Shown in pieces: positions 1 through 64,000 of a stretch of DNA of 64,000 bases. Below the pieces are notes generated by a model. That model saw nothing but the letters and a program-made list of their open reading frames with translations. It was not told where the DNA came from and did not search any database. This DNA is from Prevotella sp. (GTDB lineage: Bacteria; Bacteroidota; Bacteroidia; Bacteroidales; Bacteroidaceae): positions 1 to 64,000 of the forward strand of contig JAFZIZ010000016.1 in the NCBI GenBank assembly GCA_017554145.1, read 5' to 3'. Position 1 is the stretch's first letter. Each line of letters begins with the position of its first letter. Both the position numbers and the translations under genes were made by a program.

Positions 1-170
1 CTCCTTAATGTATTGATTCTCTATGAAACGGGTCCGTCGAAGACCTTTCTCCCTTTTCCCGGGCCGGCCCTCCGGCGCTGATCCGCCGGGGACCAGGCTT
101 CCGCTTTCGCGGGGCTTAATGACGGCTGGATCGGTATTCGGGGATATGGGTCTCCAAATAAATATATAGA
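1..170. other. GC-rich structured gene-free segment, possible ncRNA
   Basis: No ORF is credible here. Bases about 30-150 are clearly richer in G+C than the A+T-rich DNA that follows. Read on the minus strand they give a CCGC-GAAA-GCGG hairpin with a GNRA tetraloop, a 6-bp CCGGCG/CGCCGG hairpin and a GGTC/GACC hairpin. Local hairpins and a GNRA loop suggest a structured RNA or the end of a mobile element cut by the window edge. No known RNA family could be assigned, and no promoter match was seen beside it. Confidence 0.3.
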
Positions 171-229
171 TATATTTATTTTGCTTATAGTTCAATCTCC
201 CCATTTTTCTTACTGTCAAACTGTAAAAC

Positions 230-415
230 TGTCAAAAGTCGTACTGAAAAAGTTGACACTTGCCCCTGATTTAGTTGCCCCTTTTCCTAAGAAAGTTGAC
301 ATTCACTAACTGTGATCTGTGATTTGTGACGATTGCTAATTGAGATTTGAGACTGAGATTTCGCAAACTGAAAAACTGAAAATTGAAAACTGAAATAACT
401 GAAATCTGAAACGCT
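230..415. repeat. Low-complexity intergenic repeats
   Basis: A 10-base direct repeat AAAGTTGACA occurs at 249-258 and 292-301. It is followed by degenerate short repeats of the actgaaa/attgaaa type at 365-411 and gtgatctgtgattt-like runs near 310-355. The DNA is not coding. Similar short reiterated intergenic strings occur elsewhere in the window (28687-28718, 35208-35248, 60401-60430). Confidence 0.5.
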
Positions 416-442
416 TAAGAAGGAAAAAATCTATCGAAATCC

Positions 443-473
443 TTGCGACTTTCAAATAAATTATTTACTTTTG
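443..473 (+). promoter_or_regulatory. Predicted promoter upstream of the BspA-like gene
   Basis: TTG at 443-445, 20 bases, then TACTTTTG at 466-473 fit the Bacteroidetes -33/-7 consensus. The next gene starts at 756, so the predicted 5' leader is about 275 bases long. That is unusual for this genome, where other predicted leaders are mostly short. Confidence 0.55.
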
Positions 474-479
474 CCAATG

Positions 480-755
480 TAATGATTGAAGTTGAACTCT
501 AAAACATTGAATGCCTATGGGCTGAGATAGATAAAAATGGACATATAGGATGAACATCCACTTTTGATTCTTGTCTCCCTAATATCGCCAAATATAAGAG
601 ACAATCAAGAACAAAGTAGATAGTTCGCGCCTGATGGCGTGGGCTTTTACTCGTTTAGATTGTTAGGCGTTTGGCGACGCTTGGGAGACGTAGACGAAGT
701 AAATTGTCCACGTTTTCTTTTTGTTTTCAAATAACCTAATAATAACTTAAAACAA
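480..755 (+). promoter_or_regulatory. Long, possibly structured 5' leader of the BspA-like gene
   Basis: This stretch holds no ORF of its own. It contains a TTGTCTC/GAGACAA inverted repeat (about 570-607), a short CGCC-TGAT-GGCG hairpin at 628-639 and a GCGT/ACGC hairpin near 667-682. The G+C-rich patch 620-700 between A+T-rich flanks suggests a folded leader, but it matches no riboswitch I recognise. Confidence 0.3.
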
Positions 756-2243
756 ATGATTATGAAAAAACAATTACTATTACTCGCGATGATGTTGTCG
801 ATGGCGGCCAATGTCTTTGCCGTTGAAGTTGAAATCGACGGTCTTTGGTATGAAGTAGTTTCGAAGACTAAAGAAGCTAAGGTTATCAAGTCCAAGAATA
901 ACAATTATTATGGCGACATCGTGATTCCCTCATCTGTGGAATACAAGGGATCTAATTATAGTGTGACAAGTATAGGAGAAAATGCTTTCTATGCTTGTGG
1001 AAGTCTGACATCCATTGCAATTAATTATGGTGTAAAAACCATAGAACGTGCCGCTATCTATTATTGCTGGAACTTGACCTCTGTTACGATTCCCAACAGC
1101 GTGACGACTATTGAAGACTACGCTTTTTCTCGTTGTTACCGTCTGACTTCCATCACAATTCCTGGTAGCGTGGTTAATTTTGGAGGAAGTGTTTTTGATG
1201 ATTGTAATAATCTTACCAAAGTCACAATCCTCAACGGTGTGACGAGCATTGGAGGCGCAGCTTTTGCAAGATGTAGCAGTCTATCCTCTGTCACGATTCC
1301 CAACAGCGTGACAAAAATAGAGAGCAATGCTTTCTTGGATTGTAGGAATCTGGCCTCTATAACGATTCCTAATAATGTCACGAGCATTGAAAACTATGTG
1401 TTCTATAATTGCAGCAGTCTGACTTCTGTCACGATTCCCAACAACGTAACGAACATAGGGTATAGAGCTTTCGAAGGATGTAGCAACCTGATGACAATTA
1501 CCATCGGCAGTGGAGTGAAAACTATCTACGAAAGAGCCTTTGCAAACTGTCCAGAACTAACTGATGTGTATTGCTATGCAGAGAAAGTTCCTAGTATGAT
1601 GGACCAAAATAGAAACCCCAGTACCGACGCTTTTGAGGACTCTTTTATTGAATATGTTATACTACATGTTCCCCAAGCCTCAATCAACACCTATAAATCA
1701 GTAGCTCCTTGGAGCGGTTTCAAAAATATCATAAGTTTAGAAGGGCCAACTCCAGAAACGCAGAAGTGCGCTACACCAATCATCAGTTATGACAATGGCA
1801 AACTAAAGTATGATTGCGAAACAGATGGAGTTGAGTTCATTAGCGAGATTACTGATGTGGACATCAAGAGGTATTATGATGCTACGATTTCGCTTACAGC
1901 AACTTATAATATCAGTGTTTATGCTACTAAATCTGGTTATGATAATAGTGATGTTGCAACAGCAACACTCTGTTGGATAGATCAAGAACCTCAAATAGAT
2001 GGCATTATCAATGAGGAGAAAAGGGTGGTTGCAGACGCAGTTCTTATACAGAGCAATGGTGGAGTACTAACGATTCAAGGTGTTGATGATGGTACAAAAG
2101 TGAATGTCTATAATTCGGCTGGCGTACTGACTGGCTCTGCAATAGGTAAAAATGGACAAGCAATGATAAATACAAACCTTCAAACAGGTAGCATCGCTAT
2201 TGTCATGATAGGAGATAAGGCAGTGAAGGTAATAGTAAAATAG
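756..2243 (+). CDS. BspA-like leucine-rich repeat surface protein
   Basis: Probable secreted or surface-anchored adhesin-type protein. A signal peptide is visible (MKKQ, a Leu/Met-rich core, cleavage after about Ala20 counted from the second Met at 762, the more canonical start). Residues about 70-285 are tandem LRR_5-type repeats of about 23 residues with the recurring core TSVTIPNSVT.IE..AF. The segment at about 290-330 (TYKSVAPWSGFKNI) is the usual cap of this family. The C-terminal 80 residues (VNVYNSAGVLTG and a final VKVIVK) resemble the type A sorting domain of type IX secretion cargo, so export through that system is inferred. BspA repeats bind host matrix proteins in some relatives; the ligand here cannot be told. 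A terminator follows at 2335. Confidence 0.85.
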   Translation: MIMKKQLLLLAMMLSMAANVFAVEVEIDGLWYEVVSKTKEAKVIKSKNNNYYGDIVIPSSVEYKGSNYSVTSIGENAFYACGSLTSIAINYGVKTIERAAIYYCWNLTSVTIPNSVTTIEDYAFSRCYRLTSITIPGSVVNFGGSVFDDCNNLTKVTILNGVTSIGGAAFARCSSLSSVTIPNSVTKIESNAFLDCRNLASITIPNNVTSIENYVFYNCSSLTSVTIPNNVTNIGYRAFEGCSNLMTITIGSGVKTIYERAFANCPELTDVYCYAEKVPSMMDQNRNPSTDAFEDSFIEYVILHVPQASINTYKSVAPWSGFKNIISLEGPTPETQKCATPIISYDNGKLKYDCETDGVEFISEITDVDIKRYYDATISLTATYNISVYATKSGYDNSDVATATLCWIDQEPQIDGIINEEKRVVADAVLIQSNGGVLTIQGVDDGTKVNVYNSAGVLTGSAIGKNGQAMINTNLQTGSIAIVMIGDKAVKVIVK

Positions 2244-2334
2244 TATACAATGAAAAAGCCTTTATTTCCTTCCCTTAAAATAAACTGGGAACGATTCCGA
2301 ATAATTCACATTGACTTTTTGTAGACAAAACGAT

Positions 2335-2368
2335 AAGAGGTCAGTTTGTCAACTGCCCTCTTTCTTTT
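2335..2368 (+). terminator. Rho-independent terminator after the BspA-like gene
   Basis: AAGAGG (2335-2340) and CAGTT (2342-2346) pair with AACTG (2351-2355) and CCTCTT (2357-2362), with one mismatch. The stem is followed by TTCTTTTGTT. Confidence 0.7.
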
Positions 2369-2441
2369 GTTAAATTTTTGTTATTTCTTTCCCTTTAGTC
2401 GATGATTGAAGGGGATTTCATCCGTTAATGCTCAATCGCAT

Positions 2442-2472
2442 TTGGTGGGTTGGAATAAATGTTGTAACTTCG
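2442..2472 (+). promoter_or_regulatory. Possible promoter of the transposase gene
   Basis: TTG at 2442-2444, 20 bases, then TAACTTCG at 2465-2472. The -7 box has C instead of T at one conserved position. It lies 12 bases before the ATG at 2485 and therefore favours that start over the in-frame ATG at 2428. Confidence 0.35.
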
Positions 2473-2484
2473 CGCTTCAATATG

Positions 2485-3597
2485 ACAGAAGAGCAGATTG
2501 CAGAGAAGAAGAAACATGCGGGGGAAAAGAAAACCTCGATGAAACGTCGTGATGACTATCACGACTATACAGAACGGCGCATGTATATGATTACCTTGGA
2601 GGTAGAAGGGCGGCGACCTCTGTTTGGAAAGATCGTGGGCGATGCCTTTGCTCCGCAAGGTAGCAAAGACGAGCCTCGTATAGAACTGACAGAACTGGGG
2701 AAGGTGGTACAGAGTGAATGGCTCGGCATTCATGGCTACTATCCGCAGATTGAGGTGAAGGCTGTGCAGATGATGCCTGACCACATGCATGGCATCCTCT
2801 TTGTGAGAGATAGGCTGCCCGTGCACCTAGGGCAAGTGATTTCCGGCTTTAAAGCAGGATGCAGAAGGGCGGAGAAGGCTTTGATTGCTGCGGTAGAACC
2901 GCAGCCTGCGGGAAAGAAAGCCTTGATTGCTGCGGAAAAGCCGCAGCCTACGGAGAAGATGGATGGTTATCTGCAGGTGTCGGCTTTGCCGTCACGAGAG
3001 TATCGCCCACTTTTCGCCAAAGGCTATAACGACTTGATACTCCGCTCCTACGATGAACTTCCTACTTGGTTGAATTATCTACATGATAACCCGAGGCGAT
3101 TGATGATGAAGCGCACTCGCCCAGAGTGGCTACATCCTTTCTTTGATTTCCGTATAGGAAAGCACTGCTATAGCGGTATAGGGAATCGTAACTTACTAAC
3201 GGCTCCGAAACGAATGGCAGTCCGTGTGTCACGACGGCTTAGCGAAACTGAGATATTATCAGTAATGGCGCAATATCTTGAAGAGGCCAGAAAGGGGGCG
3301 GTGCTTGTATCTCCAGCCATTTCTCCTGGTGAGAAGCGAGTGATGAGGGCAGCATTTGATGCAGGTTTACCGACTATCGTGATTATGGAAAACGGTTTTA
3401 CGTCTTTGTCAAAGCCTCATGGTGAGCAGTTTTATGCTTGTGCCAAAGGATTATTGCTGATGCTTTCGCCATGGGAGCATCATAATGAGAAGCGCAAACT
3501 TACAGCCGAACAATGTAAACAGATGAATCTGATGACGTTGGATTTATGCGAGATTCATCATCACGGCTGTGAAGATGCGACCAGAATTGATGCCTAA
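2485..3597 (+). CDS. REP-associated tyrosine (Y1/HUH) transposase with extra C-terminal domain
   Basis: Single-strand DNA transposase of the IS200-like/RAYT class. Numbered from an in-frame ATG at 2428, the HUH motif MPDHMHG lies at 117-122 and the candidate catalytic Tyr in NYLHDNPRRL at 217. That N-terminal 19 residues would precede the start chosen here, MTEEQ at 2485, which follows a promoter-like sequence. Between the two motifs sits a duplicated 14-residue segment (ALIAA..PQP) encoded by a 42-bp tandem repeat with palindromes. Residues 262-375 form a second domain (LVSPAISPGEK, GLPTIVIMENGF, GEQFYACAKG) that looks like a SLOG/DprA-type Rossmann fold and is not part of the basic transposase. 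The last 18 codons overlap the 3' end of pgeF tail to tail. No flanking IS ends were identified, so it is probably a domesticated single-copy gene. The transposase domain is a firm call; the second domain is inferred from pattern only. Confidence 0.75.
   Translation, partial: TEEQIAEKKKHAGEKKTSMKRRDDYHDYTERRMYMITLEVEGRRPLFGKIVGDAFAPQGSKDEPRIELTELGKVVQSEWLGIHGYYPQIEVKAVQMMPDHMHGILFVRDRLPVHLGQVISGFKAGCRRAEKALIAAVEPQPAGKKALIAAEKPQPTEKMDGYLQVSALPSREYRPLFAKGYNDLILRSYDELPTWLNYLHDNPRRLMMKRTRPEWLHPFFDFRIGKHCYSGIGNRNLLTAPKRMAVRVSRRLSETEILSVMAQYLEEARKGAVLVSPAISPGEKRVMRAAFDAGLPTIVIMENGFTSLSKPHGEQFYACAKGLLLMLSPWEHHNEKRKLTAEQCKQMNLMTLDLCEIHHHGCEDATRIDA
2870..2953 (+). repeat. 42-bp tandem repeat with two REP-like palindromes inside the transposase gene
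   Basis: Two copies with a 42-base period. Each carries the same 7-bp stem: GCTGCGG 2887-2893 with CCGCAGC 2899-2905, and GCTGCGG 2929-2935 with CCGCAGC 2941-2947. Loops are 5 bases (TAGAA and AAAAG). The unit is a multiple of three and keeps the frame open. Confidence 0.8.
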
Positions 3598-4299
3598 GCG
3601 ACGGGCAGAGAAATAGTCGGAAGCTTGTTGATAGGTGCAGATATCAGACATATAGATATCTGTGATGCCTGCGTCCTCTAACTGTAGACGATTGCACATC
3701 GGAAGGTCGATGTGCCATTTGGCATAACGGTGACTGATGGCAGACATATCGAAGCCGGCATCGGCAAACTGCTGGTAGACTTCATCCCCTACCTCAAAAC
3801 TCTCGAGGGAGATACCAGGACCTATGACGGCTTTCATCTCTGAGGGCAGAGAGCCGTAGGTCTTACACATCGCCTCAACAGCCACACGGACGATACGCTG
3901 TACCGTGCCTCGCCAACCAGCATGGACGGCACAGACTGCATGATGAGCCTCATCATATATTATAATAGGTATACAGTCAGCAGTAGAGACTCCGATACAC
4001 AACTGGGGTACATCCGTCATCACGGCATCCACCCCTTCGATGACTTCCTGTTGGGGAGCATCTATACGACGGACCTCCGTACCATGCACCTGATGGGGCA
4101 TGATGATATGATTGTCGGGAATATCAAGCAGAGTGGCCAATGCATGAAGGTTCTGGGCGATATGCTCAGCATCATCACCACAATACCGGTTGATATTAAA
4201 ACTGGAATAGTTGCCTTCGCTGACGCCTCCATGACGGGTCGTGCTGAAAGCAACAGCATGCGGTCCTAAGTCGTAATAAGTAAGTACAGGACTATTCAT
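3544..4299 (-). CDS. pgeF: Peptidoglycan editing factor PgeF / laccase-domain protein (YfiH family)
   Basis: 251 residues, the usual length of the family (formerly polyphenol oxidase YfiH). Characteristic motifs are TTRHGGVS near the N-terminus, [23 protein letters not shown] and IGPGI, which supply the metal-binding His/Cys residues. E. coli YfiH removes wrongly incorporated L-Ser from peptidoglycan precursors, and other members act on purine nucleosides; which applies here is open. It overlaps the end of obg by 8 bases (start codon 4297-4299, obg stop at 4292) and is the last gene of the hpt-adk-obg-pgeF operon. Its 3' end overlaps the transposase gene by 54 bases. Confidence 0.9.
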
Positions 4300-5452
4300 C
4301 CTCTTCGTATTCGAAATCCTCTAAGTCCTCGACTTCGTCATCATCCAGATACTCAATATCCTCGTCTTCACCCTCGTCAGCCAACTCCTGCGCAAAGGAA
4401 GACATATCCTTGTCGCGATGTACCAGCGTGTCCTCTGCTATCACGGTAGCCAACTTATTGCTCTCTGCATTGAGTTCTGCCCAAAGGACATCCTTGAGTT
4501 CGTCAAGTCCCATATTGGCAACGGCAGAGATAAAGACCACAGGAAGATCGTCGGGCAATGTCTCACGAAGCATATCGATGAGTTCAGCATCCAACAGGTC
4601 GCACTTGGTAACGGCAAGGACACGATGCTTTTCGAGCATGTCGGGATTAAACTGTGCCAACTCATTGAGAAGAATCTCGTATTCCCGTTTGATATCATCG
4701 GTATCGCCTGGCACCAAGAAGAGCAACAGGGAATTACGTTCGATATGACGCAGGAAACGAAGTCCAAGACCTTTACCCTCACTGGCACCCTCGATAATAC
4801 CAGGGATATCAGCCATCACGAACGACTTACCGTCGCGATAGCCTACAATGCCCAATGAAGGTTCCATCGTGGTAAAGGGATAGTTGGCAATCTTCGGACG
4901 AGCATTCGAGAGAGAAGATACCAGCGTCGACTTACCAGCATTGGGAAAACCTACGAGTCCGACATCAGCCAACAGTTTCAACTCCAGAATGACTGTCATC
5001 TCCTGCATAGGTTCTCCTGGCTGTGCATAACGTGGAGCCTGATTCGTGGCAGAGCGGAACTGGAAATTACCCAATCCGCCACGACCACCTTTCAGCAATA
5101 CTATCTCCTGTCCGTCGTAAGTGATATCGCAGACATACTTACCCGTCTCCGCATTGTAGACCACTGTGCCGCAAGGTACATCGATATACACATCCTTACC
5201 GTCGGTACCATGACACTTGTCGCGACCACCGTTGCCTCCATGCTCTGCAAAGATATGACGCTCATAGCGCAGATGGAGCAGCGTCCAGTAGTTGTGATTA
5301 CCACGCAGAATGATGCTACCGCCCTTACCACCGTCACCACCATCAGGACCGCCATTAGGGTTATACTTCACGTGACGGAGATGCATAGATCCCCGTCCAC
5401 CCTTTCCTGAACGGCAAAGTATCTTGACGTAGTCTACAAAATTCGATTCCAT
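4292..5452 (-). CDS. obgE: Obg family ribosome-assembly GTPase
   Basis: 386 residues. The N-terminal Obg fold is glycine-rich ([26 protein letters not shown]). The G domain shows GFPNAGKS (P loop), DIPGIIEGA (G3) and TKCD (G4). The C-terminus is a short strongly acidic tail instead of a full Obg C-terminal domain. The protein binds the 50S subunit during assembly and links growth to GTP levels. It lies between adk and pgeF in one minus-strand operon. The 41-base gap to adk holds a direct repeat CGGAATAATC (5463-5472 and 5481-5490). Confidence 0.95.
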
Positions 5453-5493
5453 CTTAATTAGTCGGAATAATCTGAATATTCGGAATAATCAGA

Positions 5494-6066
5494 CTAAATA
5501 TTATCAATAACAGCGCAGATGTCTGAGAAGATACGCTCCAAAGAACCCAAACCATTGATATGATGGTGCAGACCTTCTTGTTTATACCATTCAATCAACG
5601 GCTGTGTCTGAGAGTGATATACTACCAGACGCTTCTTGATAGTCTCCTCATTATCGTCGGCACGACCACTCTCCTGACCACGTTTGATGAGACGTGTCAT
5701 CAGTTCCTCCTCAGGAACATCCAACTCCAACATAGCAGCCACCTTATCGCCACGCTCTTCCAGCATCTTCTTCAGTGCCTCAGCCTGCGGGATAGTACGG
5801 GGGAAACCATCAAAGATGACCCCTTTATGGCCACGACCGAAAGAGTCGTAAACACTGGCAAGAATACTAACCATCAACTCATCGGGAATCAACTGTCCGT
5901 TATCAATATATCCCTTGGCTGTCTTACCCAGTTCGGTACCATTCTTTATCTCACTACGTAACACATCACCTGTAGAGATATGCTCCAGACCATACTTCTC
6001 AATCAGCAGGTCACTCTGTGTTCCTTTGCCAGAGCCAGGGGCTCCAAAGATTACAATATTCTTCAT
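5494..6066 (-). CDS. adk: Adenylate kinase
   Basis: 190 residues from the Met at 6066. The P loop GAPGSGKGTQ lies at residues 7-16, followed by the AMP-binding region (STGDVLR), GFPRT and a short LID (RLIKRG). The short-LID type is common in Bacteroidetes. It catalyses ATP + AMP = 2 ADP. The frame stays open upstream to an ATG at 6198 that would overlap the hpt stop, but those 44 residues precede the conserved start MKNIVIFGAPG and match nothing in the family. The 6067-6194 stretch is more likely a spacer. Confidence 0.93.
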   Translation of the reverse strand: MKNIVIFGAPGSGKGTQSDLLIEKYGLEHISTGDVLRSEIKNGTELGKTAKGYIDNGQLIPDELMVSILASVYDSFGRGHKGVIFDGFPRTIPQAEALKKMLEERGDKVAAMLELDVPEEELMTRLIKRGQESGRADDNEETIKKRLVVYHSQTQPLIEWYKQEGLHHHINGLGSLERIFSDICAVIDNI

Positions 6067-6194
6067 TTTGATTTTCAAATTTATTTTGTCTTTCTTTACT
6101 TGGTTTTCTTTACCTTTTTTATACCATACGTCGGTAATGAGGTCGCTTTGTTGCGCCTCTAAGTCACTCGGTAGATGTGGCAGTTTTACTTCTC

Positions 6195-6734
6195 TCATTT
6201 GCTCACTAATGAATAAATTTCTTTAAGTCCTCGTCCTTGCTGGTCATAATCTAAGCCATAACCTACAATAAAGTCATTGGGAATCGAGAAGGCAGCATAG
6301 TCGATAGTCAAGTCCACCTTCAACTTCTCAGGTTTCACAAACAAGGTACAGATATGCACAGAGGCTGGATGACGGGTGCCGAGAGACTCTATCATCTGTT
6401 TCATCGTCAGACCACTCTCCACGATATCCTCCACGATAATAACGGTACGACCTGTCAAGTCCTCGTTGATGCCCAGCACTTCATGAACCTTTCCTGTAGA
6501 TGTCGTTCCCTGATAGGAAGCCAACTTCACAAAAGATATCTCACAAGGTATCGTCATCTCACGCATCAAGTCGGCGGCAAAGATAAACGAGCCATTCAGC
6601 ACACCCAAGAGTAGCGGATTCTTACCTTCCATATCCTTACTCAACTGCTTCGCCACTTCTTTTACACGCTCCTTGATAACATCCTCAGAGATAGATGTCT
6701 CGAACGTCTTGTCCTTGATTTTTACGATACTCAT
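6195..6734 (-). CDS. hpt: Hypoxanthine phosphoribosyltransferase
   Basis: 179 residues, type I phosphoribosyltransferase for purine salvage (hypoxanthine or guanine + PRPP to IMP or GMP). The PRPP-binding motif is VIIVEDIVESGLT, and GVLNGSFIFAADL and VGYGLDYDQQGR are the other hallmark segments. It is the first gene of a minus-strand operon with adk, obg and pgeF, grouping nucleotide supply with a GTPase that senses it. A possible -7 box lies at 6760-6767. Confidence 0.95.
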   Translation of the reverse strand: MSIVKIKDKTFETSISEDVIKERVKEVAKQLSKDMEGKNPLLLGVLNGSFIFAADLMREMTIPCEISFVKLASYQGTTSTGKVHEVLGINEDLTGRTVIIVEDIVESGLTMKQMIESLGTRHPASVHICTLFVKPEKLKVDLTIDYAAFSIPNDFIVGYGLDYDQQGRGLKEIYSLVSK

Positions 6735-6759
6735 AAGGCCTTATTTTGCTAATTTGCTA

Positions 6760-6767
6760 CAAAATTA
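6760..6767 (-). promoter_or_regulatory. Possible -7 box of the hpt operon
   Basis: The minus strand reads TAATTTTG, matching TAnnTTTG, 26 bases before the hpt ATG. No clear -33 TTG at the right spacing was found. Confidence 0.35.
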
Positions 6768-6811
6768 CTAATTTTTCGGCAAAGAATAGCCATGGATTAG
6801 TATATTTTTCT

Positions 6812-6819
6812 TATTTTTG
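6812..6819 (+). promoter_or_regulatory. -7 box directly before nnr (near-leaderless)
   Basis: TATTTTTG ends 8 bases before the nnr ATG at 6828. A start site 5-8 bases downstream would give an mRNA with almost no leader. A -33 TTG was not found at the expected spacing. Confidence 0.4.
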
Positions 6820-6827
6820 CAACTGCA

Positions 6828-8342
6828 ATGAAGATATTCACTGGTGCTCAGATCAAAGAGCTTGACAAATACACCATCGAACACGAACCGATATCCAGTA
6901 TCGATTTGATGGAACGTGCGGCTAAGACATTGACGCGCGCCATCACTGATGTATGGAATAATGCGGTGCCTGTCGTTGTATTTGCAGGTCCTGGCAATAA
7001 CGGTGGCGATGCCTTGGCCGTTGCCCGTATGCTGGGCGACTTCGGCTATCAGGTGAGTGTCTATCTCTTTAATATCAGTGGACATCTCTCTGAGGACTGT
7101 GCTATCAATAAGAAACGGCTGATAGACTCCAAGCGTGCCAAGGACTTCATTGAGGTGACACAAGAGTTCGACCCGCCCCGTTTGGAGAAAGGCATGTTAG
7201 TCATCGACGGACTCTTTGGCTCTGGACTTAACAAACCATTGGCTGGTGGTTTTGCCTCACTGGTGAAATACATCAACTCCGCACCAGCAGAGGTCGTGTC
7301 TATTGATGTTCCCTCTGGTCTGATAACAGAGGACAATACCTATAATGTCCGTGCCAATATCATTCAAGCGAACCTCACGCTGACACTCCAACAACCCAAA
7401 CTCGCCTTCCTCTTCCCAGAGAACCAACAGTTCATCGGGAAACTCCGTGTGCTGGACATCCGTTTAAGTCAGGAAGGTATCGACAAGACGGAGGCCAGTT
7501 ATTCGATTGTGGAAGAATCGTATGTACGCTCTCTGCTCTTAGACCGTAATCCATTTGCCCATAAGGGACAGATGGGACATGCACTTATGATAGCAGGCAG
7601 TTATGGAATGGCAGGAGCCGCTATTCTCGCCTCTCGTGCCTGTCTTCGCTCTGGAGTGGGTAAGATCACTATCCATACACCTAAGAAAAACAGGAATATC
7701 CTACAGATTGCCATCCCTGAGGCTGTGCTTCAGTTTGACCCAGAAGAGACGATTTTCTCTGAGGCAACAGACACAGAGGGTTTTGATGCACTGGGTATCG
7801 GGCCTGGTCTTGGGCAAAGTGAGACAACGGCCATTCCATTGATTGCCCAACTGCGCCGCAGTACTTGTCCTGTAGTGGCTGATGCCGATGCTTTGAATAT
7901 CCTTGCCAACCATCGTGCATGGATACAGCAACTGCCCAAAGGTATCATCATGACTCCCCATCCGAAAGAGTTCGACCGCATGGAAGGACACTCTGCCGAT
8001 AGTTACGAACGGTTGACCAAGGCACGTCATCTTGCAGAACGCCTACAGGGTTATGTCATCCTGAAAGGACGCTATACTGCTATCTGTCTGCCTGACGGTC
8101 ATGTATTCTTCAATCCGACAGGTAATGCAGGAATGGCAACAGCAGGAAGTGGTGATGTGCTGACGGGTATTATTACTGCCCTTCTTGCCAGAGGCTATAA
8201 GCCAGCAGATGCCTGTGTGGTAGGTGTCTATCTGCATGGTCTTGCAGGTGATCTCGCTGTTCGCGACTTAGGCGAAGAAAGTTTGGTTGCTGAAGATATC
8301 ATCCGTTATCTGTCACGTGCCTTCAAACGATTGAAAGAATAA
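6828..8342 (+). CDS. nnr: Bifunctional NAD(P)H-hydrate epimerase / ADP-dependent NAD(P)H-hydrate dehydratase
   Basis: 504 residues, the full-length fused form. The N-terminal YjeF domain (about 1-215) has GPGNNGGDALAVAR and DGLFGSGLNKP and epimerises damaged NAD(P)HX. The C-terminal ribokinase-like domain (about 225-500) has ADADALN, MTPHPKEFDRM and AGSGDVLTG with the catalytic Asp, and dehydrates S-NAD(P)HX using ADP. This is a nicotinamide cofactor repair enzyme. The gene diverges from hpt and is followed after 3 bases by a DUF4831 gene, so the two are probably cotranscribed. Confidence 0.95.
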   Translation: MKIFTGAQIKELDKYTIEHEPISSIDLMERAAKTLTRAITDVWNNAVPVVVFAGPGNNGGDALAVARMLGDFGYQVSVYLFNISGHLSEDCAINKKRLIDSKRAKDFIEVTQEFDPPRLEKGMLVIDGLFGSGLNKPLAGGFASLVKYINSAPAEVVSIDVPSGLITEDNTYNVRANIIQANLTLTLQQPKLAFLFPENQQFIGKLRVLDIRLSQEGIDKTEASYSIVEESYVRSLLLDRNPFAHKGQMGHALMIAGSYGMAGAAILASRACLRSGVGKITIHTPKKNRNILQIAIPEAVLQFDPEETIFSEATDTEGFDALGIGPGLGQSETTAIPLIAQLRRSTCPVVADADALNILANHRAWIQQLPKGIIMTPHPKEFDRMEGHSADSYERLTKARHLAERLQGYVILKGRYTAICLPDGHVFFNPTGNAGMATAGSGDVLTGIITALLARGYKPADACVVGVYLHGLAGDLAVRDLGEESLVAEDIIRYLSRAFKRLKE

Positions 8343-8345
8343 GTC

Positions 8346-9416
8346 ATGAGGTCTTTGAAGATATTATTTACTACTGTCCTGATATTCATCAGTACAATAG
8401 TTATTGCCCAACCCATTTCCTCACAACTACCATCTGACAAGCCAATAAAAGGCACTGTGTATTTCCTTCCCAAGACGGCTATCCGTTTCCATATCCTCGT
8501 TGAGAAGAAGGTATATACTCCTGGCGTCTTCTGCAAATATGCCGAGAAATACCTTCAATTGAAAGGTATAGGTCAAGAGCAGGAAACCGTTCATCGGGTG
8601 GTTGACTATCGTATGAACTTGATAGGTGTACGTGATACCTCAAAGTGTTATCTGGTCAACGTAAAAGGGAAGAGCACGATGGTGGATATCCGTCTTAGTG
8701 ATGACGGAATACTATTGGCTGTCAACGACACTCCGAAGATTCTCCAAGAGCCAGCACCTTTCATACCTTCCGCAAAACCTACACGCACGAATCCGCAACA
8801 ACTGATCAGTGCAGAAATACAACAGGCAGGCAGTAATGCCAAGAAGGCGGAACTTGTTGCCCAGCAGATAGCAGAACTGCAAGAACACCGCCAACAACTG
8901 ATTACGGGAGAAGCAGAAGAGATGCCTACCGACAAGGCACAACTGCAACTGATGTTGGATCAGATAGAGCGCGAGAAAGAGACTCTCCTCTCGCTCTTCA
9001 CAGGAACGACCACCTGTGATACCACTGAGCATATAGTGACTGTTTGTCCTGACAAAGAGATGAAGCGTGAGGTCATCTTCCGCATCAGCAAACAACGAGG
9101 ATTGGTAGACAAGGACGACCTCTCGGGTATTCCCTTTTACTTGTCTTTGGAAGACCTGCATCAGACAACCCAACAACCAGACGATTCCCCTGAGAATAAG
9201 AAAGAAGAGGGATTCTATACGAATGTACCAGGTATCGTACGCCTCACTCTCTATCGGGAAGACCGTCAACTGGCTACCTATAACTATCCTTTCGCCCAGT
9301 TTGGATTTACAGAACTACGAGGTATCAATCTCTTCAAGCAACACCTCACTCACCTGCGACTTAATCCTATCACAGGTGCAGTAGAGAAACTCCATACGGA
9401 ACTTCCCGAGAAATAA
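8346..9416 (+). CDS. DUF4831 family exported protein
   Basis: 356 residues with an N-terminal signal peptide (MRSLKILFTTVLIFISTIVIA, cleavage before QPISS). The N-terminal half (VYFLPKTAIRFHI, TPGVFCKYAEKYL, VDYRMNLIGVRDTS) is typical of the Bacteroidales DUF4831 family. The centre (about 150-220) is rich in Ala, Glu and Gln and probably helical. Function is unknown; a periplasmic location is inferred. It follows nnr with a 3-base gap and ends 7 bases from the convergent transporter gene. Confidence 0.8.
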   Translation: MRSLKILFTTVLIFISTIVIAQPISSQLPSDKPIKGTVYFLPKTAIRFHILVEKKVYTPGVFCKYAEKYLQLKGIGQEQETVHRVVDYRMNLIGVRDTSKCYLVNVKGKSTMVDIRLSDDGILLAVNDTPKILQEPAPFIPSAKPTRTNPQQLISAEIQQAGSNAKKAELVAQQIAELQEHRQQLITGEAEEMPTDKAQLQLMLDQIEREKETLLSLFTGTTTCDTTEHIVTVCPDKEMKREVIFRISKQRGLVDKDDLSGIPFYLSLEDLHQTTQQPDDSPENKKEEGFYTNVPGIVRLTLYREDRQLATYNYPFAQFGFTELRGINLFKQHLTHLRLNPITGAVEKLHTELPEK

Positions 9417-9423
9417 TTGAGTC

Positions 9424-10941
9424 TTATATACCCATCACTGCCTTTACCAGCAAGAGCACGATGGGAATAGTAATCAGTAGGACACCGATGATGTCGATGA
9501 TGATTCCTGACCTGATCATCTTCGTGATAGGTACCATGCCCGATGCATAGACGATGGCATTCGGCGGTGTAGATACTGGCATCATAAAGCCAAGGGACGA
9601 AGCCAAAGCAATACCGACAGCCACAGGAATAGGACTGAAACCTAATGAGAGGGCTGTTCCTATAGCAATAGAACCCATCAGGTTGATGGCGGCAGTATGG
9701 GAAGTAAACTCTGCAAGTAACAGACAGGTGACACAGAACAATCCTACAAAGAGTAACTCTGAGGGATGACCACCTAATACATCCTTGATACCAGCACCTA
9801 TCCAGTCAGACAATCCTGTGGTATACATCATGGCACCCATCGCCAAACCACCTCCGAAGAGCAATAAGGTACCCCACTCTATACCTGCTACACCGTCTTT
9901 CCAGTTCAGGGTCATCTCTCCTTTCTTGATATCAACAGGCAAGAAGAAAAGCAATAGTCCACCCACCATCGCAGCAATACCTTCCGGACAATGGCTGTCG
10001 TATGCCTTCATGATGTCTGAATGAGGACCATGAATCAGGCTCAACACACTTGGAGCTACCCACAGCACAACAGCAGTACCAAAGGCAATTAGTGTATTCT
10101 TCTGGGCACGTGTCCATTTTCCTAACTCATCTGCCTTCTTACGAATGAACTCCTGAGCACCATGAATATGTTTTACGTCTGATGGGAACATCCACCACAG
10201 CACAATATAGGCAACTACAAAGTAACAAATCATCGCCACGATACCCCATACCATCCATTGGAAGAACGAGATAGTTGGAGCATCTGGAGCCAACTCTCCG
10301 AGGAAACCTATCATGATAATATTAGGCGGTGTACCGATTGGTGTCATCACGCCTCCAATAGAACAGGCATACGCCGTCATCAGCATCAGACCTGTCGCAT
10401 ACTTATAGTTATGAAGGTCTATCACCTTACCATTAGAAGCCATCATCGCACGAATAGCCTCCAACAAACCCAAGGAGATAGGAAACATCATGGCAGCAGT
10501 AGCAGTATTACTAATCCAGCCAGAGCATAGCATACATGCCAAACCGATGGCTAAGAAGATACGACGAGGAGAGTCACCTACCCATTTCATCGACATGATA
10601 CCATAGGCAATACGTTTGTCGAGCCCATTCACCATCATACCCTTTGCCAAAAGAAAACCACCCATAAACAAGAAGATCATGGGATTGGCAAAGTTGGAGA
10701 ATGCCTTATCCATCGGAGCCACGCCTACCAAGACACAGAGTGTGGGACCTAAGAGGGAAGTAACGGGAATGGCTACAGGTTCTGTGATCCACCAGACGGC
10801 TACCAATGACATGATAGCCAACAGATGATGAGCCTCATCTGATAATGCCTCGATAGGCAGCCACCATAAGAAGATAGCCAAGAGCGGACCGATAATCGCA
10901 CCAAATATCCGTCGTCTGCTGTCAAACTGATTATCCTTCAT
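9424..10941 (-). CDS. DASS/SLC13 family anion (dicarboxylate) symporter
   Basis: 505 residues, very hydrophobic with about 11-13 membrane segments. The two pseudo-symmetric substrate/sodium motifs are SNTATAAMM plus PIGTPPNII in the first half and SHTAAIN plus STPPNAIVY in the second. Family members move succinate, fumarate, malate or citrate with sodium. It lies 20 bases downstream of a methylmalonyl-CoA decarboxylase gene in the same direction, which points to C4-dicarboxylate (succinate) handling. The substrate is inferred, not shown. A second family member is at 24729. Confidence 0.88.
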   Translation of the reverse strand: MKDNQFDSRRRIFGAIIGPLLAIFLWWLPIEALSDEAHHLLAIMSLVAVWWITEPVAIPVTSLLGPTLCVLVGVAPMDKAFSNFANPMIFLFMGGFLLAKGMMVNGLDKRIAYGIMSMKWVGDSPRRIFLAIGLACMLCSGWISNTATAAMMFPISLGLLEAIRAMMASNGKVIDLHNYKYATGLMLMTAYACSIGGVMTPIGTPPNIIMIGFLGELAPDAPTISFFQWMVWGIVAMICYFVVAYIVLWWMFPSDVKHIHGAQEFIRKKADELGKWTRAQKNTLIAFGTAVVLWVAPSVLSLIHGPHSDIMKAYDSHCPEGIAAMVGGLLLFFLPVDIKKGEMTLNWKDGVAGIEWGTLLLFGGGLAMGAMMYTTGLSDWIGAGIKDVLGGHPSELLFVGLFCVTCLLLAEFTSHTAAINLMGSIAIGTALSLGFSPIPVAVGIALASSLGFMMPVSTPPNAIVYASGMVPITKMIRSGIIIDIIGVLLITIPIVLLLVKAVMGI

Positions 10942-10961
10942 ATTATCGTCTCATTTAGTTT

Positions 10962-11771
10962 TTATCTGGTAGTGTCCAAATCGGAAGCCTTACCTTTATA
11001 TTCTGGAGCGCGCTTTTCTAAGAAAGCATTGATACCCTCCTTATAATCTGCCCCCTTGTATACCCTCGTACGATAGGCATTGATACGCTCAAAACTCTCT
11101 GAAGGGATGACAGAGGATGCACGACTAAGAATACGGAACTGTCGTTTGATGGCACTAATCGACAATACACTATTACGACGCAACGCATTCAGGAAATGTT
11201 CTTCCAGCACCTCTTCCAACTCCTCTGGTTCTGCAATGCGGTTGATAAGTCCTACGTTCAGAGCATCCGTTGCCGTGATAGGTGTAGCCAAGAAGAACAT
11301 CTCACGTGCCTTGTTCAATCCCAACTGGTTGATGAAATGCATAATACCTGAGGCATTATAGGGAATACCTATCTTTGCAGGTGTGATGGCAAAGGTAGCC
11401 GTAGAGGCACTAACTATCATATCACACGACAGACAGAGGTCGCAGGCACCTCCCCAAACAGAGCCAGACACACAGGCAATGACAGGGATGGCTGTTTCTT
11501 GTACCTTTCTCAACAGTTTCTCCATTGGCACATCATAGGCAAGAGGATCATTGCCATCTTGAGGCAATTCACGGATATCATGTCCTGCACTCCATACACC
11601 CTTCTTACACTGTGCCTTGATAACGATACCCACACATTCTTGATCATAGCCATATTGTAGGCTATCTATCAACTCCTGACACATCTCTTCACTTAAACAG
11701 TTGAAGTGGTCAGCATTCTGCATCTCGACATAACAGATGCGGTCTTTAATTACGGCATTTACTAATTTCAT
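10962..11771 (-). CDS. scpB: Methylmalonyl-CoA decarboxylase (crotonase family)
   Basis: 269 residues. Key segments match the E. coli ScpB (YgfG) pattern closely: SAGHDIRELP followed by DPLAYD, SGSVWGGACD (oxyanion hole), ASTATFAITP, GIPYN and the C-terminal DYKEGINAFLEKR. The enzyme converts methylmalonyl-CoA to propionyl-CoA and CO2, the last carbon step of the succinate-to-propionate route. Plain enoyl-CoA hydratase is less likely because of the HDI.ELP motif. It is probably in one operon with the DASS transporter downstream. A -7 box is at 11794-11801. Confidence 0.85.
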   Translation of the reverse strand: MKLVNAVIKDRICYVEMQNADHFNCLSEEMCQELIDSLQYGYDQECVGIVIKAQCKKGVWSAGHDIRELPQDGNDPLAYDVPMEKLLRKVQETAIPVIACVSGSVWGGACDLCLSCDMIVSASTATFAITPAKIGIPYNASGIMHFINQLGLNKAREMFFLATPITATDALNVGLINRIAEPEELEEVLEEHFLNALRRNSVLSISAIKRQFRILSRASSVIPSESFERINAYRTRVYKGADYKEGINAFLEKRAPEYKGKASDLDTTR

Positions 11772-11793
11772 CTTTCAATTTTTAATGATGTTG

Positions 11794-11801
11794 CAAAGAT
11801 A
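11794..11801 (-). promoter_or_regulatory. -7 box before scpB
   Basis: The minus strand reads TATCTTTG, 22 bases upstream of the scpB ATG. No TTG at the correct spacing was seen. Confidence 0.4.
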
Positions 11802-11836
11802 CATTATTTTATGGAAACCACCATCATTCAAGGCAT

Positions 11837-11867
11837 AAAAAAACTGCGCACCTATCAAGATGCGCAG
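11837..11867 (-). terminator. Terminator of the fba gene
   Basis: CTGCGCA (11844-11850) pairs with TGCGCAG (11861-11867) across a 10-base loop. On the minus strand the stem is followed by seven T. Confidence 0.85.
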
Positions 11868-11894
11868 CCTTTTATCGTTCGTTAAGTATCTCAA

Positions 11895-12893
11895 TTACTG
11901 AGCGAGCTTGTTGTCAGAACCAAGCACATTCACAATCTTGTGGATGTACATCTTCTTCATGTTCTCACGAGCGGGCTTCAGATACTGACGAGGATCGAAG
12001 TCTCCAGGATGCTCAGCGAGATGCTTGCGGATAGCTGCAGTCATAGCCAGACGAGAGTCTGAGTCGATGTTAATCTTGCAGACAGCACTCTTGGCAGCCT
12101 TACGCAACTGCTCCTCAGGAATACCGATAGCAGCCTCGAGCTTACCACCAAACTGGTTGATAGTATTTACCTCATCCATAGGAACAGAAGAAGAACCATG
12201 AAGCACGATGGGGAATCCAGGAAGTTTCTTCTCGATCTCTGCGAGGATATCGAATGCCAATGGGGGTGGAACGAGTACACCGTTTACGAGTGTGCACTGC
12301 TCTGGAGTGAACTTGTGTGCACCGTGAGATGTACCGATAGAGATAGCCAAAGAATCGCAACCTGTACGAGTAGCGAAGTCGATAACCTCCTCAGGCTTTG
12401 TGTAGTGAGACTCAGCAGCGCTTACCTCGTCCTCAACACCAGCGAGAACACCGAGCTCAGCCTCAACAGTTACGTCGAACTGGTGAGCATACTCAACAAC
12501 CTTCTTTGCCAGAGCAACGTTCTCCTCATAAGGAAGATGAGAACCGTCGATCATAACAGAAGAGAAGCCCATATCGATACAATCCTTACAGAGTTCGAAA
12601 GTATCACCGTGGTCGAGGTGAAGAACAATCTCAGGATGCTCACAGCCAAGTTCCTTAGCGTATGCAACAGCACCCTCAGCCATATAGCGGAGAATAGTAG
12701 CGTTAGCATAGTTGCGGGCACCTTTAGACACCTGCATGATAACGGGAGACTTTGTCTCAACGGCAGCCATAACGATGGCCTGCATCTGCTCCATTGTGTT
12801 GAAGTTGAAAGCGGGGATAGCATAGCCACCGGCTACTGCTCTCTTAAACATCTCGCGGGTATTTACGAGACCCAAATCCTTGTAGTTTACCAT
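11895..12893 (-). CDS. fba: Class II fructose-bisphosphate aldolase
   Basis: 332 residues from MVNYKDLGLVNT. Zinc-dependent class II aldolase of glycolysis/gluconeogenesis. Visible hallmarks are PAFNFNTMEQ near the N-terminus, HLDHGD (zinc His and catalytic Asp), SVMIDGSH, EAELG, SIGTSHG and VLHGSSS. An open frame upstream to 13061 is rejected as a start because it runs across the promoter at 12934-12964 and lacks family similarity. The gene has its own promoter and terminator and so is monocistronic. Confidence 0.96.
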   Translation of the reverse strand: MVNYKDLGLVNTREMFKRAVAGGYAIPAFNFNTMEQMQAIVMAAVETKSPVIMQVSKGARNYANATILRYMAEGAVAYAKELGCEHPEIVLHLDHGDTFELCKDCIDMGFSSVMIDGSHLPYEENVALAKKVVEYAHQFDVTVEAELGVLAGVEDEVSAAESHYTKPEEVIDFATRTGCDSLAISIGTSHGAHKFTPEQCTLVNGVLVPPPLAFDILAEIEKKLPGFPIVLHGSSSVPMDEVNTINQFGGKLEAAIGIPEEQLRKAAKSAVCKINIDSDSRLAMTAAIRKHLAEHPGDFDPRQYLKPARENMKKMYIHKIVNVLGSDNKLAQ

Positions 12894-12933
12894 AATTGTT
12901 ATATTAAAAATAATGTTTGTGAAATTCCGCATG

Positions 12934-12964
12934 CAAAGGTACGATTTTCTTTTTTCACTCACAA
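12934..12964 (-). promoter_or_regulatory. Promoter of fba
   Basis: On the minus strand TTG (12962-12964), 20 bases, TACCTTTG (12934-12941), a perfect Bacteroidetes promoter. The ATG lies 40 bases downstream. The -33 box sits in the T-run of the preceding terminator. Confidence 0.8.
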
Positions 12965-13034
12965 AAAAATAAGGCACGGATTCTGCGGTTTTCACGGATT
13001 TTAAGTTTTCCGTATGCTCCGCACAATCCGTGCC
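12962..13034 (-). terminator. Terminator of the GH2-GH20 operon, a three-step hairpin
   Basis: GGCACGGATT (12973-12982) pairs perfectly with AATCCGTGCC (13025-13034). Inside it TGCGG (12984-12988) pairs with CCGCA (13019-13023), and ACGGA (12994-12998) with TCCGT (13009-13013). On the minus strand a TTATTTTTTTG run follows. The ACGGATT motif appears repeatedly within the element. Confidence 0.8.
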
Positions 13035-13068
13035 CAGAAAAATGCAAACTACGTGTTGCAAAAGTTAC

Positions 13069-14658
13069 TCAGAACTGCCATCGATTGGACAATTGGCGCT
13101 CAGGCCAAAGATGCTTGGCATAGGTATAACCTTTCAGTTCGAAGAGCTGCGTCAGACGGGTGAGACGCTGGAGAAAGGCTTCGTAATTCTTCTGATTAGG
13201 TTGTGTCCATTGTACTTCTGCCAATGCCGACATACGAGGCAAAGCCTGATATTCCGCCATTTCCTCGTTGGTGACATACTCTGTCCAAAGATTCGCTTGG
13301 ACACCTAAAATATGTGTTTGAGCCTCAGCAGAGAGACTGTCAGCCACAGGATTAAGGCTATATACCTTCTCGACGGGAATAAAACCTCCACAGCGACTGG
13401 GCTCAAACTGAGGATCTTCAACCTGCTGATAGTCGAAATAACAGTGTGTAGTAGGTGTCATCACGACATCGTGACCCAATGCAGCCGCCTTAGCACCTGG
13501 CTCGGAGCCCCGCCACGACATAATCATAGCATCCTGCGGACAGCCGTCAAGAATCTCGTCCCACCCCATCGCCCGACGATGGTGAGCAGTGAGGAAATCG
13601 AAGACACGTTTGGTGAAATGTGCTTGTAGGGTTGGGAGCGTCTGACATTTCGGACACTGCAGCCACTTATCAGTGGGTGCCTCATCGCCTCCAATATGGA
13701 TTACCTCCGAAGGAAAGATGTCCATTACCTCTGCCAGCACATCCTCCACAAACTCATAGACGCGCTCATTGGCAACGCAGAGAACATCCTTATAAACGCC
13801 CCAGTAATGACCCACCTGATAGGGACCACCCGTACAACCCAGTTCTGGATAGCTGGCGAGTGCTGCCAACATGTGGCCAGGCATATCAATTTCAGGGACT
13901 ACGGTGATATGACGAGCCTTTGCATAAGCCACAATATCACGAGCCTCTTGCTGGGTATAATAGCCACCATAGGGCGTATGGTCGTCGAGATCGGAATTAG
14001 TACCGATAATCGTTCCGCTACGCTGCGAACCCACTGTCGTCAACTTGGGCCATCGCTTGATTTCCAGACGCCAACCCTGATCGTCAGTCAGATGCCAGTG
14101 GAATACATTCATATTATGCATCGCCAGTAAATCGATGTACTTTTTGACAAACGTCACTGGGAAGAAATGACGCGAACAGTCAAGGTGCATACCACGATAA
14201 GAGAAGCGTGGGCCATCGACGATATTGACTGCAGGTAACAGCACACTACCGCCTTTTGTCTGTTCTTCATCAGCCAGTGCCTTACGAAGTGTCTGAATAC
14301 CATAAAACACACCAGCGGCAGAACTTCCCGAGATGGTAACACCTTTCTTATTGACAATGAGCCAATAGCCCTCAGCACCTTTCACTCTGGGGAAAAGGGC
14401 TAATTCGATGTAGTTCACCTTCTTCTCCCGTTTCTGACTAATAGTCAGCGATAACCCAGTCTGTTCCTGAAGATACGATTGCAAGAACTCGGCCTCCTGC
14501 ATAAGGTCATCAGAAACTAGAATCTGCACACTACTATTCAGAACAAACGGTTCTTCTTCTAATAAAGTAACCTGTTGCGGCATAGGCACTACGTCATAGT
14601 TCACAGCCTGCATTGTCGCACATAGCATCACAGCACAAAACAATATCAGTTTCTTCAT
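13069..14658 (-). CDS. GH20 beta-N-acetylhexosaminidase
   Basis: 529 residues with a signal peptide (MKKLILFCAVMLCATMQA). The N-terminal GH20b domain (about 20-145) precedes the TIM barrel, which begins near RFSYRGMHLDCSRHF. The catalytic Asp-Glu pair lies in HIGGDEAP (D325, E326), and WHLTDDQGWR and PEIDMPGH are further family motifs. It removes terminal beta-linked GlcNAc or GalNAc from glycans, presumably in the periplasm. It follows the GH2 glucosaminidase-type gene by 16 bases in one operon, which suggests joint attack on amino-sugar glycans such as chitin fragments or host N-glycans. Confidence 0.94.
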   Translation of the reverse strand: MKKLILFCAVMLCATMQAVNYDVVPMPQQVTLLEEEPFVLNSSVQILVSDDLMQEAEFLQSYLQEQTGLSLTISQKREKKVNYIELALFPRVKGAEGYWLIVNKKGVTISGSSAAGVFYGIQTLRKALADEEQTKGGSVLLPAVNIVDGPRFSYRGMHLDCSRHFFPVTFVKKYIDLLAMHNMNVFHWHLTDDQGWRLEIKRWPKLTTVGSQRSGTIIGTNSDLDDHTPYGGYYTQQEARDIVAYAKARHITVVPEIDMPGHMLAALASYPELGCTGGPYQVGHYWGVYKDVLCVANERVYEFVEDVLAEVMDIFPSEVIHIGGDEAPTDKWLQCPKCQTLPTLQAHFTKRVFDFLTAHHRRAMGWDEILDGCPQDAMIMSWRGSEPGAKAAALGHDVVMTPTTHCYFDYQQVEDPQFEPSRCGGFIPVEKVYSLNPVADSLSAEAQTHILGVQANLWTEYVTNEEMAEYQALPRMSALAEVQWTQPNQKNYEAFLQRLTRLTQLFELKGYTYAKHLWPERQLSNRWQF

Positions 14659-14674
14659 CGTCTTAATTTCTCAA

Positions 14675-17209
14675 CTAAAAACCTTCTACTTCAAATTGTA
14701 CTACCGCATTTTTATCCATAGTGGGTAGCATACAGGTAATGGTGCGCGACTCACCAGGAGCCAGCGATATATAGTTATCTGACCAATAGGCAGGACACAC
14801 TAGTGTGCCAGTCGCATCCTTCACGATAAGACGTTGGAAGAAAGCAATTGTCGACGAGGGATTAGTGAGGGTCAGTTCATAACCATTGTCGATACGTTTT
14901 GATTCCAAACGGCAGGTGACACGCGGCAGGCTGTTCAGTACACGATAGGATGCATAACGAGTAATAGGCGTAGTGACCCAATCTGTTTTCTTCCAATCGT
15001 AGTCATCGCGTTCAGCAGGTAGGAAATAATCGTTAACCGCAATTTCACTGCCTGTCGGATCAGTTGCCTTAAGGAACAGGAAGACATCGGACGTATCAGG
15101 AATGTCAAAAGCCTTCTGCACGGCACCAGCCTCCAGCGTCAATGTCTTCTGTTCTTGTTGATCCACCGTTCCTGCTATTAAGCGCATACCGGCATTCAAA
15201 GTGACAGGCTTCAACGTCTCATTGACGGCAAAGACGGCATGACGCTGATAGTCGTAGATGAGTTGTATGGGAGCATTGCCACGCTTCACGGCATAATAGG
15301 AGGCATTAGGTTGCAGATAGTAGTCGTAAAGTTGCCAGTAGACACTCGGGCGGGCACTATTCAGCATCCATTGGATGATACCTGTAGCACGAGGCACGTT
15401 GACACGGAATGCCTCGAACATCACCTTCGTACCCTCATAGCTGAGCAAGTCGGCACGATGCAGATATTCATTGATATTCTTTGAAACTCCGAAGCGAGCA
15501 TTGATAACCTCCGTGAGTCTTGCCAGCGTGTTCATCTCAGAACTAGAGGCGGTACACAGAATATTCCAACGTTCGTCAACGGGCCATAGTTGGGCACTAC
15601 GAAGCATTTTTTCCAACGACTCCCTGACAGGCAGCTGGGCACCAATACCCGTCTCGGTATTGAAGCCATAGGCACTGCCTGGTGCCTGTGGGTCGTACCA
15701 GTAACTTGGCGATACATAATCATAGGGACCTTCCATCTTCGAACCTGATAGACCTGAGATAGTGCTCTCCATCTGTTTGGCGGAGATAACAACTGGACGA
15801 TCATCGCAGGTAGCCAAAAAATCGCGATAGCGCCATTCCAGATCTGGCACAGGCAAACGGTCACTGCCCACAAACCAGGCAATGATGCTGGGATGATGGC
15901 GCAACCAAAGTACCTGATCATTAAATGACTTACTTATCAGTTTGATGTTCTCCTCACTGGTGATACCCCCATAATGCGGATCACAGGGAGCTCCCAGATA
16001 CTCTTCCCATTCCCAATGACAACTCCAACCTGCTAACAGCAATAGTCCTAGTTCGTCGCAGAGGTCATAGATGCTCTGAGACGTACCCCAGAAACCTTCC
16101 AGACGAACGGTATTCATATTCATATCACGCACATATTCCAATTGCTGACGATTCCTTTCTGGGGTATCACGCAGATAGATGTCGTCTGTCCATCCTGCAC
16201 CACGTATCAACACATCACGCCCATTAAGCGTATAAGTACGATAGCCTTCAGGCGTCAGATGACTCTTGATGTCACGAATACCAAAACGCACGTTTTCGTC
16301 ATCTGCCACCACACCATCCTGTTCGAACTCCATACGCAGGTCGTAGAGTTCTGGTTTGCCTAATGTATGACACCACCATAGACGTGGTTTGTCGATATGC
16401 GCATCGGCAGCCAGCGTCACCATACGACGCTCATGAGGTGGCAACGTAACGGAAGTCGTCAACTGACGACCGTCAAAAGTACCTCGCAATACGCCCTTGA
16501 CGGTCTTATCTGTCAGGTTTGTCAATTCTGCATCGATAGTTAGCCACGCCTCCTGCAATGTCTCGGTATTGACACGTGAACGAACGGATGAATGACTAAT
16601 TGCCACGTCTCCGCAGGTCTTTACCTTCACCTCACGGAAGAGCCCCATACTCTCGTCAGCAGGACGCGGATTCCAGTCCACAAAACCGATATTCGGTTCA
16701 CCTGGCTGTGCACGGAACACCTCAACAGCCAGAACATTCTGTTCTCGGACATAAGGCGTTACGTCAAACGTGAACTGACGGTATGTACCAGCCACTTCGT
16801 CCTTGCCCGCCACCAAATGACCGTTCAACCAGATGTTAGCACGATAGCAGATACCATCGAAGGAAAGCAGAACATGCTCCTTTAAGCGCGATTCAACTTT
16901 AAACGTGGTGCGATACCACCAACTGACATTGAAGCGGCTTTTGTCGATACGCTGATAATCAGCAGCCGTCAATGCCTCAGGCTCTATGCCGTCAGTAGTC
17001 AACACACCCATAATGGTAGACGGCACTGTAGCTTCATACCACCCTGTGACATTTGCTGTCGGGGTAGAAAGTATATCCCCCGTTGTCTGTACTTCCGCTG
17101 ATGGCTGTACTAACCATCCTTTCGACAATGTCAATACAGTGGCAGAGGCACCTATTGCCAGAATCACTGCTATTGCCGTCAAGCCCAATCGTGGCAATAT
17201 GTTCTTCAT
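14675..17209 (-). CDS. GH2 glycosidase, exo-beta-D-glucosaminidase type
   Basis: 844 residues, N-terminal signal sequence (MKNILPRLGLTAIAVILAIGASA). Sugar-binding domain about 50-200, immunoglobulin-like domain about 205-315, then the catalytic barrel. The proposed acid/base residue is in WFVGSD (D450) where ordinary GH2 enzymes have NE, and the nucleophile is in GFNTE (E519). The Asp in GSD and the spacing of 69 residues match the CsxA exo-beta-D-glucosaminidase subgroup, not beta-galactosidase or beta-mannosidase. Likely substrate is terminal glucosamine. It is cotranscribed with the GH20 gene. A 12-bp inverted repeat lies 9 bases before its start codon. Confidence 0.8.
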   Translation of the reverse strand: MKNILPRLGLTAIAVILAIGASATVLTLSKGWLVQPSAEVQTTGDILSTPTANVTGWYEATVPSTIMGVLTTDGIEPEALTAADYQRIDKSRFNVSWWYRTTFKVESRLKEHVLLSFDGICYRANIWLNGHLVAGKDEVAGTYRQFTFDVTPYVREQNVLAVEVFRAQPGEPNIGFVDWNPRPADESMGLFREVKVKTCGDVAISHSSVRSRVNTETLQEAWLTIDAELTNLTDKTVKGVLRGTFDGRQLTTSVTLPPHERRMVTLAADAHIDKPRLWWCHTLGKPELYDLRMEFEQDGVVADDENVRFGIRDIKSHLTPEGYRTYTLNGRDVLIRGAGWTDDIYLRDTPERNRQQLEYVRDMNMNTVRLEGFWGTSQSIYDLCDELGLLLLAGWSCHWEWEEYLGAPCDPHYGGITSEENIKLISKSFNDQVLWLRHHPSIIAWFVGSDRLPVPDLEWRYRDFLATCDDRPVVISAKQMESTISGLSGSKMEGPYDYVSPSYWYDPQAPGSAYGFNTETGIGAQLPVRESLEKMLRSAQLWPVDERWNILCTASSSEMNTLARLTEVINARFGVSKNINEYLHRADLLSYEGTKVMFEAFRVNVPRATGIIQWMLNSARPSVYWQLYDYYLQPNASYYAVKRGNAPIQLIYDYQRHAVFAVNETLKPVTLNAGMRLIAGTVDQQEQKTLTLEAGAVQKAFDIPDTSDVFLFLKATDPTGSEIAVNDYFLPAERDDYDWKKTDWVTTPITRYASYRVLNSLPRVTCRLESKRIDNGYELTLTNPSSTIAFFQRLIVKDATGTLVCPAYWSDNYISLAPGESRTITCMLPTMDKNAVVQFEVEGF

Positions 17210-17218
17210 AAGCGAAAA

Positions 17219-17250
17219 TTATCCCGATAGCCTGTATCCTATCGGGATAA
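17219..17250 (-). terminator. 12-bp perfect inverted repeat between aqpZ and the GH2 gene
   Basis: TTATCCCGATAG (17219-17230) pairs with CTATCGGGATAA (17239-17250), 8-base loop. Read on the minus strand it is followed by only TTTT and then the GH2 ATG at 17209. It could end aqpZ transcription, act as an attenuator for the GH2 operon or bind a regulator. No promoter box was found between aqpZ and the GH2 gene. Confidence 0.5.
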
Positions 17251-17277
17251 TTAGAATTATGTTATATTTACAAATAA

Positions 17278-17958
17278 TTACTTCTCCTCTGCAGGCTCAA
17301 GGACCTTCCACACGAGTGCAGCAAGAGCGCCACCAACGAATGGACCTACGATGAATACCCACAACTGGCTCAGTGCCTTACCTCCCTCAAAGAGAGCAGG
17401 ACCGATAGAACGGGCGGGGTTCACAGATGTACCAGTGTAGTTGATGCCTACGAGGTGAATCAGTATCAGGGCGAGACCGATAGCCAGACCAGCGAAGTTG
17501 TTGGTAGCACCGTTCGTCTTAGAGGTAGCACCCAATACGACGAGTACGAAGATGGAGGTAAGGATGATTTCAGCCACCAGACCGTTTACCACATTTTCTG
17601 AAGCACAAGCATTGGCTCCAGTCGTTGTACCACGAGCCAAACCCGGATCTGTAGATACGAGGAAGTACAACAGAGCAGCAGCAATGATAGCGCCTATCAC
17701 CTGGAACAGCATATACATACCACAGTCCTTTGAGTTCATCTTTCCACTCAGGAACACACCCAGCGTGATGGCAGGGTTGATATGACAACCAGAGATACCA
17801 CCGATAGCATAAGCCATAGCCACAACAGAGAGACCAAAGGCAATTGCCGTTCCTACTACAGATGCTGTGTCAACACCACAATTCAGGCTAACGGCAGCAC
17901 CGCAACCCAAAAACGTAAGTACAAACGTACCCACCATTTCAGCTAAATACTTTTTCAT
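17278..17958 (-). CDS. aqpZ: Aquaporin (MIP family), AqpZ-like
   Basis: 226 residues with six membrane segments and the two half-helix motifs HINPAITLG and SVNPARSIGP. Length and the NPARS context fit the AqpZ water-channel branch better than GlpF, whose second motif is usually NPARD. The protein would be an inner-membrane water pore. A perfect promoter is at 18001-18031. Confidence 0.92.
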   Translation of the reverse strand: MKKYLAEMVGTFVLTFLGCGAAVSLNCGVDTASVVGTAIAFGLSVVAMAYAIGGISGCHINPAITLGVFLSGKMNSKDCGMYMLFQVIGAIIAAALLYFLVSTDPGLARGTTTGANACASENVVNGLVAEIILTSIFVLVVLGATSKTNGATNNFAGLAIGLALILIHLVGINYTGTSVNPARSIGPALFEGGKALSQLWVFIVGPFVGGALAALVWKVLEPAEEK

Positions 17959-18000
17959 AACTCTTTTGTTTTAGGAATTAAAAGGTTTATTAATGTAACG

Positions 18001-18031
18001 CAAAAGTAATCATTATATTTGAAACATGCAA
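18001..18031 (-). promoter_or_regulatory. Promoter of aqpZ
   Basis: Minus strand TTG (18029-18031), 20 bases, TACTTTTG (18001-18008). The ATG lies 42 bases downstream. Confidence 0.75.
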
Positions 18032-18092
18032 GTAAAATGCCAAGAAAATGAAAAAACATTCTCATTTTGTTCGCTTACTCAAAATTTTACAT

Positions 18093-18100
18093 TATCTTTG
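18093..18100 (+). promoter_or_regulatory. -7 box directly before the YqiA-like gene (leaderless?)
   Basis: TATCTTTG ends 5 bases before the ATG at 18106. A TTTG at 18066-18069 lies 23 bases upstream, slightly longer than the consensus spacing. Transcription would start at or within a few bases of the ATG. Confidence 0.45.
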
Positions 18101-18105
18101 TACCC

Positions 18106-19092
18106 ATGACAACTGAGAATCCGTATATCAAGCAATTTCCAGAACTGATGGCAGGCAAGACAGTGTTGTACTGTCACGGCTTTGCCTCCAGCGGACAATC
18201 GGGTACCGTAACACGTCTAAGAACTGTGATGCCTAACGCACGGGTGATTGCCCCCGACCTGCCTGTTGATCCTCACGAAGCTATCGCTTTGCTTCATACG
18301 ATATGCGAACAGGAGAAGCCCGACTTGATTATCGGTACCTCAATGGGAGGTATGTACACGGAACAGTTACGTGGCTTTGACCGCATCTGTATCAATCCTG
18401 CATTAGAGATAGCAGAGACGATGAGGGCACATGGGATGACAGGTACCCAGCAGTTTCAGAATCCCCGACTGGATGGCATACAGGAATTCTACGTTGACAA
18501 GGCGCTTGTCAAAGCCTATCGCGATGTTTCCGAACAGCGCTTCGTTGGTCTTACTCCAGAGGATGAACAGCGTGTCTACGGACTCTTTGGCGACAAAGAC
18601 GATTTGGTAGACACTATCGGCATGTTTAGTGACCACTACTCGCAATATACCAAATTCCATGGTGAGCATCGAATGGACGACAAGAGTTATATGTACTCCG
18701 TCTTACCCGTCATCCGTTGGATAGACGACAAGCAAGAGCATCGGCAGCGCCCAATCATCTATATCGGTATAGAGACGATGATAGATGCTTACCAAAAGCC
18801 CGTATCATCAGTGCAAAAAGCCATAAGATTACTGATAGAGCACTATGAGGTATTTTTCGTGGCACCGCCTTTAAAGTATGCCACGACGGAATCGTGGCTT
18901 GCAGAGTACATCAACGTACCTGCTTGGCGACACACCATTTTCACGCCACGTCGTGACCTGCTGTATGGCGACTATCTAATTGCTAAGCAAGAAGGTGTCG
19001 ACACCATGGCAACCCTCTTGGAATATGGTTCCGACACGTTCAAGACGTGGGATGATATCATCGAATACTTCTCACGCCTTGGAGGACAGTAA
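18106..19092 (+). CDS. YqiA/YcfP-like alpha/beta hydrolase with C-terminal HAD-like domain
   Basis: 328 residues from the Met at 18106; the open frame from 18067 is rejected because it crosses the promoter box. Residues 1-195 form an alpha/beta hydrolase of the UPF0227/YqiA kind, with HGFASS, nucleophile Ser79 in GTSMGGMY, an acid in FGDKDDLV and His in HGEHRM. Residues about 205-325 resemble a 5'-nucleotidase-type HAD domain (IYIGIETMIDAY, FVAPPLKY, GDYLIAK), but the first catalytic Asp-x-Asp is replaced by GIE, so phosphatase activity is doubtful. The fusion could be an esterase with a non-catalytic partner domain. Substrate unknown. Confidence 0.65.
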   Translation: MTTENPYIKQFPELMAGKTVLYCHGFASSGQSGTVTRLRTVMPNARVIAPDLPVDPHEAIALLHTICEQEKPDLIIGTSMGGMYTEQLRGFDRICINPALEIAETMRAHGMTGTQQFQNPRLDGIQEFYVDKALVKAYRDVSEQRFVGLTPEDEQRVYGLFGDKDDLVDTIGMFSDHYSQYTKFHGEHRMDDKSYMYSVLPVIRWIDDKQEHRQRPIIYIGIETMIDAYQKPVSSVQKAIRLLIEHYEVFFVAPPLKYATTESWLAEYINVPAWRHTIFTPRRDLLYGDYLIAKQEGVDTMATLLEYGSDTFKTWDDIIEYFSRLGGQ

Positions 19093-19129
19093 CACCACTG
19101 AATATTACTCACTAAAACCAATAAAGATA

Positions 19130-20287
19130 ATGAAGAAATGTTTATCCATGATGGCAATCATTGCCACCACATTGCTGGCACTCAGTGCCTGTAACACAAA
19201 GACTGAGGCAACAGACGGAGTCAACAACTTCCGCATCAAACGCGGCACCAATCTCAGCCATTGGCTGTCACAGAACAATGAAGACCGCGGCGAAGCTCGC
19301 AAACAGCACATCCAAGAAGACGACTTTGCACGTCTAGATTCACTGGGGTTTGACTTCGTACGCATCCCCATCGACGAAGTACAGTTTTGGGATGAGCAAG
19401 GCAACAAACTGCCTGAGGCTTGGGACTTGCTGACCTTTGCCCTCGACCAGTGTAGCAAGCATCACTTGCGTGCTATTGTCGACCTGCACATCATCCGTTC
19501 GCACTATTTCAATGCCGTCAATGAGGAAGACCAAGCTGCCAACACGCTCTTCACATCGGAGAAGTCGCAGCAAGACCTGATTAACTTGTGGTACCAGCTG
19601 TCGGATGCGCTGAAAGGCTATAGCAACGACTCAGTGGCCTATGAGTTCATGAACGAGCCCGTGGCTGAGGACCACGAGCAGTGGAACCAGCTGGTGGCTA
19701 AGGTTCACAAGGCCCTGCGCGAACGTGAGCCGCAGCGCACACTGGTCATCGGTTCGAACTTGTGGCAGGGCTATCAGACGATGAAATACCTGAAGGTGCC
19801 CGAGGGCGACAAAAACATCGTGCTGTCGTTCCACTACTACAACCCGATGATCCTGACGCACTACGGCGCATGGTGGGCACCGATAGGCAAATACAAGGGC
19901 AAGGTGAACTATCCTGGCATCCTGGTATCGAAGGAAGACTATGAGGCCGCCAACGACACGGTGAAGGCAGTGATCGACGAGAACCATTACACTACCGAGG
20001 AGTGGAACATCGATCACATCCGCGCTGACTTCAAGGATGCCATCGAGGCCGCCAAGAAGTATGGTCTGCAACTGTTCTGTGGCGAATGGGGTGTCTACGA
20101 ACCCGTAGACCGCGAGTTAGCCTACAAGTGGACGAAGGACATGCTGACTGTCTTCGACGAGTTCAATATTGCATGGACCACATGGTGCTACGATGCCGAC
20201 TTCGGTTTCTGGGATCAGAAGAAGCACGACTTCAAGGACAAGCCGTTGGTTGACCTGCTAATGAGCAGCAAAGGGTTAGAGAAATAG
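19130..20287 (+). CDS. GH5 family glycoside hydrolase, lipoprotein
   Basis: 385 residues from MKKCLSMMAI. A lipobox LLALSAC places the lipidated Cys at 21. The GH5 barrel shows RGTNLSHWL, FVRIPIDE, IVDLH, the acid/base Glu176 in EFMNEP, SFHYYNP and the nucleophile Glu319 in FCGEWG. Such enzymes cut beta-1,4-glucans or mannans; the exact substrate cannot be read. The open frame from 18980 is not used because it runs inside the upstream gene. The second half (about 19640-20250) is visibly richer in G+C at third codon positions than its neighbours. The gene ends 1 base before a convergent gene, with no terminator between. Confidence 0.88.
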   Translation: MKKCLSMMAIIATTLLALSACNTKTEATDGVNNFRIKRGTNLSHWLSQNNEDRGEARKQHIQEDDFARLDSLGFDFVRIPIDEVQFWDEQGNKLPEAWDLLTFALDQCSKHHLRAIVDLHIIRSHYFNAVNEEDQAANTLFTSEKSQQDLINLWYQLSDALKGYSNDSVAYEFMNEPVAEDHEQWNQLVAKVHKALREREPQRTLVIGSNLWQGYQTMKYLKVPEGDKNIVLSFHYYNPMILTHYGAWWAPIGKYKGKVNYPGILVSKEDYEAANDTVKAVIDENHYTTEEWNIDHIRADFKDAIEAAKKYGLQLFCGEWGVYEPVDRELAYKWTKDMLTVFDEFNIAWTTWCYDADFGFWDQKKHDFKDKPLVDLLMSSKGLEK

Positions 20288-20288
20288 A

Positions 20289-23200
20289 CTAAGCAGGCAA
20301 CAATACCACACCTTGTTGTTTCTTGCCGTCCATCATGATTTTCAGAGGACGGTCGAAACGCACATGACGGACATACTGAGTTTCCTCGACGGCAGGCATG
20401 CTGTCGAGGATTTCTTTTTGGAAGATGCCGTCGCCTGTATAGGTATTGATAGTAAAGTAGCCCACACCGAAAGAAGTGAGATTCTGGAAGAAGTGCGTAC
20501 CCTGAGAGGGATCGACATGATAGTTCTTCAGTCCTGACTCCACAATGACACGAGCAGCAGAGATATGAGGCCACTTCACGGGGATGCCTAACCAGTAGTC
20601 ACTACTACCCCATCGTCCAGGACCAACAAGTACATAAGAGCCTCCGTTATCAAGGAACTTCCGATTGATACGTTCTATATCATCGGCAATATAAGGATTG
20701 TTGGCTGCTGTGAAATCATCATTCGTCTTCACATAAACTACATCCACCACATCCTCATAAATACCATGTCCCAAAGAATTCGCAGAACGCAGCAGACATT
20801 GTTCATCGGGAATAGCGGCAAGGTCTTCGTCCAATACTTGCTTGGAATCAACGATAGGACGAATCTGCAAGAGATAGAAGTCGCCGACAGGCTGTTGGCT
20901 ACTGGCTGTTAACTCTTGGTTGAAGAGATTGCAAGCAAACTCTATCTCCACAGGACGGCGCATCTCCTCAGAACCAAGTTTCTGTACCATCTGGAGAATC
21001 TCAGGCAAGGGGAATACACCCTGTTGTAACACGCCACAGAATGAAATCACCTTACGTCCTCCCTCATAGATACCATCACGGATAATCTGATCGGAAGGGT
21101 CATAAGTAGAGGCGATACCTTGCAGAGAACCGTCCTTGTCGGCTTCCTTCACACGAAGGTTCAGGAGATTGAAGCCATCGTCCACCTTGAAGTCATCACC
21201 AACATGCGACATATCCAAAGCGTAGAAGCGTGTCTGCGTCTCTTTCAGTGCCGTCTCCATCTCTGAGGTTTGCAACACCTGCGTAGGATGATAGGGCGAC
21301 ACTCGCAACGTCTGTCCGCCATCTACGATATACTTACCCAAGCCCAAAGCCAACGAGGCAATACCTTCCTCTGCCGTCTCATCGCCAATGGGATAATAGT
21401 TCAACGAACGCAACACACCACTGAACGTGGGATAATAGTGCGTGCCATACTGATGACCAACCACCTCCTGAAGGATCACTGCCATCTTCTCTTGGTCGAT
21501 GACATTAGAGGTTGCCGTCATATAGGCTTTCGAGTCCTTATAATAGACAGACGCATAAACTCCCTTGATGGCACATGCCAACATCCGCAGCATCTCATAT
21601 TTATCCTCTAAATAAGGAATCATGTAGGTACTATAGATTCCTGCAAACGGCTGATAGTGACTATCCTCCAGTAATGAACTGGAACGCACGGCAATAGGCG
21701 ACTTCACCGCATCGAAGAACGTGAAGAAGTCTGCTATCAATGAGTCAGGAAGCTGTGCCTTGAGGAAATGCTCCAATATCTCCTCGTCAGAGGCATCACT
21801 AAGGGCAATACCCCACAGGTTGTTATTATCCATGAACTCATCGAAGAAGTCTGTACAGAGTACTACCGTCTTCGGGATAGATACAGATGCATTCTCATAC
21901 TGGTTCAGTTCTGGGTGTCGCTTGATGATGTTATCGAGAAAAGCGAGGCCACGTCCCTTGCCTCCCAACGAGCCCTCACCAATACGAGCAAAATGGGCAT
22001 AGCGGTCAAACTTCAAACGGTCGAAGACGGCTACCACACCGATATTCTTCATCCTACGATACTGAACGATGGCATCGAAGATAATCTGTCGATGGGCATC
22101 TACATCCTGTAACTTATGCCACGTAACAGTCTTCAGGAACTGTGATACAGGGAAGATAGCACGGGCACATAGCCAACGGCTCATGTGGTTACGAGAGATA
22201 TGATAGAGCATCGAGTCGTTAGGGATCTTGAAAATATTATCCTGTAACTCCTTTAACGTTGATACACGAGCCACTTCTTCCTTCGTATTCGGGTCTCGGA
22301 ACACAAAATCGCCAAAGCCCATGTGTTCCTCTATCAACTGACGCAGGTCAACATTCATCTTCTTTGAGTTCTTATCCACAAAAAGGAACTTCTCCTGTTC
22401 AGCCTTCTCTTTATTCTGAATCTCCGAACTCTGGAGAATCAAGGGCACATATTCATCGCGCTTGCGAATCTCACGTAATAGTTTCAAACCAGCCTCTGCA
22501 TCACCCTCTTCCACATGAGAGAGTCGACCAGGCACTATCTTGATGGGGAAACGGGTATCGCTGATGACACCCAGCACATTGTCGTGATATTTCTCATACC
22601 AGAACATCGCCTCCTCATAATTGGTGGCTAACACCACCTTAGGGCGTCCACGCTTACGCTGGGCTGCAGCATGGGGATTCAACGCCTCTGTCGAGAAGTT
22701 CTTGCTTTGTGCGAGGATATAATTATAGAGGTTAGGAAGAACTGAGGAATAGAAACGGATATTATCTTCCACCAGCATAATCATCTGCACACCGGCTTCC
22801 TTGATATCGTGCTCAATATTCATCTTATCCTCTATCAGTTTGATGATAGAGAGGATTAGATTGGTATTACCCAACCAACAGAACACATAATCGAAGATCG
22901 ACATATCCTCGTTCTCAATGCGCTTGGTAATACCATGAGAGAAAGGAGTCAGTACGACACAAGGGATATGAGAAGCCAGTTGCTTGATATCACGGGCAAC
23001 AGCAAAGGCATCGTTGTCGGCATTACCAGGCATACAAATGACCAAGTCGATATCTGTCGTTTTCAATACCTCTTCCGCCTCGTCTGTCGTAGATACCTGT
23101 GTAAACGTAGGAGGATAACGCATACCCAATTCGCTATATTCGTCAAACAGTTTCTCATCTATTCGTCCATCGTCCTCCAACATAAACGCATCATAGGGAT

Positions 23201-23309
23201 TGGCTACGATGAGGACGTTGAAGATGCGACGCGTCATCAAATTGACAAACGACACATCTTTTAGATAGAATTGATTCCACTCGTTGGGTATTTTATTCGT
23301 TTCACTCAT
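20289..23309 (-). CDS. Receiver-domain protein fused to a PEP-synthase/PPDK-type ATP-grasp domain
   Basis: 1006 residues, with no signal peptide. Residues 28-165 look like a degenerate receiver domain. Residues 175-330 look like a true receiver: acidic pair in LVEDN (181-182), phospho-acceptor Asp251 in ISDTRFP, Ser in LQSSE and Lys313 in VDKNSKK. A linker domain (330-395) precedes the PPDK_N/ATP-grasp part, with GEGSLGGKGRG near 444-454, IAVRSSSLLED and FAGIYST, and the C-terminal half of the fold with EFACNL and LLQIRPI. The swivelling phosphohistidine domain and the PEP-binding barrel of pyruvate phosphate dikinase are absent. It is often labelled phosphoenolpyruvate synthase, but that reaction is unlikely without them. 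Probably a signal-controlled phosphotransferase of unknown substrate. Confidence 0.75.
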   Translation of the reverse strand: MSETNKIPNEWNQFYLKDVSFVNLMTRRIFNVLIVANPYDAFMLEDDGRIDEKLFDEYSELGMRYPPTFTQVSTTDEAEEVLKTTDIDLVICMPGNADNDAFAVARDIKQLASHIPCVVLTPFSHGITKRIENEDMSIFDYVFCWLGNTNLILSIIKLIEDKMNIEHDIKEAGVQMIMLVEDNIRFYSSVLPNLYNYILAQSKNFSTEALNPHAAAQRKRGRPKVVLATNYEEAMFWYEKYHDNVLGVISDTRFPIKIVPGRLSHVEEGDAEAGLKLLREIRKRDEYVPLILQSSEIQNKEKAEQEKFLFVDKNSKKMNVDLRQLIEEHMGFGDFVFRDPNTKEEVARVSTLKELQDNIFKIPNDSMLYHISRNHMSRWLCARAIFPVSQFLKTVTWHKLQDVDAHRQIIFDAIVQYRRMKNIGVVAVFDRLKFDRYAHFARIGEGSLGGKGRGLAFLDNIIKRHPELNQYENASVSIPKTVVLCTDFFDEFMDNNNLWGIALSDASDEEILEHFLKAQLPDSLIADFFTFFDAVKSPIAVRSSSLLEDSHYQPFAGIYSTYMIPYLEDKYEMLRMLACAIKGVYASVYYKDSKAYMTATSNVIDQEKMAVILQEVVGHQYGTHYYPTFSGVLRSLNYYPIGDETAEEGIASLALGLGKYIVDGGQTLRVSPYHPTQVLQTSEMETALKETQTRFYALDMSHVGDDFKVDDGFNLLNLRVKEADKDGSLQGIASTYDPSDQIIRDGIYEGGRKVISFCGVLQQGVFPLPEILQMVQKLGSEEMRRPVEIEFACNLFNQELTASSQQPVGDFYLLQIRPIVDSKQVLDEDLAAIPDEQCLLRSANSLGHGIYEDVVDVVYVKTNDDFTAANNPYIADDIERINRKFLDNGGSYVLVGPGRWGSSDYWLGIPVKWPHISAARVIVESGLKNYHVDPSQGTHFFQNLTSFGVGYFTINTYTGDGIFQKEILDSMPAVEETQYVRHVRFDRPLKIMMDGKKQQGVVLLPA

Positions 23310-23329
23310 ATAATCAACATTTCATGTTG

Positions 23330-23337
23330 CAAAGTTA
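23330..23337 (-). promoter_or_regulatory. -7 box of the receiver/ATP-grasp gene
   Basis: The minus strand reads TAACTTTG, 20 bases before the ATG at 23309. No -33 TTG at the right spacing was recognised. Confidence 0.4.
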
Positions 23338-23380
23338 TCATTTTTTTCGTAATCACGGGCTTTGTTTCATATTTTCTTCG

Positions 23381-23388
23381 TACTTTTG
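23381..23388 (+). promoter_or_regulatory. -7 box of the O-acetylhomoserine sulfhydrylase-type gene
   Basis: TACTTTTG lies 29 bases before the ATG at 23418. A TTG at 23362-23364 is present but only 16 bases upstream. Confidence 0.45.
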
Positions 23389-23417
23389 TGGCTGAAATTC
23401 AAAAACATCATCAAATT

Positions 23418-24701
23418 ATGGATAAAAAACTACGAACCGGATCCCTTTGCGTACAAGCAGGATATAAGGCGAAAAACGGTGAACCAATAGAATTGCCCAT
23501 CATCCAGAGCACTACTTTCAAGTATGACGACTCTGACGAGATGGCACAGTTGTTCGACCTCAAGAAAGAAGGTTATTTCTATACCCGTCTGCAGAATCCC
23601 ACTAACGATGCTGTGGCAGCGAAGATTGCTACGCTGGAAGGTGGTGTAGGCGCCGTATTGACCTCTTCTGGACAGGCAGCCAATTTCTACGCTATCTTCA
23701 ATATCTGTCAGGCAGGTGACCATTTCATCACCTCCAACGAGATATATGGTGGTACCTATAACCTCTTCGGCGTGACGCTAAAGAAGCTCGGTATTGACTG
23801 TACGTTCATCTCACAGGAAGCATCCGATGAAGAGATACAGGCAGCCTTCCGTCCCAACACAAAAGCCGTATTCGGAGAGACCATATCAAACCCTGGCTGT
23901 GCTGTTTTCGACATTGAGCGCTTTGCTAAGATAGCCCATCAAAACGGGGTGCCCTTGATTGTGGATAACACCTTCGCTACTCCTGTCAATTGTCGTCCTT
24001 TTGAATGGGGTGCTGATATCGTCACCCACTCTACGACCAAATATATGGACGGTCTGGCTACTCAGGTAGGCGGCTGTGTTGTAGACAGTGGCAATTTCGA
24101 CTGGTTGGCTAATGCAGAGAAGTTCCCAGGCCTTTGCACACCTGACGATTCATATCATGGACTGACTTACGTAAAGGCATTTGGTAAGATGGGCTTCACC
24201 ACCAAACTGGTAGCACAGTTGATGCGCGACCTCGGCAGCATCCCTGCTCCCCAGAACTCGTTCCTACTGAATCTTGGTTTACAGACGCTGCATCTACGTA
24301 TGGCGCAGCACTGTAAGAACGCACAGCGCGTGGCAGAGTTCCTGCATGACAATCCGAAGGTGGCTTGGGTTCATTACTGTGGTTTGAAAGACGATGCCCA
24401 CTATGCGTTGGGACAGAAATACCTGCCGAACGGTTCTTGTGGTGTCATTGCCTTCGGACTCAAAGGCGATCGCGAGACTGCCATCAAGTGGATGGATTCT
24501 TTAGAGATGATCAATATCGTGACGCATGTGGCCGATGCCCGTACCTGTGTGCTGCATCCTGCCAGTCACACCCATCGCCAACTCAGTGACGAGCAACTGC
24601 GTGAAGCAGGTGTGGCTCCTGATCTTATCCGTCTGTCAGTAGGTATCGAAGATGTCGAGGATATTCTGGATGATATCAAACAAGCACTGGAGAAGATTTG
24701 A
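23418..24701 (+). CDS. metY: O-acetylhomoserine aminocarboxypropyltransferase (sulfhydrylase)
   Basis: 427 residues from MDKKLRTGSLCVQAGY, the length typical of MetY in the Cys/Met-metabolism PLP family. YTRLQNPT, SSGQAANFYA, DNTFATP and THSTTKYMDG (PLP lysine) are visible, and a C-terminal SVGIEDVEDI closes the fold. It makes homocysteine from O-acetylhomoserine and sulfide. Cystathionine gamma-synthase or methionine gamma-lyase are alternatives but are usually near 390 residues. The start upstream at 23271 crosses the promoter and is rejected. Confidence 0.88.
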   Translation: MDKKLRTGSLCVQAGYKAKNGEPIELPIIQSTTFKYDDSDEMAQLFDLKKEGYFYTRLQNPTNDAVAAKIATLEGGVGAVLTSSGQAANFYAIFNICQAGDHFITSNEIYGGTYNLFGVTLKKLGIDCTFISQEASDEEIQAAFRPNTKAVFGETISNPGCAVFDIERFAKIAHQNGVPLIVDNTFATPVNCRPFEWGADIVTHSTTKYMDGLATQVGGCVVDSGNFDWLANAEKFPGLCTPDDSYHGLTYVKAFGKMGFTTKLVAQLMRDLGSIPAPQNSFLLNLGLQTLHLRMAQHCKNAQRVAEFLHDNPKVAWVHYCGLKDDAHYALGQKYLPNGSCGVIAFGLKGDRETAIKWMDSLEMINIVTHVADARTCVLHPASHTHRQLSDEQLREAGVAPDLIRLSVGIEDVEDILDDIKQALEKI

Positions 24702-24728
24702 ATATAAATAATAATTGTATATTAGCAT

Positions 24729-26234
24729 ATGTTTCATATTTATGAAGGATTCCATCTCGTTGATGCCTACCACAAGATGCGCTATCAACGGAAATACCAT
24801 CCTACTGATGGTACTAAACGGGTTATTAAGATTGCATTGGTAGCCCTTGTCACACTCTTCCTCTGGAACATACCCACCGAATGGTATGGCATCGAGGGAC
24901 TGACCGTCATCCAACAGCGTATCATCGCCATCTTTGCCTTCGCCACGCTGATGTGGATTCTCGAAGTGGTATCCTCATGGGCTACCTCTGTGGCTATCAT
25001 GGTGCTGATGTTGGTATTCTGTTCCGACAGTGGTTTCAAATGGATGGTGAATCCTGATGAGGTAGGCACAGTGCTCAGCCATAAAGGAGTGATGGCTACC
25101 TTTGGTGACCCCATCATCATGTTGTTCATCGGCGGATTCATCCTTGCTATCGCGGCCACGAAGACTGGACTTGACGCCCAACTTGCCAAAGTGTTGCTTA
25201 AGCCCTTCGGCAGTAAAAGCGAAAACGTGCTGTTAGGTTTTCTGTTGATAACTGGATTGTTCTCGATGTTTGTTTCCAACACCGCCACAGCCGCTATGAT
25301 GCTCACCTTTCTGGCTCCTGTGTTCCGCCAGTTGCCTCCAGAGGGTAAGGGACGCATAGCAATGGCACTGTCTATCCCTGTGGCTGCTAACCTTGGTGGT
25401 ATGGGAACACCTATCGGTACTCCACCAAATACCATTGCCTTGAAATACCTGAACGACCCTGAGGGCTTGAATCTGCAACTCGGTTTCGGCGAGTGGATGA
25501 TGTTCATGTTGCCATTGGTTATTGTATTATTGTTCCTGAGTTGGTGGCTCATCAAGACGATGTTCCCCTTCACCCAGAAGACTGTGGAACTGAAGATTGA
25601 CGGCGAGATGAAGAAAGAGCCGCAGACCTATATCGTCATTGTCACCTTCTTTGTTACAGTAGCTCTGTGGTTGCTGGATAGCGTGACAGGTATCAATAGT
25701 AATACGGTGGCACTGATTCCGTTTGTTGTCTTTGCCCTGACGGGTGTGATTACCAAGCGCGACCTTGAACAGATTAACTGGAGTGTCATCTGGATGGTGG
25801 CTGGAGGTTTCGCCCTGGGTTATGGTCTGAATGCCTCCGGATTGGCGGACAATGCTATCAAGAGTATTCCTTTCGGAGATTTCTCGCCCTTCCTTATCCT
25901 CATCCTCTCAGGACTCATCTGCTACATCCTCAGCAACTTCATCAGCAACTCGGCAACGGCTGCCCTGTTGATGCCTATCCTTGCTGTGGTTTGCACCGCT
26001 ATGGGTGATAAGTTAGATGCCATCGGTGGTACTCCTACCGTACTGATGGGTGTAGCTATTGCAGCTTCCAGTGCAATGATCCTGCCTATCTCCACCCCAC
26101 CAAATGCCCTTGCCTTCGCCACAGGTCTGGTCAAACAGAACGAAATGTCGAAGATTGGTATCATCATGGGTATTCTCAGTATGGCGTTGGGCTATGCCCT
26201 ACTCTATGTAATAGGCAATCTACATCTTCTCTAA
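24729..26234 (+). CDS. DASS/SLC13 family anion symporter (second copy)
   Basis: 501 residues with a cytoplasmic N-terminus followed by 11-13 membrane segments. Motifs: SNTATAAMML with PIGTPPNTIAL in the first half, and SNSATAALLM with STPPNALAFATG in the second. Sodium-dependent dicarboxylate, citrate or sulfate transport are family roles. It lies 27 bases behind metY, so a link to sulfur-amino-acid supply (sulfate) is conceivable, but this is inference. It differs clearly in sequence from the copy at 9424 and is not a recent duplicate. A hairpin follows at 26274. Confidence 0.85.
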   Translation: MFHIYEGFHLVDAYHKMRYQRKYHPTDGTKRVIKIALVALVTLFLWNIPTEWYGIEGLTVIQQRIIAIFAFATLMWILEVVSSWATSVAIMVLMLVFCSDSGFKWMVNPDEVGTVLSHKGVMATFGDPIIMLFIGGFILAIAATKTGLDAQLAKVLLKPFGSKSENVLLGFLLITGLFSMFVSNTATAAMMLTFLAPVFRQLPPEGKGRIAMALSIPVAANLGGMGTPIGTPPNTIALKYLNDPEGLNLQLGFGEWMMFMLPLVIVLLFLSWWLIKTMFPFTQKTVELKIDGEMKKEPQTYIVIVTFFVTVALWLLDSVTGINSNTVALIPFVVFALTGVITKRDLEQINWSVIWMVAGGFALGYGLNASGLADNAIKSIPFGDFSPFLILILSGLICYILSNFISNSATAALLMPILAVVCTAMGDKLDAIGGTPTVLMGVAIAASSAMILPISTPPNALAFATGLVKQNEMSKIGIIMGILSMALGYALLYVIGNLHLL

Positions 26235-26273
26235 CCTGCCCATTTAACAAATTGTAAACTTTCGAGTAAAATT

Positions 26274-26316
26274 ATAGGGGTTTTTCTTTGTCATTCAAAG
26301 AATTTCCCCTATTTTT
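26274..26316 (+). terminator. Hairpin terminator after the transporter, overlapping the gdhA promoter
   Basis: ATAGGGG (26274-26280) pairs with CCCCTAT (26306-26312), and TTCTTTG (26284-26290) with CAAAGAA (26296-26302). The two stems are separated by a 3x3 internal loop and followed by TTTT. Confidence 0.55.
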
Positions 26317-26317
26317 G
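26288..26317 (+). promoter_or_regulatory. Promoter of gdhA, embedded in a hairpin
   Basis: TTG (26288-26290), 19 bases, TATTTTTG (26310-26317). The ATG at 26366 is 48 bases further on. Both boxes lie in the arms of the hairpin at 26274-26316. Confidence 0.6.
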
Positions 26318-26365
26318 CATTATAATTATAGCATAATGTCATTAATAACGATAAAATCTTAAACT

Positions 26366-27703
26366 ATGAACGTGGAGAAAATCATGCAGGACCTGGAGCG
26401 CAAGCACCCAGGAGAAGCAGAATACCTGCAAGCAGTTCGTGAAGTGCTCATCTCTATTGAAGAGGTGTATAACCAGCATCCTGAGTTTGAAAAAGCCAAA
26501 CTCATTGAGCGCATTGTCGAGCCGGAACGTGTCATCACTTTCCGTGTCCCCTGGGTAGACGATAAGGGTGAGGTGCATGTGAACCTCGGCTATCGTGTAC
26601 AGTTCAACAGTGCCATCGGTCCATATAAGGGCGGTTTGCGCTTCCACTCTTCCGTCAACCTGAGCATCCTGAAGTTCCTCGGTTTCGAACAGACTTTCAA
26701 GAATGCATTGACGACATTGCCCATGGGTGGTGGCAAGGGAGGTTCCGACTTCTCTATTCGTGGACGCTCCGACAATGAAGTGATGCGTTTCTGTCAGGCT
26801 TTCATGAACGAGTTATATCGTCATATCGGGCCTGATGAGGATGTGCCTGCTGGCGACATCGGTGTAGGAGCCCGTGAGATTGGCTACCTTTTCGGTCAGT
26901 ATAAGAAACTTACCCATCAGTTCCAGGGAGTACTCACGGGCAAAGGACTCGAATGGGGCGGTTCTAAGATTCGTCCTGAAGCCACAGGTTATGGAGCCTT
27001 GTATTTCGTTCATCACATGCTGAAGACCCACGGCCACGACATCAAGGGTAAGACCGTTGCCCTCTCAGGTTTTGGTAATGTGGCATGGGGTGCTGCGAAG
27101 AAAGCGACAGAACTGGGTGCCAAGGTCATCACCATTAGCGGTCCAGACGGATATATCTACGACCCTGCAGGTCTCGATGCTGAGAAGATAGACTATCTGT
27201 TGGAGTTGCGTGCCTCAGGCAATGATGTCTGTGCACCATACGCTGAGGAGTTCGACGGCGCCACCTTCTTCGAAGGCAAGCGTCCTTGGGAACAGAAGGC
27301 GGACATCTATCTACCTTGTGCTACACAGAACGAGTTGAACGGCAATGATGCCGACCAGATACTTGCCAATCAGCCATTATGCATCGCTGAGGTATCTAAT
27401 ATGGGATGCACCGCAGAGGCTGCCGAGAAGTTCATTGCTGCCCGTCAACTCTTTGCCCCAGGTAAGGCGGTCAATGCAGGCGGTGTGGCTACCAGCGGTC
27501 TTGAGATGACGCAGAACTCCATGCGCCTGGGATGGAGCGAGAAAGAGGTGGACGAGAAACTCCACTATATCATGTCGAGCATCCACGAGCAGTGCGTGAA
27601 GTATGGCAAACAGCCCGACGGCTACGTCGATTATGTAAAAGGTGCCAATGTCGCAGGTTTCATGAAAGTAGCCCATGCGATGATGGCGCAAGGCATTGTA
27701 TAA
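26366..27703 (+). CDS. gdhA: NADP-type glutamate dehydrogenase
   Basis: 445 residues, the hexameric GDH I size. YKGGLRFH, the catalytic-Lys loop PMGGGKGGSDF, DVPAGDIGVG and the Rossmann motif SGFGNVAWG are visible. It makes glutamate from 2-oxoglutarate and ammonia, the main nitrogen entry of Bacteroidales. The NADP preference is inferred from length and family branch. It has its own promoter and a strong terminator at 27712. Confidence 0.95.
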   Translation: MNVEKIMQDLERKHPGEAEYLQAVREVLISIEEVYNQHPEFEKAKLIERIVEPERVITFRVPWVDDKGEVHVNLGYRVQFNSAIGPYKGGLRFHSSVNLSILKFLGFEQTFKNALTTLPMGGGKGGSDFSIRGRSDNEVMRFCQAFMNELYRHIGPDEDVPAGDIGVGAREIGYLFGQYKKLTHQFQGVLTGKGLEWGGSKIRPEATGYGALYFVHHMLKTHGHDIKGKTVALSGFGNVAWGAAKKATELGAKVITISGPDGYIYDPAGLDAEKIDYLLELRASGNDVCAPYAEEFDGATFFEGKRPWEQKADIYLPCATQNELNGNDADQILANQPLCIAEVSNMGCTAEAAEKFIAARQLFAPGKAVNAGGVATSGLEMTQNSMRLGWSEKEVDEKLHYIMSSIHEQCVKYGKQPDGYVDYVKGANVAGFMKVAHAMMAQGIV

Positions 27704-27711
27704 AAACAAAG

Positions 27712-27740
27712 AAGGCTTCCTCTTTCGGGAAGCCTTTCTT
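27712..27740. terminator. Shared bidirectional terminator gdhA / lipoprotein gene
   Basis: AAGGCTTCC (27712-27720) pairs with GGAAGCCTT (27728-27736) across a 7-base loop. T-rich DNA follows on the plus side and A-rich DNA lies on the other side, so it can serve both convergent genes. Confidence 0.8.
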
Positions 27741-27756
27741 ATTAATCTTTTCCCTT

Positions 27757-28563
27757 TTATTTCCTACGGGTCACAATAGTGAACTCCTTTTCCTGTGCCG
27801 TCAGTTCCTGATTGCCAACGGTAGCACCTACACGAATCTTTGCCGTTCCGTCTTTCAGCTTCCTGTCTGCAAGAATCGTTGCCGTGTAGCGTACGCCACT
27901 GTTCGGAGCAATACTCTCCACGTGAAGGTTAGGCGAGATATGGATATTCTTGTTGCCCGTCACGTCATACACGACAGGCTGGATATCATAAAGAGTGCGA
28001 CGCGTATAGTTCATGATTTCGAAGCTTACCTTACACTCCTCACCAGCCTTCAGGATACCATCTTGATTCTGGTCGATGAACTGTGCATGACGGATAATGA
28101 TACGTCCTGGGGCATTAACAGCCGTAGGGTCTGCCTCAGAAGGACTGAACGTCATTGGCTTCTCATCACCAGGACCCGCCATATCAAGATTAATACGGTC
28201 GTCACCACTATTGGTCGCATCGAAACCACTACGGTCTGGCTGATAACCGCCCTGTGGATAGTCATCGTCACGCTGAGCTGCACGCTCTGCCCTGCGTAAC
28301 TCTCGGTCACGCTTATAGGCCGCATACTTCTCTGCCTCCGCCTTGTCAGCCTGTGCACCGATGGCTGCACCAACGGCTGCACCGCCAGCCATACCGACGA
28401 TAGTACCGATATCACTGCCTCGCCATCCACCGGCAATACCTCCGATGGCAGAACCGAGAATAGAACCGAATGTACCACCTACATAGGCACCCTGTCCTGT
28501 GTAAGTATCACAACTACTTAGTATCAAAGCAGCACCGATAACCCATATTCCAATCTTCTTCAT
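27757..28563 (-). CDS. Glycine-zipper (YMGG-like) lipoprotein
   Basis: 268 residues. Lipobox ILSSC puts the lipidated Cys at 18. A glycine zipper spans about 25-72 (GGTFGSILGSAIGG and GMAGGAAVGAAIG), which could insert in or associate with the outer membrane. A charged Lys/Arg/Glu linker (75-105) and an acidic stretch follow. The C-terminal half (about 150-268) looks like an immunoglobulin/CARDB-like fold, and IDQNQDGILKAGE resembles an EF-hand-type calcium loop. Envelope role inferred; no enzyme motif. Confidence 0.75.
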   Translation of the reverse strand: MKKIGIWVIGAALILSSCDTYTGQGAYVGGTFGSILGSAIGGIAGGWRGSDIGTIVGMAGGAAVGAAIGAQADKAEAEKYAAYKRDRELRRAERAAQRDDDYPQGGYQPDRSGFDATNSGDDRINLDMAGPGDEKPMTFSPSEADPTAVNAPGRIIIRHAQFIDQNQDGILKAGEECKVSFEIMNYTRRTLYDIQPVVYDVTGNKNIHISPNLHVESIAPNSGVRYTATILADRKLKDGTAKIRVGATVGNQELTAQEKEFTIVTRRK

Positions 28564-28590
28564 ATCGTTCTCTTTTTAAGTATCACGTTG

Positions 28591-28620
28591 CAAAGATACG
28601 GTTTTTCCATAAATCTGCAA
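28591..28620 (-). promoter_or_regulatory. Promoter of the glycine-zipper lipoprotein gene
   Basis: Minus strand TTG (28618-28620), 19 bases, TATCTTTG (28591-28598). The ATG is 27 bases downstream. Confidence 0.75.
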
Positions 28621-28653
28621 GGGGCTTTTCCCGAAAATCTCATAGGGGAATCC

Positions 28654-28687
28654 CTAAAAAGAGTCCCAAAACTGGGACTCTTTTTAG
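28654..28687 (-). terminator. Terminator of the C10 protease gene
   Basis: A 14-bp perfect stem: CTAAAAAGAGTCCC (28654-28667) with GGGACTCTTTTTAG (28674-28687), loop of 6. The T-run lies in the distal arm in both directions. It is followed at 28687-28718 by agttgagagttaag-type short repeats. Confidence 0.8.
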
Positions 28688-28732
28688 TTGAGAGTTGAGA
28701 GTTAAAAGTTAAGAGATAACTTTTCTTTACTC

Positions 28733-31700
28733 TTACTTAATCAATACCTTCTTGCCATTGATGATATACACACCCCTTGGCAATTCTTTCAGCGTCGTAA
28801 TCTTTGAACGCACCTTGTTACCTTGCAAGTCGTAGACATCAGCAGGATGCTCTACGGAGATACCTAAGATACCATCCGCCTCGGTAATCGTCAGATGGCC
28901 ATTAACGTAAGTAATCTCATAGTTTTGTGCTTCTGCACCAGAAACGATAATATCATACTCACCAGGCTCACTGGCAGATGTAGCCGTCGTGGTAAACATT
29001 GGCTGCTTCGTCAGCACTGCTTCCGTCTCATCATTTTTGAAACCATCGTACGTTGCCTCGAAGGTTGGCAATGCCTCGCCCTGCTTGATGGTATAGTCCT
29101 TCGCTGTGATTGTCAGCGGAGCCTTCTCGATAGTTAATGTACCATTGACGTAGGTGTCGTTATAGTTCTTTACCGTACCCTTGCTAATAACAATCGGATA
29201 TGTACCTACAGGACTGGTCTTTGTTGCTTCGCAAGTGATAGAAGGAGTTCCGTTGAGTGTAGCACCCTCACTTGTAAACTCGAAAGCAGGCAGGTCGTCA
29301 CCATACTTAATCGTATAACTCTTCGCCGTAATAGTAACGGGGTCTGCCTCTTGAATCGTCAACTTACCCTTCACAAAATCAATATTGTAATTCGTTGCGG
29401 TAGCACCAGAAACGGTAATTTCATACACACCAGGTTCACTAGCAGAAGTAGCTGTCGTAGTACATGTTGGTTTGGCTGTCAGTACAGCAGCAGTCTCACT
29501 ATTCTTAAAGCCTTCATAGGTAACTTCGAAGGTCGGAAGAGCATCGCCCTGCTTGATGGTATAGTCCTTTGCGATAATCTTCAACGGAGCCTGTGTGACA
29601 GTCAGTTTACCATCTACAGCCTCAAATTCACTCTCAATAGTACCCTTGGCAACGGTGATGGCATATGTTCCAACATTAGATGTTGCTGTTGCTGTGGTTG
29701 ACAAAGCAGGTACACCTGTCAGCGATCCAGCAGGATCTATCGTGTAGGTAAACTCAGGATTGGCCTCACCATATTCACGACTTGCATCGTTTGCAGTCAC
29801 AGTTGGAATAGGCTTATTAAGAAAATAAGTTCTATAGGCAACAAACACAGGATCGATATCCCATGTATAGTAATAGACATACAGCCCATAATACTTATCT
29901 TCTGTTAAGTTGGAGAAGTTTACATGAAGAGCCTTTTCCTCTCCAGTCGGCAGAACCAATTGCTGCGTTATTGTTATAGCTTCACCATCTGGAGATAAAT
30001 AATAAGAATCCTCTTCTTCCACTTCTATTTTAGCCATTGGGTACAATACAAACTTCACTTCATCATTATAGTCATTCTCGCCTTCATTCGTAAAGGTCAC
30101 TGTAGCGTTAATAGTATTCCTAGTAGATGTCTCTCCTTCCTGTTCATCAAAGTCAATTATGGCACTCAATTCTTGAGGAAGTGTCTCCTCAATGGTTACT
30201 GCCTGGCTCCACACCACATTATTCTTGTCACCAGCAGCAATCTCTATAGTTACATCACCCGAACCCCAAGGTACAAAACTAATCATGACGTTACCTGTCT
30301 GTCCTGGAGCGACATAAGAAGAAACTGCCTCATCGCATAAATAGAATGTCGTTTCATCCATATATCCATTATTTGTCCAATTAATGATTGCCGTATTGGA
30401 CCGACTCTCTTTCATGGCATTTTCGAACTTACAACTGTTGATTTGGACGGCATTCTTTATATTATCAGAAGAAGAAGCATATGATACCGTCAACTCATTA
30501 TCTTTGATGGTGAGTATCACCTTATTATTATTAAAGTTGGCGATTCTTTGCCATTCATCCTTTCCCTGTACTCTGAAGACTGGTCTTACTTCATAGGTGC
30601 CTTCTGTAATACTTGCACCGAAAGTAGCATAAGAATGTGCATACGTAATCTGTCCCCAAGGTTTGACGAAGGCATCTGTCACACCTATAAGAGCGACTTG
30701 CGTACCACCTTGATAAAGTGCACATGCGAAGTCAATCTCCATTTCTTCATCTTCCCAATAGTAGATTCTGTCCCAGAATTCCAATTCAAAATCCTCATTT
30801 GTAGATGTTCGGGAGACACTTTCACAATTTACCCCTTGATCATAGACAATGGGAGAAGCAGCGACTTCTCCCTCATAAGGAGGTTGAATACCTATAATGG
30901 CTTCCTGTAAAATTGAAAAGCCACTTTCAAACGTGCCACCGCCAGTACCCTTATCATATGGGTTGAGAATCGACAAGGCGAAATAGCCATCCGATTGACC
31001 ACTCCATCCCCAGTTGACATGAAAGAGACCTTTGTCATCGTAACCATCAACGACAAATTCATGTCCGCCAGAATATCCTCCGTCAGTTTGTCCTGATTGT
31101 CCACTATACAACACTGGGCGTGCGTTCTTCAATTCATTGTAAATAAGCCCTTCCCATTCTTCTGTGCTGTAACTTCTACGAAGGACCGTTTTTGCCGCTG
31201 TGCTATACCCGAAATGATTAATCAAATCTGTTGCATATACATTGGCACTGGATTCCCATACACCATAGGACATCTCCACAGCAGCACCACAATAGTACAT
31301 CAACTCGGCAACAGCATCAGCGGACTCGCCAGTATCAGAATTGTCATAGTCGTCCTTCATCAAATCCCATTTAAAGGTCGTTGCAGGCAAATCCCATCCT
31401 GGTGAAGCCACCTCACCCTGCGGCCATTTGTGATAGTACATCACCTGTGCCATTGCTGTGGCAACACAACCTGTGGGACAGTTTTCCGACCATCCTATTG
31501 GACATAAGTTATTGTAAGGACGTCCCTGATCCCAATGGCTGGTCAGCAGAGGTTTCACAGGAGTGCCAATCACCCTGCGAGGAGTTGTGGTTATCGAAGC
31601 ACCACCTAATGCCTCTATCTGCTTAGCATATCCCTCTAACCAAACTTTCGCATTCTTTGGTAATTTATCGAGATTAAGACTGCCCTGATCCGCATATCCT

Positions 31701-31942
31701 AAGATGGGGATGGTACGGTCATCACCGCTCACAATGACGAAGCCGTTTTGTCCCTCGGCATTGAACACATAGAAAGACTTATTCTTGTCAAATGCTGGTG
31801 CGCGACGCAGATTCTTCTGCTTGAACTGCTTGCCCTGCATAAACTTTTGTGCTTTCTGCAAAGCTTCAGCCTCTGTCACCTCTCCTGCAGACATTGTCAG
31901 GAAGGCAAAAAGACTAATGAATAATAAGGTTAGTTTCTTCAT
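28733..31942 (-). CDS. C10 (streptopain-type) cysteine peptidase with MBG domains and C-terminal sorting tail
   Basis: 1069 residues. A signal peptide (MKKLTLLFISLFAFLTMSAG) is followed by a propeptide (20-125) and the C10 catalytic domain with Cys159 in CPTGCVATAMAQVM, His294 in GGHEFVVDGY and the VNWGW segment. Relatives are streptopain, interpain and PrtT. Then come beta-rich linker domains (about 360-730) and four MBG-type repeats (about 735-1022), of which the second and fourth are nearly identical (KDYTIKQG.ALPTFE). The C-terminal 45 residues (VYDLQGNKV, LPRGVYIINGKKV) match type IX secretion sorting tails, so secretion to the cell surface is inferred. Likely a host-protein-degrading, virulence-type or nutritional protease. 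A structured RNA element lies just upstream. Confidence 0.9.
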   Translation of the reverse strand: MKKLTLLFISLFAFLTMSAGEVTEAEALQKAQKFMQGKQFKQKNLRRAPAFDKNKSFYVFNAEGQNGFVIVSGDDRTIPILGYADQGSLNLDKLPKNAKVWLEGYAKQIEALGGASITTTPRRVIGTPVKPLLTSHWDQGRPYNNLCPIGWSENCPTGCVATAMAQVMYYHKWPQGEVASPGWDLPATTFKWDLMKDDYDNSDTGESADAVAELMYYCGAAVEMSYGVWESSANVYATDLINHFGYSTAAKTVLRRSYSTEEWEGLIYNELKNARPVLYSGQSGQTDGGYSGGHEFVVDGYDDKGLFHVNWGWSGQSDGYFALSILNPYDKGTGGGTFESGFSILQEAIIGIQPPYEGEVAASPIVYDQGVNCESVSRTSTNEDFELEFWDRIYYWEDEEMEIDFACALYQGGTQVALIGVTDAFVKPWGQITYAHSYATFGASITEGTYEVRPVFRVQGKDEWQRIANFNNNKVILTIKDNELTVSYASSSDNIKNAVQINSCKFENAMKESRSNTAIINWTNNGYMDETTFYLCDEAVSSYVAPGQTGNVMISFVPWGSGDVTIEIAAGDKNNVVWSQAVTIEETLPQELSAIIDFDEQEGETSTRNTINATVTFTNEGENDYNDEVKFVLYPMAKIEVEEEDSYYLSPDGEAITITQQLVLPTGEEKALHVNFSNLTEDKYYGLYVYYYTWDIDPVFVAYRTYFLNKPIPTVTANDASREYGEANPEFTYTIDPAGSLTGVPALSTTATATSNVGTYAITVAKGTIESEFEAVDGKLTVTQAPLKIIAKDYTIKQGDALPTFEVTYEGFKNSETAAVLTAKPTCTTTATSASEPGVYEITVSGATATNYNIDFVKGKLTIQEADPVTITAKSYTIKYGDDLPAFEFTSEGATLNGTPSITCEATKTSPVGTYPIVISKGTVKNYNDTYVNGTLTIEKAPLTITAKDYTIKQGEALPTFEATYDGFKNDETEAVLTKQPMFTTTATSASEPGEYDIIVSGAEAQNYEITYVNGHLTITEADGILGISVEHPADVYDLQGNKVRSKITTLKELPRGVYIINGKKVLIK

Positions 31943-31972
31943 GTTGTTTTTAAGTTATAGTTTTATATCTTT

Positions 31973-32188
31973 AGGTTCCTCACATAGCAGAAGCGCGGGA
32001 CTGTCTTTACCAGTTCCGGATGGAGGTCGTGAGAAAACCTGAAATAGAAAATGGATAACGACCCCACGCTATACGTGGAAGCTGTTTTGCTCTCCTGTCT
32101 ATTTCAGTCTTGCTTGAAAATTTCTCACGTTTCCATCCGCAAGTTCAGAGCATAACGCTTCTTCTGCAGGAGCAGGTCCTTCCCACTC
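31973..32188 (-). ncRNA. Rod-shaped structured RNA or leader, 6S-RNA-like architecture
   Basis: On the minus strand a perfect promoter ends at 32195. The following DNA folds into one long rod: GCAGAAG (31987-31993) with CTTCTGC (32161-32167), CGGATGG (32017-32023) with CCATCCG (32133-32139), CGTGAGAAA (32028-32036) with TTTCTCACG (32121-32129), CTGAAATAG (32039-32047) with CTATTTCAG (32099-32107), and a terminal CCACG/CGTGG hairpin (32064-32078). A 16-21 base bubble separates the closing stem from the long arm. Size and layout resemble 6S RNA. It could equally be a regulatory 5' leader of the C10 protease, because no terminator separates them. The strand is chosen from the promoter. Confidence 0.5.
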
Positions 32189-32194
32189 CGATGG

Positions 32195-32225
32195 CAAATA
32201 TATAGAATAGTTTTGAAAGTTCCAA
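32195..32225 (-). promoter_or_regulatory. Promoter of the rod-shaped RNA / C10 protease
   Basis: Minus strand TTG (32223-32225), 20 bases, TATATTTG (32195-32202), a perfect match. Predicted start near 32188, about 245 bases before the protease ATG. Confidence 0.75.
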
Positions 32226-32411
32226 GTTTTTTGAATAAAAAATGTAATAATCTGCCACTCTCCTTATACAATATTACTCTATTGTATAAATAAAAAGGAG
32301 TTGAAGAGTGTTAAGTGTTGAATAGACACCATACATACAAGGCGTTTAGAATGACAATAGAAAAAAATCGTAGGAATTAATAGAAAAAGGATTTCTTTCT
32401 AATAAAAATTT
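32226..32411. other. A+T-rich gene-free spacer with a 10-bp inverted repeat
   Basis: No credible ORF. TTATACAATA (32264-32273) pairs with TATTGTATAA (32280-32289) around TTACTC. Without a T-run it is more operator-like than terminator-like. Nothing else was recognised. Confidence 0.4.
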
Positions 32412-32493
32412 ATGTTCAAGGGCGATGAACATGTATTCGCGGTTCAGAAACATGTGTTTGCGGTGCAGAAACATAAGTTCAAGGCGCAGAAAC
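32412..32493. repeat. 21-bp tandem repeat
   Basis: Three units of exactly 21 bases (32431-32451, 32452-32472, 32473-32493), each ending CAGAAAC, preceded by a 19-base degenerate unit (32412-32430). Read as protein the unit gives a 7-residue repeat on either strand (HVFAVQK on the plus strand). No start signal or long ORF supports translation. Confidence 0.75.
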
Positions 32494-32511
32494 ATAAAAT
32501 TATTAGAATAG

Positions 32512-32561
32512 AAAAGAAAAAAGAAAAAGAGAAGGGACACTGCTTTCGCAATGTCCCTTCT
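32512..32561 (-). terminator. Terminator at the end of the rpsM-rplQ operon
   Basis: AGAAGGGACA (32530-32539) pairs with TGTCCCTTCT (32552-32561). On the minus strand the stem is followed by a long T-rich run (32512-32529). It closes the ribosomal supercluster. Confidence 0.85.
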
Positions 32562-32580
32562 TCTCAGTATGATAAAACTA

Positions 32581-33144
32581 TTATTCAGCCTTTGCCTCTT
32601 CTGCGGGAGCCTCAGCAGCCTCTTCAGCCTTGGGTGCTTCCTCAACAGGTGCCTCAGCGGGAGCTTCTTCAGCAACAGGAGCCTCAACGGGAGCCTCTTC
32701 TGCCTTGGGAGCCTCTGCCTTAGCAGCAGACTTGCGTGAACGACGAGTCTTCTTAGCCTCTGCCTTTGGAGTCTTCAGCATGTTCTCATCGAAATCTACA
32801 AGCTCGATGAAAGCCATATCTGCACCATCACCCAGACGTGAACCCAGCTTGATGACGCGTGTATAACCACCGGGGCGATCACCTACTTTCTGAGAGACAA
32901 CACCGAAGAGCTCTTTCAGAGCCTCTTTGTTCTGCAGGTAGCTGAATACTACGCGGCGAGAATTGGTGCTATCGTCTTTTGAGCGTGTGATCAGTGGCTC
33001 AACATACTTCTTAAGTGCCTTTGCCTTGGCGAGGGTCGTAGTGATTCTTTTGTGCATGATCAGTGAGATTGCCATGTTGGCAAGCATAGCATGACGATGA
33101 TCTGCAGTACGGCCCAGATGATTGAATTTCTTTCCGTGTCTCAT
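32581..33144 (-). CDS. rplQ: 50S ribosomal protein L17 with Ala/Glu-rich C-terminal extension
   Basis: 187 residues. Residues 1-125 are a normal L17 ([29 protein letters not shown]). From about residue 133 a low-complexity tail of some 55 residues follows, a basic patch ([12 protein letters not shown]) and then repeated [15 protein letters not shown] units. Standard L17 is about 120-130 residues, so the tail is an extra, probably disordered, strongly acidic arm. It is the last gene of the rpsM-rpsK-rpsD-rpoA-rplQ unit. Confidence 0.96.
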
Positions 33145-33174
33145 TTTTTGTTTTTCTTTTTAAGGAGTTGCTCT

Positions 33175-34167
33175 CTACTCCTTGTCTAATTTGTACTTTG
33201 AAATATCAGTTCCAAACGACAGATTCAGACTCTCGAGCAAATCATCAAGCTCAGTGAGCGATTTCTTACCGAAGTTACGGAACTTCAGGAGGTCTGTTTT
33301 ATTATACTGTACGAGATCACCAAGGGTCTCGACATCAGCAGCCTTCAGACAGTTGAGGGCACGAACAGAGAGGTTCATGTCAACAAGCTTGGTCTTCAGC
33401 AACTGACGCATGTGCAGTACTTCCTCATCAAACTCTTGATTGCCCTCGATATCATTGTTCTCAAGGGTGATCTTCTCATCAGAGAAGAGCATGAAGTGAT
33501 AGATAAGGATCTTGGCAGCTTCCTTCAGCGCGTCCTTCGGGTGAATGGAACCATCCGTCGTAATCTCCATGACGAGCTTATCATAGTCCGTCTTCTGCTC
33601 AACACGATAGGGTTCAACAGAATACTTTACGTTACGAATCGGAGTATAAATGGAGTCGATTGCTATTACGTTTACATCAGTGCAGAATTCACGGTTCTCA
33701 TCTGCGGGAACATATCCACGACCTTTGTTAATAGTAAGATCAATCTGCATCGAGGCTTTGGAATCTAAATGACAAATCACCAAATCGGGATTTAACACTT
33801 CAAATCCAGTCAGATACTTACCTATATCACCAGCTTTAAACTCGGTAGAATTCTCAACGGTGATAGAGACTTTTTCGTTCTCGAATTCTTCCACTACTTG
33901 CTTGAACCTAACTTGCTTCAGGTTCAAGATAATGTTGGTCACGTCTTCCTTTACACCAGGTACTGATGAGAACTCATGCTCAACACCTCCGATGCGGATG
34001 GTGTTGATAGCATAACCCTCAAGTGATGAAAGAAGAATGCGACGCAGGGCGTTACCAACGGTTACACCGAAGCCAGGCTCAAGGGGACGAAATTCGAACT
34101 TGCCGAATTTGTCGTTGGCCTCCAACATTACGACTTTATCAGGTTTTTGAAATGCTAATATCGCCAT
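33175..34167 (-). CDS. rpoA: RNA polymerase alpha subunit
   Basis: 330 residues. N-terminal assembly domain (about 1-230) with [19 protein letters not shown]-terminal domain (about 260-325) with the helix-hairpin-helix region [15 protein letters not shown] and FGKKSLTEL. It dimerises to nucleate the polymerase core whose beta and beta-prime genes lie at the other end of this window. It is 12 bases downstream of rpsD. Confidence 0.98.
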
Positions 34168-34179
34168 TAATTTAATGAT

Positions 34180-34785
34180 TTATTTAGAGTACAACTCAAC
34201 GATTAACTGCTCCTTAATATTCTCGGGAATGTCGGCACGCTCCGGCTTGTGAAGGAACTTACCACTCTTGGTCTGCTCGTCCCACTCAATCCAAGGATAC
34301 TTACTGTGGTTGAAACCTGCAAGAGCTGCCTCGATAACTTCGAGAGACTTAGCTTTCTCACGTACGCCAACAATCATGCCTGGCTTTACGGAGAAAGAGG
34401 GGATGTTCACAACAGCACCATCAACCGTAATGTGCTTGTGACCGACCAACTGACGGGCAGCAGCACGTGTCGGGGCAATACCCAGACGGAACACTACATT
34501 GTCGAGACGGCTCTCAAGGTTCTGGAGCAGTACCTCACCGGTAATACCCTCTGCCTTAGCTGCCTTTTCGAACATATTACGGAACTGACGCTCAAGAACA
34601 CCATAGGTATACTTGGCTTTCTGCTTCTCTGCCAACATGACAGCATACTCCGACTGCTTGCGGCGACGGTTGTTGCCATGCTGTCCAGGAGGGAAGTTTC
34701 TCCTAGACAAAACTTTGTCTGCGCCGAAGATGGGCTCGCCAAAACGACGCGCAATTTTTGATTTCGGTCCAATATATCTTGCCAT
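34180..34785 (-). CDS. rpsD: 30S ribosomal protein S4
   Basis: 201 residues. Starts [18 protein letters not shown] and carries the S4 RNA-binding domain ([24 protein letters not shown]). No cysteines occur in the N-terminal part, so this is the zinc-free form. S4 nucleates 30S assembly and in many bacteria represses its own operon; a binding leader was not identified here. Confidence 0.98.
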
Positions 34786-34809
34786 AATACTAAAAATAAA
34801 TTCTGATGA

Positions 34810-35199
34810 TTAAACTCTACGACGCTTGGGAGGACGGCATCCGTTGTGTGGAAGTGGTGTAGCATCGATGATCTCGATAACCTCAATACCTGCACCGTGG
34901 ACAGCACGGATAGCTGATTCACGACCATTACCTGGACCCTTTACGTAAGCCTTTACCTTACGCAGACCAAGGTCGAAAGCAACCTTTGCGCAATCCTCTG
35001 CTGCCATCTGAGCAGCATACGGAGTGTTCTTCTTAGAACCACGGAAACCCATCTTACCGGCTGAAGACCAAGAAATCACCTGACCCTCGTCGTTTGCCAA
35101 TGTTACGATGATATTATTAAAAGAACTGTGCACGTGAAGCTGGCCAAGGGCGTTAACCTTCACGGTTCTCTTCTTTGAAGTGACTGTTTTCTTTGCCAT
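34810..35199 (-). CDS. rpsK: 30S ribosomal protein S11
   Basis: 129 residues. [32 protein letters not shown] and the C-terminal [11 protein letters not shown] are diagnostic. It sits on the platform of the 30S subunit near the mRNA exit. The 47-base gap to rpsM is filled by the short repeat at 35208-35248. Confidence 0.98.
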
Positions 35200-35207
35200 A
35201 ACTTTAG

Positions 35208-35248
35208 TTAATTCTTAATTCTTAACTCTTAATTCTTAACTCTCAATT
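35208..35248. repeat. taattcttaactc-type short tandem repeat between rpsM and rpsK
   Basis: Alternating TTAATTC and TTAACTC heptamers fill the spacer. The same 14-base unit (TCTTAATTCTTAAC) occurs twice in tandem between rpoB and rpoC at 60401-60428. Confidence 0.7.
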
Positions 35249-35627
35249 ACTTCGTAGCCTTCTTCTTGTTTGCAACAGTCTTCTTCTTACCCTTACGTGT
35301 ACGGGCATTGTTCTTGGTGCTCTGACCACGAACGGGAAGACCGTGACGATGACGAACGCCACGATAGCAACCAATATCCATCAGTCGCTTGATATTCAAC
35401 TGGATCTCACTACGGAGATCACCTTCTACTTTGAATTCAGCGCCGATAATTTCACGGATCTTAGCTGCCTGATCATCACTCCACTCGTTGACTTTCAGGT
35501 CGCGGCTCACGCCGGCCTTGTCCAATATCTTTGCTGAACTACTTCGACCAATACCATAGATATAGGTCAATGCGATTTCGCCACGCTTCTCTTGGGGCAA
35601 ATCTACTCCAACAATTCTTATTGCCAT
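35247..35627 (-). CDS. rpsM: 30S ribosomal protein S13
   Basis: 126 residues. Starts [17 protein letters not shown], contains a helix-two-turn-helix ([10 protein letters not shown]-like segment) and the basic tail [19 protein letters not shown]. It contacts the 50S head and P-site tRNA. First gene of the rpsM-K-D-rpoA-rplQ unit. A -7 box lies 55 bases upstream. Confidence 0.98.
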
Positions 35628-35682
35628 GTGTTAAACTAATAAATAAAAATAAAATAAAATTCGAATTTCGCCAAAAAGCATG

Positions 35683-35690
35683 CAAAGGTA
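35683..35690 (-). promoter_or_regulatory. -7 box before rpsM
   Basis: The minus strand reads TACCTTTG followed by CATGC, in the 108-base gap between rpmJ and rpsM. No TTG at -33 was found, as in other ribosomal promoters here. Confidence 0.5.
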
Positions 35691-35735
35691 CGCAGAATTT
35701 CTGAGATTCCGCTACCTCTTTATGCTTATTTAACA

Positions 35736-35852
35736 TTAACCCTGACGCATCTTGTACTTAGGGTTCTTCTTGTTGATAACGAACAGACGACCCTTACGAC
35801 GTACGATCTTGCAGTCTGGGGTACGCTTCTTCAACGATGCTCTTGTCTTCAT
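35736..35852 (-). CDS. rpmJ: 50S ribosomal protein L36 (zinc-free form)
   Basis: 38 residues, too short for a normal ORF scan. It starts [19 protein letters not shown] and ends NPKYKMRQG. Only one Cys remains where zinc-binding L36 has three Cys and one His, so this is the C-minus paralogue type that does not need zinc. It lies between infA (17 bases) and rpsM. Confidence 0.95.
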
Positions 35853-35869
35853 TATATGATCTCCTTTAT

Positions 35870-36088
35870 TTATTTGTATCTAAATACAATTCTCCCTTTT
35901 GTCAGGTCATACGGACTCATCTCCACTTTCACCTTGTCACCTGGCAGAATCTTAATGTAATGCATACGCATCTTACCAGAGATATGTGCGATGATGGGCA
36001 CACCGTTCTCTAATTCCACCCGGAACATAGCGTTGGATAATGCCTCCACGATAGTTCCATCTTGCTCAATTGCTCCCTGCTTTGCCAT
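35870..36088 (-). CDS. infA: Translation initiation factor IF-1
   Basis: 72 residues, a single S1/OB fold ([49 protein letters not shown]). Blocks the A site during initiation. Placed between map and rpmJ as in most Bacteroidetes. Confidence 0.98.
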
Positions 36089-36160
36089 ACTAATATTGTT
36101 TACCTTCTATGCTTTTGACCTTTTGGTCGAAACATCTTACGCTCGACATAATAAGTACCC

Positions 36161-36964
36161 TTATTGTGTTCTCGCTAACTCGATGTTTTCAGCTTCTTCA
36201 AACGAAGAGAGGATCTCGGCCTGTCCCTTTCTGACAACTACCGTATGCTCGAAGTGAGCGGCGGGTTTTCCATCACGGGTACGGATAGTCCAACGATCCT
36301 TGTCAAGCCAGATATCTCGCTTACCCATGGTAATCATCGGCTCGATGGCGATGCACATACTGGCTTTCAGCATGACACCGTTGCCACGACGGCCGTAGTT
36401 GGGTACCTGAGGGTCTTCATGCATCTCGCGCCCTATTCCATGACCTGTCAGTTCACGGACAATGCCGTAGCCCTGAGCCTCGCAATGTTCCTGGACAGCA
36501 CTGCTGATATCTCCCAGATGTCTTCCTGCCACTGCATTTTCTATTCCCTTGTAGAGCGCCTCTTTGGTTGTACGGAGCAGTTGTTTTTTCTCCTCACTGA
36601 CTTCTCCTACACAGAACGTATAGCAGGAGTCTCCGCAGAAGCCGTTCAGTAATGTACCGCAATCGATGGAGATGATGTCTCCTTCCTGAAGTACAGTCTC
36701 GCTGTTGGGAACGCCATGCACCACTACATCATTCACTGATGTGCAGATGCTGGCAGGAAACGGTCCTCCATATGGATTAGGGAATCCCTTGAAAGTCGGA
36801 ACAGCCCCATGGTCGCGAATAAATTCGTCGGCTATTTGATCCAACTGGAGGGTCGTTATACCAGGCTTGATATGTTTTGCCAATTCGCCGAGGGTCTTAC
36901 CAACAAGTTGGTTGGCCTCGCGCATCAGCTCTATCTCATCTTCTGTTTTCAGAAAGATTTTCAT
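36161..36964 (-). CDS. map: Methionine aminopeptidase, type I
   Basis: 267 residues. Metal ligands can be assigned: Asp in SIDCGTLLNGFCGDSC (two), His in TGHGIGREMHEDP, Glu in AIEPMI and Glu in FEHTVVV. It removes the initiator Met from new proteins. Cotranscribed with secY (8-base gap); the 72-base gap before infA shows no promoter box. Confidence 0.97.
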   Translation of the reverse strand: MKIFLKTEDEIELMREANQLVGKTLGELAKHIKPGITTLQLDQIADEFIRDHGAVPTFKGFPNPYGGPFPASICTSVNDVVVHGVPNSETVLQEGDIISIDCGTLLNGFCGDSCYTFCVGEVSEEKKQLLRTTKEALYKGIENAVAGRHLGDISSAVQEHCEAQGYGIVRELTGHGIGREMHEDPQVPNYGRRGNGVMLKASMCIAIEPMITMGKRDIWLDKDRWTIRTRDGKPAAHFEHTVVVRKGQAEILSSFEEAENIELARTQ

Positions 36965-36972
36965 ACACAGAC

Positions 36973-38313
<1,341 letters not shown>

Positions 38314-38318
38314 CTTAT

Positions 38319-38765
38319 TTAGATAATTGTTGCGTTACCACCAACTGCCTTGATAGCCTCTTCAGCAGTCTTTGAGAAAGCGTTAGCCTCTACGTCGATC
38401 TTTGCTTTCAGTTCGCCATTACCGAGGATCTTCACGAGCTCCTTACCGTTAGTCAGACGTGCAGCCACGAGTTCTGCAATACCGATCTTAGTAAGATTCT
38501 TCTCCTCAGCGAGTTTCTGAAGGGTAGAGAGATTAACAGCGAAGTACTCCTTGTGATTGATGTTCTTGAATCCAGACTTCGGAACACGGCGCTGCAGTGG
38601 CATCTGACCACCTTCGAAACCAATCTTCTTCTTGTAACCTGAACGAGCCTTGGCACCCTTGTGTCCACGAGTAGAAGTACCACCGAGACCAGAACCTGGT
38701 CCGCGACCGATTCTACGACGTGAGTGGGTAGAACCCTCAGCTGGTTTTAAAGTATGTAGTTTCAT
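38319..38765 (-). CDS. rplO: 50S ribosomal protein L15
   Basis: 148 residues. The N-terminal basic Gly/Arg arm (RRRIGRGPGSGLGGTSTRGHKG) reaches into the 50S core, followed by GFEGGQMPLQRRVPKSGF. Late assembly protein. 25 bases after rpmD. Confidence 0.97.
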   Translation of the reverse strand: MKLHTLKPAEGSTHSRRRIGRGPGSGLGGTSTRGHKGAKARSGYKKKIGFEGGQMPLQRRVPKSGFKNINHKEYFAVNLSTLQKLAEEKNLTKIGIAELVAARLTNGKELVKILGNGELKAKIDVEANAFSKTAEEAIKAVGGNATII

Positions 38766-38790
38766 AATCGTATCTGTTTTAAAATGGATA

Positions 38791-38967
38791 TTAATCGATA
38801 ACAGTCACTAAATGATGAACCTTACGGATCATACCACGGATAACGGGAGTGTCCTCTTTCTCAACGACCTGAGAGATCTTGTGAAGACCAAGGGCCTGAA
38901 GAGTACGCTTTTGATCTACGGGATATCCGATTTTGCTTTTGATTTGCTTAATCTTAATTGTTGCCAT
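38791..38967 (-). CDS. rpmD: 50S ribosomal protein L30
   Basis: 58 residues, found by reading the gap between rpsE and rplO. It starts [20 protein letters not shown], with [10 protein letters not shown] and a C-terminal [13 protein letters not shown] typical of L30. ATG at 38965-38967, stop at 38791. Confidence 0.96.
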
Positions 38968-38979
38968 AGTCTAATCTCC

Positions 38980-39492
38980 TTATCCTCTAAATACTTTTTC
39001 CATACTGATTCCACGGGTACCTGCGATGGTGTAGGCGTCACGCATCTCGCTCAGAGCGGCGATAGTAGCCTTTACCAAGTTGTGGGGGTTAGAAGAACCC
39101 TTAGACTTTGCAAGCACATCCTTAATACCAACACTCTCAAGTACGGCACGCATAGCACCACCAGCTACCAGTCCGGTACCGGCTGCGGCTGGCTTCAAGA
39201 ATACCTGAGCTCCACCGAAACGTGCCTCCATCTCGTGAGGAATAGTACCCTTGAGTACTGGAACCTTCACCAGATTCTTCTTGGCTGCCTCAACACCCTT
39301 GGCAATAGCAGCGGTAACCTCACCTGCCTTACCGAGTCCCCAGCCGATGATGCCGTTGCCGTCACCGACAACAACAATGGCTGCGAATGTAAAGGTGCGA
39401 CCTCCCTTTGTTACTTTGGTAACACGGTTGATGGCAACCAGTCTGTCTTTCAACTCTACGTCACTATTTACTTTAACTTTGTTCATTGCCAT
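38980..39492 (-). CDS. rpsE: 30S ribosomal protein S5
   Basis: 170 residues. [20 protein letters not shown] and [18 protein letters not shown] form the double-stranded RNA-binding part; [15 protein letters not shown] lies in the C-terminal half. Involved in accuracy and in S30 assembly. 12 bases before rpmD. Confidence 0.98.
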
Positions 39493-39498
39493 AATCGT

Positions 39499-39843
39499 TT
39501 AAAAATTAAGTCCACCTTTACGTGCTGCATCGGCCAATGACTTCACACGACCGTGATAGAGATAGCCGTTACGATCGAAAACTACAGATGTAATGCCTGC
39601 AGCCTGAGCCTTCTGGGCTACCAACTCACCGACCTTCTCAGCCTGCTGAGTCTTAGGCATAGCCTCGAGACCGAGAGAAGATGCAGATGCGAGTGTTTTA
39701 CCTTCCAAATCATTAATCACCTGAGCATAGATCTGCTTGTTGCTGCGGAACACGCTCAAACGAGGACGCTCGGCTGTGCCGAACACGCTCTTACGAATTC
39801 TATATTTGATCTTAATTCGTCTTTCAACTTTCTTTGTTGTCAT
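39499..39843 (-). CDS. rplR: 50S ribosomal protein L18
   Basis: 114 residues from [15 protein letters not shown]; an ATG three codons upstream is possible but less typical. [18 protein letters not shown] and the C-terminal [20 protein letters not shown] are diagnostic. Binds 5S rRNA with L5. Confidence 0.97.
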
Positions 39844-39875
39844 AATCTTCAATTTTTCAAAATTAATTTATAAGA

Positions 39876-40445
39876 TTACTTAGCGGCTGCCGACTTACCC
39901 GACTTACGACGGATAACCTCACCCTTGAACAAGATACCCTTGCCCTTGTAAGGCTCCGGCATGCGGAAAGAACGAATCTTGGCACAAATGAGTCCGAGCA
40001 ACTGCTTGTCGCAAGACTCCAGAATAATCTGAGGGTTCTGGTTACGCTCCATCTTGGTCTCCACCTTTACCTCCTTAGGAAGCTGGATGAAAATAGGATG
40101 GGTATAACCCAGTGAGAATTCGATCAGGTTGCCCTGGTTGGAAACACGATAACCAACACCGATGAGTTCCATCTCCTTCTTGTAGCCCTCGCTGACACCG
40201 ACAACCATGTTGTTGACGAGTGAGCGATACAGACCGTGGAAAGCCTGCTTCTGCTTCAGGTTAACGGGATTGTTCTCATCGATCTCGAATGTAATATGAC
40301 CATCCTCTATCTTCATTTTAATAGAGGAATCAACCTTCTGTGAAAGTTCGCCCTTTGGACCCTTTACGGTAACGACACCGTCCTGACCTTGCGTAACAGT
40401 TACGCCAGCAGGGATATTAATTGGTAATTTTCCTATTCTTGACAT
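39876..40445 (-). CDS. rplF: 50S ribosomal protein L6
   Basis: 189 residues from MSRIGKLPINIPAGV, the conserved start; five codons upstream are open but not needed. The duplicated L6 fold and the C-terminal PEPYKGKGILF are visible. Lies near the factor-binding site of the 50S subunit. Confidence 0.97.
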   Translation of the reverse strand: MSRIGKLPINIPAGVTVTQGQDGVVTVKGPKGELSQKVDSSIKMKIEDGHITFEIDENNPVNLKQKQAFHGLYRSLVNNMVVGVSEGYKKEMELIGVGYRVSNQGNLIEFSLGYTHPIFIQLPKEVKVETKMERNQNPQIILESCDKQLLGLICAKIRSFRMPEPYKGKGILFKGEVIRRKSGKSAAAK

Positions 40446-40460
40446 AATCGAGTCCTCCAA

Positions 40461-40856
40461 TTAATAAACGTAGCAAAGCACCTCACCGCCGATCTTCAGC
40501 TGAGAAGCCTCTTTGTCTGTCATTACACCTTGGGATGTAGATATGATTGCAATACCTAATCCGTTAATTACTCTCGGCATGTCCTTGTAACCAGTGTACT
40601 TACGAAGACCTGGTGTTGACACGCGCTTCAGGCACTTGATAGCGTTTGCCTTTGTGGCAGGGTCATACTTCAAAGCAACTTTGATAGTACCCTGAGGGCC
40701 ATCCTCTACGAACTTGTAGTTCAGGATGTAACCCTTCTCGAAGAGGATTTTGGTGATTTCCTTCTTCAAGTTAGACGCAGGAACCTCAACAACACGGTGA
40801 TGAGCCATGATGGCGTTTCTGAGTCTGGTCAGATAATCTGCTATTGGATCTGTCAT
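40461..40856 (-). CDS. rpsH: 30S ribosomal protein S8
   Basis: 131 residues. MTDPIADYLTRLRNA at the start and GIAIISTSQGVMTDKEA near the end. Binds helix 21 of 16S rRNA; in E. coli it also represses the spc operon through rplE mRNA. Ends 15 bases before rplF. Confidence 0.98.
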   Translation of the reverse strand: MTDPIADYLTRLRNAIMAHHRVVEVPASNLKKEITKILFEKGYILNYKFVEDGPQGTIKVALKYDPATKANAIKCLKRVSTPGLRKYTGYKDMPRVINGLGIAIISTSQGVMTDKEASQLKIGGEVLCYVY

Positions 40857-40911
40857 AAAATAATTTGTTTAATTAATCGGGACTGCCCCGACAATATTAA
40901 TACTTAAAAAT

Positions 40912-41214
40912 TTACCAGCTTGCCTTCTTCACACCTGGAATCAGACCGCTTGAAGCCATCTCACGGAACTGGATACGGCTGAGACCGAACTGACGCATAT
41001 ATCCTTTGGGACGACCTGTCAGTTTGCAACGGTTGTGCAGACGGATGGGGTTAGCGTTCCTGGGAATGCTTTGCAGTTTACGAGCAGCCTCGTAAGCCTC
41101 TGCGGGATCCTCAGATGTTGCGATAATCTTCTTCAAGGCTGCACGCTTTTCAGCGTAACGGGCAACGAGCTTAGCGCGCTTTACCTCACGAGCCTTCATT
41201 GATTCTTTTGCCAT
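40912..41214 (-). CDS. rpsN: 30S ribosomal protein S14 (zinc-free form)
   Basis: 100 residues, the long form. Starts [13 protein letters not shown], with [19 protein letters not shown]. Only a single Cys remains and there is no CxxC zinc pair, so this is the C-minus type. Near the head of the 30S subunit. Confidence 0.97.
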
Positions 41215-41220
41215 ATTCTC

Positions 41221-41775
41221 TTAATCTTTTTTAGCATTCTTGAATGGCAGACCGAAGCCCTTCAGCAGTGCGAAGCCCTCTTCGTCAGTCTTTGCAGACG
41301 TAACGAAAGTGATGTTCATACCCTGAATGCGGTCTACTGTGTCAATATTGATTTCAGGGAAGATAATCTGCTCCTGAACTCCGAGTGTGTAATTGCCACG
41401 ACCATCGAACTTGCTCTCGATACCCTTGAAGTCACGGATACGGGGCAGAGCCACGCGTACCAGTTTCTCCAGGAACTCGTACATACGCTCACGACGCAGT
41501 GTTACCATTACGCCGATAGGCATCTTCTTACGGAGCTTGAAGTTAGCGATATCTTTCTTTGAATAAGTGGCAACAGCCTTCTGTCCTGTAATGGCAGTGA
41601 TCTCGTTGATGGCAACGTCGATAATCTTCTTATCCTGTGTTGCATCACCCAAGCCCTGATTGACTACGATCTTCTTCAGGACAGGAATCTGCATGGCTGA
41701 AGTGTAGTTGAACTGCTTCTGCAGAGCCGGAGCAATCTGCTCCTTATACTCTTTCTTTAACTGTGCTGTATCCAT
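41221..41775 (-). CDS. rplE: 50S ribosomal protein L5
   Basis: 184 residues. [31 protein letters not shown] and [15 protein letters not shown] are family segments. Binds 5S rRNA and the P-site tRNA region. Its start codon shares one base with the rplX stop (TAATG-type junction), suggesting translational coupling. Confidence 0.98.
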
Positions 41776-42092
41776 TACTTAATTTCCTCCCCTGACTTTT
41801 TAGCGACACGAATCACGTTCTTGCCATCGTGCTTGATAGAAACACGGGTAGCCTTACCGCTCTTCGGATCAATCAGACTTAAATTTGAGATATGTATAGG
41901 AGCCTCCTGCTTAACGATACCACCCTGGGGGTGCTTAGCACTCGGCTTCGTGCTCTTTGATACCATATTGGCGCCTTCTACCAGGGCTTTCTCATCCTTG
42001 ACGAAGACCTTGAGCACCTTACCCTTCTGGCCTTTGTCCTTGCCAGCGAGGATAATCACCTCATCACCTTTTCTAATATGTAACTTACTCAT
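41775..42092 (-). CDS. rplX: 50S ribosomal protein L24
   Basis: 105 residues. The KOW motif [20 protein letters not shown] is at the N-terminus. Early assembly protein near the exit tunnel. Overlaps rplE by one base. Confidence 0.97.
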
Positions 42093-42111
42093 GTCTTTAA
42101 TACTTTAAATG

Positions 42112-42477
42112 TTAAAGAACCTCAGGTGCCAGTGAAACGACCTTCATATTTACGGCACGCAACTCACGGGCAACAGGACCGAAGATACGGCTGCCGCGGA
42201 GCTCACCAGCGTTGTTCAACAGTACACAAGCGTTGTCGTCGAAACGGATGTACGAGCCATCAGCACGGCGAATCTCCTTCTTGGTACGAACAACCAAAGC
42301 CTTAGATACTGCACCTTTTTTAACATCACTTGTGGGGATGGCGTTCTTGATAGCAACGACAATCACATCACCCACGCTGGCATAACGACGGCGGGTACCA
42401 CCCAGTACGCGAATGCAAAGAGCCTCACGTGCACCGCTGTTGTCAGCAACTGTCAGTCTTGTTTCAGCTTGTATCAT
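42112..42477 (-). CDS. rplN: 50S ribosomal protein L14
   Basis: 121 residues. [19 protein letters not shown] and [13 protein letters not shown] are diagnostic. Lies at the subunit interface and bridges to 16S rRNA. Confidence 0.98.
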
Positions 42478-42479
42478 AA

Positions 42480-42737
42480 TTACTTAGCTTTTTCTACGAT
42501 TTGTACTAATCTCCATCTCTTGGTCTTTGACAAAGGACGGGTCTCCATGATGAGTACTGTATCACCTACATTGCACTCATTCTTCTCGTCATGTACATGG
42601 TATTTCTTTGTCTTCTGGACAAACTTACCATAAATCGGGTGCTTCTCCTTGAACTTAGCAGCAATAACAATGGTTTTATCCATCTTGTTACTGATAACGA
42701 CACCCTGTCTTGTCTTTCTTAAATTTCTTGTTTCCAT
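42480..42737 (-). CDS. rpsQ: 30S ribosomal protein S17
   Basis: 85 residues from [14 protein letters not shown], matching Bacteroidetes S17 starts; an ATG three codons earlier (42746) is possible and would lie 2 bases after the rpmC stop. OB fold with [15 protein letters not shown] and [13 protein letters not shown]. Confidence 0.96.
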
Positions 42738-42748
42738 CTGGACCATTA

Positions 42749-42943
42749 TTATTTGTTAAGTTCTCTCTGACGGAGTTCTGTCTTCATACGTGCGATGTCA
42801 CGACGTGCAGCCTTAATCTGTGATGGATTCTCCAGAGGAGTGACAGCATGATTGATTTTCATCTGGTTGTACTTGGCAACCTCTGCCTCCAGTCTCTCAG
42901 CCAAGTCTTTGGTCTCGAGCTCTCTTACTTCCTTGATTTTCAT
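42749..42943 (-). CDS. rpmC: 50S ribosomal protein L29
   Basis: 64 residues, two-helix protein at the tunnel exit ([32 protein letters not shown]). 5 bases after rplP. Confidence 0.97.
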
Positions 42944-42948
42944 ACTTC

Positions 42949-43377
42949 TTAAGCGTTTTTATCGTAATCGCGTCTAACAACAAACTTAGTCTTCACGGGC
43001 AGTTTCTGAGCACCGAGGCGGAGAGCCTCTTTTGCGGTCTCGAAAGAAACGCCTTCTACTTCAAAGAGGATACGACCCGGAGTCACGGGTGCAACCCATC
43101 CTGCGGGATCTCCCTTACCTTTACCCATACGTACGTCAGCAGGCTTACGTGTGATAGGTTTGTCGGGGAAGATGCGGATCCATACCTGACCCTCACGGTT
43201 CATATAACGGTTGATGGCAACACGGGCTGCCTCAATCTGACGGCTGTCAATCCACTTGGCGTCAAGTGTCTTGATGCCGAATGAGCCGAAAGCCAGCTGT
43301 GTACCTCTGTGGGCGTTGCCTTTGTTGCCACGTCCGTCCTGAGGTCTTCTATATCTTACTCTCTTAGGCTGTAACAT
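42949..43377 (-). CDS. rplP: 50S ribosomal protein L16
   Basis: 142 residues. [20 protein letters not shown], the [14 protein letters not shown]-like segment and [14 protein letters not shown] are present. Orders the A-site tRNA elbow region. Confidence 0.98.
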
Positions 43378-43401
43378 GATAGCTTCTTACTTTAACGTTA
43401 A

Positions 43402-44124
43402 TTACTTTTTCTTATTACGGAACTTTCTGCCACCATTGTTACCACCATTTGAACGACCTACGCCCTTCTCCTGAGTAAAGTTCGGAGCCAAGTCTACCTT
43501 ACCGTAGATCTCACCACGGCAGATCCAAACCTTCAAGCCCAGAAGTCCGACTTTCGTCAGAGCCTCAGCCTGGCAGTAATCGATGTCAGCACGGAAAGTG
43601 TGCAGAGGAGTACGGCCTTCCTTGATCATCTCGCTGCGTGCGATTTCAGCACCGTTCAGACGACCAGAGATCTGTACTTTGATACCCTCGGCACCAGCGC
43701 GCATCGTGTTAGCCACAGCCATCTTGATAGCACGACGGTAAGCGATCTTACCCTCTATCTGGCGAGCGATGTTGTTAGCTACGATGTTTGCATCGAGTTC
43801 CGGTTTCTTCACTTCGAAGATATTGATCTGAATCTCCTTGTCATAGAGCTTCTTCAACTCTTCCTTCAACTTATCGACATCCTGTCCACCCTTACCAATG
43901 ACAAGACCCGGACGGGCAGTGCAGATAGTGATGGTCACCAGTTTCAATGTACGTTCGATGACAATCTTCGAAACGCTGGCCTTAGCCAAACGCTCGTTGA
44001 GGTACTTACGGATTTTCTGATCCTCTACCAGGTTATCTCCGAAGTCCTTGCCTCCGAACCAATTTGAGTCCCAGCCTTTTACGATACCAAGGCGGTTGCT
44101 AATTGGATTAACTTTCTGTCCCAT
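43402..44124 (-). CDS. rpsC: 30S ribosomal protein S3
   Basis: 240 residues. N-terminal KH domain with [18 protein letters not shown]-terminal domain with [17 protein letters not shown] and a basic Asn/Gly/Arg-rich tail ([15 protein letters not shown]). Forms the mRNA entry channel. Confidence 0.98.
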
Positions 44125-44129
44125 ACTTC

Positions 44130-44531
44130 TTACTTATCATTAGTTTTAGCGTCGACAAACAGAGTCACGTGGTTCGAACGCTTACGGATACGATAGCCAC
44201 GGCCCTGAGGTGCCGGTCTCATACGTTTCATTGTCACACCTTCGTCAACGAAGACACGGCTTACGAACAGTTCGCCGTCTTCTGCCTTGCGGTCATTCTT
44301 AGCCTCCCAGTTGGCGATAGCCGAACGGAGAAGCTTCTCAACGTCAGCTGCAGCATGTTTCTTCGAGAATCTCAGAACACCAAGAGCGCGGTTTACTTCC
44401 ATGCCGCGAATCATATCAACGACATAGCGCATCTTGCGTGGAGAAGAAGGAACACCCTTCAGCTTTGCAAAATACTGTGTCTTATTGGCTGCTTTTCTTT
44501 TCTCAGCCGCTAATCTTTTTCTTGCTCCCAT
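44130..44531 (-). CDS. rplV: 50S ribosomal protein L22
   Basis: 133 residues. [18 protein letters not shown] and the tunnel hairpin [18 protein letters not shown] are clear. The hairpin lines the exit tunnel, where macrolide-resistance changes arise; no deletion of the loop is seen. Confidence 0.98.
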
Positions 44532-44567
44532 TATTTTATTCTTTTTATTTCTGGTGGGTTAGCCTGC

Positions 44568-44834
44568 TTATTTCTTATTACCTGCATGGCCACCGAAACG
44601 ACGCGTCGGAGAGAACTCACCGAGCTTGTGTCCTACCATGTTCTCAGTAATGTAAACAGGGATGAATTTATTTCCATTGTGAACTGCAACGGTATGTCCC
44701 ACGAAATCCGGGGAAATCATTGAAGCTCTGGCCCATGTCTTGACGACATTCTTCTTACCACTCTCATTCATAGCGAGAATTTTCTTCTCGAGTGATACAT
44801 TGATGTACGGGCCCTTTTTTAATGAACGACTCAT
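44568..44834 (-). CDS. rpsS: 30S ribosomal protein S19
   Basis: 88 residues. [33 protein letters not shown] and [16 protein letters not shown] are diagnostic. Works with S13 in the 30S head. Confidence 0.98.
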
Positions 44835-44858
44835 AATTTTCTCTAATTAACTTCGTGA

Positions 44859-45686
44859 TTACTTCTTGTTAGCTCTTTCAATGATATACTTGTTCGACTG
44901 CTTCTTAGGTGCACGAGTCTTAAGACCCTTAGCGTACAAGCCCTTGCGTGAACGTGGGTGACCTCCAGACTGACGTCCTTCACCACCACCCATTGGGTGA
45001 TCATGCGGGTTCATAACAACACCACGGTTGTGAGGACGACGTCCCAACCAGCGAGAGCGACCAGCCTTACCAGACTGCTCAAGAGCGTGGTCAGAGTTAC
45101 CTACACTACCTACAGTAGCTTTACAAGCCGAGAGAATCTGACGAGTCTCACCTGAAGGAAGCTTGATGACACAATAGCTACCCTCACGAGAAGTCAACTG
45201 AGCGAAATTACCTGCCGAACGGACGAGTTTGGCACCCTGACCGGGACGCATCTCAATGTTGTGGATGACGGTACCTACGGGGATGTTGGCAAGGGGAAGG
45301 GCGTTACCTACCTCAGGTGCAGCCTCCGTGCCAGACATCAAGGTTGAGCCAACCTGCAGTCCATTAGGAGCAATAATATAACGTTTTTCACCATCAGCAT
45401 AGTAGAGCAGAGCAATGCGAGCAGAGCGGTTAGGATCGTACTCGATTGTCTTTACTACAGCTGGAACACCATCTTTCTCTCGTTTGAAGTCGATCAGACG
45501 ATACTTCTTCTTGTGGCCGCCGCCCATGTAGCGGACAGTCATCTTACCGGTGTTGTTTCGACCACCGGTTGAACGCTTACCGTAAACGAGAGACTTCTCT
45601 GGCACGGATGCAGTAATATCCTCGAACGTGCCAATAATCTTGTGTCTTTGACCCGGAGTAACGGGTTTTAATTTACGTACTGCCAT
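44859..45686 (-). CDS. rplB: 50S ribosomal protein L2
   Basis: 275 residues. [20 protein letters not shown] in the N-terminal part; the C-terminal [17 protein letters not shown] contains the conserved His near the peptidyl transferase centre. Ends 24 bases before rpsS. Confidence 0.98.
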
Positions 45687-45693
45687 TTCTTAT

Positions 45694-46134
45694 TTAAATA
45701 TTGCTATAAAAATCAATAGAATCGCCCTCCTTCAAGGTAACGATTGCCTTCTTGAACGCGTTCTTCTGTCCTCTCACGAGTCCAGCCTTTGTATAGCGGC
45801 TAGAACGCTTACCAGCGTAACGGAGCGTGTTCACACTCTCTACAGTCACATTATACTGAGCCTCGACCTCTGCCTTAATCTCCAGCTTATTTGCCTCAGG
45901 CTTTACGATGAAACCGTAAGTCTGGCGAGCAGGCTTCGTATAAGTATAGATGGTCTTCTCCTTCTTCTCGTCTGCCTTGCCCTTGCGCTTTACGGTGTAG
46001 CTTACCTTCTCAGCCTTGGCACCCAGCTTCTGGGCAGCCTTCTCATTGCGGGCACGCAGTTTCTTCTCGACAGAAGACTTCTCAGTAATATTGTTCATTT
46101 TCTCTGAAATCAGAGGCTTGATAATAAATGCCAT
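45694..46134 (-). CDS. rplW: 50S ribosomal protein L23 with internal insertion
   Basis: 146 residues instead of the usual 95-100. The conserved start MAFIIKPLISEKMNNITEK (1-19) and the rest from RQTYGFIVKPEANK (70 on), with NTLRYAGKRSSRYTKAGLV, are normal L23. About 50 highly charged residues (20-69, bases about 45930-46077, rich in Lys, Glu, Ala) are inserted in between. L23 sits at the tunnel exit and is a docking site for trigger factor and SRP, so the insert may project near that site. The reading frame is intact and the gene is clearly functional. Confidence 0.96.
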   Translation of the reverse strand: MAFIIKPLISEKMNNITEKSSVEKKLRARNEKAAQKLGAKAEKVSYTVKRKGKADEKKEKTIYTYTKPARQTYGFIVKPEANKLEIKAEVEAQYNVTVESVNTLRYAGKRSSRYTKAGLVRGQKNAFKKAIVTLKEGDSIDFYSNI

Positions 46135-46150
46135 ATCCTATGTCTCCTCT

Positions 46151-46780
46151 TTATTTATTTAATACACTGTCGATAGTCTTCAGCGAGTTCTCGGTGATAA
46201 CCATTACATCAGCATTCAGCACCTTATAGGTATTGAGCGATGCAGCAAGGATCACCTCAGAGCGCTGCAAGTTACGAGCCGACAAATAGACGTTCTTATT
46301 TGCTTCAGGCAAAACCATGAGAAGCTTCTTACCCTCAACCTTCAGGTTCTTGGCTACGTTCAAGAACTCCTTCGTCTTGGGAGCATCAAAGTTAAAGTCC
46401 TCAACCACGATGATAGCATTCTCCTGAGCCTTGTAGGCAAGAGCAGACTTACGGGCAAGAACAGTCACCTTCTTATTCAGTTTGAAACGATAGTCACGGG
46501 GCTTCGGACCGAAAACACGGCCACCACCACGCAACAGGGGTGAGTTGATATCACCATGACGAGCACCGCCGCCACCTTTCTGACGACCGAGCTTGCGTGT
46601 AGAACCAGAGATCTCACTTCTCTCCTTCGACTTAGCTGTTCCCTGACGCTGATCAGCGAGGTAACGCTTCACATCCAGATAAATGACGTGGTCGTTAGGT
46701 TCAATTCCGAAGATAGATTCGTTTAACGTAACCTTTCTTCCGGTCTCCTGACCATTGATATTCAATACGTTAATTTCCAT
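46151..46780 (-). CDS. rplD: 50S ribosomal protein L4
   Basis: 209 residues. The tunnel loop region [19 protein letters not shown] is present. L4 is the autogenous repressor of the S10 operon in E. coli; a long structured leader lies upstream of rplC here, but L4 control is only a guess. 3 bases after rplC. Confidence 0.98.
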
Positions 46781-46783
46781 TGC

Positions 46784-47398
46784 TTACTTCTGAATTAAAA
46801 CAGTTGAACCATTACAACCAGCGCAGCTACCCTTCACGAGGATAAGATTGTGCTCTGGTATTACCTTTAACACTCTCAGGTTCTGCGTTGTTACGCGGTC
46901 GCCACCCATTTGGCCACCCATACGCATACCCTTAAACACCTTGGCGGGATAAGAACAAGCACCGATAGATCCCGGTTTGCGGGCGCGGTCGTCCTGACCG
47001 TGTGTAGCCTGACCTACACCACCGAAACCGTGGCGTTTCATAACGCCCTGGAAGCCCTTACCCTTCGATGTACCTACCACGTCAACGAAATCAGTGTCGT
47101 TGAAAAGTTCCACCGTGATAGTGTCACCGAGGTTGTGCTCCTCATCAAACTTGAACTCGGCCAAGTGGGCCTTTGGTGTTGTACCTGCTTTCTTGAAGAT
47201 TCCCTGCATAGCTTTGGTGGTGTTCTTTTCCTTCTTCTCACCAAAAGCCAACTGAAGGGCTTCGTAACCGTCTTTCTCAACGGTCTTCACCTGAGTAACA
47301 ACACAAGGACCAGCTTCGATAACAGTGCACGGTACGTTCTTACCGTCGGCACTGAAAACGGATGTCATTCCGATTTTCTTTCCAATTAATCCTGGCAT
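46784..47398 (-). CDS. rplC: 50S ribosomal protein L3
   Basis: 204 residues. [34 protein letters not shown] and the Gln-containing GVGQATHGQ (methylation site region) are visible. First gene of its own transcription unit here, because rpsJ, usually directly upstream, is cut off by terminators. Promoter at 47581-47611. Confidence 0.98.
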
Positions 47399-47580
47399 TT
47401 CAGTTTAAAATTTAAAATATTAATGTGAATATATTCGTTCTTTTTAAGTGGTCTTTGCCTTTTCGCGCTCACAGAAACCCTTAAAAAGACACGTTCACTT
47501 CTTCCAAACTGAAGGTTAAATCGCTCTTTTTCAAGGTATTGTTAGCCGTCGAGCCAGCGCAATACACACTTTAGCGGCTG
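47399..47580 (-). promoter_or_regulatory. Structured 5' leader of the rplC operon
   Basis: About 175 bases between the predicted transcription start and the rplC ATG. A 10-bp perfect stem TCTTTTTAAG (47439-47448) with CTTAAAAAGA (47480-47489), and on the minus strand a GTATTG/CAATAC pairing nearer the 5' end. No open frame. It is a plausible site for autogenous control by a ribosomal protein of the operon. Confidence 0.45.
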
Positions 47581-47611
47581 CAAAGGTACACATAATTAAT
47601 AACATACGCAA
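47581..47611 (-). promoter_or_regulatory. Promoter of the rplC operon
   Basis: Minus strand TTG (47609-47611), 20 bases, TACCTTTG (47581-47588), a perfect match. Confidence 0.8.
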
Positions 47612-47940
47612 CCCTAATTCTTATCAAAATAACATTATTTAAATAAATTAAGATTATTTAATATATAAAAGGGACCACGTGGGCTCCTCGTTAGTTCTTG
47701 CTTCTCACATATGTCCTCTATTTCACTTTCTCTACCAGTTCGGCTGGATTCCCAAGGGAGGAATAATTTATTCCCGTACTGGGAACGTATTTCATGAGAC
47801 ATACCGTTTATTGAACAATAAGGGCGCCTTATTTGAAAATAAGTGGCGTTTATCACAACACCTAGAGAAAGTGCCTGTATAAAGGGCTTCTGAGCGCTTT
47901 TCAGACGGCCAAGACCTAACAGGAGAGGTAATATAAAGCG
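47612..47940. other. Gene-free structured spacer between rpsJ and rplC units
   Basis: Stable local hairpins: TTCCCA...TGGGAA with an inner GGGA/ATTCCC-type stem (about 47750-47789) and CGCCTTATTT/AAATAAG..GCG (about 47824-47848), plus a CCACGTGG palindrome near 47675-47682. A 73-codon open frame on the minus strand (47635-47856) has no start context and no recognisable family. Could be an RNA gene or a decayed insertion. Confidence 0.35.
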
Positions 47941-47969
47941 AAAAAAAGGAATCGCTTGGTTTCCGATTC
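47941..47969 (-). terminator. Second terminator behind rpsJ
   Basis: On the minus strand a 6-bp GAATCG/CGATTC stem is followed by C and seven T (47941-47947). It stands in tandem with the stronger terminator at 47978-48014. Confidence 0.6.
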
Positions 47970-47977
47970 AATACAAT

Positions 47978-48014
47978 AAAAAAAAGGAACTCACACTTGA
48001 TGTGGAGTTCCTTT
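47978..48014 (-). terminator. Terminator of the rpsL-rpsG-fusA-rpsJ operon
   Basis: AAAGGAACTC (47983-47992) plus CAC (47994-47996) pair with GTG (48002-48004) and GAGTTCCTTT (48005-48014). On the minus strand eight T follow. Confidence 0.85.
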
Positions 48015-48040
48015 CTTTGTATATAAACAGGAATCTGTTA

Positions 48041-48346
48041 CTATACCTTGATCTCTACCTCAACACCGCTGGGAAGTTCGAGCTTCATCAGAGCATCAAC
48101 AGTCTTGGCTGTTGAGCTGTAGATGTCAATCAGACGCTTGTAGTCTGACAACTGGAACTGCTCACGAGCCTTCTTGTTAACGAAGGTTGAGCGGTTGACG
48201 GTGTAGATACGCTTGTGTGTGGGAAGGGGGATAGGACCGCTGATGATAGCACCTGTGGCCTTGACTGCCTTCACAATCTTCTCTGCTGACTTGTCTACGA
48301 GTTTGTGGTCGTAGCTCTTCAGCTTGATACGAATTTTCTGACTCAT
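48041..48346 (-). CDS. rpsJ: 30S ribosomal protein S10
   Basis: 101 residues. [20 protein letters not shown] and [17 protein letters not shown] are diagnostic. Also the NusE antitermination factor. Here it is the last gene of the str-type operon and not the first of the S10 operon. The 81-base gap from fusA holds a small ACGCTG/CAGCGT hairpin. Confidence 0.98.
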
Positions 48347-48427
48347 AATCTAATTTTACAATTTTATAATTTAACTATTTTACTATTTACGCTGCTAAAG
48401 AGTCATTTGCTCAACAGCGTTGTTATT

Positions 48428-50557
48428 TTATACTAAGTCGGCGCGACCTTTCACCTCTTCAAGCACTGCCTTAGCCAACTGGCTTGACAACGGTGCGTGG
48501 TGATCGTACTCCATAGAGCTGGTGGCACGACCAGAAGTGATGGTACGCAGAGCGGTTACATAGCCGAACATCTCTGACAGGGGAACCATAGCCTTAACGA
48601 CACGGGCACCACTGCGAGCCTCGTCCATACCCTCTACCTGACCACGACGCTTGTTCAGGTCACCGATCACGTCACCCATGTTCTCCTCAGGAGTAACAAC
48701 CTCGAGTTTCATGATAGGCTCCATCAGAACAGGCTTAGCCTGTGCGCAGACGTTCTTATAAGCCATCTGGGCAGCAATCTCGAATGAGAGCTGGTCAGAG
48801 TCAACTGGGTGGAATGAACCATCGACAACGACAACCTTCAGTGAGTCAACGGGATAACCACCAAGGATACCGTTCTTCATGGCAGCCTCGAAGCCCTTCT
48901 GGATAGAGGGGATAAACTCCTTAGGAATGTTACCACCCTTCACCTCATTGACGAACTGCAAGCCACCGTTCTCCTTGATGTTCCAATCGTCATCAACAGG
49001 ACCAACGTTAACGATGATATCGGCAAACTTACCGCGACCACCAGACTGCTTCTTGTAAACCTCACGGTAACCCATAACAGTCTTGGTGATGGCCTCCTTA
49101 TAGTTAACCTGGGGCTTACCCTGGTTACACTCTACCTTGAACTCGCGCTTCAGACGGTCGATAATGATATCGAGGTGGAGCTCACCCATACCAGAGATAA
49201 TGGTCTGACCACTCTGCTCGTCGGTACGAACGGTGAATGTTGGGTCCTCCTCAGCGAGTTTGGCAAGACCGTTGTCAAGCTTGGCAACGTCGGCCTGTGA
49301 CTTCGGCTCAACGGCGATAGAGATCACCGTATCGGGGAAGGTCATAGACTCCAGTACGATGGGCTTATCCTCGTCGCAGAGGGTATCACCAGTACGAATA
49401 TCCTTGAAACCTACACCTGCACCGATATCACCAGCGTCGATTGACTCCATAGGAATCTCCTTGTTGGAGTTCATCTGGAACAGACGACTGATGCGCTCCT
49501 TCTTACCAGAACGTGGGTTGTAAACATAAGAACCGGCTTTCACGCTACCAGAGTAAACGCGGAAGAATACCAGACGTCCCATGTAGGGGTCGGTGGCAAT
49601 CTTAAAGGCGAGAGCGGCTGTGGGCTCATCCTCGCTGGGCTTGCGTCCCTCTTCCTCCTCGGTATTGGGGTTGGTACCAGTTACCACCTCTACATCTACA
49701 GGAGCAGGCAGGAAAGCACATACATAGTCGAGCAGAGGCTGTACACCCTTGTTCTTATAAGAAGAACCGCAGATCATTGGAGTGCAGTCCATAGCGATAG
49801 TACCCTTACGGATAGCTGCGATAATCTCATCCTCTGTGATAGAGTTGGGATCGTCGAAGTATTTCTCCATCAGTGCCTCGTCATACTCAGCAGCGGCCTC
49901 GAGCAGTTTGTTACGCCACTCGTCGCACTCATCCTGCAGGTCAGCGGGAATCTCTTCAATGTCATATTCAGCACCCATGGTCTCATCGTGCCACAGGATA
50001 GCCTTCATCTTAATCAGGTCGACTACACCCTTGAAGTTCTCCTCAGCACCGATGGGCACCTGAATGACTACAGGATTGGCACCAAGGATATCGCGCATCT
50101 GCTGTACTGTCTCGAAGAAGTCAGCACCAGAGCGGTCCATCTTGTTCACGTAACCAATACGTGGAACATTGTATTTATCAGCCTGACGCCAAACAGTCTC
50201 AGACTGGGGCTGTACACCGTCAGCGGCACTGTAGGTGGCAACGGCGCCATCGAGTACACGCAGTGAACGCTCCACCTCAGCAGTGAAGTCAACGTGTCCC
50301 GGAGTGTCAATCAAGTTGATCTTGAATTCCTTGCCGTTCCATTTCCAGTTACAAGTAGTAGCAGCACTGGTAATAGTGATACCGCGCTCCTGCTCCTGAG
50401 CCATCCAGTCCATGGTGGCGGCACCATCGTGTACCTCACCAATCTTGTGCGTCTTACCCGTATAGAAAAGGATACGCTCCGACGTGGTAGTCTTACCAGC
50501 GTCGATATGCGCCATAATACCGATATTACGGGTCAAATGTAAATCGCGATTTGCCAT
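48428..50557 (-). CDS. fusA: Elongation factor G
   Basis: 709 residues. P loop [14 protein letters not shown], switch [10 protein letters not shown] and NKMD identify the G domain, with domains II-V following. Drives ribosomal translocation. The canonical copy, embedded between rpsG and rpsJ. Confidence 0.98.
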
Positions 50558-50594
50558 TTCTTTTTACTTTCCTTAATTAATCTTTTTACCTACC

Positions 50595-51071
50595 TTAGAA
50601 TCTGAAGTGAGCGAATGCACGGTTAGCCTCAGCCATGCGGTGCATATCCTCCTTACGCTTGAAGGCACCACCCTGGTTGTTGAAGGCATCCATGATCTCA
50701 GCAGCCAACTTGTCGGCCATAGACTTACCACTGCGCTTGCGAGCGAAATTAATCATGTTCTTCATAGAGATGCTCTCCTTGCGGTCGGGACGAATCTCAG
50801 TAGGTACCTGGAAGGTAGCACCACCGATACGACGGCTCTTCACCTCCACCTGTGGGGTGATGTTGTCGAGCGCCTGCTTCCAAATCTCAAGGGCAGACTT
50901 CTCCTCGTCCTTCATCTTAGCCTTGACGTTCTCAAGAGCTGAATAGAAAATCTCATAAGAGACAGACTTCTTACCATCGTACATCAGATGGTTCACAAAC
51001 TTTGACACCTTAATGTCATTGAAGACGGGATCTGGCAAGATCACCCTCTTCTTGGGTTTTGCTTTTCTCAT
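50595..51071 (-). CDS. rpsG: 30S ribosomal protein S7
   Basis: 158 residues from [15 protein letters not shown]. An upstream in-frame ATG at 51131 would add 20 Gln/Lys-rich residues with no family similarity. [17 protein letters not shown] and the C-terminal [11 protein letters not shown] are diagnostic. The 179-base gap to rpsL is gene-free and may be an S7-binding leader (S7 represses its operon in E. coli). Confidence 0.97.
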
Positions 51072-51250
51072 TTTTGTTGTTGTTTTGTTGTCTGCTTGGG
51101 GCTGTTCTTTCTTGTTCTTCAACGCTCTCACATGAGCATTTACTCAACCTGTCTATAACAATTCTCCAGCAAAACAGTTTTACTTATTTCTTTTTTTTGC
51201 CTTATCATTCAAGGCGAAGTCCTTAAAGGCTTTATAACCCTCTCCGGTTA

Positions 51251-51631
51251 TTATTTCTTAGCCTTAGGACGCTTGGCACCGTACTTAGAGCGACGCTGAG
51301 TGCGGCTTGCAACACCGGCAGTATCCAATGTACCGCGAACGATGTGATAACGTACACCGGGAAGGTCCTTTACACGACCACCACGCACCAGAACGATGCT
51401 GTGCTCCTGCAAGTTGTGTCCCTCTCCGGGAATGTAACTGTTGACCTCCTTTTGGTTGGTCAGACGAACACGGGCTACTTTACGCATAGCCGAATTAGGC
51501 TTCTTCGGGGTCGTTGTGTAGACACGAACACATACGCCACGACGCTGGGGACATGAGTCCAGCGCGGGTGATTTGCTCTTGTCAACGAGCACCTTTCTGC
51601 CTTTTCTTACCAATTGTGAAATTGTAGGCAT
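51251..51631 (-). CDS. rpsL: 30S ribosomal protein S12
   Basis: 126 residues. [19 protein letters not shown] and [17 protein letters not shown] carry the decoding-site residues. Both Lys positions linked to streptomycin resistance (in TPKKPNS and GRVKDLPG) are wild type, and the methylthiolated Asp is present. First gene of the str-type operon. Confidence 0.98.
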
Positions 51632-51716
51632 AATTGTTTGATTTTTAAATTATTATATTATATGTATATATTCAACTTGACATAATGCTCCCTAATCACA
51701 GGTCGCTTTTGGGCTG

Positions 51717-51724
51717 CAAAGGTA
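51717..51724 (-). promoter_or_regulatory. -7 box of the rpsL operon
   Basis: The minus strand reads TACCTTTG followed by CAG. About 80 bases of leader precede the rpsL ATG. No TTG at -33. Confidence 0.55.
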
Positions 51725-51761
51725 CAAACTTTTCAGAAATTCACCTAATTAATAAGACAAT

Positions 51762-51802
51762 AAAAAACACTTACCTTATGAAAATTAACATAAAATAAGT
51801 GT
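51762..51802 (-). terminator. Terminator of the DUF3467 gene
   Basis: ACACTTACCTTATG (51767-51780) pairs with CATAAAATAAGTGT (51789-51802), with two mismatches in the middle. On the minus strand six T follow. Confidence 0.75.
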
Positions 51803-51823
51803 ATTTAGATTAATTAACTACAT

Positions 51824-52147
51824 CTATGCTTCACCTTTGCCCACATTAAAGGGGGAAATGGTGCGTGATTCCTTGTTTGGAATCTGAATTTGTCCGAATT
51901 CGCGCTCATATCTCATGATATTCTCCTGCAGGGCGCCCAGCAATCGTTTGGCATGTTCCGGAGCCAGTATGACACGGCTTTTCACCTGTGCTTTCGGCAC
52001 TCCAGGCAACACCCGTGCAAAGTCAATCACGAAGTCACTACTCGAGTGTGTGATAATTGCAAAGTTGGCATATTCGCCCTGTGCCACCTCTTGTGGCAGT
52101 TCCAGTTGCAGTTGATTCTGCTGTCCTTTCCTATCGTTATTGTCCAT
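51824..52147 (-). CDS. DUF3467 domain protein
   Basis: 107 residues, no signal peptide. The core YANFAIITHSSSDFVIDFARVLPG and SRVILAPEHAKRLL is characteristic of DUF3467, small cytoplasmic proteins found in Bacteroidetes and archaea and often located next to rpoC or ribosomal genes. Function unknown. Here it lies between the 154-residue exported protein and rpsL, with its own promoter (52179-52209) and terminator. Confidence 0.88.
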   Translation of the reverse strand: MDNNDRKGQQNQLQLELPQEVAQGEYANFAIITHSSSDFVIDFARVLPGVPKAQVKSRVILAPEHAKRLLGALQENIMRYEREFGQIQIPNKESRTISPFNVGKGEA

Positions 52148-52178
52148 ACATTATTATATATATAATACATTACGAGTG

Positions 52179-52209
52179 CGAAGGTACAAAAAACAAGGCA
52201 AATCACCAA
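52179..52209 (-). promoter_or_regulatory. Promoter of the DUF3467 gene
   Basis: Minus strand TTG (52207-52209), 20 bases, TACCTTCG (52179-52186), one base off the -7 consensus. The ATG is 31 bases downstream. Confidence 0.5.
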
Positions 52210-52224
52210 AATTATTCCTATAAA

Positions 52225-52689
52225 TTAATAGTTGTCTAATATTTGCTGTAGTTTCTCACGTTCTCGTTGTTTTTTCGACTTACGCTCGGGAAATATCTTT
52301 CTGATTAAATAGCCAATAAAAACCAATGGATTGAAACCAATAGTCATGGCACCTCCAATCTGACTCTTCTTTTGTTCCTCCAACCAATGGCCTTGATAAG
52401 CCAACTGCATATCCTGCCGTAATTTGGGCGTCATGATATTGATAGATACCGGTGGCTGCTTTTCTTTTAGTTCCATGGGGTCAACGATTGCGTCCGACGG
52501 GGATAAAGGACGAACTGACATACTATCACCAGATTCCGGTCTTAGCGGTTCATTGCGTAACCACTCCTCGTAATCACTCTTGACAGAGTCTGACAATATG
52601 CGATTCCGATTATCATCATAAACCTGTGCCCTCACCGTGACGGTCAGGGCAAACAGGAAGAGAGTCGTTATGAACAATCTATGATTCAT
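52225..52689 (-). CDS. Small exported protein of unknown function
   Basis: 154 residues. A signal peptide (MNHRLFITTLFLFALTVTVRA) precedes a polar, acidic region (25-75). Near 112-130 a short hydrophobic stretch (GGAMTIGFNPLVFIGYLIRKIF) could be a membrane anchor, and the last 25 residues are strongly basic and helical (KSKKQREREKLQQIL). It resembles small Bacteroidales envelope proteins (possibly DUF4858), but this assignment is uncertain. A -7 box (TATTTTTG on the minus strand) is at 52725-52732. Confidence 0.6.
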   Translation of the reverse strand: MNHRLFITTLFLFALTVTVRAQVYDDNRNRILSDSVKSDYEEWLRNEPLRPESGDSMSVRPLSPSDAIVDPMELKEKQPPVSINIMTPKLRQDMQLAYQGHWLEEQKKSQIGGAMTIGFNPLVFIGYLIRKIFPERKSKKQREREKLQQILDNY

Positions 52690-52724
52690 CCATCTAATGA
52701 TAGTCCAAAATATATTTAACAGCG

Positions 52725-52732
52725 CAAAAATA
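52725..52732 (-). promoter_or_regulatory. -7 box before the 154-residue protein
   Basis: TATTTTTG on the minus strand, 35 bases before the ATG. No -33 TTG at correct spacing. Confidence 0.35.
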
Positions 52733-52861
52733 CGCTATATTCCCAAGAAAGAAGCAGAGAAGAACCTTATAAAATCTTACATATATTTAAATTAAGATTA
52801 TCTTAAAGTATTTTTGGTTATCAAACCTTTCATAATACCAAACTATATATAAAATAAGGGC

Positions 52862-52891
52862 AAAAAAGAAGTCTCCAAATTTGGAGACTTC
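52862..52891 (-). terminator. Terminator of the beta-galactosidase gene
   Basis: A 24-base perfect palindrome GAAGTCTCCAAA/TTTGGAGACTTC (52868-52891). On the minus strand it is followed by six T. Confidence 0.85.
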
Positions 52892-52913
52892 AAGTATTCA
52901 AAGTATCAACTTA

Positions 52914-55961
<3,048 letters not shown>

Positions 55962-55970
55962 TTATGCCTA

Positions 55971-55978
55971 CAAAGATA
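55971..55978 (-). promoter_or_regulatory. -7 box of the beta-galactosidase gene
   Basis: The minus strand reads TATCTTTG, 27 bases before the ATG. A TTG lies 17 bases upstream (55996-55998), shorter than usual. Confidence 0.5.
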
Positions 55979-56000
55979 CGAAGAAAATATGAAAGCAAGA

Positions 56001-56038
56001 AAAAACCGCCATTGCATTTTATCGCAACAGCGGTTTTT
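56001..56038 (-). terminator. Terminator of the rpoB-rpoC operon
   Basis: AAAAACCGC (56001-56009) pairs with GCGGTTTTT (56030-56038), with an inner TTGC/GCAA stem. On the minus strand the stem ends in a T-run. Confidence 0.85.
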
Positions 56039-56058
56039 CATCATATAGGTATCAATTT

Positions 56059-59000
56059 TTACTTCTCATCCATAATAGCCTCCTCTGCAAAGTCGAGGAC
56101 ATTCTTCTTGTTAGCCTGCATACGCTCGTACTCCTCCTTAGAACCAACGATAATCTTATCGAATTCACGGAGACCAGTACCGGCTGGAATGAGGTGACCT
56201 GCAATCACATTCTCCTTCATGCCTTCCAGCGTATCGACCTTACCACGGATGGCTGCTTCGTTGAGCACCTTCGTTGTCTCCTGGAAGGATGCGGCAGACA
56301 TGAACGACTTCGTCTGGAGGGCTGCACGAGTGATACCCTGAAGAATCTGTGTAGAAGTAGCAGGCACAGCATCACGTACCTGAACAATCTTCATATCACG
56401 GCGCTTCAACATAGAGTTCTCATCGCGTAACTTACGTGCTGTCACGATTTGACCCTTCTGCATATTCTCAGAGTCACCGGCATCGATAACCACTTTCTTA
56501 CCCCAAATACGATCGTTCTCTTCCGTGAAGTCGAGTTTGTCGACAATCTCCTGCTCCAAGAATGAGGTATCACCTGGATCGTTGATCTGTACCTTACGCA
56601 TCATCTGACGTACGATAATCTCGAAGTGCTTATCATTAATCTTCACACCTTGGAGACGATAAACGTCTTGAACCTCATTAACGATATACTCCTGTACAGC
56701 CGTCGGACCCTTGATGGCAAGGATGTCGGCAGGTGTGATGACACCGTCTGACAATGGAGTACCAGCACGAACAGCATCATGCTCCTGTACCAGAATCTGC
56801 TTAGAAAGGGATACAAGATACTTACGCTGCTCACCAGTCTTAGAAGTAACGATAATCTCACGGTTACCACGCTTTACCTTACCCATGGTTACCTCACCAT
56901 CGATTTCAGAAACGATAGCAGGGTTAGATGGATTACGAGCCTCAAACAACTCGGTAACACGGGGCAGACCTCCAGTGATATCACCACCCTTGGCAGCAGC
57001 ACGTGGAATCTTCACGAGAGTCTCACCAGTTTTAACAGTCTGACCATCCTCAACAACCACGTGACCACCTACAGGGAAGTTATATGTACCAATAATCTCA
57101 CCATCAGCACCAATGACATCACAAGTAGGAACCCTAGACTTATCCTTCGACTCAGTAACGATCTTCTCTGTCAAACCAGTAGTATCGTCAGTCTCAGCAC
57201 GGAAGGTTACACCCTCGATAACATCGTGGAACTTCAGTGTACCAGCATATTCGGTTACAATAACGGCATTGAACGGATCCCACTGAGCAATCTTATCACC
57301 CTTCTTCACCGTGTCACCACTCTTGAAATAGAGAGAAGAACCGTAAGGCACGTTCATCGTAGAGAGAACGATCTTGGTATGTGGATCAACGAAACGAACC
57401 TCACCCAGACGGCTGACTACCATCTCGCACTCGCGACCATCCTCATCGAACGGTACGGTACGTACTTCCTCCAGTTCCAACATAGAGTCGTTCTTGGCTA
57501 CGATGCTGGCATTAGCGGCTGCATTGGCAGCCACACCACCGGCGTGGAACGTACGAAGTGTCAGCTGTGTACCTGGCTCACCAATAGCCTGAGCAGCAAT
57601 CACACCAACGGCCTCACCCTTCTGTACCATACGACGGGTAGCAAGGTTACGACCATAACACTTCATGCAGACACCATGCTTAGACTCACAGGTGAGTACC
57701 GAACGAATCTCGACACTCTCGATAGGTGAATCCTCGATAGCCTGTGCGATAGGCTCTGTAATCTCCTCACCGGCTGCAACAATCAGTTCGCCAGTAGAAG
57801 GATGGATAATATCATGTACGGAAACACGACCCAAGATACGCTCATAAAGTGTAGAGATTGTCTCATCGCCATTCTTCAGAGCGGTGCAAACCAATCCACG
57901 CAGCGTACCACAGTCTTCCTCATTGATAATCACGTCATGAGAAACGTCAACCAGACGACGAGTCAGATAACCGGCATCAGCCGTCTTCATGGCGGTATCG
58001 GCAAGACCCTTACGGGCACCGTGTGTAGAGATAAAGTACTCGAGCACTGACATACCTTCCTTGAAGTTCGACAGAATCGGGTTCTCAATAATCTGTGCTC
58101 CTTCTGCACCTGCCTTCTGAGGCTTAGCCATCAGACCACGCATACCAGAGAGCTGACGGATCTGGTCCTTACTACCACGGGCACCAGAGTCAAGCATCAT
58201 GAATACAGCGTTGAATCCCTGGTCGGCCTCAGTCATCTCCTTCATCAGTACATTACCGAGGTCGTTGTTGATATGTGTCCAGGTATCAATAACCTGATTA
58301 TAACGCTCGTTGTCAGTGATGAATCCCATATTGTAGTTCTCGGTGATCTGCTGTACCTCGGCATTACCTTTCTCTACCAAAGCCTTCTTAGACTCTGGGA
58401 TAATGATATCGTCAAGGTTGAATGACAGACCAGCCTCGTAAGCCATACGATAACCAAGGTTCTTGATACCGTCAAGGAACTCACAAGCCTCAGCGAAACC
58501 TACATTCTTAATCACATCGGCAATAATATCGCGCAATGACTTCTTAGAGATGATACGGTTGACATAACCTACCTCCTTTGGAATGATACCATTCACGATA
58601 ACACGACCAACAGAGGTCTCTACCATGTGCTTCACCGGTTTGCCGTCGATAATATCGTCGACCATTACCTTCACCTGGGCATGCAAGTCACACTTACCCT
58701 CATTGTGGGCAATGATAGCCTCCTCAGGGCCATAGAAGGTCAGACCTTCTCCCTTGGCACCTGGACGGATCTTAGAGATATAATAGAGTCCGAGCACCAT
58801 ATCCTGTGAAGGAACGGTGATAGGAGCACCATTGGCCGGGTTCAGAATATTGTGACTCTGGAGCATCAGAATCTGTGCCTCCAGAATAGCCTCATTGCTC
58901 AAAGGAAGGTGTACAGCCATCTGGTCACCATCGAAGTCGGCATTGAAAGCCGTACATGCTAATGGATGCAACTGAATAGCCTTACCCTCGATCAGTTTAG

Positions 59001-60387
59001 GCTGGAAGGCTTGGATACCCAGACGGTGAAGTGTCGGGGCACGGTTCAACAGAACGGGATGACCCTTCATCACGTTCTCGAGGATATCCCAGATAACTGG
59101 CTCGCGACGGTCAACAATCTTCTTGGCCGACTTCACCGTCTTCACAATACCACGCTCAATGAGCTTACGGATGATAAACGGCTTGTAGAGCTCGGCAGCC
59201 ATCAGTTTCGGCAGACCGCACTCACCCATCTTCAACTCAGGACCTACAACGATAACGGAACGGGCTGAGTAGTCAACACGCTTACCGAGCAAGTTCTGAC
59301 GGAAACGACCCTGCTTACCTTTCAGTGAATCAGAGAGTGACTTCAACGGACGGTTGCTCTCACTCTTGACAGCACTGGACTTACGACTATTATCGAACAA
59401 GGAGTCAACAGCCTCCTGCAACATACGCTTCTCATTACGCAGAATCACCTCAGGAGCCTTGATTTCCACCAGTCTCTTCAGACGATTGTTACGAATGATG
59501 ACACGACGATAGAGGTCGTTCAAGTCGGAAGTAGCGAAACGGCCACCATCCAGTGGTACCAACGGACGCAACTCTGGAGGAGTCACAGGGATAATCTTCA
59601 TAATCATCCACTCAGGACGGTTGATGCCCTTCTCCACACTGCTACGGAAAGCCTCTACTACCTGCAGACGCTTCAATGCCTCGTTCTTACGCTGCATAGA
59701 AGAATCGCTGTTTGCACGGTCGCGCAGTTCGTATGACAAGGAGTCAAGGTCAAGACGGACCAAGAGGTCATAGATAGCCTCAGCACCCATCTTGGCGATG
59801 AACTTGTTAGGATCGCTATCGTCCAAATAGTCATTCTCTGGAGAAATCTTATTGTCAACAATATCGTTATACTCCTCTTCAGACAGCAGGTCGTACATAT
59901 TAGAACCAATGGCATCATTGCCCTCAGCATCTTTCTTACCTGCCAGCACACCCGGCTGGATTACCACATAACGCTCGTAATAAATAATTGCATCGAGCTT
60001 CTTGGTGGGAAGACCCAGCAAATAACCAATCTTGTTAGGAAGGCTACGGAAATACCAGATATGGGCAACAGGTACAACAAGCTCGATATGACCTGTACGC
60101 TCACGACGAACTTTCTTCTCTGTTACCTCTACACCACATCGGTCACAGACAATACCCTTGTAGCGAATACGCTTATACTTTCCGCAGGCACACTCATAAT
60201 CCTTTGTCGGACCGAAGATGCGCTCACAGAACAGACCGTCACGCTCAGGCTTGTAAGTACGATAGTTGATGGTCTCTGGCTTGGTCACCTCACCGCATGA
60301 GTTCTCGAGAATCTCCTCTGGTGAAGCCAGACCAATAGTAATCTTTGTAAAATTACTTTTTATCTTTGAATCTTTCTTGAAAGCCAT
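56059..60387 (-). CDS. rpoC: RNA polymerase beta-prime subunit
   Basis: 1442 residues. N-terminal zinc site (CACGKYKR and CDRCG), active-site motif NADFDGDQM with the three catalytic Asp, bridge/trigger region ([12 protein letters not shown]) and the second zinc site ([13 protein letters not shown]). Forms the catalytic centre with beta. 45 bases behind rpoB; the spacer is a 14-base tandem repeat. Confidence 0.99.
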
Positions 60388-60400
60388 ATTTCAATATAAC

Positions 60401-60430
60401 TCTTAATTCTTAACTCTTAATTCTTAACTC
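60401..60430. repeat. 14-bp tandem repeat between rpoB and rpoC
   Basis: TCTTAATTCTTAAC occurs at 60401-60414 and exactly again at 60415-60428. The same string fills the rpsM-rpsK spacer (35208-35248). Confidence 0.75.
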
Positions 60431-60432
60431 GA

Positions 60433-63400
60433 TTAATCCATCTTGATACTCAATCCGAGACCCTTCAACTCATGCAGCAACACATTGAGAGACTCAGGAA
60501 TACCCGGAGTTGGCATCGGCTCACCTTTCACGATAGCCTCATAAGCCTTAGAGCGACCTACCACATCATCAGACTTGATAGTCAGAATCTCTTGCAGTAC
60601 ATGGCTGGCACCGAATGCCTCCAGTGCCCAAACCTCCATCTCTCCAAAACGCTGTCCACCGAACTGAGCCTTACCACCAAGCGGTTGCTGGGTAATCAGA
60701 CTGTATGGACCAATAGAACGAGCGTGCATCTTATCCTCAACCATGTGACCGAGTTTCAGGAAGTAGGTGATACCTACTGTAGCGGGCTGGTCGAATTGCT
60801 CACCTGTCTCACCATCATACAGATGGGTAGAGCACAGACGAGGCAGACCTGCCTTATCAGTCCATTCTGCGAGGTCATCAAGTTTTGCACCATCAAAGAT
60901 AGGAGTAGAGAACTTCACACCAAGGCGCTTACCTGCAGCACCGAGGATAGCCTCAAATATCTGACCAAGGTTCATACGAGAAGGTACACCCAGTGGGTTC
61001 AATACCAAATCTACAGGACGACCATCCTCCAAGAACGGCATATCTTCCTGACGTACTACCTTAGATACAATACCCTTGTTACCATGACGTCCGGCGAGCT
61101 TATCACCCACACCAATCTTACGTTTCTTGGCAACATATACTTTTGCCATCTGCAGGATACCCGAAGGCAGCTCATCACCAATCGTGATAGCAAACTTCTT
61201 ACGCTTCATCTCTGCATCCAGCAACTTGAACTTCTTCATGTAGTTGATGATCAACTGTGCGATCAGCTCATTCTTGTGCTCATCGGCTGTCCAGTTGCTA
61301 ATCTGTACATCACCATACTCGAGATTCTTCAAAGCGGAGACAGTGAACTTACTGCCCTTAGAGATAATCTCAGCACCAGTATAATCCTTGACACCCTGTG
61401 AAGTCTTACCCTTCGTGAGTTTCATCAGTTTCTCAATCAGGATATCCTTCAAGTCATCAATCTTTGCCTCATGTTCCTCGTCAATCTTGGCCAACAGGAT
61501 CTTATCCTGCTGCTTGGTGGCACGAGTCTTAGTGGCACGAGTGAAGAGTTTCTTGTCGATAACAACACCAGTCAGTGATGGATTGGCCTTCAGTGAAGAA
61601 TCCTTCACATCACCAGCCTTATCTCCGAAGATAGCACGGAGCAACTTCTCCTCAGGTGAGGGATCGCTCTCTCCCTTCGGCGAAATCTTACCAATCAAGA
61701 TATCACCTGGCTCAACACGAGCACCCACACGGATTACACCGTTCTCGTCCAAATCCTTGGTAGCCTCCTCGCTGACATTAGGAATATCAGCCGTGAACTC
61801 CTCTGCACCACGCTTCGTCTCACGGACATCGAGAGAATACTCATCCACATGAACAGAAGTAAGAATATCCTCACGAACAATACGCTCGTTCAGCACGATA
61901 GCATCCTCATAGTTATAACCCTTCCAAGGCATGTAAGCCACGAGCAGGTTACGACCCAAAGCGAGTTCGCCATTCTCAGTAGCATAACCCTCAGTGAGGA
62001 TATCGCCCTTCTTCACGCGCTGACCCTTCTCACAGATAGGACGCAGGTCAATCGTCATGTTCTGGTTGGTACGACGGAACTTTGGAATACGATACTCCTT
62101 CAAAGCTGGTTCGAAGCTAACAAACTCCTCGTCCTCTGTACGATCGTAAAGAATACGGATAGTGGTAGCGTCAACATAGTCAATAACACCATCACCCTCG
62201 GCAGTAATCATCGTGCGAGAATCCTCACATACCTGCTTCTCAATACCTGTACCAACAATAGGAGCCTCATTATGAAGCAAAGGCACAGCCTGACGCATCA
62301 TGTTAGATCCCATCAACGCACGGTGAGCATCGTCGTGCTCCAAGAACGGGATGAGAGATGCAGCGATAGAAGCAATCTGCTGCGGAGATACGTCAATCAG
62401 ATCGACATCCGTAGGAGGTACTACAGGGAAGTCGGCATCCTGACGACACTTAACGACAGGACGGATGAAGGTACCATCATCACGTAAGGGTGCATTACCC
62501 TGACCGATGATATGATCTTCCTCCTCCTCGGCAGTCAGATAAACTACATCGTCATTATTAAGGTTAGCAATACCGTTCTCCACCTTACGATATGGAGTCT
62601 CGATAAAGCCAAGTTCGTTAATCTTAGCATATACGCAAAGTGACGAAATCAGACCGATGTTAGGACCTTCAGGGCTCTCAATCGGGCAAAGACGACCATA
62701 GTGTGTATAGTGTACGTCACGTACCTCGAATCCTGCACGCTCACGAGACAGACCGCCAGGACCTAAGGCTGAGAGACGACGCTTGTGAGTGACCTCAGCA
62801 AGTGGGTTGGTCTGATCCATGAACTGTGACAACGGATTAGTTCCGAAGAACGAATTGATCACACTCGAGATGGTCTTGGCGTTAATCAGGTCTGTCGGAG
62901 TAAATACCTCGTTATCGCGAACATTCATACGCTCACGGATGGTACGGCTCATACGGGCCAGACCGATAGAGAACTGATTACTCAACTGCTCACCAACAGT
63001 ACGTACACGACGGTTTGACAGGTGGTCGATATCATCGACGGTAGCCTTTGAGTTGATTAACTGAATGAGATACTTGATAATCTCAATAATATCCTCTTTC
63101 GTCAAGACGCGAACATCCATCTCAGTATTCAGGCCCAGCTTCTTGTTGATACGATAGCGACCTACATCGCCCAAATCGTAACGTTTGTCAGAGAAGAAGA
63201 GGTTCTGAATGACCTCACGGGCACTGGCATCATCAGCAGGATCAGCATTACGCAACTGACGATAGATATATAATACGGCTTCTTTCTCAGAGTTACTGGG
63301 GTCTTTCTGCAGCGTATTGAAGATGATAGAATAATCCTGAGCTACAGACTCGTCCTTGTGAATCAGGATTGTCTGAGCACCGCTTTCCAGGATGTCATTC

Positions 63401-64000
63401 ATATTCTCCTCGGTAATCTCTGTCTCACGCTCCATGATTACCTCATTACGCTCAATAGATACAACCTCACCGGTATCCTCATCTACGAAGTCCTCGTTCC
63501 AGCTCTTCAGTACACGGGCAGCGAGCTTACGACCAAGTGATTTCTTCAAAGATGCTTTGTTGACCTTCACCTCCTCGGCAAGTTCAAAGATCTCAAGGAT
63601 ATCCTTATCGTTCTCGTAACCGATGGCACGAAGCAACGTGGTAACAGGCAACTTCTTCTTACGGTCGATGTATGCATACATGACATTGTTGATATCAGTA
63701 GCAAACTCAATCCATGAGCCCTTGAACGGGATGATACGGGCACTGTAAAGCAGTGTTCCGTTAGCATGAATGTTCTGGCCGAAGAATACACCTGGTGAAC
63801 GGTGCAACTGAGACACGACGACGCGCTCAGCACCGTTGATAACAAATGTACCATTGGATGTCATGTAAGGAATCGGACCCAGGAACACATCCTGAATCAC
63901 GGTTCCGAAGTCCTCATGATCCGGATCCGTACAATAAAGTTTCAACTTAGCTTTCAAGGGTACACTATAAGTCAGTCCACGCTCCAAGCACTCATCAATC
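60433..64000 (-). CDS. rpoB: RNA polymerase beta subunit (5' part outside the window)
   Basis: The frame is open to the last base; the visible part is about 1189 residues and the true start lies beyond 64000 (Bacteroidetes beta is near 1270). The rifampicin region [19 protein letters not shown] is wild type. [11 protein letters not shown] and the C-terminal [19 protein letters not shown], which joins to beta-prime, are clear. First visible gene of the rpoB-rpoC unit. Confidence 0.99.

Follow-up and report, generated by a model that had tools for sequence, protein, structure and literature searches.

In a Prevotella-related gut bacterium, a gene for a RAYT-like transposase has DNA hairpins in frame within its own coding region, and the reading that we favor, with a probability of roughly 60%, is that these hairpins are the gene's own cognate REPs, lodged where a RAYT-family HuH enzyme has a tolerant linker and maintained as DNA structure through compensatory change. 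The gene lies in a 64,000-nucleotide stretch of DNA, hereafter the window, from a genome of 2.8 Mb assembled into 38 contigs with a completeness of 83.5%. Sequence comparison establishes the family of the gene, the anatomy of its hairpins, the retention of a hairpin whose letters change, the main codon phase, and the tandem unit. Most relatives retain a hairpin in this region while its letters change, which suggests that the hairpin itself is under preservation.

A RAYT-like gene with hairpins in its linker

The gene encodes 389 amino acids counted from the first ATG, the real start probably being the ATG at 2482, because most close relatives, among the matches listed, align from approximately residue 17-19. 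The protein combines a HuH motif with a single catalytic tyrosine in a Y---NP context, as expected for class 2 RAYT/TnpAREP proteins. All 39 aligned family members matched the NCBIfam model REP_Tyr_transpos (NF047646) with E values up to 0.001 (best, 3.3e-12), which supports the first-pass annotation of the host gene as a RAYT relative, the window protein itself scoring 28.5 bits against a cut-off of 80 bits. The Pfam domain Y1_Tnp was found in 16 of the 39 members at E values up to 0.1 and had no match in the window protein at the same threshold. Seven sequences with solved structures, 5 of them transposases, were matched at E values of 0.17 or worse. About 165 residues follow the tyrosine motif of the window protein. 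A DprA-like identity for the C-terminal domain found weak support and was set aside, PF02481 being detected in 1 of the 39 members and the hhalign comparison yielding an E value of 0.0017 and a probability of 15%. The relatives encoded at 49 named loci are mostly from Prevotellaceae, Prevotella, or Bacteroidales metagenome-assembled genomes, several of them ruminant. The features of the gene are as follows.

2428..3597, + strand: RAYT-like gene of the HuH/Y1 transposase family, 389 amino acids from the first ATG
2779..2790, + strand: HuH motif DHMH, residues 118-121 (D118, H119, and H121 invariant in 39 sequences)
2845..3015 (approximate limits), + strand: hypervariable linker separating the HuH motif from the Tyr motif and housing hairpins in the window gene and its relatives
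2873..2914, + strand: 42-nt unit 1, in-frame tandem
2887..2905, + strand: hairpin A1, 8-bp stem and 3-nt loop, GCTGCGGT.aga.ACCGCAGC (pattern scan, folding)
2906..2909, - strand: foot of A1, CTGC, that is, GCAG located 5' of the hairpin on the antisense strand (direct reading)
2915..2956, + strand: 42-nt unit 2, 81% identical to unit 1
2929..2947, + strand: hairpin A2, 7-bp stem and 5-nt loop (pattern scan, folding)
2948..2951, - strand: foot of A2, CTAC, that is, GTAG immediately 5' of the hairpin on the antisense strand, a REP tag (direct reading; available parts of PMC6006769 and PMC8266576)
2973..2976, + strand: GCAG at the 5' foot of hairpin B (direct reading)
2977..2995, + strand: hairpin B, 7 of 8 pairs, loop ttt, oriented opposite to A1 and A2 (folding)
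3076..3093, + strand: Tyr motif Y217-L-H-D-N-P (Y217, D220, N221, and P222 invariant in 39 sequences)
3181..3552 (approximate limits), + strand: C-terminal domain, weakly DprA-like

Two hairpins with identical 7-bp arms, set in 42-nt in-frame units, had been described in the first-pass annotation, and both are present, at 2887-2905 and 2929-2947; A1 is better described as an 8-bp stem with a 3-nt loop than as a 7-bp stem with a 5-base loop. The pattern GCTGCGG-N5-CCGCAGC occurs exactly twice in the window, against a mean of 0.00 over 100 shuffles. The 2 units differ at 8 positions, none of which falls within the 14 arm positions (P = 0.026). Folding of positions 2880-3000 as single-stranded DNA gave z scores of -3.6 for the + strand and -4.5 for the - strand, and on both strands the centroid fold consists of 3 hairpins, namely, A1, A2, and B. 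Synonymous-codon permutation of the window linker alone yielded p = 0.035; in the family scan for hairpin B, the window row is represented by A2. The window hairpins display REP anatomy, in agreement with the REP-like nature originally proposed for them: a foot of the GTAG/GTGG type located 5' of a GC-rich hairpin is found at 1 of the 3, A2, the feet of A1 and B being GCAG, not GTAG.

An Rfam scan returned no match at the hairpins and a single sub-threshold match elsewhere, a plasmid search returned no match, and a phage search returned one match, weak and partial. Two additional palindromes were noted in the window. A hairpin with 8 perfect pairs around a 4-nt loop, GTCGTGAT.gact.ATCACGAC, lies at 2546-2565, where the gene encodes the N-terminal part of the protein, and differs from the linker hairpins; an AT-rich 11-bp hairpin, AAATAAATATA/TATATTTATTT, is located at 156-181, near the left end of the window.

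Conservation of the linker hairpin across the family

A total of 95 stretches were entered into the comparison, of which 83 retained an intact HuH-Tyr core after motif filtering, leaving 82 distinct homologous genes. All were sampled from a single genus; some were picked for their long linkers and one (L159) through a hairpin search, the rest being chosen by similarity among the matches listed. A perfect linker hairpin with an 8-bp stem and a 3-nt loop is present in 51 of the 82 genes (62%), compared to 124 of 16,400 synonymous-codon permutations (0.8%) and 2 of 403 windows of equal length elsewhere in the same genes (0.5%). When up to one mismatch is tolerated, the hairpin is found in 71 of the 82 genes, against 1,614 of the 16,400 permutations (9.8%) and 32 of the 403 control windows (7.9%). 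Similarly, stems of at least 7 bp with loops of 3-7 nt occur in 58 of the 82 linkers versus 21 of the 403 control windows, and 52 genes individually reach a permutation p of 0.05 or lower. The hairpin is not universal among the homologues, since 11 of the 82 genes have no near-perfect one. Within the window clade, 10 of 21 genes have a perfect hairpin and all 21 have one with at most one mismatch; outside it, the respective counts are 41 and 50 of 61. The window clade has 2 hairpin sites, A and B, and the counts of perfect hairpins and of stems use the best-scoring or first one; site B is therefore the one represented in a few rows, L017, L037, and L042 at least. At hairpin B, the 21 genes of the window clade form a mean of 7.1 of 8 pairs, against 5.3 expected, with only 6 pairs in 4 of the 21.

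The letters of the stem change extensively. The hairpins comprise 20 distinct 8-bp stems (7 in the window clade and 13 in the others), all of them fully compensated. When the left and right arms are taken from different genes, they match in only 202 of 2,550 ordered pairs. The inner left arms (7 nt) include TTGCGAC, TTGCTGT, TTGCGTT, TTGAGGC, CTGAGGC, CTGTCTT, CTGCAAC, and CTGCGGC, with matching right arms throughout. On a quick core-protein tree, at least 24 stem changes over 54 rows were obtained as a raw count. The loop center falls in the same codon phase in 53 of 58 hairpins, and in both groups its median distance past the HuH motif is 41 residues (range, 35-93). The loop is a tri-loop in 54 of the 58.

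The linker hairpin is old, because a near-perfect one is found in 71 of the 82 genes, mostly in one codon phase, and unit 2 looks like a tandem duplication, because the closest relative sampled (L007) has a single unit. The first-pass annotation had considered that the palindromes may be targets inserted into the gene, a suggestion that the same 71 genes do not support. A recent double insertion into the window gene was likewise rejected, given that linker hairpins are common across the family and that the second copy is a tandem unit. At loci L043, L025, L051, L203, L210, and L211, the in-gene hairpin likewise forms tandem units (5 hairpins in 84-nt steps at L043) or is matched by another exact copy at the 3' terminus of the open reading frame (ORF); hairpin copy number thus varies among species.

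Copies elsewhere in the genome and in relatives

The exact GCTGCGG hairpin occurs in its own genome only at the 2 in-gene window sites. With up to 2 mismatches to the window hairpin, 10 places were found, compared to 1 for the reversed pattern; among the 8 inexact places, L188 is a perfect 7-bp hairpin inside an ORF of 639 amino acids and L186 has a 6-bp stem. In a homologue on another contig (C3:197174-198214), the linker holds a GTTGCGAC hairpin that occurs exactly nowhere else in the genome. Inexact matches to this second stem number 3 (2 for the reversed control) and include a perfect 7-bp hairpin, L192, which lies in no ORF of at least 120 amino acids. The linker of one more homologue, located on the window's contig beyond the window (L005, C19:71726-72727), contains no hairpin. 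Neither stem type is exactly copied outside the RAYT genes in this genome; old dispersed copies are nevertheless possible there, because L188 and L192 are related perfect 7-bp hairpins. The genome therefore lacks the many, mostly extragenic copies that define dispersed REPs, and no similar hairpin lies beside the window gene as the cognate REPs flanking a REPtron gene would. The genome search and the check for an ancient segment, both of which had been proposed as tests of the original suggestion, gave a divided answer: no further exact copy exists in the genome and the segment is old, but the segment is palindromic in the relatives as well.

In some relatives, the stem and foot of the linker hairpin are shared with neighboring or dispersed copies, and in others the in-gene hairpin is the sole exact copy. 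Genome G177 contains 41 copies of the GCTGCGG hairpin, most with a CCGTAT foot, and 21 of the 26 examined lie in no ORF of at least 150 amino acids, the distribution expected of dispersed REPs. The TTGCGAC hairpin is present in 17 copies in genome G145 and in 16 copies in genome G251; in G145, the gene has one such hairpin 50 nt upstream, one internally, and one 51 nt downstream. Among the 54 tri-loop genes, the gene's own stem recurs exactly outside the coding sequence within 141 nt in 8 and inside the ORF near its 3' end in 4, so that some family members (8 of 54 relatives) have a REPtron-like arrangement. The foot GTnTG is usually common to the internal and dispersed copies, the orientation of the dispersed copies having been chosen by best foot match.

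Among 159 genomes with a homologue, TTGCGAC hairpins were detected in 62 and GCTGCGG hairpins in 54; among 140 genomes without one, the corresponding counts are 11 and 8, homologues being taken from among the matches listed; these counts include in-gene copies and some unrelated matches and may be confounded by GC content and incomplete assemblies. CTGAGGC hairpins were found in all 6 genomes with that stem in the sampled RAYT gene, 3 of which hold a single copy, and in none of 10 others. Of 12 genomes whose internal hairpin is of the TTGCGAC type, 8 have no second exact copy; the hairpin can thus persist in the gene when exact dispersed copies are absent.

Literal counts of GCTGCGG-N5-CCGCAGC would be misleading as REP counts, because many sites in other genomes appear to read as CCGxAAA codons of likely lipoproteins or signal peptides; such palindromes (L058, L060, L068, L073, and similar loci) probably reflect a codon effect that inflates the counts. 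The TTGCGAC matches at L085, L097, L107, and L111 likewise appear to be unrelated, as they form pairs with a spacing of approximately 110 nt within a single kind of ORF.

Dispersed cognate hairpins of G251 and G145 also lie in frame in conserved genes (L130, L131, L142, L145, L149, L154, L161, L162, and others). Of 20 host ORFs scanned, 19 had a family match, including IleRS, TopB, HutU, MnmG, UvrA, FGAM synthase, and HisRS. Across 23 host ORFs, the dispersed copies are distributed over the 3 codon phases as 12, 10, and 1, the last being a doubtful ORF. A loop of IleRS (loci L295-L324) holds a complete hairpin in one genome; it is 21 amino acids long in G251 and 20 amino acids long in 17 of the 25 genomes read (range, 18-24), with apparent hairpin remnants at the same spot in L305, L308, L311, and L315, and is possibly a hairpin hot spot.

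Alternative explanations

The main rival, which we consider unlikely, is that the linker is a permissive loop into which dispersed REPs repeatedly insert in frame and in which they are replaced, the embedded copy having no function. This would accommodate the cognate hairpins that G251 and G145 carry in frame within numerous unrelated core genes, the great variation in linker length among relatives, the switching of stem types between close relatives on the core tree, and the possible old dispersed copies represented by L188 and L192 in the window genome; the available parts of Quentin 2018 (PMC6006769) also suggest little effect of such elements on the protein. It accounts less readily for the single codon phase of most in-gene hairpins, which contrasts with the 12/10/1 distribution of the dispersed ones, and for sister genes, such as L026 and L034, that differ by one compensated pair. 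The strongest argument against simple reinsertion is the persistence of hairpins in genomes without an exact second copy, an argument bounded by incomplete assemblies and exact matching.

Being located within a coding sequence, the hairpin would also be present in the message, where it could be kept for stability, translation pausing, or RNA-binding autoregulation and not as a DNA substrate. We regard this as improbable: single-mismatch hairpins comprise 9 A.C, 5 G.T, and 6 other mismatches on the coding strand, and G.T being no commoner than A.C, there is in these small numbers no sign of the wobble tolerance expected of RNA; Rfam has no match at the hairpins; and the foot, together with the match to neighboring or dispersed copies, points to a DNA substrate. 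Selection on the protein, or codon bias, would require that conserved Ala-, Pro-, and Gln-rich peptides merely happen to use palindromic codons, which appears highly improbable as a full explanation. Such selection may contribute, because the encoded peptide is partly conserved, with AAxPQPTEK and VATxSQQT recurring among the linkers; however, permutations that preserve the peptide yield the perfect hairpin at a rate of 0.8%, against the 62% observed, and peptides as different as VEAVPQ, VAVIQQQ, and AAxPQP are all encoded by palindromes.

Possible roles of the embedded hairpin

Under the preferred reading, that of cognate REPs preserved as DNA structure in the linker, the window protein probably recognizes the hairpin in its own gene, a prediction drawn by analogy, since characterized TnpAREP enzymes act on single-stranded REPs that carry a GTAG foot, binding and cleaving them in folded form (available parts of PMC8266576). 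Recognition would take place when the gene is single-stranded, for example, at the lagging strand. The embedded hairpin may then act as a resident copy that keeps the enzyme and its type of substrate together after dispersed copies are lost, and the protein may also bind its own gene or message through it. Of the 2 possible roles, we think that of a resident cognate copy the likeliest, with self-binding coming second. A bolder version, which we put forward tentatively and hold to be possible rather than probable, is that of a clade-wide, co-evolving in-gene copy of the substrate, which would serve as both resident template and self-binding site, outlast all dispersed copies, and change its stem "password" by compensated steps.

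If the preferred reading is correct, the substrate of the enzyme lies inside the enzyme's own gene, and one coding sequence is constrained simultaneously by the protein and by a changing DNA hairpin. This bears on what keeps RAYTs and REPs matched to each other and on why domesticated transposases persist, and both questions become testable when the substrate lies within the gene of the enzyme, often as the sole exact copy of its stem.

Relationship to known systems

No earlier account of the window's RAYT family was found in the literature, as judged by titles and the openings of abstracts, with subscription journals thinly covered. The hairpins of the family have the geometry of the functional Stenotrophomonas maltophilia REP of REPtron Sm, which has a perfect 8-bp stem, a 3-nt loop, and a GTAG foot; unlike the window family, the REPtron Sm enzyme is a group 3 proteobacterial one, and no in-gene REP is described for it in the available parts of the source (PMC8266576). 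Short in-frame palindromes in unrelated genes are also known from the intragenic GTAG/CGTC REPs and the Rickettsia palindromic elements, many of which, according to the portions of PMC3733652 available, reside in repair or replication genes. In contrast to those elements, the hairpin of the present family also occupies a single linker of the transposase's own gene.

The closest parallel is subclass 2.4 of TnpAREP. In the available parts of Quentin 2018 (PMC6006769), REPs located in frame inside the tnpAREP gene, between the HuH and Y motifs, are given as a unique feature of this subclass, some members have GT-type feet on both sides (a "double foot"), and the hosts include Bacteroidetes; the same parts contain no test of conservation or compensation of the embedded hairpins. 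The proteins of subclass 2.4 have no extension of the core past the Tyr motif and carry the motifs NH[IFV]H and YIxNNP. The window family shares the in-frame hairpins between the HuH and Tyr motifs, which the window gene also has, and differs in its DHxH motif and its long conserved C-terminal domain; with approximately 165 residues past the tyrosine, DHMH, and YLHDNP, the window gene is therefore not assigned to subclass 2.4. Because in-gene REPs were already reported for that subclass by Quentin 2018, we regard the window family as a variant of a known arrangement and not as a new kind.
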